This document shows positions 1-64,000 of a DNA stretch of 64,000 nt, piece by piece. The translations under genes were made by a program, and so were the position numbers. Location of the stretch: contig CP114120.1 of assembly GCA_029959195.1 (NCBI GenBank), positions 2,480,001 to 2,544,000 of the forward strand, in the 5' to 3' direction. The number at the start of each line of letters is the position of its first letter. The stretch's first letter is position 1. Under the pieces are notes generated by a model, which ran no database searches, was not told the origin of the DNA, and was given only the letters and a program-made list of their open reading frames with translations. Source of the stretch: Dictyophora rubrovolvata. Its lineage: Eukaryota > Basidiomycota > Agaricomycetes > Phallales > Phallaceae.

Positions 1-1
1 C

Positions 2-2362
2 CCCTGGCAAGGCTCGCTCGTCTTCTCAGCTCAATCTCAAACGGGTCAAGGGAGAGAACTTCTATCGAAATGCCAAGGCAGCAAGTAGACTGAAGATGAT
101 TAATGGCGGCAAGCCAACGTACGGCCGTGATGGCAGCATTGTTAAAGCTGCTCCTTTCCAAAGCACAGAGAAGGATACAAAAATGGGACGAGTTCAACCC
201 GATAGAAGATGGTTTGGTAAAATATGTTGACGTCCCTATCTGATTGTTGTATTCATGTCAACGCATCTTAGGCAATACCAGAGTAATATCCCAAACGGCT
301 TTGGATCATTTCCGCACCGGTCTCCAAGATCGTGTTAATGATCCTTACTCTGTGCTATTACGTCGAAATAAGCTTCCGATGGCCTTATTGGATGACGCCG
401 CTAATCCCAACTTACGAAAGGTATGTTGAATTTTAATGTGTTTCCTTGCCGCCTTATTGTGATGGGTCAATAGCGGTCCCATATCGTAGAGACTGAGCCT
501 TTTGCCGATACTTTTGGGCCCAAGGCTCAAAGAAAACGACCGCGAGTAAATATAGGTTCTTTTGAAGAACTATCACAACAGATAGCGAAGGACGAATCTT
601 CGTCGAAACCAGAACCTGTTGAAATAGCCGAGGAACCTACCCACGCAGAGTACATTGAACCGATCTACTCCAAAGGAACATCGCGACGTATTTATGGCGA
701 ACTTTACAAAGTTATCGACTCTTCAGATGTCGTACTACATGTCCTCGACGCACGGGATCCTCTGGGCACTATGTGCAACAGTGTTCTGGATTACATACGG
801 AAAGAGAAAGCTCATAAACAAGTAGTGCTTGTCTTGAACAAGTGCGACCTTGTTCCTGCTTGGGTTACTGTGCGTATTTCGTTTCATACACTGCCTTTCC
901 TTTTTCCCGTCACGTCTTTTCTTCCCACGATCAACCGAGCTCTTCCTGGAGGGATGCGCGGTTACAGTCGTGGAAGAACAAATACGCCGACCAGCGTAAA
1001 GGCGAACATCGTTGTTTTGATTCATTCATCTATTATGCACCTGTCAAATAGCTAACCGACGTCGTTTTGACTCCTAGGCCCGATATATCTCTCATTTGAC
1101 ACCTCAATATCCTACCATCGCTTTTCATGCTTCTCCAAACCACTCCTTTGGCAAAGGCTCATTAATCGCATTACTCCGACAATTCTCGCAGTTACACTCA
1201 GATAAGAAGCAAATATCAATTGGATTGATTGGATACCCCAACGTCGGCAAAAGCAGTGTTATTAACACACTGAAGAAAAGCAAAGTTTGCACCGTAGCGC
1301 CCGTTCCAGGAGAAACTAAAGTAATTTTATCCCTTTTTTTCTTTTGTTTTCTGTCGTTGACGACCACTTTTTTCAGGTGTGGCAATACATAACACTGACG
1401 CGGCGTATATATTTAATCGACTGCCCGGGTATCGTCCCGTCATCCGCAGCTTCTGACAGCACTACCGCAACAGTTTTGAAAGGTGTCGTTCGTGTAGAGG
1501 CTCTACCAACACCAAGTGAACATATTCCCGCTTTATTGCAACGAGTTCGCCCTATTTATCTTTCCCGAACGTACAACACACCGCTACCAGAACTTAAAGA
1601 TGGTCAAGATACGCCTTGTTGGGATGCGGATGAATTTCTTGACAAGCTAGCACGTCAAAAGGGTCGTCTATTGAAGGGAGGTGAGCCGGATCTTGAGGGC
1701 GTAGCTAAGATAGTTCTGAATGACTGGGTTCGTGGCCGAATACCGTATTTTGTTGAGCCACCACACAAACCTTCCAATGCTATCGCTGTCGAACCAGAAC
1801 CAGACGACAAAGATTCATCAAAGTTGACCGTTGCGCAGAAGTTACGCGGTATAATTCAAAAGAATACATTCGTTAGTGAAGATATTCAGCAGGTGGAGGA
1901 AGAGGAAGAGAAAGCGACCGACGAAGAGTTTACTGGATTTGGGGATAACGGTGGCGAGGCGGATGGGAACCATGAAAATGACAGCGATGAAGGAACAGAG
2001 CTTCAATGGGGGGATGTTTTTCCTGAGGATAGCGTGACTAAGACGCCACCGAAGGAAGTTCGTCCTGCGAATCGTAAGACGGTATTGATCTGCAATGGGT
2101 CCGTTCACTAACTTATTTCTAGGTCTTACGGATTCTGATCAAGAAGAATTGGGGCCTGAAAAAACAACAAAAGAACCTCGAATGACCACCAACAAGGTTG
2201 GAACATTTGTTGATTCGTCCCAGTGAATAAACTGATTTCTTTTAATAGCGAAAAGCCGCGAACTTTTATACAACAGCAAATGTGAAGAACAAAAATCGTT
2301 CGAAGAAAGTTCTCGCAGATAGAGTATCGACTAGAGCTAAACCGAATGGCCGCAAAAAGTAG
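2..2362 (+). CDS. NOG2: Nucleolar GTP-binding protein 2 (NOG2/NUG2-type GTPase), 5' end outside window
   Basis: This is a circularly permuted GTPase of the YlqF/YawG class that acts in nuclear maturation and export of the 60S ribosomal subunit. The window starts inside the N-terminal domain, where the family motif PDRRWFGNTRVI is rebuilt across the first intron. The GTPase motifs follow in permuted order: DARDPLG, then NKCDLVP (G4), GYPNVGKSS (G1, P-loop) and DCPGIV (G3). An acidic region and a lysine/arginine-rich C-terminus ending GRKK follow, as is usual for the family. Predicted introns are 217-271, 421-473, 870-1077, 1321-1376, 2074-2122 and 2197-2248; each join keeps the family sequence in frame. 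The stop is TAG at 2360-2362. The identity is very safe; the start codon lies upstream of the window. Confidence 0.93.
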
Positions 2363-4926
2363 ATTATAGTAAATCGAATCAACCTCTTTGCTAGACGTTC
2401 CCTATTTCCATAATGATTTACATGGTGTAAACTACGAGTGCCTAGACTGGGAATCGCAGTCATATCATTGCAAGCTAGGCATTCTATCTTTTTCTGTTTG
2501 GTGTCATGTGATAAATCAGAAGACATCCGTTTATGGTCGACATGTGCACTGGAAGCAAACGGCAATATCCGGACTTGGGAAAGGCTGTAGAATAGAACAT
2601 GATCACTTTTGTCACGCTATCTATTGTCCCGAAAGACCTTGGAAACTGGCATTATCCGGACGTACTTCAGCCTTCAGAATGCGGCATTTCCGGATAATGG
2701 ACAGGGTAAGGAATACTGGGAACAGTCTCCTTTCCCAAGTCTCTCCCAAGTCTTTCCAGCTTCAGGCAGTTTCCGACGAGTGCTCTTCCCTGTCGATAAC
2801 CTTCTTTGTACGTAATTGCTATTAATGCCCAACTAACTATTTCCCTACAGTAAATTCGCTGAAAATCCTACATAAGACAGCTGCTAACTTAGAGGGATAA
2901 AATTAGTCTATTCTCTAACATTCTCCACACCGATTATGATTGATCTCGTGCTTTATCCCGAGCCACCCAAGCGGTATCAATATTACTTAAGGTACGCAGT
3001 AGTAGAGTTCTGATACAGATAGCCGAATTCACTCCTTCGAAGCTGCCAAGTTTATAATCTCGACGTTCCATGTGATATATATTCCATCGTGACTTCTTCA
3101 TTAGCATCCTCATTCGAATATACCAGATCCGATCTCGGAGCCTACATCAATAGCGGAGTTTATGTTTCTCCAACCCTTTGTGCGAATCATGAGATTTGTT
3201 TTTCTTCAAAGCCACTTCTCTCTCTTCAAATAGGAAACACTTGGTTAGAACGTCCGCGGAATGTTCTGATAGTGAAAGAACTTGAAGGGCAAGTTATCAT
3301 CCTTTTCCAAAGCGTGCTATGGTCCCTGGGAGTTTCAATTTTTTATTAAAGGTTGAAAGGTCCCGTCTACGATTAAATAATAGGCTAGTAAAAATCGTCT
3401 ATCCTGCTGAGTTCGTAAGAAACAAGAACAGCGGACTGCGATATACAAATTTGGTTGATATTAGCTGATAACATTATGGAACAGAACCTCGACACAAAGC
3501 ATCCCTTCCATACAACTACCCAAAGTATTATTGTAATTGCACCTTCCCCCCCTGAATTTGGCGTTTTAAGGAGTATATTTTGAATAGAAAGTGGAATACA
3601 TGGTATAATTTCTTCTCTGTGAAAATATAAATGCGGTCCGGTCCTTTCATGATTTCTCTATAATACACAATAGGAAGTATATCTTGTAATCTCGTACCTT
3701 AGCCAGGATAGATTAATTGGTTGTGATTGTAGCTTCACAAAAAAAAAATATATAATCGATACACCGTGTCTGACCCTGGACTGTGCCCGGCACGCGTACG
3801 GGGTAGCTCAGATAGCACTCCAGACTCTGAGGGGTGTGAGTTGTATTGCAAGCAAACACTGACTCTTTCAGATGTATTGTTTTCCCCGTTCGTTGGCACG
3901 TTGAACACCACCCTAAACTTTGGATCTTTTGAGCAAGATCTTTGGGTGATAAGCATAATTTGACAATTGACGGCAGGGTATTAGAAGGGAAGGGGTATTG
4001 TACTAACTTAGGAATACATAGCTTTGATGGTCAATAGTCCAAGAACTCTCCAACGAGGCTAGACAGGGGGATCGCACCCGTGCGTCAGACCCTTAGCTTC
4101 AGGTATCCCAAATACGGTCGAACACATATTGCGATTCAGAAATCGAAGCTATCCTTTTTTCTAAATGTCGTCTGCCTGGCATGCAGCGCTTGAATGCATG
4201 CCGTCACAACTTATTGGGCCTTTAAGCCTTTCGGAGCAGGAAGTCCAAATTTAACCCGAAGAGTGGAAAGACAGTTCCGTTGTAGGTCTGTTTGAGGAGA
4301 GTTTCGCAAACTAAGTACATCTGAAATCGAGCATGAAAAGATCATATACCTTACTTAGGTAGGGAACGAGAGGATGGAAAAGAGTGCCCTGCCAATCCGA
4401 TTGGTGTTGAGGTACTGCCGTGGCGCTGTATTCGCGTGGGTGAAAGTCGGAACATTTTGATGGGTTCACAGTGCCTCGTGCACATTGGACAATCGGGTGT
4501 GTACGGGCTAGAACCACCACCTTGTCACGCAAAGCGTTGCCGAGCTTGGATGACAATCCAGGGCCTAGACCGCGGCAATAAAAATATCAACATCGATGTC
4601 CACACATTCATCCAATAGGTGTGATCAGACGAATCGTGCCCTGTGCCCAGCTTGACTGGACAATTTTGAGTGTGTTGTATACAAGTGCCGCCCATAGCAA
4701 CACCATTCCACTGTGCCCCCGGATCAACCCAACTCCTTCCGTCAATGGTGCGACCAGGGTAAAGGATTTGAACGGGCAGTATAGTACACGGCTTAACCAA
4801 GAGTACGTATATGACTCCGATTAAGCCTACGAAAAGAAGAGTATTTTTGAACGTGTATGATTAGAAAAGAAATGTGTTGGGATATACGCAGGTGAAGTGA
4901 ATCGCTGTGTCAAACAGCATGGAAGT
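2363..4926. other. Intergenic region, no supported gene
   Basis: About 2.5 kb between the NOG2 stop and the stop of the Zn2Cys6 gene on the other strand. Open frames here are short and show no recognisable domain. The sequence is AT-rich with scattered direct and inverted copies of TTATCCGGA-like words near 2565-2700, which suggests old repeat debris. A tRNA-like stretch near 3798-3856 is listed separately. No promoter or RNA gene can be assigned with confidence. Confidence 0.5.
3798..3860 (+). repeat. tRNA-like fragment, possible SINE head or tRNA pseudogene
   Basis: The stretch GGGGTAGCTCAGATAGCACT resembles a tRNA 5' end with an A-box and D-arm. It is followed by an anticodon-arm-like CCAGACTCTGAGG and a degraded T-arm (GTGTGAGTTGTATTGC, where a B-box would read close to GGTTCGATTCC). 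The T-loop is decayed and the acceptor stem does not close, so this is not a working tRNA. A tRNA-derived SINE head or an old tRNA pseudogene fits best. Assigned by eye only. Confidence 0.3.
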
Positions 4927-6336
4927 CTAGACTCCCCATTCTTTCCTGTCTAGCCCCAGTGCATCGCACAGAGCCCCGTATTGCGCTTGAACCAGTGGTC
5001 CGTGAGAATTTTGTTCGTGACTATTTGTGTGTGAAACTGAGGTATTGTGGAGCCTCCCTTCATTTGATCCTGAGCCTGATAATGTAAAGTCGCTGTGAGG
5101 AGATGAAGAGGTGGAGTCGTCGGTATTGGTAACAAACTGATCGGGAACAGCGGTCGTTTGATAGGTATTTGTTTCGTCCGAACTCAACCAGGAGTTTATT
5201 TCTTCTTTTTGAAACCGTTAAATATACACGCTCGAAGTCACGAAAACAAACCACATACCACACAACCGCGCATGCAAGTTTTTTAAATTAGCCTCAGTTA
5301 TTTCGGGCGAACTAATGGTGGCTACGCAGTGGATGATAACTATCAGGTACTGCTGTATAATGCTTCTCAGGACTCACGGGTCTGCTGCATAGATGATGAG
5401 TTAGTGGGCGATGATAATGAGATGCCTTGCATTTCACGCTGTAATGCATGATTAGATCGTGTCCTTGACTCCAGAGCCAGTCGCATGTCAAGGTAATCTT
5501 GCCATGTATTACTCGGTGAAGTGAAGACGAGATGTCCTGGTGAACACCGATTAGTCACTTGTCGTTTGTAGGAAAAATAAAATTGGGGAAATAAAGAGAG
5601 CGTGCCTTGTAGATTGGGTTTACATACCATTGTCATCAATTGAGAAGATAGGTGTCTCAGTTTGCTTGAATTGGCGGGATACTGAGCTTTGAATGCGTTC
5701 TGCACGTCCTGTCGGACCGAATTCACTCTTGGAAACTCTGTGAATTATAGACGAAGCGAGTGGATCTTTTGAAAGGTCTGTGATTAGGGAAGCTGCTCGT
5801 GGATCCTTTGAACAAATGAGGACACCGAGCAAGGCTTCCGCATCATTTAGACGTTGTTCTAGGGCGCTAAGGTAACTGCGGAAGAGAATAAACCGTTAGT
5901 TTGAGAATATTACACAAGGTCGATTCGAAGACTAACCCCTTCGGGGGTCCTCTTTTATGGACGGGAGCTGAAAGATAACGATGGACAAAGTTGAGACTTG
6001 ATCGTGAGATTCAGTTTAGTGATTGATCTCACCTGTGAAGGTGCAGTCTACATGTTGTCCGTTTTGGGTCGAGAGGGGTTACGGGAAGTGTTTAGTAAGA
6101 TTGCGCACCTATTGCTGAGGCAGAACAACCACGACAGCGTTTTGGGTGATCAGATATCGTCGAATTCGTCTCCGGGAATTCACATCTTATTTTCAATCGA
6201 CGACATTCGTCGCAGGCTAATTTTCAAGGAAATTAATGAAGTTTTGGTGAGATGCATTGGCAGACAAATTACCTCTCGCTGTTCGCTTTCCTGCTTTGAC
6301 GGAAGAATCTTGTGGAGAGTGGCCAGCGGTGGTCAT
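4927..6336 (-). CDS. Zn2Cys6 transcription factor, copy A
   Basis: A fungal Zn(II)2Cys6 regulator of about 321 residues, expected to bind DNA in the nucleus. Predicted exons are 6336-6273, 6216-6109, 6047-6033, 5967-5937, 5875-5628, 5536-5378, 5321-5259 and 5204-4927, which sum to one open frame of 966 bases. The binuclear cluster reads CDECRRLKIRC, then a 15-residue spacer, then CRGC and a last Cys in the 15-base micro-exon 3 (spacing 2-6-15-2-6). Next come the linker KRGPPKGY and the segment SALEQRLNDAEALL, a likely dimerisation helix. WQDYLDMRLALE is shared with copy B, and the tail is Ser/Thr-rich. The ATG at 6336 is chosen because it opens MTTAGHSP and splices to a basic KRTAR just before the first Cys. 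Targets are unknown. Copy B upstream has the same exon layout. Confidence 0.82.
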
Positions 6337-8607
6337 TTTTTGGCTCGTTGGGGTAGGAGGAAAGCTTCGTTTTGAGGCGATAGCAGTATCGCCTCGTTAA
6401 CATAACTACGTCACTTCTGACGCTCTGTTGTAAACCTTTGTAAACTTGCTCCAACAGTCGCTGTTCGAAAATTTCTCCCACCCCTCTGGTGCCTCATTTC
6501 CGTCGAGGCTATATTCTCGACTGCCTCTTCGAAATTTGGAGATAACTCCAAGAGTTTTACGTAGATACTTAACCTGTCGGTGACTCCAAAAAGGGGACCC
6601 CCGCCGGCACAACGGGCGTCCAGTCGGGGGGCCAAATTTATTCGGCTCTTCTTTGGCTCTTCTACCTTTCATGGGAGCACGTTTCATTTCGTGTTTGTAT
6701 CGATATCAGGAGGTTCTGGACGGAAAAAAAAATGCGTAATCAAAACCCAGAACATCTGACAAAAAGTATCCCACACGTTGACTTTGCATTATTCACCAGG
6801 CGAAATATCGTACTAGCTCGGAGTCGGTTCCGAGTCGTACTACTTTAGGGGCCTAAGGCTGACAGGTGTTCTTTTCTTCACCGCGTCATGCATTAGTAGT
6901 AGAACGTCGATGTCCCTTCCACTCCAACTTTCGTCAATATGGTCTCGAACTTGCTGTAAATCGGACTCTCCAATCAGAACCGAGTTCTCACGTTCAGTAT
7001 GCTTCGAGCATATTCCAGCTTTTGTATGTCATTGTTGTGCGCCGGTGTTTATGTTTATTTATCGTGCTCGATTACAATACACCCTAAAATCTCCCTTCTA
7101 GCGTTATAACAGGGCCCGGTGCGCTGGTTTTTTAAAAGACAGCGCGGACGTTTCAGACTCAACTTGGATCCGCCCGAATGTAGTTCTTCTGGAGTCTCCA
7201 TGTCCGGGTAACCCGATAGGCAATAAAACTTCTGTCGCGCAATTCCTCAAAGAAGTATATAATCAGGTGTGTTTAGAAAGTTCTCACACTATATAGCTGG
7301 TGTAGATACTAAGTCGTCGCTATCTGGCGTCGACCTAATATACTGATCTCTAAGATGGAAAGATGATTTAATTCGAATGAAAAATGAGGATTAAATACAA
7401 AAGGTCTGAGGACCACAATGTAAGCTAAGGACATAATGGAAGGACTAAAAATGAGGATAAGAAAGGAGTGTCTGTACAGACAAATGAACAATGAGGACAA
7501 AGAACCTAAATATACTCTAAACAGGTGCTAGGGACCTTATGTAGGGAGCTGTGCTCCCTTACACTGGTACCCTTCGTATCCTATTGGCCTCTTTCAATTT
7601 GAGCAGGTGGCAGATTGTTTTGGGAAATTTCTAACATTTTCACCTAGATAGTTCATTTGACCGCCATACCAACTGTATGATTGTACATATTATGGTCTCA
7701 CCTTCTGACTATCAAGTGCAGTGTTGTTTATACAGTATTAGCATAAAGCCCATTAGTGTTGATATAGCTGTATGAATTTCCTGGCATTGAGTGAGGACAA
7801 CTCCAATCCTCAGATTTGAATTGCAACTTTTTAAGTTAACTTAAACTTTTGAACCATCAAGTTGACTCAGTGTTATATACAGCAGTCCGGGACTATCCTG
7901 GATGTCTCCGAGAAAGTCCGGACCGCTGGAGACAGGCGGGAGATGGAATGTGGAAGTACGGGACGAGGGACTCAGTTTCAGCTTATAAGCTGCGCCCACT
8001 CGCCCAGCTTTATATATCCCTCAATTTCGGAGTGGCAGGGACTTAGAGAGTATGAGATGAGACTAATAAAGCTGATATTCAGACTAGGGATCCACAGCTG
8101 GAAACTGGGGGTTTAAATACAAGAGGGAACGGAACTACGGGAATGGGGATAAGAATAAATAAGGAAAGGTAGCATATAGTTGTACACAGCTAGGGGTGAT
8201 GATTATAAAATCTTTGTTCCTTATTACTAAGAGTCAGGAGCCAGTTTCCCCATAAGGAAGGTGATGGACTTGAAGTCCGGACAGAGTACTGACAAGTACG
8301 GGATGGGATTGCTACGGAGATGCAGGGTGAGTACAGAAATAAGTGGAATGAGATTGGACTTCCAAATAAGGAAGGTGTGGCATGCGGAGTGTGACACTCA
8401 GTCAAAGCAGAAGCAATCTGCTAACCTTCGATGATATATATTACATAGCTGAGAACTTGAAAGGTACTTCAAATAATGTCGCAAAAATCGGAATAGGTTT
8501 ATAAACCAAACCAGCTTTATTATCTCAACGCAACTTTAATTGTGTTAATTTTTATTCTTGCAATGTATAAAACCTTAATTTCCAGGTCCTTTCCAATTTC
8601 TCCAATG
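6337..8607. other. Intergenic region upstream of Zn2Cys6 copy A, repeat-like, no supported gene
   Basis: About 2.3 kb with no recognisable protein. The first few hundred bases should hold the promoter of the minus-strand Zn2Cys6 gene, but no clear element was seen. From about 7260 to 8450 the plus strand becomes purine-rich with loosely repeated words such as AAGTACGGGA, TCCGGAC and AATGAGGA, like a decayed repeat whose class I cannot name. A small palindrome (TAGGGAGCTGTGCTCCCTTA) sits near 7540. Confidence 0.45.
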
Positions 8608-8622
8608 AACAATGGGCTGCAG
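8608..8622 (+). repeat. Left target-site duplication of the LINE
   Basis: AACAATGGGCTGCAG occurs here and again at 24499-24513, directly after the oligo-A tail of the LINE. Matching copies 15.9 kb apart at the two ends of a non-LTR element are what target-primed reverse transcription leaves. The leading AA of the right copy could also belong to the A tail, so the certain duplication is 13 bases. Confidence 0.75.
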
Positions 8623-9342
8623 GGGGCCTCTTGACCTTTTACCATGATCATCTACTGATTAGGTCATACTGAATCATACCAAAGAGAGAAAAAACCCAGT
8701 ACATGGATGCAAACTCTTATAGGGCACAAGCCTGTGAATACTGCAAACCATACATTCTAGCTCAATGCTGCCCCCTATCCAATCCAAAACATGACTAAAA
8801 TGTCTAATAAATAAAAACCACACCACAACACCTAAAACCCACCTACCCCAGAAACGACAGGCCACATAAGCCCCGTTGAACACCCAACCGCAACCCAAAT
8901 ACCCTGTTACTACTACATCCAACCCTTGCAACTACTTCCAATGCCAATACTAGGAGACCATACCCGACCCTGCAGAAACTGATAGATCCTGCTAGAACAT
9001 AAAGTATGTGTTACACCTAGAATACATATAAACCCACACACTAAACCACAACTTGTCGTGAACCCACCGTCTATGTAGACTGACAAGCCAGACACAATCA
9101 CATCTCTGGGTGACCCCCCTTGATCACCCTCCTCTGATACTAACCAAAACAACAAGCACACCCAAACTACTGCCCCTTTGTCCTCCAAAAAATAAAGGAC
9201 ATATACCCCACCCACACTCCGAAATATACCCAAAGCCCAAAGAAAGCCTGAACCTACCAACAACCCCTTGACCCCTCCCGGTCCCTCGATCCTCCCCACT
9301 GCAACATTCACCATTAGAATCCCCTCGTTTACCTACCCTACA

Positions 9343-10292
9343 ATGACTACCCCCTTCTATATCCCGAAAGATGTCGTGGCCACCCTACTCTCCATTCCAC
9401 CTGGAGGGTTTCCCGAAATTACCGGCATCTATGAGCATGACCTTCTTAGTGTTATACATCCAGCACAGCTCAAGGAATGGAATGCACTCCCATACCACAA
9501 AATTTATACTTTCTTCACATACGACTCGACCACGTGTAACACCGTACCCCAGATGACCCTTCTCAGATCCCTCCTTGACCTCCTCCTCCTGGATAGCCAC
9601 ACCACTAAAGTCGTGCAATCCTGCACTGTAGAAAAGATAATTAGAGGTCAACAGGCCTTCCCATACCTCATATACAACCTTGAAGAAGACATAGTAGATG
9701 CCCTCACCAACAGAGGATGCTGGGAATTCTCAGAAGGTACCTTCTTCACTTTTAAATCAAACTTTGCACCATCTAACTTCATTGTGGCCTTGGAAAACAT
9801 TCTGTACCCTACCTCCCCCCAAAACGACACGCTGGTCCGCATGGCCATGATAAACAGCATCAGGAAGTCCCTGTCCATTATGTCATTTATCTATTACAAC
9901 TACGACAACTTCAACATCATAGAGGACGAATCCCCTCATAACACAGTCCTCAATACCCTACGTGTATCTAGTATCACGGATGGAGAGTTAACCATCTATT
10001 ACATCTATATCAACCCACCCATGTCAAACTGCCAAACCTATGAAAACTGGCTCAACAAACTCAGTATGTACAAATGGTACAGTGTAATAGCTGGAGGAGA
10101 AGTTATGAAGAAAATAATCTGCAACGTATGTAAATCCTATGACCACAGATCTGTTCAATGCCCCTATACACAACTCAACAGATGGCCACTCAACCACCCT
10201 TTGCACAAATGACCAACCCTCCAACACACGGAAGAGGCTTTGGCCGAGGTGGCAGAGCAAGAGCCAGAGGATGGGGTGCTGCGACATCCTAA
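9343..10292 (+). pseudogene. LINE ORF1, nucleic-acid-binding protein with zinc knuckle, frameshifted near its end
   Basis: ORF1 of the LINE reads openly from the ATG at 9343 (MTTPFYIPK) for about 290 residues to 10212. It ends in a CX2CX4HX4C zinc knuckle (CNVCKSYDHRSVQC), which is typical of ORF1 proteins that coat LINE RNA. Just after the knuckle, near 10165-10185, the better frame changes: another frame gives QMATQPPFAQMTNPP and then an RGG-like tail GRGFGRGGRARARGWG, ending at 10292. A small indel there is the simplest explanation. An ATG-less extension upstream of 9343 is open but unsupported. The low-complexity antisense frames across this region are shadows. Confidence 0.72.
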
Positions 10293-10896
10293 AAAATCTC
10301 CCAAGCTAATTCCCAATTAAACCCCCTCAAAAAGTAGTACAATTAACCACCTCTCCCATAAATCATAAAAATAAAAAATTATGTCCCTTATGCTAGAAAC
10401 TGCCTACATAGATTAGCTAAAATATACAGTTTTGTTACACAAAACAAGCACAGCGCATGAAAACATACCCAAAAAGAGCAGAAAATAATCCACTCTTCCA
10501 GTGTCAACTGGTTAAAACCGACAACCCGCCTCCCCTTTTCTATCAATATGAGTACACAACAAAGAGATATACACACACATTTATACAGTTATGACATATC
10601 CTTGGTTCCTGGCCCAGCCTCCAGCCACCAAAGGGCTACAGAGTTGACAGTCGCTCACATCCCGGATGTAGTGGCTAGAGGGGTAGACTGTAGTCCCCAG
10701 AGGGGCAATCATGCCCTCCAGCACCCCCGACCTGAGGGTAGTGCTAATGGTGAAACTCCCTCAGGCAGTCGGTGTCACGCACCAAAATCTTCCTAATAAG
10801 GAAACATTCCGAATTTTGGTTCAAAGCGGAGTTTCAAACTACCAAAAACTTAACCGATACACCACAGTCTCTTGAAATCAAAACCCTTACAAAAAA

Positions 10897-11496
10897 ATGG
10901 CCGCATTTTCATTTCACTATACATCATCAATTTCTTTGCCCATTCCAGCATCTCCCACTGAGTCATTACCCCCCTCCGACGATGAATCTATATCACCTTT
11001 TCGTTTTTCGCCTTCCAGTCCAAGGACATACGATTTGGATCTGCATACGACTCTTTATATCTATAGTTCCCAATATGCGAGTCTCGACATCGATGAAGAA
11101 ACGTACCTCCCGAAGTTCCCTCCACCTCTTATTATTCGTCAATGCAGAAGTTCGGATTTGGTTCACCCCGGTCTCATGTTTGGAGAAAAGGTTTATATCG
11201 AGGAACAATTAGACTGGTTTACAATTATTAACATTTATTCTACACCCGAATCAGCCGTTAAAGACTCATATCGGATTTGGTTAGTGACACAAGAAGGGTT
11301 CGAATTTACATTCCTGGTTCTAGATGTGCCAAGTCATTGGGTTGTCATGAAAAACATAAAAACACAAAAACATAGCCCATATAGACCAGCCAATCTTGTT
11401 CCTGTAGATCCTCAAATGTCTCGTTTTTCACCCCATTCGCCAGAACCAATATCTCTCCCCTCTTCTCCATCCAAACGATCCTTCCGAAAGATCTGA
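10897..11496 (+). other. LTR-internal reading frame 1, 199 residues, unknown function
   Basis: The frame lies in the sense direction of the LTR and is repeated intact in the other LTR at 20320-20919 (minus). It opens MAAFSFHYTSS, has a Ser/Pro-rich first quarter, then a folded-looking core of beta-type and aromatic sequence (FGEKVYIEEQLDWFTIINIY, then FEFTFLVLDVPSHW) and a Ser/Pro-rich basic tail. No known domain is recognised. The core resembles that of the next frame, suggesting a duplicated domain. It could be an accessory protein of the retroelement or a captured host exon. Treated as part of a fossil element. Confidence 0.5.
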
Positions 11497-11802
11497 CGTG
11501 TTTGCTCAAACCTTCTTGGACGAAATTAGGACAAAAGGCTTGATTAGGATAAGCGATTAGATTTGTATTTCATCTCCTTCTTTCTTTCTGGACATTTCAT
11601 TAGCGCTTAAAAATTTTGGTTAACTCATATCATCATGTCGGACAATAATGATACTCCTACTTCCCCTATTCCCCTTTTTCAACTCCCTTTCTTCCCTTTT
11701 GAATATCGTTCTTCTCTCAGATTCGGACCCAACCCTAATTTCCTCTCATGACTTCGCGTTTACAATACTCTTGTTTCTGAAATTGATGTCGACCCCTCCA
11801 CA

Positions 11803-12201
11803 ATGCTTCTGATTACTCCACAGCCACTAATGGAGATTACTATTCCTTATGACGATCTGGAGATAGGATATCCACGAGCTTTAACCCTGTACGAACGAAC
11901 CAACGTCAATGTCATGGACGAATCATATGAGTTTGTCGAGTTCCTTTCAACAAATCGTCAAGAAGAATCAATCTGGAGACTGGTCTTTCGTCATCAATTT
12001 CGAAGTTATACTCAATTCTTATTCATAGACGCACCCCTATCTGCCATCCCATCCCCTCCCGACTACTCTGTTGGAAATCAAACCCTCCCTTCCTATTCCG
12101 ATCTCCAATCCAATCTCGTTGAAGATCTGGTATTGTTAAGCGTTGCCATAGCCATTATTATTGCACCACAGCCACGAAGAAGAAGATCTCGTCAACAATA
12201 A
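11803..12201 (+). other. LTR-internal reading frame 2, related to frame 1, unknown function
   Basis: This second sense-direction frame in the same LTR has its mirror copy at 19615-20013 (minus). Its core (LTLYERTNVNVMDESYEFVE, then YTQFLFIDAPLSAIP) lines up with frame 1 in order and spacing: a Pro-Gly-type turn, a Y/GE-x-V strand, a WRLVF or RIWLV strand, and a FLV/FI-D-x-P ending. The tail is basic (RRRRSRQQ). Related sequence also continues upstream of the ATG used here. Function unknown. Confidence 0.42.
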
Positions 12202-13026
12202 CCAGATCAGTAAGAAGTTTGGGATGGTAAGATTATAGTTTTGGGTAAGAGGTAGCGCGAGAAGTGCCAGATGGTGATTTTGGTAAAGCTATGCTGGGAA
12301 TCCGGTTTCATCGTCTTCTTTTGATCTCTTTTTGTTTCTCTTTTTGTTTCAACATATTTCTCCTATTCCCCCTAACCACATATGCGATTCCCCTTTTTCT
12401 GTAATTGTATCCTCCATCGTTTTCTCCTTTTTCTTTTGTTTCTTTGTTCTCTTTTTGTTTCCTTTTGTTATCATGGCGAATGATGAGTGATCATTCTGCT
12501 TTCCTTTATGTTTCCAAATGGTATATATACTGCATGTAAATAATTGTAACAGCAGCAATCTACCGGAATGGTTGTCTCAAGTTTAGTTCAGTTTAAGTCA
12601 AGTTCAAGTCAAGTTTCGTCTCTAGTCTATTTCTACGCTCACGTCTATTTCTTTGGATTACTCTGAGTGAGGCCTCGGAGTATAAACTCAACAATTCGTA
12701 TTGTCGTTGAAGCCTTACTAACTTTAAACAGATTATCATCGCTGTATTATCGACGGCGTATTGACTCACCATTTTATCACAACTCACATTTGTCGTCCCC
12801 CTCACACACACACGATCTTAGGATCATCATTTTTTTGTTGTTGTTGGTTTTATATCGACACACACACACTCACTAAATATCATATTATTCCCCCACCCTC
12901 CTCCTTACGAAATTAGCACCAGGACCCGCTCCACGGAGACTAGACGGCCTCAAACAAAATATCTTCGTAGTTTTTCCGATTGTATATATAGCTACGACAT
13001 TTAGCTATTATCTTCGGATCGTTACA

Positions 13027-16000
13027 TCGGGCCATTTCGAAATATTGCCTCGACATGACTTGATTAATGCTTCTCGGATCGTGAAATGTCCTCGTTCTAC
13101 AACTCCATTGGCTTGGGAATTGTAAGGCGAAATACGAATCTGCTTGATATTGTAACGTCGCATAAGTTCTTCGGTGGCAGCTTTGGTCTCGGATCCATTA
13201 TCGGTAACAATTTCTTCAATGATGCCATATCGACAGATAAGTTCCTCAAAGATAAACTGGGCTACAGAGCGTGCTGTGGCTTTCTTGAGTTTGCGTCCTT
13301 CAGCGGCTCCAGATAAATCATCTCGTGCTGCAATAACATAGCGATAGCCTTGTGCAGGAGTCATGAGCATAATGTCAAGGTAGACTTTAGTGAAAAGCGA
13401 GGTCAGATGGGATATAGTGATGGGTATATGCATCTTGATGGTAGATCGGAGTTGGCAGGGGTGACAAGAACGACAAAATTCGTGAACTTCCTCTCGAATC
13501 GTTGGCCAGTAGTATCGTAGTGAAATGTGGCAGTATGTCGCAAATCCTCCTCGGTGTCCTAAATCGTCGTGGGCCATCTTGAGTAATGTCTTCCTGTGAT
13601 CTCTATCTAAAATTACACGTAAATGATGAAGGGGGTGCTTTTTGAAAAATAATTCGTTCTGAATAAAGAATTTTTGTGATTTTCGAATGAAACTTTTCTT
13701 ATGTGAAGAGGAATCAAAATGAGGCAAAATAAAATGGGAGAGAAATTGAAAAATGTGGTGGAGCTGCTTGTCATCTATGCGTTTGCTTTTAATTATGAGT
13801 AGCCACCCTGAACTTAAATTTAAAGTCTGAGAACAGGAAAAGGAATAAGAAAGAAAAAGAGGGATATCTGTGTTTTTAGGTTTTTCTTCGTCGTCACTTT
13901 CGCTCTTCTGAGCATCTTCTTCATTCCAATCTTCGGGTAATGGTGGTCGTCGGGATAATGCATCTGGTCCTTTATGCGATTCTGCGGGTACATGCTTCAA
14001 CTGAAAATGATATAGTAATATTCCTTCGATCCATCGGTTAAGCGTAGCGTTGGGAGCGATGTCTGGATTGTTAATCATTGATTTGATATAGGATGCATCG
14101 ACTTCGACGACAAAATTGAGGAGACCTGCAATGTAATATCGGCAGGCTTTAAGGGCGCGATATAATCCATATAATTCGAGTTTTGCTTGACTATACTTTG
14201 CTTCGGTGTGAGAAATGGGGAGAGATCCAAAACGAACAGGTCTTCTTCGGCCTTCAGAGTCCATCTGGTACAAAATAAATCCAATCGCAATGACAGAAGT
14301 GTCGACAGCAAGGATGACTGGATACGGTGAGGAATAATCAATAGGGACAAGTGCGGGAGAATTAATGATTTCGTTTTTCAAGTCTTCAAATGCGGCTTGT
14401 CGAGCTGATGTCCATTCAAAGGGTACTTCTTTTCGAACTAGTTCTGAGAGCGGTCGTGATCGTGCAGAATAATTCTTGATCCATATGCGCATCGTTCCGC
14501 AAAGTCCTAAGAATTGACGAACTTGAGTGACTGTAGTCGGAGGCGGCCATGTCTTGATCTTCTTGACGCGTTTCTCATCAGGTAATCATCCTGTGTAGCT
14601 TAGTTTTTGTCCAATAAGTACAATCTCGGGCTGCGCTATCTTTGACTTCTTCGGAGAGATGGTGGCACCGGCATGATTAAGTCTGTGAAGAATGCGATGA
14701 ACATCAACTGCGTGTTCCCATATGAAACGTCGGATTCCTGAATTCTGAGGAAGAACTTCAAAAGTTCCATTGGCTTGCTCATAGTGTGTATGCGGTCCTT
14801 GGATTCCAACATCATCTATCATAACACTAGCTTTAGTCGGGAACTCGGGTTGCAAGATAAATGAAGTGCAATTTTGAAATTCAGCGACGGAATTTGTGAA
14901 TCCCTGAGGGAGGACGGTGGATCGCAAAAGTCCTAAAGGCGTGTGGAATGAGGTAAGGTCTCGACTCTTGACATGTATTTTGCGTGCATCATATCCTGAT
15001 AATAGATCGAAACTGGAATAAACTGAGGCACCTGTGAATGGTTCCAACATCTCATCTGTATTTGGAGGCATTCCTGCATCTCGAATCGTGACTGAATTAA
15101 GGGGCTGATGGTCAATGATCTGGCGAATTCCTCCGTCTGTCTTCTTAATGAAAAACATAGCGGTTCTGTAGGATGCTTGACTATATTCGTACACTCCGAT
15201 ATCAAGTTTCTTTTTCAGCGCATCGATGACTTGGACTCGAATTCCAGGTGGAACGGGAATCGGTTTCTTCATCCATGGAATATGTTGCACAACAGGGATA
15301 ATATAATCGGAAAAATAGTCTGATCGCAGAGTTCCTCGTTCGGTTTCATCAAATGCAAGTACGGCTTCATTTCGCTGGAAGACGGATATGAATAACTTCT
15401 CTTCTTCAGGCCAGAGAAAACCTGAATCGTTTATGCGGAGTATGCGGAGACGTTCAGCGGTGAGTTTGGAAGTAGGAGTAAATGTCGGAGGAAAAGGGGA
15501 TAAAGGGGAAAGGGAAATGAGGGGATCTTCGGGGATTTTTCTCGTCACAAGACAATCTTGAGGAAGAATCGCTGGTACAGGTCGAATCTTCTTGTCGACC
15601 GTCTTGTATGCGGCAAGAAACTCGGAGAATTGGGGATAATACTGGGGGTTTTCTTCATAATGTTTTAGGAGTAGCCTATAAATAAAGTGGTTGGGTATAA
15701 ATCTCGGGTCATCGTCGGGTTCATAAATAGGAAGGGAAATAAATAGAGAGATAGGGAAACGAATATTATAAGGGTCCGTGAAAAATGAATCTACGTCTAA
15801 GGAAGGTCGGGTGCTTTCTTCTTTAATGATTCTTGATCTATCTTTTCGTAAGCTTGGTTTTCCAGTTGAAAATTTTCTCGGTATTGTCGGTACAGGTCTT
15901 TAACATCTCGAGATGGTACTGCATTTATCGACCATTCTATCTTTCCAGTAGGTCCTTTCTTGACTAAATGTGTTCCTGCAGAGAGCTCGTGAATTTCAAT

Positions 16001-18789
16001 CCGATTTAAACGCATCCAAGGTCGTCCTAGAATTATCCCTTGTGGGAGCGATGGAGATTTCCAAAGTTCTTCTGCCATAGTCCATAGATTGGTTCCTACA
16101 AACAAATCCACTTCATGAGCTCGTTCGTAAAGCAATGTTTCATGACTGGAAGCGTCTTTCATAATCTTCGGAGTTCCGGTCGTGTATACTATTCCAGTAA
16201 GGTTTGCGCTACTCTCCTTGATGCAATTGATAGTTGATCCTGAATCTACAAGTGCTTCGATTTCACAACCATTGTTAAATTGAACTGGTAAGACGATGAG
16301 TCTGGCATCCTCAGGATGATAACTGGTGATTTGTTCGTCCTTTATGATATAATCTTGGCAAACACTCATAATCTGGGCTTCCTCTCGGGTAGGACGAAGT
16401 CAGGTGATCAATAATTTACTGAGTGAGGGCGCGACTGCAAATACTTCACGAATCGTGAGTCCTGCATTCTGATCCAACAAACGGTTAAGGACATTGTCAA
16501 TAACAACTTCTCGTTCAAAAGAATTGCGGAATTTCTTGACAAGTTCCGTAGGTTCTGATTCGGGTTTCTCCTTAGTGATAATAGCCTTAGGGGTCGCTGG
16601 ACGGTGTATTGTTTTCTTAGCAATGGTGGGTACTGGGTCTTGCATTTTTACGTCAGTGATCTCTTCTCCTCGTAAAGGAAAGGGAATATTTGTAACTTTC
16701 GGAGCTGGAGCCGCGATAGGATTAGGGACTGGGAAGTGACTTGGCACAGGAACAGGGAATTGAATAGGTGCCTGAGGACGTAAGGCTGGAGGTAAACTCA
16801 TTGGATTAGGCAATATGGATGTCGGTTGCGGTACAGGTGCTGGAATTGGATGTGTAGGCGGGGGTGCTGATGTCGTAGGAGGAATTGTAACAGGTATAGA
16901 AGGGTTAGCGGATTTCTTGGTTATCTCTACTCCATCAAATCTCAATCTCTTCGGATAAGGAGTTGCGCGAACAGATTCCTTTCCCTTCGTCTCCTTGGTT
17001 CGGACAAGTGGGTATGCTTCAACGTTTCCATATTCGCTACTAACATTGCTATTAACTACTCCACATACATCATAGTATTCATCGTCATTCAATATAATCT
17101 CCTCCTCGTCTCTACCATACGCATTGACAGATGAAAAATTGTTGATAGTGTCAGGTAAAGTGATGGGGAAAGGAAGTGAATTAATGGTAGGAGCGAGGAT
17201 GGCAGTTGTGGCAACGGGTATTCGTTGGACATCGAGTTGGCGATTGATAGCAGCCAAAAGGGATTCGCCATTGAAACAGGCAATTGACTTTCCGGTACTC
17301 GTCCAGACATACTTGTTTTCAGTGTTAACAGTGATGTATCCTTGTTCCATAAGCGACGAGGTGTGTGGGCAGCGGTGCATTGTATGCCCAGATTCATCGC
17401 AGAAATAGCAAACAACATTAGTGGGGGCGACAGTATTGCTGAGAGTGCATTGACGGGGAATGGGGGGATTTTGTACAGGGATAGGAATGGAAGGAGGCAT
17501 AGACGAAGTAGGGGGGGGCATATTGATTAGGGTAAGCAAGACGGGGGCGAGTGAAGGGGACAAGGTAGCAATACGGTGATACGTGGTGAGGATCGAGGAG
17601 TAATCACGGAGCGTCAACTTCTTGTTGAAATCTTTGATAAGCTCATCGATCTCGTCCGTATTGTCCTTCGTTATACGATTGTTTCCATTGGTATGGCCTC
17701 CTGTCTGTGGCGGTGGTGGTGACGACAGTGTAGGCAGCGGTGGCATTGACAACGAGATTGGTAAAGGTGGTTCACTAGCAGGATGATTATTAGGAGGCTG
17801 ATGAGGGAGCATACCACGATCAGTGGAATGGCGAGGGTCTCGACCATGATGAGAGGATGCTTTTCTTGTCTTTCTTGACTTCCTCTTGTTACGCTTTTTA
17901 TAATCATTCTCCTCATCTGAACTTTCGTACCAATCAGACTCGCTTTTGCTTTCTGATCCTGAACTAGAATAGTCGGAATCGGATAGTGTGGCAGTCTTTC
18001 CATATCTGTCCATCTTGTGCTGTTGATCATATCGCTTCGGATTCAATAAGAATTCTATGACCTTTTGAATGTCTTCTTTCTCATAAGGAGTTTCTGCGTC
18101 ATGATTTGGAAACTTCGTAGTCAAATAAACTTCGCATCGCGTCTTGAGATTTTTGGGAATCCCATCCCAAAACCGTAGGTTATACTTCTTTCGGTCGATC
18201 ATTCCATCTTTGAGTAGTTTTCCTCCTATCAAATCGTATTTCCGAATGTATTTATTGAAATCGTACAGGTTCCTGATCTTGCTTTTATTTTGCTTTTCGA
18301 CATACTGGGTTAGACTCTCTTCTGTATAGCGCTTATGATCCTTGGGAGCGCCATATACATTGCGAATATAGGTGGCGAACGTGGTCCAGTTACGTTTGTT
18401 GTAAGTAGGGTGATTCTCCATATGTTCTCTAACTGGTTTTGAGACATATTGTACAATTCGTTTGAGTTTTTCGTCGTCGCTTAGTTTGTAGACTCTGCAT
18501 AGATCTTCGAATTGATCAAGAAAGGATTTGACCTCAGTCGGCTTGCCCTTAAACGTCCTAGGAGCGCGTCTAGATCTTGGCAGTGGAAATTCTAATTTAG
18601 CGACATCAGTCATTTTGATATCTTTGGCAGCATGGAGATCGGAGGTAGGCATATCGGGATGATGTAGTCAAGGAAATAAGATGTGGAGTGGATGAGAATG
18701 GGAATAACGGAGCTGGTAGGTGACGTGATGATATATGCGGGTGTATGTGAAAACAGCTAGACTAGTGGCCTCACTGGGGCAGCCACTTT
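13027..18789 (-). mobile_element. Body of a Ty3/gypsy-type LTR retrotransposon fossil (gag, protease, RT, RNase H, integrase)
   Basis: Minus-strand body between two inverted LTRs. Parts in order from right to left are: Gag (about 18652-16400) with a CCHC knuckle (CYFCDESGHTMHRC) after a Lys-rich and Pro-rich region; an aspartic protease (about 16369-15797) with the DSGST motif; reverse transcriptase (about 15548-14586); and RNase H plus integrase (about 14492-13027) with an HHCC zinc region and a D,D,E-type core. Domain order RT-RH-IN marks it as Ty3/gypsy rather than Copia. The element is broken, with roughly three or four breaks, and its two LTRs do not have the normal same-direction arrangement. 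The near-identical LTR copies suggest a young age. Confidence 0.88.
16400..18652 (-). other. Gag part of the Ty3/gypsy-type fossil
   Basis: A 750-residue frame that starts soon after the right LTR. The first 200 residues form the capsid-like region of fungal gypsy Gags (FKGKPTEVKSFLDQFEDLCR and following). A charged Ser/Lys stretch, Pro-rich linkers and a CX2CX4HX4C knuckle (CYFCDESGHTMHRC) follow. A second long Pro-rich linker leads toward the protease. It is recognised by the position next to the LTR, the knuckle and the following protease. Part of a fossil element. Confidence 0.75.
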
Positions 18790-21043
18790 TGTAACGATCC
18801 GAAGATAATAGCTAAATGTCGTAGCTATATATACAATCGGAAAAACTACGAAGATATTTTGTTTGAGGCCGTCTAGTCTCCGTGGAGCGGGTCCTGGTGC
18901 TAATTTCGTAAGGAGGAGGGTGGGGGAATAATATGATATTTAGTGAGTGTGTGTGTGTCGATATAAAACCAACAACAACAAAAAAATGATGATCCTAAGA
19001 TCGTGTGTGTGTGAGGGGGACGACAAATGTGAGTTGTGATAAAATGGTGAGTCAATACGCCGTCGATAATACAGCGATGATAATCTGTTTAAAGTTAGTA
19101 AGGCTTCAACGACAATACGAATTGTTGAGTTTATACTCCGAGGCCTCACTCAGAGTAATCCAAAGAAATAGACGTGAGCGTAGAAATAGACTAGAGACGA
19201 AACTTGACTTGAACTTGACTTAAACTGAACTAAACTTGAGACAACCATTCCGGTAGATTGCTGCTGTTACAATTATTTACATGCAGTATATATACCATTT
19301 GGAAACATAAAGGAAAGCAGAATGATCACTCATCATTCGCCATGATAACAAAAGGAAACAAAAAGAGAACAAAGAAACAAAAGAAAAAGGAGAAAACGAT
19401 GGAGGATACAATTACAGAAAAAGGGGAATCGCATATGTGGTTAGGGGGAATAGGAGAAATATGTTGAAACAAAAAGAGAAACAAAAAGAGATCAAAAGAA
19501 GACGATGAAACCGGATTCCCAGCATAGCTTTACCAAAATCACCATCTGGCACTTCTCGCGCTACCTCTTACCCAAAACTATAATCTTACCATCCCAAACT
19601 TCTTACTGATCTGGTTATTGTTGACGAGATCTTCTTCTTCGTGGCTGTGGTGCAATAATAATGGCTATGGCAACGCTTAACAATACCAGATCTTCAACGA
19701 GATTGGATTGGAGATCGGAATAGGAAGGGAGGGTTTGATTTCCAACAGAGTAGTCGGGAGGGGATGGGATGGCAGATAGGGGTGCGTCTATGAATAAGAA
19801 TTGAGTATAACTTCGAAATTGATGACGAAAGACCAGTCTCCAGATTGATTCTTCTTGACGATTTGTTGAAAGGAACTCGACAAACTCATATGATTCGTCC
19901 ATGACATTGACGTTGGTTCGTTCGTACAGGGTTAAAGCTCGTGGATATCCTATCTCCAGATCGTCATAAGGAATAGTAATCTCCATTAGTGGCTGTGGAG
20001 TAATCAGAAGCATTGTGGAGGGGTCGACATCAATTTCAGAAACAAGAGTATTGTAAACGCGAAGTCATGAGAGGAAATTAGGGTTGGGTCCGAATCTGAG
20101 AGAAGAACGATATTCAAAAGGGAAGAAAGGGAGTTGAAAAAGGGGAATAGGGGAAGTAGGAGTATCATTATTGTCCGACATGATGATATGAGTTAACCAA
20201 AATTTTTAAGCGCTAATGAAATGTCCAGAAAGAAAGAAGGAGATGAAATACAAATCTAATCGCTTATCCTAATCAAGCCTTTTGTCCTAATTTCGTCCAA
20301 GAAGGTTTGAGCAAACACGTCAGATCTTTCGGAAGGATCGTTTGGATGGAGAAGAGGGGAGAGATATTGGTTCTGGCGAATGGGGTGAAAAACGAGACAT
20401 TTGAGGATCTACAGGAACAAGATTGGCTGGTCTATATGGGCTATGTTTTTGTGTTTTTATGTTTTTCATGACAACCCAATGACTTGGCACATCTAGAACC
20501 AGGAATGTAAATTCGAACCCTTCTTGTGTCACTAACCAAATCCGATATGAGTCTTTAACGGCTGATTCGGGTGTAGAATAAATGTTAATAATTGTAAACC
20601 AGTCTAATTGTTCCTCGATATAAACCTTTTCTCCAAACATGAGACCGGGGTGAACCAAATCCGAACTTCTGCATTGACGAATAATAAGAGGTGGAGGGAA
20701 CTTCGGGAGGTACGTTTCTTCATCGATGTCGAGACTCGCATATTGGGAACTATAGATATAAAGAGTCGTATGCAGATCCAAATCGTATGTCCTTGGACTG
20801 GAAGGCGAAAAACGAAAAGGTGATATAGATTCATCGTCGGAGGGGGGTAATGACTCAGTGGGAGATGCTGGAATGGGCAAAGAAATTGATGATGTATAGT
20901 GAAATGAAAATGCGGCCATTTTTTTGTAAGGGTTTTGATTTCAAGAGACTGTGGTGTATCGGTTAAGTTTTTGGTAGTTTGAAACTCCGCTTTGAACCAA
21001 AATTCGGAATGTTTCCTTATTAGGAAGATTTTGGTGCGCGACA
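18790..21043 (-). repeat. Right LTR (2254 bp) of the Ty3/gypsy-type fossil, minus orientation
   Basis: Reverse complement of 10773-13026: read on the minus strand it starts TGTCGCGCACC and ends GATCGTTACA. It is the upstream LTR of the minus-strand gag-pol body. It carries the mirror copies of the two LTR reading frames (20320-20919 and 19615-20013). The bases just outside the two LTRs (AGTCGG on the left, CCGCGC on the right) do not make an obvious 4-6 base target duplication, which fits a rearranged rather than simple insertion. Confidence 0.85.
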
Positions 21044-21582
21044 CCGCGCTCTACGACATTACGGTGACATTTGTATCATCATTAAATACGATTATTAACG
21101 TTTATATATTCATCACCAATACCTGAGAATCGGTACTTAATAACTTCCCTGTCTCACTATAATTTTCCCTGATCCACTATTATTCATTCACTTTCTTTTT
21201 AAGTAATTTCTTATCTTTCACATGATGTTTCTCTTACTAATGTTTGGAGCTATTTGTACTTGCTCAAGGTGTATAAATAGGGGCTTATTTTTCTTATAAA
21301 TAATCTATCTTGTAACTACTGTTGTACACCAAAGTGCTTACCAATCAAATTGGTCTTTTTCCCTCTTATCTTTCTCTATTCTCAAGGACTTAGTAATAAG
21401 TCTCTATCTATCTCTACTAATTTGAATTTAATTCTTAAGTTCAAATCTCCCTTCAAGTGTCTCACCTTCAATAACAGGACTTTTAGTTGCTGAATAATCC
21501 CTAAACAAAACTCTTTTTATATTTTATTAGAAGCTAAGTCTATTCTAAATCTAAAACAAATCCTTTACACCCATTATCATGC
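21044..21582 (+). other. Unassigned LTR-like segment between the gypsy fossil and the LINE remnant
   Basis: About 540 bases unlike LINE coding sequence. It is AT-rich, has a TATA-like box (GGTGTATAAATAGGGGC near 21270), and shows an LTR-style end (CAATAACA near 21474) followed by non-coding sequence before LINE reverse transcriptase resumes at about 21583. It may be the 3' part of an LTR from another retroelement, brought in by the rearrangement that turned the gypsy LTRs. No second copy was found in the window. Confidence 0.35.
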
Positions 21583-24278
21583 CTACTTTTCAACATTGCC
21601 ATAGAATCACTCACAGCTACACTACGCACATTCAACCTTGAAGGCTATAATATCTCTGGTACTGATGAAAAACTGATTGCCAGCCTCTTTGTGGATGATA
21701 CTACAGTATACCTATCAGAAAACGATAACTTTAATACACTCAAAAACACCCTAAAAAATTGGTGCCAAGCATCCAGCATGAAATTTAACCTTTCAAAAAC
21801 GAGTATCCTACCCATTGGAACAAAAGCCTTCAGAGAAGCATTTATAAGAGATAGGAGAGTGAACGAAACTCACATGACTATTCCAGAAAATATTCCAATC
21901 ATCCCAGACCAAACGCCAGTACGAATACTCAGGTGCTTCATAGAAAATGGAATTGACCAGATCCCAATATGGGAACCTACATTATAAAAAATAAGAGAAT
22001 CCCTAGACCGGTGAGACAAAGGCCACCCCACACTCAAAGGTAGATGACTAATTGTAAGCATGGAAATTGGCAGCCGCATACAATACCTAACAAGAGTACA
22101 AGGGATGCCTCAAGAAATAAGTATCCGAGTCAAAAATATAATCAGAAACTTCATATGAGGAGAGAATAAAAACCCACCGGTTAGTCTAGACATAATGTCC
22201 CTAGACACCAACAAAGGTAGAAGAAAAGTCCTAGACATTGAGATCAGGAATGAAGCTATTGAATTAATGAAACTCCAACATTACCTAAGCACTGACCAAA
22301 ACAGACCAGCATGGGCATATGTAGCCGATATTCTCCTAGTAAAAAACACAAGAGACAATATCAAATTAGATAAATTCCCAAAAAATAATAAATCACCTAA
22401 TACCTTTCTATAATCATGGCGAGTATTAACAACCAGAAAGAAAAATACACTCTCAGAGTCACTCAAATACATGATAAAAACCACCCTAAAACATAGGACA
22501 GCCTTCAACGCCCTTGAAATACATACAAACCTAAAACTCCAGATACCTGCTTGGTTCCACCCCAGAATCCCAGCAGGAGAAATAAACTGGGGTGACAAGG
22601 CATACACATGCCTAAAAAAGAACCACAAAGCCTGTTCAACCGAAGAGATGCTAAGAATAGCAAACGCGACCTTCCCACAAAACCACACTAGAATAGGGAG
22701 ATGTAACTGCCCCCAATGCAACCAAGCCAGACTGATAAAATATACAAACCTGAATCTTTGCACCCATATGGCAAACCACATCATCCAAAAAATCCAACCA
22801 AAATAGAATCCAGCTGAACCTACAACAGAAAAATATATCACAGAACACATTCAAGCCACACCCCTGAACAATGGGAAATCAATCCAGACTTCGACTTATA
22901 AACATTCCAAGATGGCTTTAGAATCCTAACAAATCAATCATGACCCTATGTAATACCAGCAAAAAGAGAAATGACACATATTATAAATCACGTCAATGAA
23001 GTATACATTGACAGCTCGTGTGACAAAAACAGTAATGCAGAAGCCAAAGCAAGCAGTGGCATATGGTTCACCGCGAATAACAATAGGAATAGAGCCATCT
23101 TACTACCTAATAGATTTAACACTAATAATGCTGGGGAACTAATGGTAATTTTATATGCAACCCAAACCACTCCAAAGAATGAAACCTTTTAGATTTACAC
23201 AAACTCCCAATACTCTATAGACATGTTAATGACCAGACTACAATGCATCAAAGACAGTGGATGGTATGACATAAGAAATAGTGAAATTCTACAACCACTC
23301 GTCTTTAACCTACAGAACTGACAAGTGCCAACCATATTCACTAAAGTGAAAGCCCATGCAGGCATTGAAGGAAATGAAAAAGCAGATGAACTAGCCAAAC
23401 AAGGACTCACACTACCAGTACCTAGCCTACTCAACTTACAAATATCAGCAACCCACATACTACCCAGAATAAAACTCTCCACAGCAACACAATTACTGAT
23501 CTATAAATCCCTCATTGAAAAGAAAGGCTACAAACAAAGAGAATTAATGGAAAATAGACTAAGATTAATAATAGACAATGTTGAACTAATAATAAACGAA
23601 TGTCCCTCACCAGAAACAGTATGGAACTCCTTCAGGGACAAAACAATGTCAAAACAAATAAGTAACTTCCTATGGAAAAATACGCACAACGTCTACCATG
23701 TAGGAAGCTTCTGGTTAAATATACCAGCATATAACGACCACACATGGTGCCTGGAATGCACAGAGCTACAAGAGATGGAACACATTTTAACAAAATACAC
23801 AACACTACATGCTGAACAAATATGGATATTACCAAAAACAGTCTGGGAGAAGGCAGGCTTCACCTGGTATGAAATAAACCTGGATACGATCCTAGGATGC
23901 AATCTAATGAAATTCAACCTACCCAACGGAAAACCGAACATTGCAAAGAAAAGATTGTACACCATCCTTATATTTGAGATAGCCTACCTCATATGGAAAG
24001 CATGGTGTGAATGGAAGATAGGTAAAGAAGGGGATCCAGACCACAAACCCACCATCTCCATGTTTCAAAATAAGTGGATAGAAACCATACAAAGGAGAGT
24101 GACACACGATTTCATTCTTACAAATAAAAAGAAATATAAAAATAAAGCCTTAAAATATCATATAGTAAAGAACACCTGGTCTCAAATCCTAGGAAGCGTG
24201 AATGTAAGAACAATGATGTCGAAAGACATAAGAGGAGTTTTAGTGGGTAGCATAAATAGAAGACATCCTGTCTCATGA
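21583..24278 (+). pseudogene. LINE ORF2 3' part: reverse transcriptase end, Cys cluster and RNase H
   Basis: The fragment begins in the middle of the reverse transcriptase at LLFNIAIESL and continues to the catalytic LFVDDTTVYLSE (the YADD-type box). A connection zone has the Cys cluster CNCPQC typical of agaric LINEs. The RNase H domain follows: first Asp in VYIDSSCDKN, then a strand with GELMVILYA (Glu), and KVKAHAGIEGNEKADELAKQ with the last His/Asp region. A C-terminal domain with a CLEC motif runs to 24278. Several in-frame stops separate the open stretches (for example TAA at 21985, stops near 22413 and 22806, and TGA near 23321), so the protein cannot be made. The endonuclease and front of the RT are absent. 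Confidence 0.8.
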
Positions 24279-24498
24279 GTCCCACACTACCCAAAGGGTG
24301 TGCGTAACGCATTTCTTCTTGGTGAATACTTATCCACCGCGGCTTCTGTTAATTGTCTATAAAATCCCCATATGCTTCTATTATCGTCTATGATTTTGTT
24401 TCTATGTACACACAAGGCCATTGGCCTTGTAAATAGTTCAGCTAGCAGTACTGGTTGAATTCCACCAAACCTTCTAGCCTTAAGCTTTACAAAAAAAA

Positions 24499-24513
24499 AA
24501 CAATGGGCTGCAG
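24499..24513 (+). repeat. Right target-site duplication of the LINE
   Basis: AACAATGGGCTGCAG follows immediately after the oligo-A run at the LINE 3' end and matches 8608-8622. It marks the right end of the insertion. Confidence 0.75.
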
Positions 24514-25667
24514 TGCAGCTAGCCTTACATAGCCGTGGATTAGCTGAGACTCACTCATTGGTTGACTGCCAAGTGCCTACTCGCTCATTGAATCACACGA
24601 AAAAGAAGGTGGTCTGTGCGCAAATCAGGTTCCCTATGTTCCCTATACAAACTCGGGACTTAGTTACATTTTGTCGGCCGTGTTGCCCTTACTTAGTGGT
24701 TTTTGACACTAGCGAGTAGTAGTAGTAACAATAGTAGTTAGTATCATAAGCTACTAAACTGTTCTTCCGTAGTGTAATCTGTAGCACCCCTCCTGTTTCC
24801 TGTAATTATATAGACTATTATATATGTTCAATATAGTATTTTTGAAGACTATTTTCTAACTCATGATTTTAAAGATGAAAACAGTTGAAAGAAAAGAACA
24901 GGCATTCAATTTTTCATGTAGATTTTATGTAGATTTTTTTTAAAAAAAAAACGCTGACTTGGTTAATAAACTTTTTTTTATGACAGCCGCCAGTTTGTTG
25001 TAGCCGTGATACGCAATGTTGACCTCCCTTCCGCCAATTTAAAGTTACATGGGGAAGTTCATAATCCCAAATAAACCACTTTCTATTTTTGCGACACAAT
25101 CACCCTCAGCCACATTCCAGCGGTCTTCTCTTCCGTTTAACTTTACTAATAACACACAGACGGCAGGAGGTTCTTACCTGTCGAATCCTATTGTCTCACT
25201 TTCAGTCAACTTTCGAACCTGAAATGGTCCCTGGGCACTACGACGTACGGTGGTGTTGGTGAACTGCAAGTACCTGTGTCCTGACAGCCCGACTATGATG
25301 CTTTTGTTGATGGGACTCGAAGAAGAATACCTTGATGCTCTGAAGCTTCGACGCAGGTCCATATTAATTATTATTCACAGTCGACGACGTCTCGCAGGTC
25401 TGGCAGTTATCCGGCTAGCAAGGATCCTGCAGTCTGCCGCGGATGACGGAGCTGCAGTTGTTTCCAGAAAACAATTACATATTGAACAAAGAAAAGCAGT
25501 TACAAGGTCCGTGTTTGTGTTATGTGTCATAGAAGCTGACAAGGGTTATGCAAATACAAGTTTACAGAGAGTACTTTGAGGAATGGGGGATGGCAACGGG
25601 TGGATATCCGGAGCTACAGTCGGAATTTGATAATGGCAAGGTATACGCTAACAGTTAAGCTCGATGT
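24514..25667. other. Intergenic flank between the LINE and Zn2Cys6 copy B, no supported gene
   Basis: AT-rich sequence with a short TAG/TAGTAG run near 24716-24740. Open frames here are short and unlike known proteins. A region rich in CGACG words (25230-25450) has modest coding-like composition on both strands but no domain. It should contain the terminator of the minus-strand Zn2Cys6 gene. Confidence 0.4.
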
Positions 25668-26877
25668 TCAATGAGTGGAGCAAGACCAAACAAACGGGCC
25701 GGTTTTGATGTCTGAGACCGCATGGAGAACAGTATGATGACGCAGAGGATAACCAAGGAGGTTTAAGGAGAACTCTCAAATGAGGCGTTGTGTGATTGAC
25801 AACTAAGTAGGGAGGAATGACATATTCGTGAAAATAGTAGAAATACTTACTCACCGGAGTCTCTGTCTTGCATGGGAGTGTCGTCATTATTCGAAGTCAG
25901 CTCATCTTCATTACCTGAGAACCTTCAGGAGGCTGTATGGCAAAAAAAAAGGGAGGATGCCCTACGAGCTGTTTTCAGTGCATCCGATATAAGCATTTGT
26001 TCGGGGGCTTTTTGAGACTTGTTCTTTGATGAAGAAGGGCGAAGTGTGGAGTCTCTTTTTTTTGAGCCAAGCGCAAGACGGATGTTCAAACAATCTTGCC
26101 ACTCAATGCTAGGTGCATCGAACTCTATCGAAGGCAGGGTGAGTGTATTGGGGTAATGTTAGTCGCAATTTACAATAGCTTTGAGAGAAATAAGATACCC
26201 ATGTCGAGCTTAGACATCAATGGTTCGTTTGTAGAGCTTAAAGAGAGTTGAGGAGGGTTGAAGGCAAATCGAGATCCTTCGCTGGAACTTGATCGCAATT
26301 GTTCCTGGGCTAGCCTACCACTCAGACCGAATCCTCCTTCCTTGATGCGAGATAGAATGGCTAACGCAAGGCTATCCTCGGAAAGGTCGGCGATGATTGA
26401 AGCAGCTCGTGGGTCGTTGGAGCAGACCAGTGCCCCCAGGAGAGCCTCAGCATTACTTAGACGTTGTTCCAAAGCATTCATATATCTGAAATATGAAGTA
26501 AGACAAAAGTCGTATGCATAAAATCCTTACCCTTTAGGAGGTCCTCGCTTCCGAACCGGTTCTGTAAGTCATTTCAGTATCTTTAACAAAAGCCCTTTTT
26601 GTAAGAAACTCTACCTAGAAACGTGCATTCTAGTCGGAAAGGTGAGTTTGAAAAAGAATGATGAAGTATCATTGATCTCACCATGTCCAGCAGCCAAACA
26701 ACTACGACACGTATCGTCTTCGACGCCTGAATCAGCATCCTCGCATCTACTTTTGGATTTTCGACATTGGTCGCAAGCTGCGGATTAAACGTAATCGACT
26801 GGTAGGTAACTGAAGATACAGTTCGATCATAGGAATTGCCCACCGCGTCTCTTCCTCTTGTGAATATTCTGGTCCAT
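25668..26877 (-). CDS. Zn2Cys6 transcription factor, copy B
   Basis: A second fungal Zn(II)2Cys6 regulator, paralogous to the one at 4927-6336. Predicted exons are 26877-26844, 26777-26682, 26629-26615 (15 bases), 26561-26531 and 26485-26199, then further exons from 26124 on. The start MDQNIHKRKRRA splices directly to the cluster CDQCRKSKSRC, an 11-residue spacer, CRSC and a final Cys in the micro-exon (spacing 2-6-11-2-6). The linker KRGPPKGY, the helix NALEQRLSNAEALL and the repeat of DPRAASIIADLSEDSLA match copy A closely. IEWQDCLNIRLALG corresponds to WQDYLDMRLALE in A. The 3' end is less sure: one join ends at 25668, while reading through the last donor gives a stop at 25847. No target can be inferred. 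Confidence 0.78.
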
Positions 26878-28030
26878 TACAGTGAGAGTCTGAGAGATGA
26901 GGTGGTGTATTATCCGCTACGACTGCCAACCCTGATATGCAAGTGACCCGGTTAAACAATTGAACCATTTTCTCAACCAATCATTAAACCTCGGCATTAT
27001 GTAAATAGTTTTGCCGGTTTTTTCGGCCTTTTCGTTTTGTGACGAAGTTTTTCAACTTCTTATACTTAATTACATGAAAAAGTGCATAGGAGTCTGAAAA
27101 AATATATACCATCAGGTTTATCAAGAATTTTGCTCACAACTATTTCTGCGTTTGTAAGAGAATGCACACTTCTTTTTTTCTACTACGGGTAAAAGGATAT
27201 CATGGCGCCTACGTTTGTTCACAAGGTTTTAGGTTCACAGGATTCTTCTCATTTCCCTCTGGTGGTACATATTTGTTCCTCCGAGCCATAGCCGTGTGAG
27301 TTGTGTATAAGGTTTTCTCACAAGCTTTTAAAAGCAGGTTTTCATTGGGCGGTAGCTTTATAACTATGCTTCGAAACAAGGCCGTCTTGAACATAAAAAT
27401 AAAAATATCCGACAGTTTTCCTTATCCTCTCTTCTACAAGGAAGAGATTAGTATTCCCTTTGTCAATGGGCATAAGGATATCATTATACGAAAATTCAGT
27501 CCGGTAAAGTCGCCATCGAAATCGCAACAAGGTACTGGATAGACCCTTTCGCCGGCCGGCAATCAAGAGAACCATCAAAGTGAAGATACCATACAGAACT
27601 CTGGATGTTTGCACCGGTCTACATATTTGTTACCTGAGGGTTCTCAGACTTCGAGACGCATAATACAAAACTAATGCGATAAGCTTGATTTGAAGAATAA
27701 TATATGTACTTGTACAAATACTAATATCCTCTATGTCCAGCGCCAATGTTCTTGAAGCCTGGAGGTGGAAAGCCCAAATTTAATGTTGGGCGTATCGAAG
27801 AAGCCGCAAAAACATAAACCATGAAAAAGAACGTGGCTACGTATTTATTCTACCGGTTCGGCGAGAATCTTCGTCTTCGCTTCACATACGTAAGAAAGTT
27901 GTACCGGGAAATACACTCGACCAGCTCTTATAAATTAGGCCTCTACATTTGAATGTGCACTTCCGTATCATAGAACATTAAATCAGCACAACCAACAATA
28001 ACATTGACTCGGCCTCCGGTACAATAGATC
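26878..28030. other. Intergenic region, possible small frame only
   Basis: About 1.15 kb upstream of Zn2Cys6 copy B; its first part should hold that gene's promoter. Overlapping frames on both strands at 27209-27614 have no recognisable domain and are AT-rich, so I do not call them. A 33-residue minus-strand frame at 27721-27822 is listed separately. Confidence 0.4.
27721..27822 (-). CDS. Possible small protein or last exon, 33 residues
   Basis: A short minus-strand frame opening MVYVFAASS and ending in a Gly/Pro-rich tail (LGFPPPGFKNIGAGHRGY). The hydrophobic run VATFFFMVYVFAASS extends upstream of the ATG, as in the core of a signal peptide, so this could be the last exon of a small secreted protein whose first exon I could not place. 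Composition (Gly, Pro, aromatic) differs from the AT-rich background. No relative recognised. Confidence 0.22.
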   Translation of the reverse strand: MVYVFAASSIRPTLNLGFPPPGFKNIGAGHRGY

Positions 28031-29500
28031 TGTTAGAATTATAGACTCAGAAGTCGATAGAGCGCACACAAATACACTCGGAAAACACAGATAATTCACG
28101 GACATGAACACGGAAAACACTGTTATTTATAATTATGTAAGCTATTGTATGTATCCAATCCACAGAATTCAACACTCCCACTTGGCGAGGACTATGGGCA
28201 GCAATAGAGTACTTTCACTGTTTTGTATCTCCCACTGAGCTTTAACTCCCGCTGTGTTGAGTTACCGAATTGAAAGGCCCGGCTCGAAGAGCCATCGTAG
28301 AAATGGCCAAGCGGGCGGTGCGTACGTATGGCAAGAGGCGACGTGAGCGACGGTGAGCGGCATGAGGTCTGGGAGATAAGGGAGATTGTGACCGAGAGAC
28401 CGAGGCCGGCGGGCGTAACATGATCCGGTTCTTGACCGATTGCGACACATCGTACATACACTGAGCGGCGATGTGCCCTTTGCGACGACCACAGCGGTGA
28501 CTCCTTCGTTGGATGTATCGCACCGGCGGTATCCTTTTTCGTCGAGAAGGGCCGGGTTGTTGAGCGGTACGTTGTTGGCTGACGTTAGGGGGAAAGAACG
28601 AGGGGTGATGCGCGGGAGCCGTGCGCCATGAGGGCGTTGTCATTGTGGGTCTCGATTTTCACGTACATGGTGTCGCTTCTGGGGGCCCACGAGCATGTCC
28701 GTTATACTCACGAGGTTCGACTCTTGCTTTAGGGCTAAGATAGTCGTGCGAATGGCGCGGAATGATTCGTCCAAATTCATGAGGACATCGATGAACTCGG
28801 TGTCGGCGATGATGCAGCTGGATGCTTGAAACTTTGGGCGTGCATCGGGAACGGCTTGGATGTAGCTGGTGATGGGTTCGTCTGCACTGTATTTGACATT
28901 ATACAGAGCCTTCCAAGCAACTATACGTTGACCGATGGGCGGACTTCTCGAAATAAGCCTGCAGTTTCTTCCAGGCTCCGGTGGCAGTTGTCTCCTCTTC
29001 GACGAGGTATTGGTACAACTCGGATACCTTCGCATATATGTATGCCATTAGCTGTGTGTTGATGACGTCGAACTCAGCGAGCTTTTCAGCGTCGGTGAGA
29101 ATAGGACTCCGGTGGTGATCCCTGGTGCGTTACAGCCCAAGAAAAACGTCTTCTGCTTCGACTATTGGAACCAGTTCCCACTGTCGAGGCCAGAGATCCC
29201 CGCCAGTACCGAGGTGGCAATGTCATTGACGAATAATTTGACGAACATAATGACGAGAGGAAGTTAAGGAGTGGTTAAAGAAGAAAAAAAGATTCGATAG
29301 AGGGCACGGTAGTACACGAAAAGATCTGTTGTTAATGGGGCCGGGGTCTATAACCTATTGGAATTATAGATAAAGCACACAAAAATACAGAAAACACGGA
29401 TATCGCACTGACACGAACACTGACGCGGACGCGGGAGGGGAAAACACTTATTATTCCCTGCACTAAGCAAGGTTCTACCATGTCACTCGGAGGTGAAATT
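28031..29500 (-). mobile_element. Copia-type LTR retroelement fossil (LTR remnants and gag part)
   Basis: The left LTR-like repeat (28031-28174) starts TGTTAGAATT and ends AATTCAACA. It is bordered inside by a purine-rich tract on the minus strand, as expected beside a 3' LTR. A diverged partner begins near 29356 (shared GAATTATAGA, CACACAAA and GAAAACAC words). Between them, minus strand about 29035-28240, is Copia-type Gag sequence: a UBN2-like stretch with DEPITSYIQAV and DVLMNLDESFRAIRTTILAL, then a knuckle-like CGRRKGHIAAQC. Most of pol is absent. The element is broken with several breaks, and the divergence of its LTRs makes it older than the gypsy fossil. Confidence 0.6.
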
Positions 29501-31345
29501 CTGGTCCTAAATCTGGGGCCCAATCTGAGCTTGAAATTGGGATACAGTACAATCGTTCAAGGCGTTGAATGATTTTGAAAGTATGCATAAATTTACATGT
29601 CGGTTTTTAATAACTTCTTGTATTATATGTCATTATTTTATTTTATCCACTAAAAGATGTCTTTATCTGTAATTCACCAAAAGAAGGCAGACCGGTGTTT
29701 CAAAATCGGACTTTGTGGAGTTCTAATAATTATAATATTTTTTTGATCCCGTTACGTTTCACTTAGAATTTCCTTACACATTTCCATTTCCATTAGATGA
29801 CTTCACTGCCACCGATACGACCGCCTCTTCCACTCTTGAAGCAACTCTTCTACTACTTTTGCCGTTACATCAGCCTCTAATTCATCAACACCAAACGATG
29901 CAAATGTCTCCAACTGATAACTTGCTGATAACCATTCATCGAAGATGTAATTCAATTTTATTATTCAACATACTGAAAATGAACGTTACTGATAGGTTCG
30001 GGTCAAGGGAAATTTGGGTTGGGCGAAATCTTGTTGGACCGTCGTTTGTTCAAATATGTCGGGCAAATCCTACCCTGATGACACTCATGTCGATTTTTTG
30101 TGCTGGGCCCGTTCTGTCTTCCGACATATTGACCTCTCATTTCAGTCTTGTCGATCCTTCATTCAAAAATTTGTCGAATAAAATTTTCCTCAAATTTGAA
30201 ATTTAACAACTTATTCCTTATTGAAGGCTTGAACTCCGTCCTCGGCCCTAAAGAATAAATTTTATGTCCCACTTAACCAGCTTTCAGAAACTTGGTAAGA
30301 CAAACACGGACAAACACGAACACGTCATTCCTCCAACTTTACTTTCCGAAGCGTAAAGAGTCAGAGGAAGTCAACGGTCATCGTCGTCATCGTCGTCATC
30401 GTCACAAACTAAAAGAAGAAAGATGCCTAACGGCTTGGGGGTCGGAAAGAAGGACCTTGAGCTTATTGTACAAACTACGAAGCTGAATATGGAAGCGGGA
30501 CGATGACTGTGTACAAGATTTTGACGAAGCAAACTTTGACAAGCAAAAAGCACCGTCACCTCGCAAGAAGCCGAGAGGCTCCATTCGGTGTTCTCCTTGT
30601 TCCCGAGTCCATAAGTTAAGCCATAGGCCCATAAGTCTCGAATTGCCATACATACCAACGCTCATTCAATACACAACTGCGGACTAAGTTAGTTTAGAAG
30701 CTGATTCAAAGCCCAAAGCTTAGCGCGTGCCAATTCAACTTCTCCTATGTATGTAGTCTATATTTAATTATTCACCCATCGTGACCTGTTGACTTGGTTA
30801 AATTAACACTTCATTCATCGACATGACGATTCAATTTAATATTTTTTTTTTGGCTGGAGTTGATGGTGAATATCAATTAACCAGTGCGGAATTTGCAATT
30901 CAATTGCGATCGCCAAAAGGCACGCAAACTTTCGAATATTGAATATTGAAGATCGAAGTTCAATCTAATCTCCAGTGAAATGATTCTTTAGTCAATAAGG
31001 GGTTGTAGCAATTGGTTATGTCTAGTGGTACAGATTATAACTATGGAGGGAAGGGTACATATTGCCAGTTCGCATAATCGGAAAAGCAGGAGAAGCACGA
31101 AAAACCTCGTTTGGTCATTTCGCTTCTTCCGAAAGCTGTCATGAAAAGAAGGGAGGATGGAGGGATGTAGTGGATGAAAGGGGTGTAGAAAGGAAACTCC
31201 AGTTGATTCAGGCCGGTCAATAACACGAAAACCTACTGTTAAGAAGAATAAAGTGCCCATTTACCATCATCATTTTGCTTGATGATTTGACGGCTTTGTA
31301 CCCTGAAAACTGAACAAATGCCGGCAATGATAATTTTTGAAATAA
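29501..31345. other. Intergenic region, no supported gene
   Basis: About 1.8 kb. It contains a short CGTCGTCAT microsatellite near 30380-30405 and AT-rich tracts near 29740 and 30840. Small frames on both strands at 30292-30665 and 30988-31260 overlap each other, lack domains and are not called. Confidence 0.4.
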
Positions 31346-33207
31346 TCAAGCGAAATCCAGGACTTGAACCTCGCCTGCGCTAGTTCCAAGGCAAGTCCTT
31401 CCAGTCCCTTCATCAAATGCCATCGTCTTTACAGTCTCGGGTTTAATAGGATACATATTTACTTTGCGCGCCTTGCCGCAAGGTAGTTCGTTCCACCCTA
31501 ACGTGAAACTTTCATCAGGAGAATCATTACGTGGCCACGACGTTGTTATTGGCGCAACAGCAGCTGAATGTCGCGTTTCATGCTCTGCTTCCACAGAGTC
31601 TGCGTCACGATTCTCGCCTTCTACATTTGGAGGACTACTTGCGTCATCTTTCGTGTCCCGTGCTGTTGTCCATGCAATAAGACGAGTCTGAACGCCTGCT
31701 ATTCGTTGAAGCCAGATTGCACGGGTTCCGGTAGGTCCCAGAATGACTGGTTTTGCGGCTCGATGAGCCCATGCACGCAAACGAGTCACATAAGGTGGCA
31801 TGGTAAACGGTCCGGTGTCTTGTTCTTCAGATTTAATCAGAGGAAGAAGCGTTACCTTGGCGCGAGAAGTGAAGAATGAAACGGGTGCGGGAGTAGTCGA
31901 TATCGAAGGAACCGGAGAGGATTGACAAAAACCAAGATAATCTCCCAAAAGAACTTGTGCGCTAGTGTTAAAGCGATAGATCTGTATCGGTTTAAGACGA
32001 GGGGCATCCCCACATAAGCTTTTGACGCGTTCAATTACCGGAGTAATGAACACGGCTATGATGGAGCCGGCAACAACAATGACATAAGGATGGAGGAGTT
32101 TTATCCCTTGAACACGCACTTGCTCAGACCCCTTTTTTTGGACTAAGTAAATGCACTAAGGAGGTAAGGGCACAAATTGTACTTACCGTAGTAACAGATG
32201 AAAAATCGGGCCGAAACTTTGCCTGATCAAATTCATTGTCCTTCATGGTTTGCCAGTTAGTTATGCTAATGATAGGTGTGTCGTGTTCGCGCCCCAGAAA
32301 GGCGATCCAGTCGCCACAAAGATCGGACATGCCATATTCAGGAGCATAATCGGGAAAAGATAGTTGTGTCAGAAACGTAGATGTAAGTTTCGCTCGACGC
32401 GATAGCCCAGTGATTCTCCAGATAGCAATCTTATCAGTCCATACAATCGTTCTATAGAAGGTGGTAAGAGCTTTCAAATTACCGTTGAACGCAAAAACGA
32501 CTCGGGGGAAGGTGCAGGCTTCGAAGTCTTCTTGAAGAAACTACTTACGGATGACTATCATAAGACAAATAAGCTGAGACGATAGCTTCGTCTCCTTCCG
32601 AGTACAATTGCCACTGTACACTTCTTACGCAAATTTCGCTGTATCCTTGTTCACTACCAGACGCGGGAATGAAAGGAAGTTTGTGAACAGGAGGAGTCTT
32701 GGAAGTGTCAGGATGCGCCAGATCCCAACAGAAGAAACTCTCCACGTCAGCAGTTAGTAGCCATTCGCCCCCGGTAATGAGACCCATCCACGAAATCCTG
32801 TTGCTTTCTGGGGAAACTTTGAAGGTTCGCGTTGTGATAGGTATTATTCTGCGTTTGGTGATCCTGTTTTCTAGTGTAACCATCTTCACAACGGTTACTT
32901 CAAGCTCGTGTGCATTAAGAGCTGAAATCGGGCGTGACGGATAGGGGAGTGGTAATGCTTGCGTACAACGGAGTTTCTCTAGGACATTTAACCATACTAT
33001 GCGAAGGTGCGTTACGGCATAATACCGTGTGTTTGTCTATCAATATGGTGATTCCGAAAGGTGAGAAGGTTAAAAAGGGATTTATTATCTGTTAAGGATG
33101 CAACCACGCACCAAGCGGAGACGGATAATTTGGTGAGGTGAGAGATACCTAAATACGCCGTCTATGAGAACATCATCAGGAAGATCGTTAAACGAATAGA
33201 TAGGCAT
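31346..33207 (-). CDS. F-box protein with a WD40/beta-propeller-like C-terminal part
   Basis: A likely substrate adaptor of SCF ubiquitin ligases. The first exon reads MPIYSFNDLPDDVLIDGVFRYL, a clear F-box start, and splices after IIRLRL to TNTRYYAVTHLRIVWLNVL, which completes the F-box. The rest has repeated propeller-style phrases: WLLTADVESFFCWDL, SVQWQLYSEGDEAIVSAYL, AIWRI, CGDWIAFLG, and near the end FDEGTGRTCLGTSAGEVQVLDFA. Agaric genomes have many proteins with this architecture. At least five short introns are needed; one follows the codons for LSYDSHP near 32545 and one lies just before 32119. The stop is TGA at 31346-31348. The protein partner is unknown. Some internal joins are uncertain. 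Confidence 0.75.
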
Positions 33208-33435
33208 CTCTTTGTGCTGTCCCACTGGCCGTTACATGCAAAGAAGAATGTGGGGAGGAGGAAGAGGCCACCTGGCGCACCCATAGGCGTCCATTCTAAT
33301 TTAAGTCACACCGCGCCGAGTTTTCGGTCGAGTGATAAAGACTCTCTTCTCTCGTAATAAGGAGACTTACAAAACAGACACATTTCTAACTACGTGAACT
33401 ATATGACATTATATACGTAAAATACTTGTTTGTCG

Positions 33436-34778
33436 TTAATTAACAACGACACCTCCATTCGCATGTATAACCTGTCCACTAGAAAACACGAGGTGTCTCA
33501 GATAAGCTGAAGAAAAAAACCGGGAAACTTACGAAATATAACTGGAGTCGGCGGATGCTAAAAACACGAAGCAGGTTGCAATCTCCACGGGTTGTCCTGC
33601 CCGCCCCATAGGTACAGTGGTTCCAAAGGTCTTCTTTTTCTCGTCCGTCATGGTAGATACACTTGGTCAAAGTCAGCACGATGAACAGGGGACAGAGCTA
33701 TATTCGCCCACACGAGTGGTGTCCAGATTGGACCTGGAGCAACAGCTGAGTTATAGATGTATATTGATCAGCCCACAAGCGACGACCCAGGACAGGAATA
33801 GACTTCACCATTGACACGTATACCATTCTCTCCCACGATTTGATTGCTCAGAGCCCGCATAAGACCAATTATAGCGCCTTTAGCCGCAGTGTAGTCAACA
33901 AGCTGTGGATGGCCGACAGATAGATTAACAGAGGCGTTATAGATAATGGAGCCGCCATGAGACATTGAAGGCAGTGCAGCCTTAGAAAGGTAGAAGAAAG
34001 GATGAATATCTGATAAAACCGTGCTCAGGATATGAGAATACATACAGATAAAGAAACACAAACCAGTTTCAAAGGTTTCTTTCCATTGTTCAGAGCTAAG
34101 ATCGGATAAGTTGGGTACAGCTCTTTGCGTTCCATGGTTGCAAACACTTTCAAAACAGTAAGACATAATTTTGAATAAAATAGCTGAGAAGGGCCCACAG
34201 GATGTCTACTTTCCCAGACGAATGAAATTCGACGTGTTTCTTCACCACCTCGCGACAAAATTGTTCGCTCCTAACCTAAGTTCGGTCTCGACCAGCAGAA
34301 CTTTGCACTGGGAAGCCTTCTTCTTTATGAGCTCATGGACATCCCTAGCATCACTTTCTTCCTGTAATACGTGTCAATGTACGTCAGTCAAAGGAAAGTA
34401 GGAACACATACCTGCTTGAGATACGTCAACGTAAGATTGGCTCCTTCTAGAGCTGTTCACTATCATAAGAGATCCGATAAACAAACGAAAGTAATAAGCT
34501 AACTAACCATATAACAAGGCAATGCTTCGACCAATTCCTAAGAAAGTTTAAGTTTAAGATAGAGAATAGCGACGCTGGAGCGATGTGTAAAGCGCACCGG
34601 AGTCACCACCAGTCACTATGGCAGTCTTTCCTATCATCTTTCCTGCGGGTTTGTAGGGGTGGCCGTCAGCTGTTACGTCAACGATTGGAGGAGGGTTTAG
34701 TTTGCAATGCAATCCTGGTCTAACTTGGCCTTGGACTTGGGGAACCCAGCCTTTCTTGAAAACTTCTTGAGCAGACAT
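33436..34778 (-). CDS. Short-chain dehydrogenase/reductase (SDR) of the YghA/GsP39-like type
   Basis: A cytosolic-type NAD(P)-dependent oxidoreductase. The start MSAQEVFKKGWVPQ (34778) matches the usual opening of this SDR group; an ATG at 34844 is possible but adds an unusual extension. The Rossmann motif ITGGDSGIGR is seen as VTGGDSG, completed after an intron by IGRSIALLY. Later come GKVDIL, SSEQWKETFET, a Ser in GGSIIYNASVN, the catalytic YTAAKGA (YxxxK), NGIRVN with VAPGPIWTPL, and a C-terminal ASADSSYISGQVIHANGGVVVN ending at TAA 33436-33438. The usual NNAG is read as CNHGT, a mild oddity. Several short introns are required. It lies head-to-head with the formaldehyde dehydrogenase-like gene, about 860 bases apart. 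Substrate unknown. Confidence 0.82.
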
Positions 34779-35636
34779 CAGTGATTGATAAAAGAAAGAG
34801 ACGCTCCAAGAAACAGACCCATTATGAATCATTGAAGAAATCATAGCATGGATTTAAAAATTAACCGTTTATCTCATGTGAGAGGTAATGACTTGAGGGG
34901 GCGGGACTACCTTTGACCATGACGCCGGTATGTGGTGACCACTTACGTAATTACCAAATCATTCTGTCAACAAGCCAATGACTCAGAAATCTTTCGTCGG
35001 CTTTGTTTTCTCTTCTTTGGCAGGTTGGAACGAATAGCTGTATGTCCATGATTTCAATCAATGAATGATCATTCTACATTCACAAGCTCTTTTTAGCGGC
35101 GAACAATACCTTTCCCATCATCCCATGTGCTCATGGAGTAACGCTTTTCCGCCAGGAAAAATGGACAAGATCAGGTTACAAAACGAAGCCCTAGCCTTCG
35201 CTCCCCCCATATATTTAAGTTCTTACAAACGCCATGCTGATATTGAGTCTAACGGGGAGGCTTTGGCCATAAAAATACGACTGAGACGGCTTAGCAAGCT
35301 ATCGCGTGGTATCCATCTCCAATAATCCACCAATGCTCTCCGACGCGGCGAAGACAATTGGCCTTTTCTGCCCATATCCATCTCAATCCTGCATCTTTGC
35401 CCTTCTTTGCTTTGTTCGCAACATTTTCACTCGGGTAGTTTTAATCACGTGAATGCCAACTGCGTAGCAGCCAGTTTCTCACTGGCTGTTCTCCGGGCTG
35501 GAAGCGGATGCTGTAACATATACATGTGACCAAATTTGCCCATGGGATTTTTCTATCCCAAGGGCTATATATGTGAAATCATCTGGGAGCTATCCACGGT
35601 TATCTTTCTCTGCTGAACTGAACTGTCTGTCAAATC
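34779..35636. promoter_or_regulatory. Shared upstream region of the SDR and formaldehyde dehydrogenase-like genes
   Basis: 858 bases between two divergent start codons, so it should hold both promoters. A TATA-like CTATATATG lies near 35565-35573, about 65 bases before the plus-strand ATG. No matching element is obvious on the minus side. A small frame at 35065-35325 has no domain and is not called. Confidence 0.45.
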
Positions 35637-37855
35637 ATGTCAATGAAAGCTGTTGTTTACAAGAAGGCTTTTGAGGTACGTATTTTAACGGATTTGAAGC
35701 GATTTTGTTTGTTATCTCGTCATAGGTCGCTGTTGAGGATGTTGACAAACCCAAAATCGAACACGCCGATGATGTGATTGTGCGTAACATGCTCCTGTAA
35801 TCTACATATAATTGTTGTCAACAATGACCATCAAATAGGTAAAAATCACCACTACTGTAAGTTTTCGGTGCTTTCCATGATATAGTCTTGGCGTTTATGT
35901 TATATACCAAGGCCGTTTGCGGATCAGTATGTTGATAGCAGTTATCAATGAGCTCTACTGATTACACTCAGGACCTTCACATGTACGAAGGACGTACGAA
36001 AGCGGAAGCAGGTATCGTTTTTGGTCACGAAAACATGTATTGCTTTTCCTTTTTGTCATTGCACGGCTCACTTATTTTCGTTCTCACTGCTCAGGGGAAT
36101 TATAGAAGAAGTTGGGCCCGCTGTAGCCTTCCTTAAACCAGGAGACCGAGTTGTAATGCCTTTCAATGTTGCGTGCGGACGTTGCCTCAACTGTGAGACA
36201 AATAAAACCGCGTCAGTCCTAATCAAACCCTACATATTATTAGCTTGTTTTTATGTTAGTTCTTTCCAGATTCTGCACCCAAGTTAACCCTGGTTTTGCT
36301 GGAGGTGCATATGGCTACGTCGCTATGGGACCCTACAAAGGTATGTGCCAGTCTACTACAGCTGAATCAGGATGATAACAATCTTACCAGGCGGACAAGC
36401 CCAATACCTTCGTGTACCTTTCGCTGACTTGTGAGTTGAAAGCTCTTGTTCCTTTCGTGCTGCTAATCTAATTGGCGTTTTAAGCAATGCTGTAACGGCT
36501 TTTGAATTACCCGTGTTGTCCTTCACCTAATGCCAATCTTAGCTCAAACTACCTCCAGGTCGTGATTTCGAAGCCGATTTCATTACCTTAGCAGACATAT
36601 TTCCCACCGTATGTCGCCAGAAACCACTCCTACTAGTTTTACCTATCAATCGTGTTTTAGGGGTGGCACGGTGTATCATTATCTGGCTTTCAACCGGGAG
36701 AATCAATTGCTGTTTTTGGAGCTGGTCCTGTGGTATGTAACATGGTGAATCGTTCAGGTGATTTTAATCTGACCTGCAAAAAGGGGTTAATGGCTGCCTA
36801 TGCTGCCGTTTTACGAGGTGCAAGTAGTGTCTATGTTGTCGACCGTGTCAAAGAAAGATTGGATAAAGCCAGCTCAATTGGGTAAGCAAATAATCATTTT
36901 TTTTCATTCCTTTCTTGTGAATTAATTGAATTGACGTTTCATCAAAGCGCCATCGCTGTTGATTTCACACAAGGAGGTAAGAACTTAATTTTTCGTCGTT
37001 CTATTTGCGCGTTGGACAAGGAGCCACCTATTTTCATTTTAAGACGCCGTCGATCAAATTATCAAATTGAACCGTGGTGAAGTAGATCGCGCCGTAGATG
37101 CCGTCGGTATGATCTCCTCTATGTAGTAGATCTTGGTGTTCAATATCGATATGCGTTCTAGGTTACCAAGCTGTTCAAACCGATGGTAAGAAGGAACAGC
37201 CCAACGCAATTCTATCCAACCTCATTCGTGTTGTGAGACCCAGTCCGTGGTTCATGTAATATGGTTTATTATTCGACTCATGTCTTCTTGCCCTTTGTTT
37301 AGCTGGTGGTCTGGGCATTCCAGGTTTATAGTATGTACTTCCTATCTCAATTCACTAAAACATTCATTATTTTCCTTTTTCCAGTGTCCCAGCTGATCCA
37401 GGAGCACCTGATCAGAATAGCGCCAAAGGAAACCTCATGTTCGTATGCCTTCTCCTTACTGATCCAATTATCGTTACGAAATATCCCTGACAGGATTCCA
37501 TTCGGCTCCTTGTTTGAGAAAGGACTGTCCCTCGGGACTGGACAATGCAACGTCAAATCGTACAATCGCTACCTCCGAGACCTCATCATTAGTGGACGTG
37601 CTAAGCCTAGTTTCGTTATTTCCCATGAAATCAGCATTGAAGAGGCACCAGTCGCTTACAAAAAGGTTCGCTTTTGTCCGAAGCTGTGTCTTTTCAAAAA
37701 TTTCGGGGTACTCATTCTACCTTCTTCTTTTCCATAGTTCGACGATCGCGTTGAAGGATACACGAAGTAGGTTGCTTTCAGCCGAAATTTTTCTGGGATT
37801 ACTCTCCGCTAATCACCATACTGACAGAGTTTTGATTCATCCAAATGGCTGGTAA
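35637..37855 (+). CDS. Zinc-dependent alcohol dehydrogenase, glutathione-independent formaldehyde dehydrogenase-like
   Basis: A medium-chain dehydrogenase/reductase that would oxidise an aldehyde or alcohol with NAD. Once the introns are removed the protein reads as one complete enzyme of about 400 residues. The N-terminal catalytic domain has AVCGSDLHMYEGR (zinc-binding Cys) and GIVFGHENMG (His-Glu), then CGRCLNC and FCTQVNPG. The Rossmann fold follows with VFGAGPVGLMAAYAAVLRGA and VVDRVKERL. The domain IDAVGYQ-like DAVGYQAVQTDG and GSLFEKGLSLGTGQCNVKSYNRYLRDLI match the glutathione-independent formaldehyde dehydrogenase branch. About nineteen very short introns are implied, some exons being only 15-18 bases. 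The start ATG at 35637 gives MSMKAVVYKK, and the stop is TAA at 37853-37855. Its neighbour on the other strand is an SDR, and a shared redox role is only inference. Confidence 0.88.
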
Positions 37856-39977
37856 CTAATTCATGTGTACAATCTTCTTTTTTTTGCAATGTTGTATGAC
37901 AAGTGAAATAAATGCCAAATTTTTTGAATTGATAAATAGGGAAAAAAATTTCTTTAAACTCACAAACATCAGACAGGCAAGAAACTGGTCCGGCTTGTAC
38001 TACTTAGTATGTGTAATTATAGCTTTAAATGTATTAGTTTTACTAAATAATGCAGAACATGAAGGACGACGAGTTGGCATGGTATTTCTCTAAAAACCGG
38101 AAGGAACTTGGTGGCATTGATGGTTTCGGTCTTTGAGCTTCAGCCTCTCCAATCAAAAAACTTCTCTGATACACTCTTCAGATATCAAGAGCTTGTCAAA
38201 GTAAGGAAATCTCACGATTTGTTTGTCAGACAGTAGTAATCCAACGTGGTTCTTTTCTCATTAAATTCACAATAGGAAAAAGATCAAATCTAGGGGGCTT
38301 GCAGGAGCTTCTTTTTTTTTTTCTATGGCTTTACAAAGCCGCAAGTTTGCCTACACGGTAGGGAAGGGTGTCGATTGCTTCCCTCGCTAATGATCATAGT
38401 CGTGTCATGAAACACGCACGTCTATATCTTGTTATTATTGAGTGATTTCTTTTTTTTCACACTTTTCTTCGCCGCCATGCCACTACTGCCACATTTATTC
38501 CGGTTCACAAAAATCATACATGTGGCTAGATCCTGTTTTGCAAACAGATGGAGACAATTTCGGACGGTGACATAATGATCAAACTGTTCCGTATCATGAT
38601 TCAAGATACATACATAGCTATTTTCTTGTCCATTTCGTCCGGGATTTCTTGCGTGATATAGGCTGGTGAACTGTAAGCTCTAAATGTCCGCGCTGGCGCT
38701 TCATCCTCTAAACGAGTTTCAGCTAGGGGTTTCAACCATCCACCATGGATTTGCATATCCTATCAAATGACGTTGACATGTAATGTTCTGCGCGTGGAGT
38801 ATATTCGGCTAAGTGTTATGAACAAATGATAATACGATCTTCCAACTTCACCATTCTGACTTGTCATAGATACCGGTATAGACGGTCCAGAATGCTTTTA
38901 GACATACTTCCTTAACGTCCTAAGAAACGTGCATAGCTTTCCAAAATTGACTATGGCAATTCACTCGACTTTTTCGGACAACAGCAAGGCACCAAACCAG
39001 AACTTTTTTTATTATTCTTAATATAACGTCATCTGAATTGCCTCAATCACATGGCCGACTTGGCCTGTTTTTCAAATGTAGGGCATTTCAACCAGAAACG
39101 AATTGAAACGATTCAAACTCTACCGGTTCGGACTTTACGTCGTACTATATGAGATAACGTTTATATACTTAGGAACGCCGGACTCCGAGTCGTCTGCCTC
39201 CGGTGAAATGTGGAGTATGTATGTCGATGTGGATAGCCCTGGATAGTCATGCAAACCTAAAGCGAAGACAGCTCAAATGAGAAGTCGCCGTAAAATTGAA
39301 GCCGAAGCTAAGCGTGAGGCTGTTCGCGTAAAGTATGCATTTCTTTTCACTTGATTATATAAAAAGGAATTCAGGAATAGACGGCAAACGCCACATAATT
39401 GTTGGCAGTCATAAAATAATATCTTTCTTTGAAGTTTTATGAAAACACATTCTCCTTTACGACAGCTTTTGTGTTTACTTAGTTAGGCGAACGGAGAGGA
39501 TCGGAGTACGAATTCGTTTTGGCTTCTTTTCTAAATTGAGCGGAAAGGCTGCAGTAATCCGTGGCCAATCCTGAGAGATTTCTCGTGATGTTCTGGACTT
39601 TCGTTTAGTTCATATTATTTTTGAACCCTAAGGATCATATCGAAGATCGATTGCAGATGAGCGGTATGTATACAAGCACCCTCGTCAGTGTTCTCGCGCG
39701 GTTATAATTTAAGTTTGCATAATTCGTTGTAGAGTAAAAACCTTCGAGGTGACACCGAATGAACAGTCGAAAATATTAAATAATAATATTGATAAGTGAT
39801 ACTAGTAAAATCCGAGCAAAAAAGCTATAGCTATGATTACTATAGGACATATGACTTCTAGTACGAAATTAACCATCAGGACAAGGTTATTTCCTCCCGT
39901 TTTTATATATAACTACCTGAAGACGCCTTGCCGTAAGTTTTCTCGCTATCACCTCTTTCCCTTCATCGTCCTTTTCA
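37856..39977. other. Intergenic region with a possible minus-strand coding fragment
   Basis: About 2.1 kb between the dehydrogenase and the next regulator. A plus frame just after 37863 is AT-rich and has no domain. A minus-strand coding-like stretch at 38422-38890 is listed separately. 39270-39330 reads MRSRRKIEAEAKREAVRVK on the plus strand, a basic helix-like string that could be a first exon, but no continuation was found. Confidence 0.4.
38422..38890 (-). pseudogene. Coding-like fragment of an unknown protein
   Basis: On the minus strand, 38761-38645 reads DMQIHGGWLKPLAETRLEDE and then APARTFRAYSSPAYITQEIP, with composition much more protein-like than its surroundings. Just upstream another frame reads EYTPRAEHYMSTSFD, and the two would meet across about two bases near 38760, as if a small frame change or an unusual splice separated them. 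Downstream, 38604-38422 reads FDHYVTVRNCLHLFAKQD with a Lys-rich tail, in yet another frame. I do not recognise the family. It may be a decayed gene or a multi-exon gene whose joins I could not settle. Confidence 0.3.
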
Positions 39978-41328
39978 ATGGTATATACAACCTCCCGCAA
40001 CCCCATCAGCGGTACTGCATCGTATGGGGCTGGAGGCGAGGGAATAGATCATCGCAAAAGAAGACGCAATCGAGTCAGGGCATCTTGTTTGAACTGTTAT
40101 GCCTCTAAACGCAAAGTAAGTTTCTCATCATTGCGGTCTAGCGTTGCCCACTAAACGTATAAACGTAGTGTGATAAAAAACGCCCATGCACGCGTTGCGT
40201 CAGGCTCGGCAATGTCAGTCTTATGAATTTATATGGTACTCTATGAACTTATCTCCCTAGACGGCGTTTTGTGTTTACGAAACGGATGAGCCCTATATTC
40301 CGTACGACTTTCCGCTCTTTTGGCGTGATTATTGATTGTTTTCGGTTTCAGTGACCACGCCCACCTAGATGAGATAAAGCAACTTCGTCATCGTATTGTT
40401 GAGCTGGAAGGGATTGTAAGGCAAATTAAGCAGCCTTATTCGAACAGACTTTTACCTGAAGTGCACCTCAATGACTTTGTACATTTCCGTCCCAATCTGC
40501 CTTACACGGGCAATACTTGCAGCACGTTAAATACTCTAGGACCGGTACATGAGGTATCGCTTAAGCAGGAAAGAATTTATAATTCAAATTCTGCTCTTAC
40601 GGAAAACAAGGCATTCGAATCAAACAATTTCAATGAACGACTTCCCGACTCGGAACAAACGGGCGTTAACAATTATGTCCTTGCTACTTATTCCCATGAT
40701 TCAGCCTCGTCTTCTTGCACTTCATGCAGTGACAGAAGTCCGTATTCACCCCTGGATCATGATATGGGTACAGGTTTCAGGTACTAGTGCGTTTCTTTTC
40801 TCAAAGAATGCGTCAGTTTGAACTGATACCTTTTCCCACAGCCCAAAATCTCCTCCCGCAAAAACTTTGCGAAATGTGACTGCACCCGAGGGGGCAGCCC
40901 TTTCCAGAATTAGTTATACATATGATTCATCCCCTGCCCATTCGCTTTCTACCGGAAACCACTCTCCTTCCATGACATATCAATCACCCTCTCCTGTTAC
41001 CGAAAGTCATTGCCATTGCCTAAAGGATCCTCACTCGCTCGCTCCGCTCGTCAACCTTGGTTTCGCTCTTCGGACTTCTCTAGAGGTACTGGAAAAAGTG
41101 CATTCACGCGGATCCTATTGTGGCCTATTTTCATATATTTCCTTTTTGGAAAATCATATTTTGTGAGTTGTGAATTCTTTTGGTCAAATAAGGTATCAAT
41201 ATTGTCTCCTCAATAGCTCGCTCAGGTCCCCTCAAGAGCGACCTGAAAATTCACATGTAGATCCTAACGCTCACACTTTCTCTCCTGTGGCGTCTTCCTA
41301 CACCACACAGACACCGACAGGTCTTTAA
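39978..41328 (+). CDS. Zn2Cys6 transcription factor with coiled-coil segment
   Basis: A third fungal Zn(II)2Cys6 regulator, unlike copies A and B. The start MVYTTSRNPISG leads to a basic HRKRRRNRVRA and then CLNCYASKRKC, the intron, and DKKRPCTRCVRLGN. The last Cys is in TAFCVYETDEP after a second intron, which gives a normal 2-6-5-2 cluster. The heptad-like segment EIKQLRHRIVELEGIVRQI follows and suggests dimerisation. The middle is Ser/Thr-rich, and SHCHCLKDPHSLAPLVNLGFALRTSL matches the conserved C-terminal block of this agaric family. Introns are predicted near 40113-40167, 40216-40260, 40308-40349, 40783-40842 and 41161-41217. The stop is TAA at 41326-41328. Target genes are unknown. Confidence 0.82.
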
Positions 41329-43485
41329 TACCCGAGGATTACTCACTGACATGACCCTCAATAATGGATATAAGTCTCGTATACACGCGCGGAGACGACA
41401 TCGACGATTGTTTGTATTCTATATAGCCTACGGACGGGTCCTTTCGGTCTACAAATTTCGAACACACGTTTTGAGCGGCATTGCCCGTATACGAGATGGA
41501 AATGTTTATTTAAGTAGGGCCAAGCCTGCTCCTGTTCTTCTTTCAGTCGGTCAGATGATAGGCATGCATGCAGGAGCTGGGAGGTACCCTTGTAAGACTA
41601 CTTCAGGCCGTGAATTACATTCGCATCGCGTTTGCACGGCATATGAGTTACGAACGATGTTGTGTATATACTGATATTGCCAACATGATGATATGCCTTT
41701 GGTTATCTATCTATAAACTTGATGTGTGGTCATCAGCTCGGTCGAGATCGAATTTAGTCTTCTGCTTAAGGTGTAATAGGAAAACTCCACCTATGTTAAT
41801 GGATGGTTTGTGTAGCTCGATTCCCACTGAGGTGACATGGGTTTCAATATTTTTCCTCTTCTCTCCGGTCAAGCATATTTCCGGGATTATGAAACTTTAA
41901 TTTTAATTCGGAAAAACGGGGTTCATATTCATTTTTGAACCTTTTATTCCTTTTCTCCCAAGCGGAATGGCAGATCGCCGTGGATCTTATTTTGGGGCTG
42001 ATCATGCTGGCCTCAGGCTCGACGTTGGAACATGCCAGCTGAAGCTTCTAATTCTTTTCAGTGAGTCAACATTGAAGATCGAGACGCAAACGACCGTATC
42101 AAAGTTTGTGATCAAGAGGGAGGGTGAAATTCCGCTCGTTGAATTCTTGATCATATGTTCGGAGTACTAGCCTTGACGATGTTCGATATTAATATATCGA
42201 CTTCAACCAGTCCTTTACCTATTTCACCTATAAGGCCGGACCATATCAACATTTATGCTACCGGAAACCAAAAGAATACTAGTGTACGACAAACTCTAGA
42301 ACTTTATCAGACCGTTAATTCAATCAACGCTGAGATTTCTCCTTGTAAGGATAGCGAACACCTAACGGGCCGACCCGGTCGGGCCAATATAATCTCGTGA
42401 TATTTAACATATAGCTCCTGGATCAATAATAAAAGTGTTAATCGAGCCTGAAAACATAGTCAACCTCGTCAGCTGCACTGCCGGCTGTGAAGGGATGAGG
42501 AGACGCTGTGGGAAGATTTTACCGTTAGATACATGCCAGTTTATTTGCATTCAAGTAACTATGGAAACTAAAATATTTCCATGATCATAACTTGCTCAAA
42601 CACGCTTGATTTGTCGGCGGCGCTGCAGGGGACCCAGCGCGGACCCGCCCACCCGAGCGGACATTTCTACCTTCGCGCACCGAGCCCTTGGTTCACTTGC
42701 CCTGAAGAAGCTCCTAGTCTCCGGACTGGGATAAGCGGGACAATAGAAGGAAAGGAAGGGGGAAACAGGAAGGAACCAGTGAACATCTAGTCTCTCCGCT
42801 GTGGCGGGGCTAATCAAAGAGGTGTCGGCGGTGGTCCGCGACCGTAGTCCAACGCCAACGCCGTGCAGCACTCTGCTCATTCCCCGAGCTTGAGCTTGGC
42901 AAAGGAACCTGAGCTAAAATGCCTGGTCAAATTGAAGACGCATGTGAATTCAATTCGTTAGTTCATCTGATTCTCAAATAGTCGGTCTGTATTGTTTTTG
43001 CTTTGCACGCGCACTAGTCTATAATCGACTGCACGGTTCCAGCTTTCATCCCCAGTTTGTTGTATCTTGATTTCGACTAATGTCAATGAAAGACATAAGC
43101 GATGTGAAGACGTGATATACTTGTCAGCTGGCGCGGGTGCACACAGAGAATTTGAATTTCCTTGTAATTTCCCAAATTTTGGACTTGCCAGTGATACTTA
43201 GGTCTTAGAAACCGTTGATTCGGTACTTACGTGATCTCAAAAAAATTTCGTGGTAAGCACATAAGAACTGAGTCTTGACCTTAAACGGTGCATTGTTGGG
43301 GTATTTACTAGTGTTTACGGTTTATGTAATGCTCAAAGCGGGACCCTTTTTGATAAGCGGCTGGCGCTCATGATGTCACTCGACCAGAGCGTCTTTTTTA
43401 TTTTGGTCTAGAGCTTTTTTGCTTCTTCCACGTCGACACTGGATTGAATTGGGGTTTTGTTGGAAAATCCCAAACGCAAAAATAA
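41329..43485. other. Intergenic region, no supported gene
   Basis: About 2.2 kb with several short plus-strand frames and no recognised domain. The phrase WQIAVDLILGLIMLASGSTLEHA (one frame near 41967-42040) looks like part of a membrane helix but has no continuation. 42600-42890 is markedly more GC-rich than its flanks and encodes nothing recognisable. Confidence 0.4.
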
Positions 43486-45056
43486 ATGCTACCCTTGCGA
43501 CACGATCGACATTCAAACCCTCGAGGCACAAGGTTCTTGACAACCCCTCATGCTCGCAAACTTCCGCTCATACGAACGCGCTATATCCGTCTTTTCATCA
43601 TTCTGGTTATATCAGCACTGTTCTTTTCTTTCCTGCGAAATGCTCGAAAAGAAACACGACGAAAAATCGTTGGTCGAGACTTTCAGTTGATACGCGACTA
43701 CGAAAAAAATTTACCACAAAATACTTTGTATCATCCGAAGAGAATGGTGAAGTTTTCAAACGAAGTTTGGGGTTTGGGTTTCAATAACCAGCTTAACAAT
43801 AGGTATGTCGCTCCCTCTTCTGTCAACTCTCTTCTGTTAACTTCAACTTTTTCACTTTTTCATACCTAGACTTGTACTTTCTCACCTCGCCTATCTCTCA
43901 AAACGAGCCTATGTTTTTCAAAATGTCATGTTTGGTGATACGTGGGGTGCCAACCCCTGGTATCCTTTGAATACGTTTATATCGGGTCCCACAGCTGGAG
44001 GTCCGTTTCCAAGAGGAATAATGGCACCTAGAGCTATATCGTCAGATTCTTGGGAAGACCGTTGTCCATACAAGAAACGGAAGTTTTTGAACGTCACTGA
44101 AATTAACATAGAACTTAGCGTTGAAGGTAATAGATCAAATGGCACCTTAATCCTAGAACGATGGGGCCGAAAACTACTAGAGTTGCCCGATCCCTGTGTT
44201 GAAATAACATACGATTCAAAACATATAATTGATTTTTAGTATGGCTTCTTTTTGTTTTCACATCAAATAAGCACTAATGACTTTCTCCTTAAAAAGTTTT
44301 TTTGGATCTCCTGAAAGCTTATCACTCTGGCCAACATTTTCGACGTCTCCCGTCGTAACAGGATTCAAATGGTCTGCTACAGTCCTCAGCGCTCTCGAAC
44401 GAAATGTCCCACTCATCGCTGGTCGATCTCTTTCTAAACATACAAGTCGTGATCTTGAAAATGTCTTGGCCCTGCATCTTCGCCGTGGTGACTTTGAGTC
44501 ACACTGTACACATATGACAAAATACGCATCCGGCTACAATAGTTGGAACCTCCTCCCAGAACTTCCCGACAGATACATACCCGTCGATACACCGAGCATT
44601 GAAGATCCACGAGACATAGCTGAATTTATGAGGCATTGTTGGCCTAGTATTAACGATATTGTCCGAAGAGCACAGCAAGTGAAGAATGACCACGAGATGC
44701 TTGGGTTGCCTCGGTTAGATGCCGTGTACGTCCTCACGAACGGAGACAAGAAGTGGGTGGCGGAATTGAAAACAGCCCTCCTTGAAAGTCGTTCTGAATG
44801 GAAAACCGTCACGACAAGTCATGATCTCTCGTTGAAAGAAGGCCCTGAAAGATTGGCCGCACAGACAATTGACATGGCCATTGCATCCGATGTTGGAAGC
44901 TTGATAGGGAACGGTGTAAGTGTTGCCTTTACTTCCTTTCAGATAAATGTTGAAATTAATTGGCTTGAATACTTCAGTTTTCCACTTTAACCGCTAATGT
45001 TGTTATGTTTCGGCTACTGGATGGCAAAAGTCCTCAAACGTGTAGGATGTGGTGAT
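43486..45056 (+). CDS. O-fucosyltransferase-like type II membrane protein
   Basis: A member of the basidiomycete family related to GDP-fucose protein O-fucosyltransferases, expected in the Golgi or ER membrane. The start MLPLRHDRHSNPRG is followed by one membrane helix (RLFIILVISALFFSFL), then a lumenal domain. The family phrases are EVWGLGFNNQLNNR, LSHLAYLSKRAYVFQNVMFGDTWGANPWYPLNTFISGP cut across an intron, and the donor-site loop VLALHLRRGDFESHC with a WNLLPELPD that follows. The C-terminal DMAIASDVGSLIGNG and FSTLTANVVMFRL are typical of the nucleotide-sugar binding end. Introns are predicted at about 43802-43869, 44239-44296 and 44916-44977. The stop is TGA at 45054-45056. The true sugar donor and acceptor are not known for this fungal branch. 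Confidence 0.82.
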
Positions 45057-45198
45057 GACTTCAGAATTGTGTTTCGATTCCCATCGTTTTGTAGGTTCGT
45101 GTTATAGCTTGCTTTTTGTTTCGTAAATACCAATTAACATTATCATCGTTATTTAACTCCATATAAAAGTACATGAAATGTTCATTAAAGCCTCTAAT

Positions 45199-46848
45199 TT
45201 AGGGGACGTATGGAGCTTGCGATAAAGCTGCTTCTTGCTGATCACGATGACAGTTTCGAGCGTTTCCAACATTGAAGAACGTATATATAGAATCGACATG
45301 TCGAGCAGATGTGAAATACCATGACTGTGTTTGAGTCTGCGTGGAGCATGGCTCTTGATATGAGTCTTTGGAGAGGGATTGTTTCCGAAGACTGAACACG
45401 AGTCTTGAAACTAAGATAGAAGTTAGTGCTTGACCAAAGCTGTTTGCCAAATTAGACGAATCCCGCCAAATATGAGCTAAAAGAACTTTGCTTACCCCGA
45501 GCCAGATGTTTTATTAAAATTAGAGGCTAGCTTTGTGAGTGGTCAGGATCAAGTGGTATCATATTGAGGAAATCATTCGAAACTCACCGCGAAAAGAAGG
45601 AGGTTTAAAAAATTAGTTGAAGCAAGAGTAATATAATACAAGAAGCCATCCCGGAGAAATATTTTGAGGAATCTTTTGTTTCCATTTTGTTTAAGAAAGA
45701 GGGATGTCAGTCTAATTGGAGGTAAAACTCACGGAACCGGTCTAGCCATTTTAGCGTAAGAACTGCATTTCCGCAACGTTAAAGCAAAGATCACCGTCTC
45801 TGCTACTAAAGGAACTGCCCAGTATAGACCTAAAAAGTATAACGCAAGTATAAACTGGCGAGAAACCACGTCACTTGCAATTTATCCCAACCGGAAATAC
45901 AGCACCAGTTACACACCCGGGATTCAGCAATTTGGGCGTTCCTGTAAAAAGAGAAGGCCGGATATGGTCAGTCTCGATAAAATGCTCATATACTAGCCCT
46001 CACCAAAGCCAGTAAATAGGGATGACGAAAACAGAACTGCTTCTATAGCAACGAAAAATAAAAGGAGGCAAAGAGTCGTTCCGTGACCCCCATATAAAGC
46101 GTAAATGCGCAATACCATAATTACTTTCATAGTACTAGTGTCAGAGTTTGAAGCGTTAAGAGACGTCTGACTAACTATGGGCCACTGCAAGCTTAATCAA
46201 TATGGCTACCCTCTGTTTCGGTGGATAAAGCACTCACAAATCGTGGTGATTATCGTTCCCAAACCGGGAAACTTGAATCGTTGCAGGATATCGCAGCTAA
46301 GAAAGACATTGAATGTTTGAAAGAGGTGGCACAAAGTCAAGTTATACCTCTGTAAACGTCAAATTATAAAATTTGATGCAAAAATTGTGACATACTTTGG
46401 GACTCCAGCTCTCACGAAACAACACTACGGTAAACAAGAGTCACTCGTTAGAACTAATAGACTTGCGATGCACAGGCACGTTGAACGTACGTAACAAATC
46501 AACTACTCTTATCAAAACACTCAGATAACGGGTCATTAGCAGTAGTATCCCAGCTGCGTTTGGTGGGAAGACCCAGAGGGTTTGGACCTAATTAGGATAT
46601 GTCAACTCTCTTTTCCGGTTATCGTTGGGGAACTCAATGTACTTCGTCTTCCATGGTCAGAACTGAAAGTTATTGTCAATCAGAAATCAAACATGCTATT
46701 TAACTTTGAATCATACCGTGGTCATATGAGATGAGTGCCAGCGAAGCGACGGTGGTCGGTCCTTTTGCACCACTTTTGTACGTTTTGAGACTTTTGAATA
46801 CACCTTGACGTTGAAAACTTACATCACTGAAGTTAATAGTTGGTTCAT
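45199..46848 (-). CDS. DUF6533-like multi-pass membrane protein 1
   Basis: A member of the large agaric family of seven-helix-like membrane proteins carrying the DUF6533 domain; function unknown. The start MNQLLTSVI splices to GAKGPTTVASLALISYDH and on to VLTMEDEVH, the recognisable DUF6533 core. Next comes WVFPPNAAGILLLMTRYLSVL. Later helices include VIMVLRIYALYGGHGTTLCLLLFFVAIEAVLF cut by introns, and YWAVPLVAETVIFALTLRKC. The C-terminal end is FGQALTSILVSRLVFSLRKQS, the usual end block, and a hydrophilic tail closing at 45199. Many short introns are needed and some exon borders are approximate. The start is the first ATG in frame with the first helix. It is divergent to a second member at 47789. 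Confidence 0.68.
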
Positions 46849-47788
46849 AACAATATGAAGGCTTCGAAAAAAGGTTGCAGAGAAACCCTCCTTCAAGGGA
46901 CCGTGACAACTATGGCAACTTGGGAAGGATTCCCCCCCGGAAATACCCTCAAGAGTGCAATTGTAGCTAATACAGGTTAGCAACGATCGTCTTGGCGAGA
47001 ATATATTTCAAGACCATTCGGTTAGGATTTCTCTATTCTTCCTTTGCGCCCGGAATGTTGCTGTGTAGTAATACATACACAATACGAGTTACGTCCAATG
47101 GTCGCCTAGCCTGAGAATGATATATTTGATTGATTTGGAGTGAACCTATAAAACGACCAAGGCTGGACCAACGGTTTACGCGGAAAAGGCTGGATCAACG
47201 TTTTACGCGGAAAAACCGACAGGAACAACACCTAATCCGCGGCTCCTCCGGGATGAAAGGCAAAGTTTTAGTGGCGGAACTTGCCGAAAATGTTACGTAA
47301 CAGGCACCGCGTTGTAAATACTTGTCTTCTCATTTGCACAGTCGCTTAGAAGTTTTCATTTCATTTCCCAGGCAAACGCTTTTGTCAAAATATTTCAATA
47401 CTTGCAAATATCTGCATAGCGCAACACTTGACTAGTAGCTCTGGATCTATAGTTAGCCTATATGGCCAGGGCCTACTGTCATCGACTAAAACGACAGCGG
47501 CTGGTTCTTTCTGCAAGGAAAGGTCTTGGAAAGGTCTGATGTAACGTTTTCAGGGATTTTTCTGACTAAGGGTAAACTTCCCGTGCAATCTGCTTCAGCT
47601 TCGGCTCTATTGAATAGATCGTTTTCAGAATGAATACATCATCTGTCCTACGAATCTGCGGCTACTGATTTGTTCCCGACTTCTCGGTAAATTGGAGACA
47701 TCGACTCTACTTATGTTACATATGTCACTCTTTTGGGGTAGAAATACCGTATCCCCAGGCAGATCTTTTTTTCAGCAGTATACATACT
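46849..47788. other. Intergenic region between two divergent DUF6533 genes
   Basis: About 940 bases that should contain both promoters. It has a short tandem duplication at 47159-47215, listed separately. No gene seen. Confidence 0.45.
47159..47215. repeat. Two-copy tandem repeat, about 28 bases per unit
   Basis: The unit AAGGCTGGACCAACGGTTTA (with CGCGGAA) occurs twice in a row with two base differences (GGACC/GGATC and CGGTTT/CGTTTT). It lies between divergent DUF6533 genes, in likely promoter sequence. Function unknown. Confidence 0.6.
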
Positions 47789-49442
47789 ATGCCTGTCGAA
47801 CCTCAATCTCTTTTTCAGCTGACAAAAGATAATATTGTTCCCGTTGTGTACGCGTCTCACGTAGGCCAACTCATTTGCGTGGCATCTCTCTGCTTGCTAG
47901 TTTGGGACATTTGTTTGTTAGATTTTGCTTCCTCGTTAGAAGTTACGCTAACCATATTTTAGTAATTACTTTCGAGAAAGAGGTCAAAAATGTCAGTTTG
48001 TATCGTAACAATCTCTCAACAGTCGCGTTTAGCAGGTCGAATATATATATGGCGGAAATCACCTCTAGTCAACCTAATGAAAATTGTCTTGAACCGATAG
48101 TGAGTATGATTGTTATACATATTTCACATACATATACTGAATTCTATTCAGTTGGGTACCTTTTAGCTTTTCGTGAGTAATCAAAAATACTCAAAAAAGT
48201 ATTTTTGATTGCGATTCCTAAGCATGTTTTACAAGCATTCGAATTTATCGTATGTTTAAGACTAAATCCGATATAGCTTGAAACTGAAAAAATAAGCCTT
48301 AAGGTTATTTAGCCTCCAACCCCGGTTCCGGAACTGTAAGTAGCTATCTTTTTCAAGTAAAAAATTGGAAGTTTTCGCTTATTAAGTCCACTTACTTAAG
48401 GCGTGAGTAATTCGGCGATGTCTCCTTGTTTTCTTTGAAAATCCTCGAAATTGCTCCATCTGACAGCTGCAGCATTCTTGGGGCCTTTATATACTGGTCC
48501 CAAATCGTGAATCTATATGTATTACAAGCAGGCTTAGCCGTTCGTGTCTGGGCCATTTTCGAAAGAAGTACGCGTGTAAAATGGCTTTTAATTTTGCTCA
48601 TGGCGGGCTCCTTAATTTCCATGGTGACAATTTACGCCGTTAACACACAAGTATGGCAACATCAACATTGTCTCAACTTTGATGTTAACTATTCGTGCAG
48701 ATAGTTGGGCGCATACGACATCTTCAACATCGCAAGTCTTGTCATATTTCGAAATTGGGGAGATTTAATTTGAAAACAGCTCAACTTTTATACGGATGCA
48801 ATCAAGTTAATTATCCCCTTCCTGGCGCCTACAGCGCGATCTATTATCCGGCCTTAGCCTTGGAAGTGAGTAAGCATGGACTGAAAGTAAATTCCTTTGA
48901 TAATTATTTAGATTGTATTTTTTTCCATGACCATGTTCCAAGTCATTCGGCATCGTATTGCGAATCAAGGGACACCTCTGATATACTTTATTGCAAGGAA
49001 TAGCGCTGTATTCTCTCTATGTACGTGTGAACTTCGGGGTTCCGGGACATTCATTGATCCAGTGTATAGTTGCATTGCGTAAGTTCAGCAACACAGGAGT
49101 GAACATTTCACTTCGAAAAAATTGAAACATACATCATCCGTATTTAGTTGTCACTGGATTCGCTGTTGCTGGCTCGTTTGTTTTGGAGCTGTGCTCGCCG
49201 GCGAGGGACTCGAAGTGAGCGTGCGATTATCAAAAATGTTGTTCTTTATAAAAACTTCGGAATCTGACATAGTTTTTTCCAGTGTCTACATGGCCGTGCT
49301 ATCTGTGAATGGTTCACGGCTCATTTTAAACATTAGAGATAGAGTGCATAACCATTCACCCAGTTGGCACGTCACTAGCACTACTGACCTGAAAACCATT
49401 CCACCTCACCAATCTTCCGGCTCGTCGGGCTATCCTGCATAA
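47789..49442 (+). CDS. DUF6533-like multi-pass membrane protein 2
   Basis: A second DUF6533-type membrane protein. The start MPVEPQSLFQLTKDN precedes the first helix (VYASHVGQLICVASLCLLVWDI). An intron follows, then LITFEKEVKNV and, after another intron, WRKSPLVNLMKIVLNRY; this order of helix, acidic loop, W-rich strand and RY is the DUF6533 signature. A third helix region reads QIVNLYVLQAGLAVRVWAIFERSTR and WLLILLMAGSLISMVTIYAV. The C-terminal block VYMAVLSVNGSRLILNIRD is the usual family end, with the stop TAA at 49440-49442. Exon borders in the middle (48180-48420 and 48690-49120) are approximate. Function unknown; no obvious ligand. Confidence 0.68.
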
Positions 49443-49790
49443 CTTTGCTCCTTTGACGGCGGAAATCATAAATCCCGTCCCAATCAAGCCGTTATATACG
49501 TGAACTTGTGACTCATGGCAGGTGAGCAAAAGTATCTAAAAGCAAAAGTTTCGAATCTGGAGTGACACAACAAAAAAACTTATCCCATAATGGTTTTTTT
49601 TCCAATGTTTATCTAGTCCTCACTTTTTCTCGTATATTTATTGTTTTTCGAAAAGAATATAACATTCATGTTCAATTTCATGCCGAGATAAACATGACGT
49701 AAGAGGAAAAGGCTTACACCCCGTGTGCACCCTAACCAGTTCTTGGATTTCGAAATCTTCTTAATTCTTTATTTTTCTTTCGCTGCCACC
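49443..49790. other. Intergenic region
   Basis: About 350 bases before the NmrA-like gene, AT-rich, and likely to contain its promoter. Nothing else seen. Confidence 0.5.
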
Positions 49791-50916
49791 ATGACCACAT
49801 CTATCTTAATCACTGGGGGAACCGGTAGAACGGCTCTTGAGATCATTGATACCCTTCTCAGCCGTCCTGATTGCCCTCCTCTACGTATACTTGTGAGACC
49901 ACAAGGCGTCGAGGCGTTGAAAGAATCTTTTCCATTGTTAACCTCTTCTCCACATTCAATTTTCGCCGCAGACTACATGGACGAGGAAACTCTAGATCCT
50001 GCCTTTCAAGACGTGTCGATCGTTGTGCATAATGGACCCAGTATCCATCAGAACGAAGTGGTCAGTCCCAAACAATCTCATTTTGTGCCTCCAAAACGCC
50101 TCAAAATTTCCTTGATATGAAACGTTTAGGCTATGGCAATCTCGGTTATCGAAGCCGCCAAAAGAGCAAGAGTCGGTCTCTTTATCTTTTGCAGTGTCCT
50201 ACACCCCATGAGGTCGAAGCTGGTGACCCATAGAATGAAATTAACGTGAGCTCGATGGTGTCTCGACAGGTGAAGCTTATGATGTCCAGGATCGAAGAAT
50301 ATCTTGTAGAAAGTCGAATCAACTACTGTATCCTTCACGTAAGTAGACCGTTGGACCACCCATTCGCTGTTATCTATCTGATCTACCTTGAACCTTTCAG
50401 CCTACGCACTACATGCAAAACGTATCATTTAGCCATATAATGCAAACTGGGCGGATTCCTCTAGGATATTCCGAGATGGTTGAACAAGGTTTTATCGATC
50501 TGCGGGACTTCGCTTTGGTAGTTCGGCAGATTATTCTCGACCCTATTATGAAGCATAATCGAGCGACGTATGAACTTGTCGGGGAAAATCGAACATACTC
50601 CGAAGTTGCGGCGGTTATTCAAGAAGCTTTGGGTCGAGAGGTCAAGTGCGAATACGTACCTACTGATAGGTATATCGCCATGTTAAAGGAAGGCGGTGTC
50701 ATCCAAAGTGAATATGCGGAAGACGCCATGGAGAGGATCATCGTCTATCACAACCGATGGTATCAGAACCTTCCTTTTTCAAACGCCTGACGTCATGAAA
50801 AGCTAATCATGCTCTCTAGGGGTCTAACTGGTAACGCCAATGTGCTCCGATGGTTGTTGGGACGGGAACCAAGAGGTTGGAAAGGATATACCAGGGATAT
50901 GCTCAGTGAGGTCTAG
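49791..50916 (+). CDS. NmrA-like NAD(P)-binding protein
   Basis: An atypical short-chain dehydrogenase of the NmrA/isoflavone-reductase type, cytosolic, either an enzyme or a redox sensor. The start MTTSILITGGTGRTALEII has the glycine motif GGTGRTA of NmrA-like proteins, where a typical SDR has TGxxxGxG. Next is LRILVRP, which ends the second strand, then FAADYMDEETLDPAFQDVSIVV. After an intron come AMAISVIEAAKRARVGLFIFCSVLHP and, later, RIEEYLVESRINYCILH. PTHYMQNVSF and the substrate-side block QTGRIPLGYSEMVEQGFIDLRDFA follow. The C-terminal exon reads GLTGNANVLRWLLGREPRGW and ends at TAG 50914-50916. Introns are predicted near 50061-50131, 50191-50270, 50340-50401 and 50760-50819. The substrate is unknown. 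Confidence 0.82.
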
Positions 50917-51241
50917 AATGGTGGAAACGTCGACCACAAGTTTGAAATGATAACATTACTTGTCATGTTTATCGTTGAATCAGTCAGTTGTTTGTTTGAT
51001 TGTTGGTACATGTCCTTTGATAGTCCACGCTCCGCAGTGCGCTCTTAAGGTCCAACGTATGTCTATCACTGGCATGCTTCGATGACCGTTGGATTATGAG
51101 CCGGACGATTGGAAAAGATATTGATCGCCATAGATCGATCGCTAGTCAGATATATGTTTGCTCTGTTGGGACTTGTCAATCTGATGCACATTGTTAAATA
51201 TGCCAAGCTGGAGTGGATTATTCTACAATTACAACATATTC
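50917..51241. other. Convergent 3' intergenic region
   Basis: 325 bases between the ends of the NmrA-like gene and the minus-strand Arp6 gene. It should hold both transcript ends. No gene seen. Confidence 0.5.
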
Positions 51242-53198
51242 CTATCTGCGTGATGTATCTCGTTTGGTTTTGGGGGCCACAACTACCTTCTCCCGCTTTT
51301 TAGCAAGTGATCTCTTAACGACTTTTTTCACCTCCGATACCTCACTATCCTCATCGCCACTTTCAACCACACCGCGGCTACCGGCCCCATTCTTATCTCG
51401 ACGAGGGGGTCGAGTGGGGGCCTGCGGTTTTTCTTTTATAGGATCCCAGTCGAATTGCCGGAACTTCCTTCGACAGGCATTACTTCCACCTTCATTATAT
51501 TCTTCTCGGCTGACCGTATAGTTGCTGTACAAAGAAGAGTTGGCAAAGGCATGCGCAGCCTTGTATGTTTCGATGATGGGCCTGTAAATAGATACTCAGG
51601 ACGGATGCCAATAGAATGTCCTCTGATACTCACTTTTCTGAAGGATACACCTCAACGATGTATTCCGTGGGGGCCAAAGCACGTAACTCCTGGCGCCTAA
51701 AAAAAATCAGTGACATTGTGCGTTTCACGAAGAGAGTGAACCTAAGGTACAATCGGTCTGCAAAGTTTGGGAAGCACGCATTTCCACCGATCAAGCCTAC
51801 GTTTGCCCAAAACATTCCCTGCAACTCTTCCGGGATGGATAGTATCGAATCGGCTATGGCATAATGTACTCCGACTTGGGAAAGACCTAAAGGTTTTAGA
51901 GTCGACTAGCCTTAGTATAGAAACTTGAAAAAGATACCGATGTCAGTAGGATTAAATATAAGCTCTGGCACTGAGAAGCGTTCATTTGTCATGTACAAGA
52001 TCTGCTCTGATTCTTCCAGTTGTGGTTCCGTAGTTTCGGTACGGCTTTGGCCGAACTGCGAAGAAATCTTGTAAATGTTTTGCTCGCGCACATAACCATG
52101 CCGATTGCGAGAAAAATCTGGAAGAACATAGTGCAGAGCGCCGTTGTTGCCGGGAATACTAAAAGCGAGAAAGAATGAAAAAAAAAACCCTGCATTTGCC
52201 ATTGGCTGAACTGACCGGCTTCTTTTTAAGTCGTCTTTAAAAGAAGTTGTAACATAGCAGCACTTCTCCTTGATATCATTGACAATATGGGTCTGATCGA
52301 GCATATTCCATTGTCGAAAGGATACTAAGTTAGACAGATGATTGGTCAAAAGTTTTCCGCCTACATCAATCCTACATTTTGCCGTAAACTAGTCAATAAT
52401 CAAGATTATCGGCGTCAGATGTGTCAATACCTGCGTACACCACTCCATAATATTTGATTCTTCATGATCGGAATCACGTGGGTAAAGCTAAATCCCGAAT
52501 CAACAATAATAGAACATTCTGGAAACGAAGCCTGTGGATATAGTGGTGATGCAAATAGTGTTCCATAAGGCATCAAAGCTGCAGCTTCAAATTGCAATTA
52601 CTTAGTCTGCGGTCAACTTCCTTGGGTACAGAAGCATACCTGGACATCGTACACAGCTTTCAAATTCGTATTCTTCAAAAATAAGTTGGTCATATTTCTC
52701 TTGGATACTGCGCAAGTTGAGGGGTGGTTCCGTTATCAAAATAGATGTATTCTTCAAGTCTAGCTACAGATGAATATCAGGCGTAAATAAGCCCTCTTTT
52801 TTTTCAAAAAAAAAAAACACATGCCGCCATTCTTTCAGAACCGAATAAGTTATCCCAAACAGCCTTTTGAACATCCCAGTCGATGAGATAACCCTAAACG
52901 GAATATTCAGAAAAAGATTTGGGGCGTAACAGATGACCTTAGCTCACACGTTCAAACGGAAGACGGTATGTCAAAGAAGAATAATCATGACATTCTTCAA
53001 ATTCTTGACCAATGTACAGCTGTTTATCCCCTTTTGACCGGATAGCTGCATTCGGTATTAACCTAGATGAGATTTGTCAATTTTGGAATAGAAATAAACT
53101 GTGTTTTAAATGACTTACCACCTCGGAATGTTCAACTCCGTTGCTAAACCGCCCTTGATCGTATGCGCTCCATTGTCGAGGATGACGATAGGTCCCAT
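51242..53198 (-). CDS. ARP6: Actin-related protein 6 (Arp6)
   Basis: A nuclear actin-fold protein that is a subunit of the SWR1/SRCAP complex, which places histone H2A.Z into chromatin. The start MGPIVILDNGAHTIKGG is the phosphate-1 loop of the actin fold, with H/T rather than the S/T of actin. LIPNAAIRSKGDKQLYIG follows after the first intron. Further blocks are SILITEPPLNLRSIQEKYDQ, SIIVDSGFSFTHVIP (phosphate-2), IDVGGKLLTNHL, and near the end LQGMFWANVGLIGGNACFPNF and ELRALAPTEYIVEVYP. The end has VSREEYNEGGSNACRRKFRQFDW and a Lys/Arg-rich tail (KKREKVVVAPKTK) that extends past the usual Arp6 end. About ten short introns are implied. Identity is secure. Confidence 0.9.
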
Positions 53199-53900
53199 GG
53201 AGCGAGTATCCCGCGACAGCCCGCAACCTGAGTTGGAACCGCGCCCCACAACCAGCTTGGTCAGCAGGATCAGCAAGCACCTACAACTTCGGCAGCGGTG
53301 TTTGCATTTTTGCGCTGCCGGACACGGCCGATTCTATTCGAATGGCCAATGGGACTAATTTTTCAATGATCACCCTATTTTAGTGTTATCTGATGGATTA
53401 ATGGTATGTGTGAGATCTTATCGATCTTATCATTTGGGCGCTGTATCCAACGAACGGACATGAATCTGCTAGTGTGCCAACAGGCAATCAACCTTTGTTG
53501 AAAGAGCTTTTTTTTAATTATTTTAAGTACACAGACTTGTAGCAAACTCCACCGGAACCAGAGAAGCTGATTACTAGGGTGATCCAGATTCCAGATCCAA
53601 TCCAGATCCAGACAAAAAACCCGCCATGTGCCGGAATCGAACCAAGAAAACCTAAATAAGGTCTCTCACTATGTAATATATTAAGAACACACTTATAAGT
53701 TGGATTTTCTTTAACAGAAAGTGATCAAACAAAAAATTAGTCCCATTGGTCGACGAAGCAGCAGGCGGAAGCAGCCGCAGCTTATTAAATCATCCAAGGC
53801 TGAGCCCGTGCGTCTGTGGGTGCTGCTGACCAAGCCCACTGCGCTCCCTCGAGTCACGAGAATCGGTCACATGCTGTGTGGGGGACGCCGAGTTTATATC
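53199..53900. other. Region between Arp6 and an F-box/LRR gene
   Basis: About 700 bases between divergent starts. It contains a short run of CCAGATCCA-type repeats (53584-53615) and a B-box-like sequence on the minus strand (GGTTCGATTCC near 53630, followed by TTTTTT). No 5' half of a tRNA could be matched to it, so no tRNA is called. An open frame runs in from 53721 to the F-box gene but its first 60 residues look non-coding. Confidence 0.4.
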
Positions 53901-55527
53901 ATGTCGTCGCTCCAAAATCTTCCACAAGAATTATACTACGCGATTTTGTCGGAAATACCTACAACATTTCTCCAACGTACTACTCTAGATCTTTCTCGAG
54001 CAATCCCGCATTCGCCAGTACCTTTGCAGTTTTTATTTGAATCTGTAACCATTACCCGCCCGGAGCAGGTACCGCAGCTTTACCGAAGGCTCAAATTTTA
54101 CTCTAAAGAACCGGGTTTGGAATGCCTTTGGATTAAATCTTTCACTCTTCTGGAGTGGGCCGTGGATGCAGACGTCTTAATCAACACATTAGTTCTGTGT
54201 ACCTCATTGAATCACCTGAGCTTACGCGTCGGTCCTGTGTTTGCACCTGAACACCTTGAGGATTTGTTTAGACGCCCATTTTCTTCTTTGATTTCGCTCA
54301 ATATTCGATTCAGACCTTAGTATGTGATATGAATTTTTTCTGCATTTCTAATTTAGTTAACATGCGATTTCTTTGTAAAGCGTAAAGACGGCTACTTACT
54401 ACCAGTTCCTGAAGGGATCATACTTTGACTCAATTTTCGAGCACATATCTACTTGGGCCTCAAGCGAGCTCAAACGTTTATCTATTACTCAAGATCCATT
54501 ACCTGCCCAAAACCCAAATGAAAAAGCGTTCGCTCAACCCATTGTTTTCTTTTCATTTGCTCCGTTGAAGGCGTTAAGCGCGTCATCCGCAGTGCGGGCA
54601 CTCACTCATCTCCGTCTCAGCATACCATCTCGTCGCTTCGTTCCATACCTAGCTGAATCCAACTCTTCTTCAATTTTCGATATTCGTGCATTCCCAAGTC
54701 TAATATCGCTAGATCTTTCTTCATGCGTAGTGCATGCTGCCGACCTACCCCTTTTAATCAATTATATTGGAAAAAGCCATTTAAAACATCTCATCTTCGA
54801 CTATGCTCACGTAGGCAATGGAAACGTTGTGGAGTGGGAAGCTTTGGGAAAAGCGATTGCCCTAGCCGATGTGGCTCCTAGCCGGGAACGCGAAAAGGTT
54901 TTAAAGGCGTGGGCCGGCGCACCGCCGTCTATGGCCGCACAGAACGAGCAGGGCTCTACTACGCACAACCCCGAGATGGTGCCTCATAAACGAGGTAGAA
55001 AAGGATTGGCTACCGCAACAATATCGTTACGTGAACGACCTGCTGGGCGTGCCATTAAAGGACCTCCCGAATCCATATCACGGGCAACTATTCAACAGTT
55101 AGGAAAATTGAGGATAGTGCCCACGGTGCCGCGTCTTCAATTTTTATGTATTAATGGATTGTCAAATGATACTGAAGACATGGCAAGATCCGAATTTACG
55201 AGAGGCTGGACAGACGGTTTGCGTCAACTGCGGGCAACTTGGACAAGGCTTTTGCAAAGTCAATCCAACCGCAATGTTCGGCTCTTCCGCTTTGATGCGT
55301 CTTCCGAGTGGAACCCGGCTTCAGGATCATTTGGCCTTGTCGAAATTGGACTTCAAGGTCAAGATGACTTTTGGGATTGCTTGGCATCCAGCTCGATTTC
55401 TCCTCCTTTGATATGTTCCGCAACAAGTGCTGCGGAGATGGCAGTGATGAGTGAGTGCCAACACACAGACATCGATGGAAGCTCTCGTTGTTTTCCTGCT
55501 GACGTCTGGCCAGCTGACTTTAATTAA
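53901..55527 (+). CDS. F-box/LRR-like protein
   Basis: A likely ubiquitin-ligase adaptor of 521 residues. The start MSSLQNLPQELYYAILSEIP is an F-box and continues TTFLQRTTLDLSRAIPHSPVP, a form found in many agarics. Then come LRR-like strands such as LNHLSLRVG, LISLNIRFRP, LTHLRLSIP and LISLDLSSC. One intron is predicted at 54320-54380, which joins RFRPY to VKTATYYQF. A charged linker (RERPAGRAIKGPP, 55030-55080) precedes the last LRR-like parts. The start at 53901 is preferred to an earlier ATG-like frame at 53721 because the F-box begins there. The stop is TAA at 55525-55527. Two other F-box genes lie in the window. Confidence 0.72.
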
Positions 55528-56262
55528 TTTATAGCAGAAATGGAAGGGGTCTATTCGCACAAAGGAGATTAATGAAGTTATTTTTAGTGTGTCCTTACTT
55601 CAAATATCTAGAGGAAAGGACCTTCCAAGTCAGTGTCATGCACCGATTGCTATTTCCTTTTCAGCAGCTCGTGTCATGCAGCCGATTAATGGAAGTAATG
55701 GAAACGGATTTTAACCCTTTTGTATCACCTCACTTTAATAGTCCATGCACCTGCGTTACGATTACTCATAAAAACTCTGAGGTATGGACACACTATAGCC
55801 TATGTAAAACGGACTATACCAAGGCTTCAAACAGACAGGGGAAACAGCAAGGCGCATGAGGCCGATTCAAAACTGGGAAAAATAGATATCAAAGGTTCCC
55901 AATGGTGACAAAGAAAGCGCATCGAAAAAACGTGAGTGGGATCCGTAAGGAAAGTCAAGAAAGGAAGGGATGTGCTCAGGCCAGGGGGTTATTTCATGAC
56001 CTCGGATTCTTTATACTTAATGTGATGGGATAACGGTAAGATTCGTGAAATAGCCTGGCCGTTGCTCTCATTCGTATGGTAAGGTTCCTGACCAGAAGAA
56101 GAATTCAAATGCAATCTGTGAACAATCGGTTGAAAGTTATTCCGAAATTATTCTTATAATATCTTTCAAGTTCTGTGGCGAAAGACAAAGCGGTATCCTT
56201 CCCCTCGTTTAGGATTCCTCTATTTATATTCCCCGTTTCTTCAGTTTTTAAAGTCATCTCAA
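55528..56262. other. Intergenic region
   Basis: About 735 bases between two F-box genes on the same strand. A plus frame at 55572-55859 has no domain and reads as chance. The downstream gene's promoter should be here. Confidence 0.45.
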
Positions 56263-57600
56263 ATGAACCTTCAAGGTTTGACGGCTCGGTCTTTACAAGA
56301 GGTTGGATCCATCCCACCATCTTCCATTTTAACCATCCCAAACGAAATCTCATGCCGCATATTTGAACTTGCATCTTCCACCTCTTCTCACTTCTCGCTG
56401 CATAATATGCCTTTGGTAATATCCCATGTGTGTCAGTCTTGGCGTCAGATAGCCATCAACTATCCACTTTTGTGGGCGCACATTGTTTTGGAGGACAAGC
56501 CGAAGACTCTCCTTTTCGCGAGTCTCTGCGCTGACAGAGCAGGCTCGCACGTTGCCCTCTATATTACCGTGCGGTGCAGAGCAAACTCCCCCAATCAGAC
56601 GAACGTAGGCTTGTGGTTGGGAACCAGGCCGCTCGGTATCAAAGCACTAAGGGTGGTGCATTTGGCCAGAGGCCAATTTAACCATCTCTTGGCGATCATC
56701 CCGTCTCTTTCTCTTATACGGCTTGAGACATTCGAATTGCTGGGCTTGGAAGAAGTCAATTTACCAAGTTTGGAGACCGTAGCGAGTATAATGGCGACGA
56801 CCCCTTCCCTGCGATCCTTGTCTTTATCTGGACTTGAAACTTGGATTTTTCACATATCCTTCAGAAACGTTACTCGCAGTCTTACTCATTTATCCATCGG
56901 TGCACTTTCTCATGTCGATTACTTCTTTCCACTCCGGGTAGACGCTGCTCTCGAAATCATCGCTTGTTGTATAAATCTTCGCACCCTCGAATGCTTCACT
57001 CTAGCAGACGAAGAAGATAATACCCCTCCTGTAACGACATTACCTCATCTTTCTTCACTGACAATCGGTGACGGGCCAGAAACATGTCGACTACTAAAGT
57101 ATCTCGCCGCACCTCGTTTAATTAATTTTCGAATGGCGCACGGACAAGTTTTCAATGAGATGGAGCAAGAAATAGTTGTGTCCTATGCGCCTGATGAGCG
57201 AGAAGGATATGAGGACCTTTTTGTGGAATGCTTTCACACTTTCTGTAATGCATCTAATGCCCTCGTTATTACTCAACTCATGTGGGAAGGATGTGTCGTT
57301 GGACTGGAGCTTTTGGAAAGCTGCGCTCCATATCTGCAAGGTCTCGAGGATGTGGAAATTTCTGGAATGCAAACCGTATCAGGTTCTATCTTCGTTTCGC
57401 CACACGAAGGTTCCAATCATTTCTATCCCCATCTTAAATCACTCTCCTTCGTCGGATGCTCCATAGATCCGGTATGGTACAATGACATCAGAACCCTTTA
57501 TCAACGAACTCCGGGTTCAAATTTGGCACGTTTAGACCGCTACCCTCGAATTACCTTTCGACGATGTGTTGGTGTTAGCGACATATGTTTGGAGGAGTGA
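56263..57600 (+). CDS. F-box protein with LRR-like repeats, single exon
   Basis: A 445-residue frame without introns. The F-box begins near residue 20 (IPPSSILTIPNEISCRIFEL) and continues with ISHVCQSWRQIAINYPLLWAHI, the classic agaric F-box ending in W. LRR-type strands follow (LIRLETFELLGL, PSLRSLSLSGL, NLRTLECFTL, LPHLSSLTIG, PHLKSLSFVGCSI). It is expected to serve as an SCF ligase adaptor. An ATG at 56263 opens MNLQGLTARSL. The stop is TGA at 57598-57600. It follows another F-box gene on the same strand, though the two are not close copies. Confidence 0.8.
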   Translation: MNLQGLTARSLQEVGSIPPSSILTIPNEISCRIFELASSTSSHFSLHNMPLVISHVCQSWRQIAINYPLLWAHIVLEDKPKTLLFASLCADRAGSHVALYITVRCRANSPNQTNVGLWLGTRPLGIKALRVVHLARGQFNHLLAIIPSLSLIRLETFELLGLEEVNLPSLETVASIMATTPSLRSLSLSGLETWIFHISFRNVTRSLTHLSIGALSHVDYFFPLRVDAALEIIACCINLRTLECFTLADEEDNTPPVTTLPHLSSLTIGDGPETCRLLKYLAAPRLINFRMAHGQVFNEMEQEIVVSYAPDEREGYEDLFVECFHTFCNASNALVITQLMWEGCVVGLELLESCAPYLQGLEDVEISGMQTVSGSIFVSPHEGSNHFYPHLKSLSFVGCSIDPVWYNDIRTLYQRTPGSNLARLDRYPRITFRRCVGVSDICLEE

Positions 57601-58618
57601 CGTTTTTGTTGCCTGTACTGATCATGCCCGGTGCTCAACTAATGGGAAACAACATGTTTAACTTCGTTCAGACATCATTATTCATCGTCTGTTATTTTGA
57701 ATAGTTTCAAATCATGGAAACTGCCCATTCTGTTCCTTCAAAGCTTGACATCTGCTGCGCATGCGCGCTACGACGTAGTGCGGACCGTTTCACTGGGTCC
57801 GAGCCACAGATTGGTCATTCGTCTGCTCATATTTCTTTTTCTTTTCATATCATTCATCTTTCTCTTTCTCCTTCTCCTTCTATCTTATCCGTCGCCTCAT
57901 GTTCTTATCCAATTTGATATGCCGGAAAACACGTTGAAATCTTCATGTATGTAGTTTTCCGGCAATATAAACTTTAATGAGCGACTGAGAAGATTTTATT
58001 TTAAGAAAAGCTCGAGTAGTTTAAATAAACATCAGTGATCCGCGTCAGTTGTTCCGGATGACATTGCCGCGTCCTGAAGCCTTCAGGCCTGAAGAAGGCT
58101 CCAGGACGCGGCAATGTCATCCGGAACACTTGCCCAGATCACTGATGCCTTTACTGTCCTTTCCAAGGCTATTTTGAACGATATCCTAAAGGACAAGCTC
58201 TGGCTGGGCCCTATATCGCATTTTATTGTTTAGACGAATTCGACCAGTTAAGGAAATACTCAAACGTATAGCTATCATACGCACGAATAATTGGTTTGCA
58301 TATGAACATTTCATTCTCTTTGGGGCACCGGCTCCTTCCACGCTGAATGTGAATAATTATAAATAAACTCGATTATCGACTGAAGTTTCTTCCGATGTAG
58401 AAAAATCTAAAAATAAAAGTTTTGTTGATGTTCTCATTGGAAATCGTCTAGTCATGTGAACACGACGGACCGAGAAATTCTTAAGCATGGATCATGGCTT
58501 TCTACGGCATTACGTGGAATGTTTGGCTTAGAACCTCCCTTAATCGTTATTTATGGAAAGGTCACGAAGATAATGAATTGAGTTCCGCTACCGTCTTTGT
58601 TCCTGCCAATTCTTGACA
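57601..58618. other. Intergenic region holding a hairpin element
   Basis: About 1 kb. A hydrophobic frame at 57697-57954 is a CTTTTTCTT-rich tract read as Leu/Phe and is not called. The hairpin at 58030-58147 is listed separately. Confidence 0.45.
58030..58147. repeat. 118-bp near-perfect hairpin, MITE-like
   Basis: The outer 11 bases CATCAGTGATC match GATCACTGATG at the far end. After an unpaired stretch of 8-9 bases, 27 bases at 58050-58076 (TGTTCCGGATGACATTGCCG and on) pair perfectly with 58102-58128. AGCCTTC/GAAGGCT pair next, leaving a 9-base loop. Such an arm is far too long to be chance and is richer in GC than its flanks. It could be a miniature inverted-repeat element or a foldback repeat; a transcribed version would fold as a small-RNA precursor. 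Confidence 0.75.
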
Positions 58619-60245
58619 ATGTGGTTGACGCCTGTGAGAGGAAAACATTTGGTATGGGCGATTACAGGCATGTCTCTTTTTCGTAGCCCTTTGTTGTCAT
58701 CTGCTGCTAATCGGGCATCAGCATGTTGTTGTCAGGGCTTTCTGCTTCTCGGTTAAGAAGTTTTTCTTAGAGAGTCATGGATGGGGGCTGACATCTGTAT
58801 AGGATACGACCAAGGCGTAATGTCTGGTATTGTGAGTATGAGATTAAATAGGAAAATGTTGTAGTACCTACCGTTTCTTTCAAAGATTGGAGCTGATAAC
58901 CAATTCGGAAATGATTTCAATCATCCCGATCCTGCTCAGCAAGGAACAATTGTATGTTATGGAGATCATAAGCCAATTAACTGTCCACGAAGTCTTAACA
59001 TAGGTCGCGATTTATGTGTGTCGTTTCTCCGTATACTGTATTGAAATGCATCATCGTGTCTTTTACATTGACAGGATATAGGCTGTGTCGTCGGCTCTTT
59101 ATTCACGTTCTTTTTCGGTGAACATTTCGGACGGAAAAACATGATATGCTTTGGTGCCATAACAATGCTTATCGGAACAGTGAGCATTTCTCTTAGAGAT
59201 AAAAGGGTTAAGTTGAATATAATCAGGCTATTCTAACAAGTTCGACCACGTGTGCTCAATTATACGTAGGAAGAATAGTCACCGGTATTGTGAGGAACAC
59301 TTCACATTTTCCTCATCACCCTTTAGAACTGAGGTCGTGAAGGGAAACGGCTTTAATTCCTCTTCAATTCCGGTATTTCAGTCTGAGACCTGCGCTGGTC
59401 ATATGCGAGGAGCCTTGGTTTGTCTGAACTCGACCATCACTATCCTTGGTCTGGTTATTGTGGGGTTGCCAACTAAATACTGCGATACAGCATATACTGA
59501 GAGTATTTTACAAGGCTTATTGGTTGGATTATGGATTGTCATTTGTTTCTGGACCTGTCCAGTGGCGGCTTCCCGTTGGTACGAAATTAAATGTATGCTC
59601 TCAAAAGCCCATTGTCTGACCTTTAATCCAAGGTTTTCAGGCCGTTTTCGCCCTGCTTCTGTTGTTGCAAGCTTCGGTCCTTCCCGATTCCCCTCGTTGG
59701 CTACTTTCCCATGGTAGATCGGAGGAAGCAAATGAAGTTATCGCAATGCTGGAAGGTTACGGAATTAATTCAGATGATCCAATCGTCTTTAAGAGACGAA
59801 AGGAAATAGAAGCTAGCATTGAACAAGAAAGCAAAGGAGGCAACTCATCAATAAGATCTTAAGATACGCGAACTTTGATTCGGTTTCCAGGCCCTTTCAG
59901 ATATGCAGAACTTCTTCAAGGTGGAAAATTGGGAAATTTCAGGAGAGTTTGCTTATGTATCGCTATTAATGTAATGCAGGTCAGTGAACTAGTTTAATGT
60001 ATATCTCAATCTCTCTCTCTAAACCTAATTTTAGCAATTCACAGGGTACTGTCATTCTTCATCCTGTCAAACATTGTGGATGACACTAAGCTCCGTTTTG
60101 AATTCGTGTAAATAGATCCAATATGATTAAGTGAGTGAGAATCCCATTATTAATACGAGAAACTTATAATTGACTTGTGCAGTTATCTCGCACCTGTCGT
60201 ATATCAAAACACCATGGGTTTATCTCGAAACCTCTCTCTTTAGAA
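58619..60245 (+). pseudogene. Sugar transporter (MFS), cut after about seven membrane segments
   Basis: A major facilitator hexose-type transporter. The start MWLTPVRGKHLVWAIT matches the family opening ALTSLRGKPLVWAIT. GFLLLGYDQGVMSGI, IGADNQFGNDFNHPDPAQQGT, DIGCVVGSLFTFFFGEHFGRKNM (with the GRK motif after TM2), QLYVGRIVTGI and SETCAGHMRGALV follow across short introns. LDYGLSFVSGPVQWRLPVG and then LPDSPRWLLSHGR (the PESPRWL motif after TM6) come next. The reading ends at NMINYLAPVVYQNTMGLSRNLSL, then TAG at about 60240; the usual TM8-12 half is missing and the sequence becomes unrelated. The segment between WAIT and GFLLLG reads in frame through 84 bases that may be an intron. Most likely a truncated, nonfunctional copy. 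Confidence 0.72.
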
Positions 60246-61606
60246 GCAATAACGTACGTGCTTGATATGTCGGTTTTCCTCCCTTGCTTGTATTGATTCA
60301 ATTGAAGCACAGACGGAGACTGGGCGAGGAGTTACATCGAGCGTATCAAAATAGCGAGATGGATGGAGTCGGGATGAGTAAACTAAATCTCTCGGCGCTG
60401 GACCTGCGACGCAAAGGTCGAAAGTTAGCCCATCGCTTCTATCGTTGTCTTACCCTTGTTCAGAGCGAGTAACATTCAGATCCTTAAGGAACCTACGAAC
60501 AGAACCTAATCGCGGTGCAAGATGTAGCAACAATTCGCCAAACCATAGAACGTGTCTTATCTGCGGTTACGAATACCCAACGAGATATTATTCTTGAAGT
60601 GGGAAATCTCACAAAGCAGCGAAAGGTGAATCATTAGAGACATGTCGTTTCCCAGTAGTGTCATTGTGTCATTATTTGAGATCGCAATATGTAGCAAGTT
60701 TTGTCTCTCAGGCTATACCAGGTAAGCCCCACATCATCTAGCAATTGTTCGTATTCTGAAGGAAAATAACTTTGATAAGACTTGTCCCATCCCCGATTCA
60801 GCCACTTTGGTCGATCGCAAAGGGTACCTGTCAAACTTCAAAAGCGCAAATTGCAATACTGCTGCGAGAAGCCGAAATCGGCGACATAAAACAAGGTTGA
60901 ATGCTCTTTGATCCGCCCGGTCAAATCCGATTCAAACACGCTCTATGTTTGATTGTCGCCGCGTATGTCGAAGAATGTTGTGAACGAATGGCTTCAGCTC
61001 CGGAATGATTAAGCTTTAAGGCCGAGTATGAGCATTGTCCTAAACTAAGCGCCCACACATCAGTCGGTTTTGGACAAGGCTTCGTCAGGAGTTCAAAGAA
61101 TGCTTTCGTTGGTATGGAAGTGGAAGGAGATAATTACGTCCCTTGGACTGGGAATGCCAAGTCTGTGGGTCAGAGGACGACGCGCACCATGCATCCCACG
61201 GACGGACGGACGGAGAGTATCGTCCACAGCCTGCGGACCAATGTCTTAGAGTTTGGAGAAAAAAAGGGATTAATAAGAAGACCCAATTTTCTGATTCGTT
61301 ACTTGATGTATGAATGTTAGGTCAATTTATTTTAATTGTATTCTTGGCGTTTTCTCAAGTAATCCATCATATCTTTTGAAACTACGATGATTCTAGAACA
61401 AAGCAAAGTTTTGCGATAAAAAAGGGAACAAACTACGCCTGCGTAGTGTGGATAAGACTCTACCAACAGACATAAGTAATGTAAGTATTGATCGACAAAA
61501 CACTGTCTTGAAGTATATACTAGTCTAAGCGCATGCAAAAAAAAAACCTCTGAATAGCCCGGAAAGCATCACCAAAAAGATGACACTGAACATCAGTAAT
61601 TAATCA
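60246..61606. other. Unassigned region after the transporter fragment
   Basis: About 1.35 kb of foreign-looking sequence beginning where the transporter stops. Short protein-like phrases in changing frames (LDPPGQIRFKHALCLIVAAY near 60905-60970, and TIRQTIERVLSAVTNTQRD near 60530-60590) recall fungal repeat proteins but no continuous gene could be built. A tandem GGAC run lies at 61199-61216. Probably a decayed gene fused by rearrangement. Confidence 0.3.
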
Positions 61607-62830
61607 TTAGCGAATCTCGTCTAATACCACAACCCAATAATGATTCTAAGGCAACAAAAGGGAATCAACGACAGGAACTCAGATAAGTCTAGGTCAAACC
61701 TTGCGGTGGGGCGGTCTGACAACTTTGTCAAAACAAGAACGAGAACTCAGATTCTGGCGTATGGTATTCTGAAACTCCTGATTAGGGTCTGGGGTAGACA
61801 GTCGGATGTTTCAGGCAAAAGGAACGGCTTCCACTCACATCATGAGCCTTAACATCACCGTTGCTGTCGCGAACACAGGGGAATTGTCTGGCTAATTCCA
61901 TTCGTATCTCTTGCAATGTAAGCATCCCATGCTGTGAGGAGCGGATTACTTGTTTTAACATTTCTAGCCAAGTTGGAAATCGCCCTTCAAGAGTACGACA
62001 GGTGCATCCATTTTGGTGTGGTCTCGTTACTTTTTTGCGTTGTTCCGGATGCGCAGAACGATGTTTAATTGTTGCCCTTGGGCGACGTGTTGTTTCCGGT
62101 GAGTTTTGCATACAGGAAGATGTCAAGGACGAAAGTGAGGGGCGAGAATCAAGTCTGTCTGATAGAAGGTGGGTTAAGTTTGGTTCAACTTGAAGTGAAT
62201 GAGACTTAGGGCCAACGAGGGGCTGTGGCGAGTATTGTGGGCGCAAGTATCCTTGACGCGTGAAGGTCTGACACTCTGGGGATAGTCCGTTGACGACGTT
62301 GTGCTCAAAGTCATTCGGGACAAGTGGAACGGTCTGAGTGGGTGGCGAGGGTGTAAATGAAGCAGGTGAAAGGTGAAAGGATCCAGAATGTGGGGTAAAA
62401 GGTGGTAACTTCATACCTAATTGAGGCGTTCCTATATCATAAGGCGAATCATTCTCAAAACCTTGAATAGCAGCCGACGAGCCCGAGTCGCTTCTCTGTG
62501 CTGAGTGAGCCATCAAAGTTGCTCTTTGGGATTTCTCGCAGTTCTTTTCTGAGCGAGGTTGTTGAGGAAAGATATGTGGATTGGTGTATACATCGTGTAA
62601 AATGGTTCTTATTGGAGGTAATAATTGCTTTGGTGATATTGTGTGGCGTTGTCTATCCTCACTGGCAGTATCAGGGTTGTCATACGGGTCGAAGCGGCGG
62701 CTTTCTCTAAGAAAGGCTTAATTCTGGGCGCCGAAGGAGGAGAAATAAAGGAAGACTTTTTACCTTTGTTTATGTTTAGAGTACCGTAGTAGAAAGGGCT
62801 AGGAGTACCAGGAAGTGATGTGAGCGCCAT
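61607..62830 (-). CDS. Forkhead-type transcription factor
   Basis: A nuclear regulator whose winged-helix domain is at the C-terminus. The start MALTSLPGTPSPFYYG (62830) is followed by SSFISPPSAPRIKPFLEKAA, an intron, and LMAHSAQRSDSG with a long Ser/Pro-rich middle. The forkhead part starts at RFPTWLEMLKQVIRSSQHGM, with LTLQEIRMELARQFP in place of the usual LTLSEIYxWI. After an intron at about 61860-61787 come QEFQNTIRQNLSSRSCFDKV and VRPPHRK, which match WKNSIRHNLSLNKCFxKV, then after an intron NHYWVVVLDEIR. The stop is TAA at 61607-61609. The helix-3 core keeps N.IRQNLS but has Gln for His, unlike canonical forkheads. The protein ends shortly after the wing. Confidence 0.72.
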
Positions 62831-63917
62831 TTAAATTGGGTTTCTGATTGAAATAAGTATCTCAAGCTCACCTGCATTGATATGTATTACTCAGGGACAA
62901 ATATTCAAATGAAAGAATGCTTTGAGTACTCGAGGTCAAGACGGAAAGGGCCTAATGTGCTTTGTGGTATGTTTATATATATATTTGCCCTACTCGGCCA
63001 AAACTCCAGCCTCCGTGATGGGAAAAACAGAGGTTGAAAAGCAACCACAACAAAAAAGATATGGTCTCATCTCTCTTTTCTAAAAAAATATGGAGCTTCT
63101 CGAAACACCGCGTAGCTTAATTATGCATGGTTTCATCTCGCAAGGATCTTAACCTCATGGTAATCATACAGACTCGGCCTAGCCTACAGCTGAGGGCACA
63201 GCATCAGTATAGAAACTTGATATACTAAAAATCACGTGGCATGGTATTAGTACATTGGCAATTGAAAATTCAATGCCAGTCAGCGTTCCATGAGGGAAAG
63301 AATGCTAAAAATGGGAAATCTAACTCCCATTATAATTCTAAAGAGAGTAAGGCTCGCAAGAAATCCCCATTGACGAAATACTGGCATTGTAATTTATTCA
63401 CCGTGGGTGGGACAGAATAGGGGAGCTCGACTGACAAGTACTTGGAATTTTCCGGTTCATTCTTTTTGATGGTCGAAAACAAGGTTCGGAAAGTTGCTAC
63501 GAATTATATGTCGGATTATAAGCGGTTTAGCGAATCATTAATGGCACGCTCGTGCCAAGACTTAAAAAGCCATTAACCACTTGGATAACTTGTTGAAGAT
63601 GCTGACCGATAAATGAAGATAAATAGCACAGCGGCGAGAGGAGTTTCAAACAAGAACGAAGATAGAAAGCTCGCCCATTCTACAGACAGGTTTTTAATGA
63701 AGAGGATTGCAAAAGACAGGGCGTTAGCAGAAATCTGGAGACGCGTCAGATTCCGGCACCCCGGCTGAACACGACCTTTGTCATCCTCGGACGGCCAGTT
63801 CTTGCCGGAACGTTCCCTGGATCACGAAATCGCGGAGGCAAATCAAATTGTCTTTTGACGCTCACAACCAACTCCACAAGCAACGAGTGAACTGGCCGCA
63901 TAGCTCATGCTCGTAAA
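62831..63917. other. Intergenic region
   Basis: About 1.1 kb between divergent starts. A small AT-rich promoter-like tract (TATATATATA near 62974) lies upstream of the forkhead gene. No gene recognised; the remaining frames are short. Confidence 0.45.
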
Positions 63918-64000
63918 ATGACCCAATCAAGACAACCAACACCACTGAAGACAAAGACACGCCTTAAAGCTACGCGTGTTTCCGCACAGCTTCATGCGGA
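63918..64000 (+). CDS. Possible start of a gene continuing past the window
   Basis: ATG at 63918 opens a frame MTQSRQPTPLKTKTRLKATR that stays open to the window end. It is basic and low in complexity. A gene start is plausible because the preceding sequence is non-coding, but 28 residues are not enough to identify it. Confidence 0.3.
   Translation, partial: MTQSRQPTPLKTKTRLKATRVSAQLHA

Follow-up and report, generated by a model that had tools for sequence, protein, structure and literature searches.

Long terminal repeats (LTRs) are ordinarily regarded as non-coding, the betaretroviral sag gene being the best-known exception. The bel genes of foamy viruses are accessory genes at the 3' end which reach into the 3' LTR, and in this they are like the two genes described here, P1 and P2, although P1 and P2 have no Pfam match. 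The sag gene of MMTV is reported to lie mostly in U3, to occur for the most part in solo LTRs (490 of 527 contigs) and to have an omega of 0.289; it shares with P1 and P2 the placement of a protein gene in U3, the predominance of solo LTRs and purifying selection (PMC4667437). Here, in contrast, there are two paralogous genes in a fungal element of Ty3 order, and no superantigen role is implied. Neither P1 nor P2 has a significant match to a superantigen family in Pfam, hence there is no sign of homology to MMTV sag, which by the tests made is best regarded as the closest analogue in layout and not as a homologue.

Two further groups of elements are relevant. In crapaud of Podospora the LTR subfamilies differ mostly upstream of the TATA box, within U3, while sharing a conserved 3' half, and many solo LTRs are present; LTR lineages A and B described below likewise combine a divergent U3 with a conserved 3' half, but the available portion of the crapaud account mentions no U3 genes, whereas U3 is coding here (PMC10787394). 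Plant and bdelloid LTR retrotransposons carry additional ORFs, mostly of unknown function, and so resemble the present element in having genes besides gag-pol; those extra ORFs, however, are described as lying in or beside the internal region, whereas P1 and P2 lie within the LTR itself (PMC7264820, PMC5408684). Term searches of the PMC literature found no LTR-encoded gene in a fungus, which is weak evidence of novelty. On the basis of sequence comparison we propose that P1 and P2 are probably a duplicated accessory gene pair located in the LTR U3 of a retrotransposon family of Ty3 order.

The locus lies in a 64,000-nucleotide stretch of the genome of Dictyophora rubrovolvata (the window). It contains an inverted repeat with arms at 10770-13026 and 18790-21046, each 2,257 bp long and 5,763 bp apart. 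Within each arm an LTR unit of 2,254 bp runs from a TGT start to a TACA end, as read in both window copies. Matches to P1 and P2 in the genome fall into three LTR lineages (A, B and C), and both window units belong to lineage A. Their features, with the means by which they were established, are as follows.

10773-13026, plus strand: lineage-A LTR unit, plus copy, 2,254 bp, with the flanks of a solo LTR (inverted-arm search, ends, 4-bp flanks)
10897-11496, plus strand: P1 gene, 199 residues in the window (ORF scan, compared with fetched lineage-A copies)
11635-12201, plus strand: P2 gene, interrupted by a TGA at 11749-11751 and open from 11752 (ORF scan, fetched lineage-A copies)
12521-12559, plus strand: promoter-like block, a TATA box and the following stretch, marking the end of U3 (alignment of nine LTRs, step in A-B identity)
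18790-21043, minus strand: lineage-A LTR unit, minus copy, placed as 5' LTR before gag (inverted-arm search, ends, 4-bp flanks)
20320-20919, minus strand: P1 gene of the minus LTR (ORF scan and genome search)
19615-20181, minus strand: P2 gene of the minus copy, interrupted as in the plus copy and open over 19615-20064 (ORF scan)

A preliminary description of this DNA had taken the repeat unit for an LTR and the pair for the two LTRs of one element. The first part holds: the units of lineage A have TG...CA ends and short target duplications. The second is ruled out, since the arms are inverted and the plus copy has TCGG at either side, as in a solo LTR. The minus copy has no duplicated flank; its outer side reads GCGG, and its inner side reads AAAG, which is the gag leader. 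We compared the 4-bp flanks of 20 lineage-A copies with both ends present (18 fetched copies and the two in the window; L011 and L020, which have a cut end, were left out). The flanks are identical in 11 copies, agree at three of four bases in seven, at two in one (L013) and at one in one (the window minus copy), and in six of the seven copies with three matching bases the difference is CG versus TG or CA. A target site of the pattern NCGN fits these flanks. The target duplications (window and L009-L028) are centred on CG and their differences are mostly CG to TG or CA, perhaps reflecting integration at CG sites followed by CG decay, with methylation as a possible cause.

Inverted pairs of lineage-A LTRs a few kilobases apart are nearly identical. 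The plus and minus units of the window are 99.96% identical, and the two members of a pair at C7 1931858-1940686 score alike against the window, while other lineage-A copies are 96-98.5% like the window; we read this near-identity as gene conversion or a recent common source. Mirror-image matches on opposite strands were also seen near C1 887902, C10 1391585, C8 703631, C3 2864436 and C7 1560367, and point to large palindromes, the one on C1 being at least 24 kb across.

Between the two units lies a gag-pol region on the minus strand, with the following ORFs.

16400-18652, minus strand: gag-like ORF, 750 residues, with a weak zinc-knuckle match below the Pfam cut-off (ORF scan, Pfam)
15797-16369, minus strand: protease-like ORF, with aspartyl protease matches below the Pfam cut-offs (Pfam)
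14586-15548, minus strand: reverse transcriptase ORF (Pfam RVT_1, 6.8e-10)
13008-14492, minus strand: RNase H and integrase ORF, its frame overlapping the end of the plus LTR unit (RT_RNaseH_2, 3.6e-20; Integrase_H2C2, 8.7e-18; rve, 2.6e-9)

The gene order gag, protease, reverse transcriptase, RNase H, integrase is of the Ty3/gypsy type, the last three exceeding the Pfam cut-offs. The minus LTR is on the same strand and 137 bp from the gag ORF, in the place of a 5' LTR. No complete element in which two direct LTRs enclose gag-pol was found in the genome search, and the assignment to Ty3/gypsy is therefore based on the order of the genes and on the one 5' LTR. At 13008-13027 the integrase frame breaks off exactly at the plus LTR copy, which has TCGG on both sides, and no obvious continuation of integrase was seen by eye beyond the far side of that copy. 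The flanks of the element, also read by eye, hold a frame with a CCHC-like motif (9196-10212, plus strand) and a frame resembling a LINE reverse transcriptase (21538-21987, plus strand), and the element may have inserted in an older LINE.

The internal region is scarce in the genome, with one long copy, two decayed copies and one short match. In the C7 relic 11 bases separate the end of a sense B-type P1 fragment from the gag leader, which is on the same strand; the rest of the LTR is absent, and the relic is rearranged, with another internal piece upstream of the P1 fragment. The match in the C6 relic starts at internal position 1414. Two 5' junctions, that of the window and, imperfectly, that of the C7 relic, tie the LTRs to this family of gag. 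The presumed primer site, searched as a 15-base pattern, matches the genome in the window only. Adjacency to pol was considered as proof of LTR ownership and dropped. Strand counts for P1 and pol matches lying no more than 9 kb apart showed no clear association and were uninformative; 146 of the 151 P1 matches and 78 of the 89 pol matches entered these counts, after manual removal of rows that were incomplete or duplicated a place already listed.

In an alignment of nine LTRs from lineages A, B and C, all share the LTR tip and a TATA-like box followed by conserved sequence. In the window this block lies 320 bp past P2. P1 and P2 are both upstream of it and therefore, by the position of this predicted promoter block, are located in U3. 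Identity between lineages A and B in 150-base windows is 0.28-0.71 in U3 and rises to 0.87-0.98 at LTR position 1726 and beyond, and in lineage C only the promoter-like block is well conserved with A and B. Because the A-B identity steps up at the promoter-like block, we conclude that U3 as a unit was either exchanged or diverged, and on this comparison it behaves as a module. Neither the leader, where it would have supported a promoter of their own, nor the P1-P2 spacer has a shared motif above shuffled expectation.

The 2.2-kb unit could also be an independent non-autonomous TG...CA element which carries P1 and P2, is moved in trans by a retrotransposon integrase and adjoins gag by accident. 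Many copies do have duplicated 4-bp flanks while hardly any internal region is present in the genome, and the pol strand counts give no help in either direction. However, the minus copy lacks an inner duplicated flank and leads into gag, a TATA-like block with a conserved stretch stands where the end of U3 is expected, and a B-type fragment lies next to the same leader in the C7 relic. We consider this explanation unlikely, and we return to P1 and P2 as genes of a retrotransposon LTR.

Both genes belong to sizeable families. In a genome of 28 Mb we obtained at least 151 matches to P1 (150 of 206 candidates scored), at least 151 to P2 (150 of 175 scored) and at least 152 when a lineage-C P1 was the query (150 of 200 scored); the three sets overlap and all counts are lower bounds. 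Surroundings were inspected for about 30 P1 matches, 20 of lineage A and 10 of lineages B and C, the latter in a shorter form. Homologues are thus numerous inside long LTRs, as the preliminary description had expected of an LTR-encoded family, and P1 and P2 occur in many solo LTRs. Relative to the window P1, lineage-B matches are about 42-50% identical and lineage-C matches about 33-37%; between lineages identity is 26-47% for P1 and 26-32% for P2. In all three lineages P2 follows downstream of P1, with a spacer of 108 bp in an A copy and 146 bp in a C copy.

The frames of 199 and 132 residues described earlier for each repeat were found again as ORFs at 10897-11496 and 11803-12201, together with their minus-strand copies, that of the shorter frame at 19615-20013. 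Comparison with other copies extends both. P2 starts at the ATG at 11635, 168 bases upstream of the start of the shorter ORF. Among the 20 fetched lineage-A copies, P1 measures 210 residues from the first ATG in 12, the window P1 being short at 199, and P2 measures 188-192 residues in 13, the window P2 being broken by its TGA. Invariant columns among 15 sequences include F95-G96, W107-F108, R126-W128 and D143-P145-W148 in P1, and Y98-E99, W114, F118 and L129-F130-D132-A133-P134 in P2. The end of lineage-A P2 (12100-12201 in the window) consists of a hydrophobic stretch and an arginine run resembling a tail anchor, a feature absent from lineage C.

Database searches agree with the earlier statement that no domain is recognisable. 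No member of the P1 and P2 sets has a significant Pfam family (best E values 0.038 and 0.12, for one member each), no PHROGs profile is matched, and PDB chain sequences give no significant match (best E values 0.58 and 1.9). Among viral contigs 117 stretches fit a pattern, and none was confirmed as a relative of P1 or P2. Single-sequence structure models are poor (mean pLDDT 43.6 for P1 and 40.0 for P2) and show consecutive strands in each of the two cores. The kinship of the two cores, also proposed earlier, is weak by BLASTP, where the best match covers 27 residues with an E value of 0.017. Profile-profile comparison aligns 112 columns with an E value of 4e-4, the hhalign probability being only 34% with such shallow profiles; the score of 32.0 was reached by none of 200 column shuffles (maximum 23.8) and none of 200 shuffles of ten-column blocks (maximum 24.8). 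At the level of sequence profiles, P1 and P2 are thereby shown to be relatives of common origin, that is, a duplicated pair.

The origin of this pair could be sought in a captured host gene that was duplicated in U3 and whose products are now structural or packaging proteins, not regulators. The lack of similarity to known retroelement proteins and the beta-rich cores in the poor models would fit such an origin, but searches of the organism's own genome, with 150 candidates scored for each gene, recognised no host copy. We regard this possibility as less likely again than a non-autonomous unit. The preliminary description had offered a retained accessory protein and a captured host gene side by side; purifying selection and the many LTR homologues support the former; the 150 scored candidates and the roughly 30 surroundings yielded no evidence for the latter.

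The case for an accessory gene pair depends on how the two frames have been maintained. In 21 lineage-A LTRs (the window plus copy and 20 fetched copies) 9 stops fall in the P1 frame, whereas each of the five other frames has 142-281. The P2 frame holds 7, against 125-265 in the other frames, in 20 of these LTRs, counted by alignment position and with L027 left out for a frameshift in P2. Stop-free copies number 13 of 21 for P1 and 13 of 20 for P2, so open homologues, whose absence had been named as evidence against the family, do exist. The fetched copies were the best matches to the window P1-P2 stretch, a choice biased toward intact frames, and lineage-A copies are mutually 96-99% alike, because of which openness within A alone proves little.

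The between-lineage selection test is independent of this bias. Six pairs were fitted for P1, two within-C pairs being left out: the five between-lineage pairs give omega values of 0.130-0.210 (2dlnL of 17-52 relative to an omega of 1), and the one within-B pair gives 0.39 (2dlnL 11). For P2, with one B sequence shortened, omega is 0.165 for A-B, 0.018 and 0.019 for A-C, where the estimates are saturated, and 0.245 and 0.277 for B-C, with 2dlnL of 9.5-32 over the five between-lineage pairs. The ratio of synonymous to nonsynonymous change, suggested earlier as a check, is accordingly far from neutral for both genes, and codon constraint is seen in omega as well as in the stop counts by frame. 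By these estimates P1 and P2 are under purifying selection between lineages. An origin of the two frames as chance ORFs of a repeated sequence, for which the likeness of lineage-A copies leaves some room, is hardly credible; it is ruled out by between-lineage omega values far below 1, provided that the codon alignments are right, and is opposed by the stop counts.

Changes within lineage A behave differently. Private changes among the 21 copies fall on codon positions 1, 2 and 3 in numbers of 10, 11 and 10 in P1 and 16, 9 and 9 in P2. The lack of a third-position excess is expected if solo copies decay neutrally and selection acts on replicating lineages. Shared changes number 11, 4 and 17 at the three positions in P1 and 12, 4 and 11 in P2; most are CG to TG or CA (29 of 32 in P1, 25 of 27 in P2) and may be recurrent, for which reason we did not use them as evidence of selection. 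Indels within A number none in P1, none in the spacer, one in P2 and many in the flanks, a pattern given no weight because the copies were chosen by their match to the same stretch.

How might such a gene pair serve its element? P1 and P2 would be expressed as the last genes of the element RNA, through the copy in the 3' LTR, or from transcripts beginning within U3, and perhaps from solo LTRs too. The proteins would then act in trans for the element, and the likeliest target would be its own LTR promoter, or else silencing that they would counter, a role suggested by the position in U3 and by the modular divergence of U3. Once an LTR had become solo, its copies would decay neutrally. A regulatory step of this kind, at the LTR promoter or against silencing, is our best guess and a tentative one. 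It is possible, though doubtful at present, that a swappable paralogous pair in U3 regulates or protects its own promoter, in which case an intact solo LTR would be a free-standing locus for a trans-acting regulator.

If a conserved gene pair does reside in the U3 of a fungal Ty3-order element, the exception to the non-coding nature of LTRs would extend to another kingdom. Such a pair could also account for the divergence or exchange of U3 as a module, and P1 and P2 offer a protein family that lacks any known domain and is amenable to testing. Solo LTRs are usually annotated as inert; if the pair is real, they can hold intact genes.
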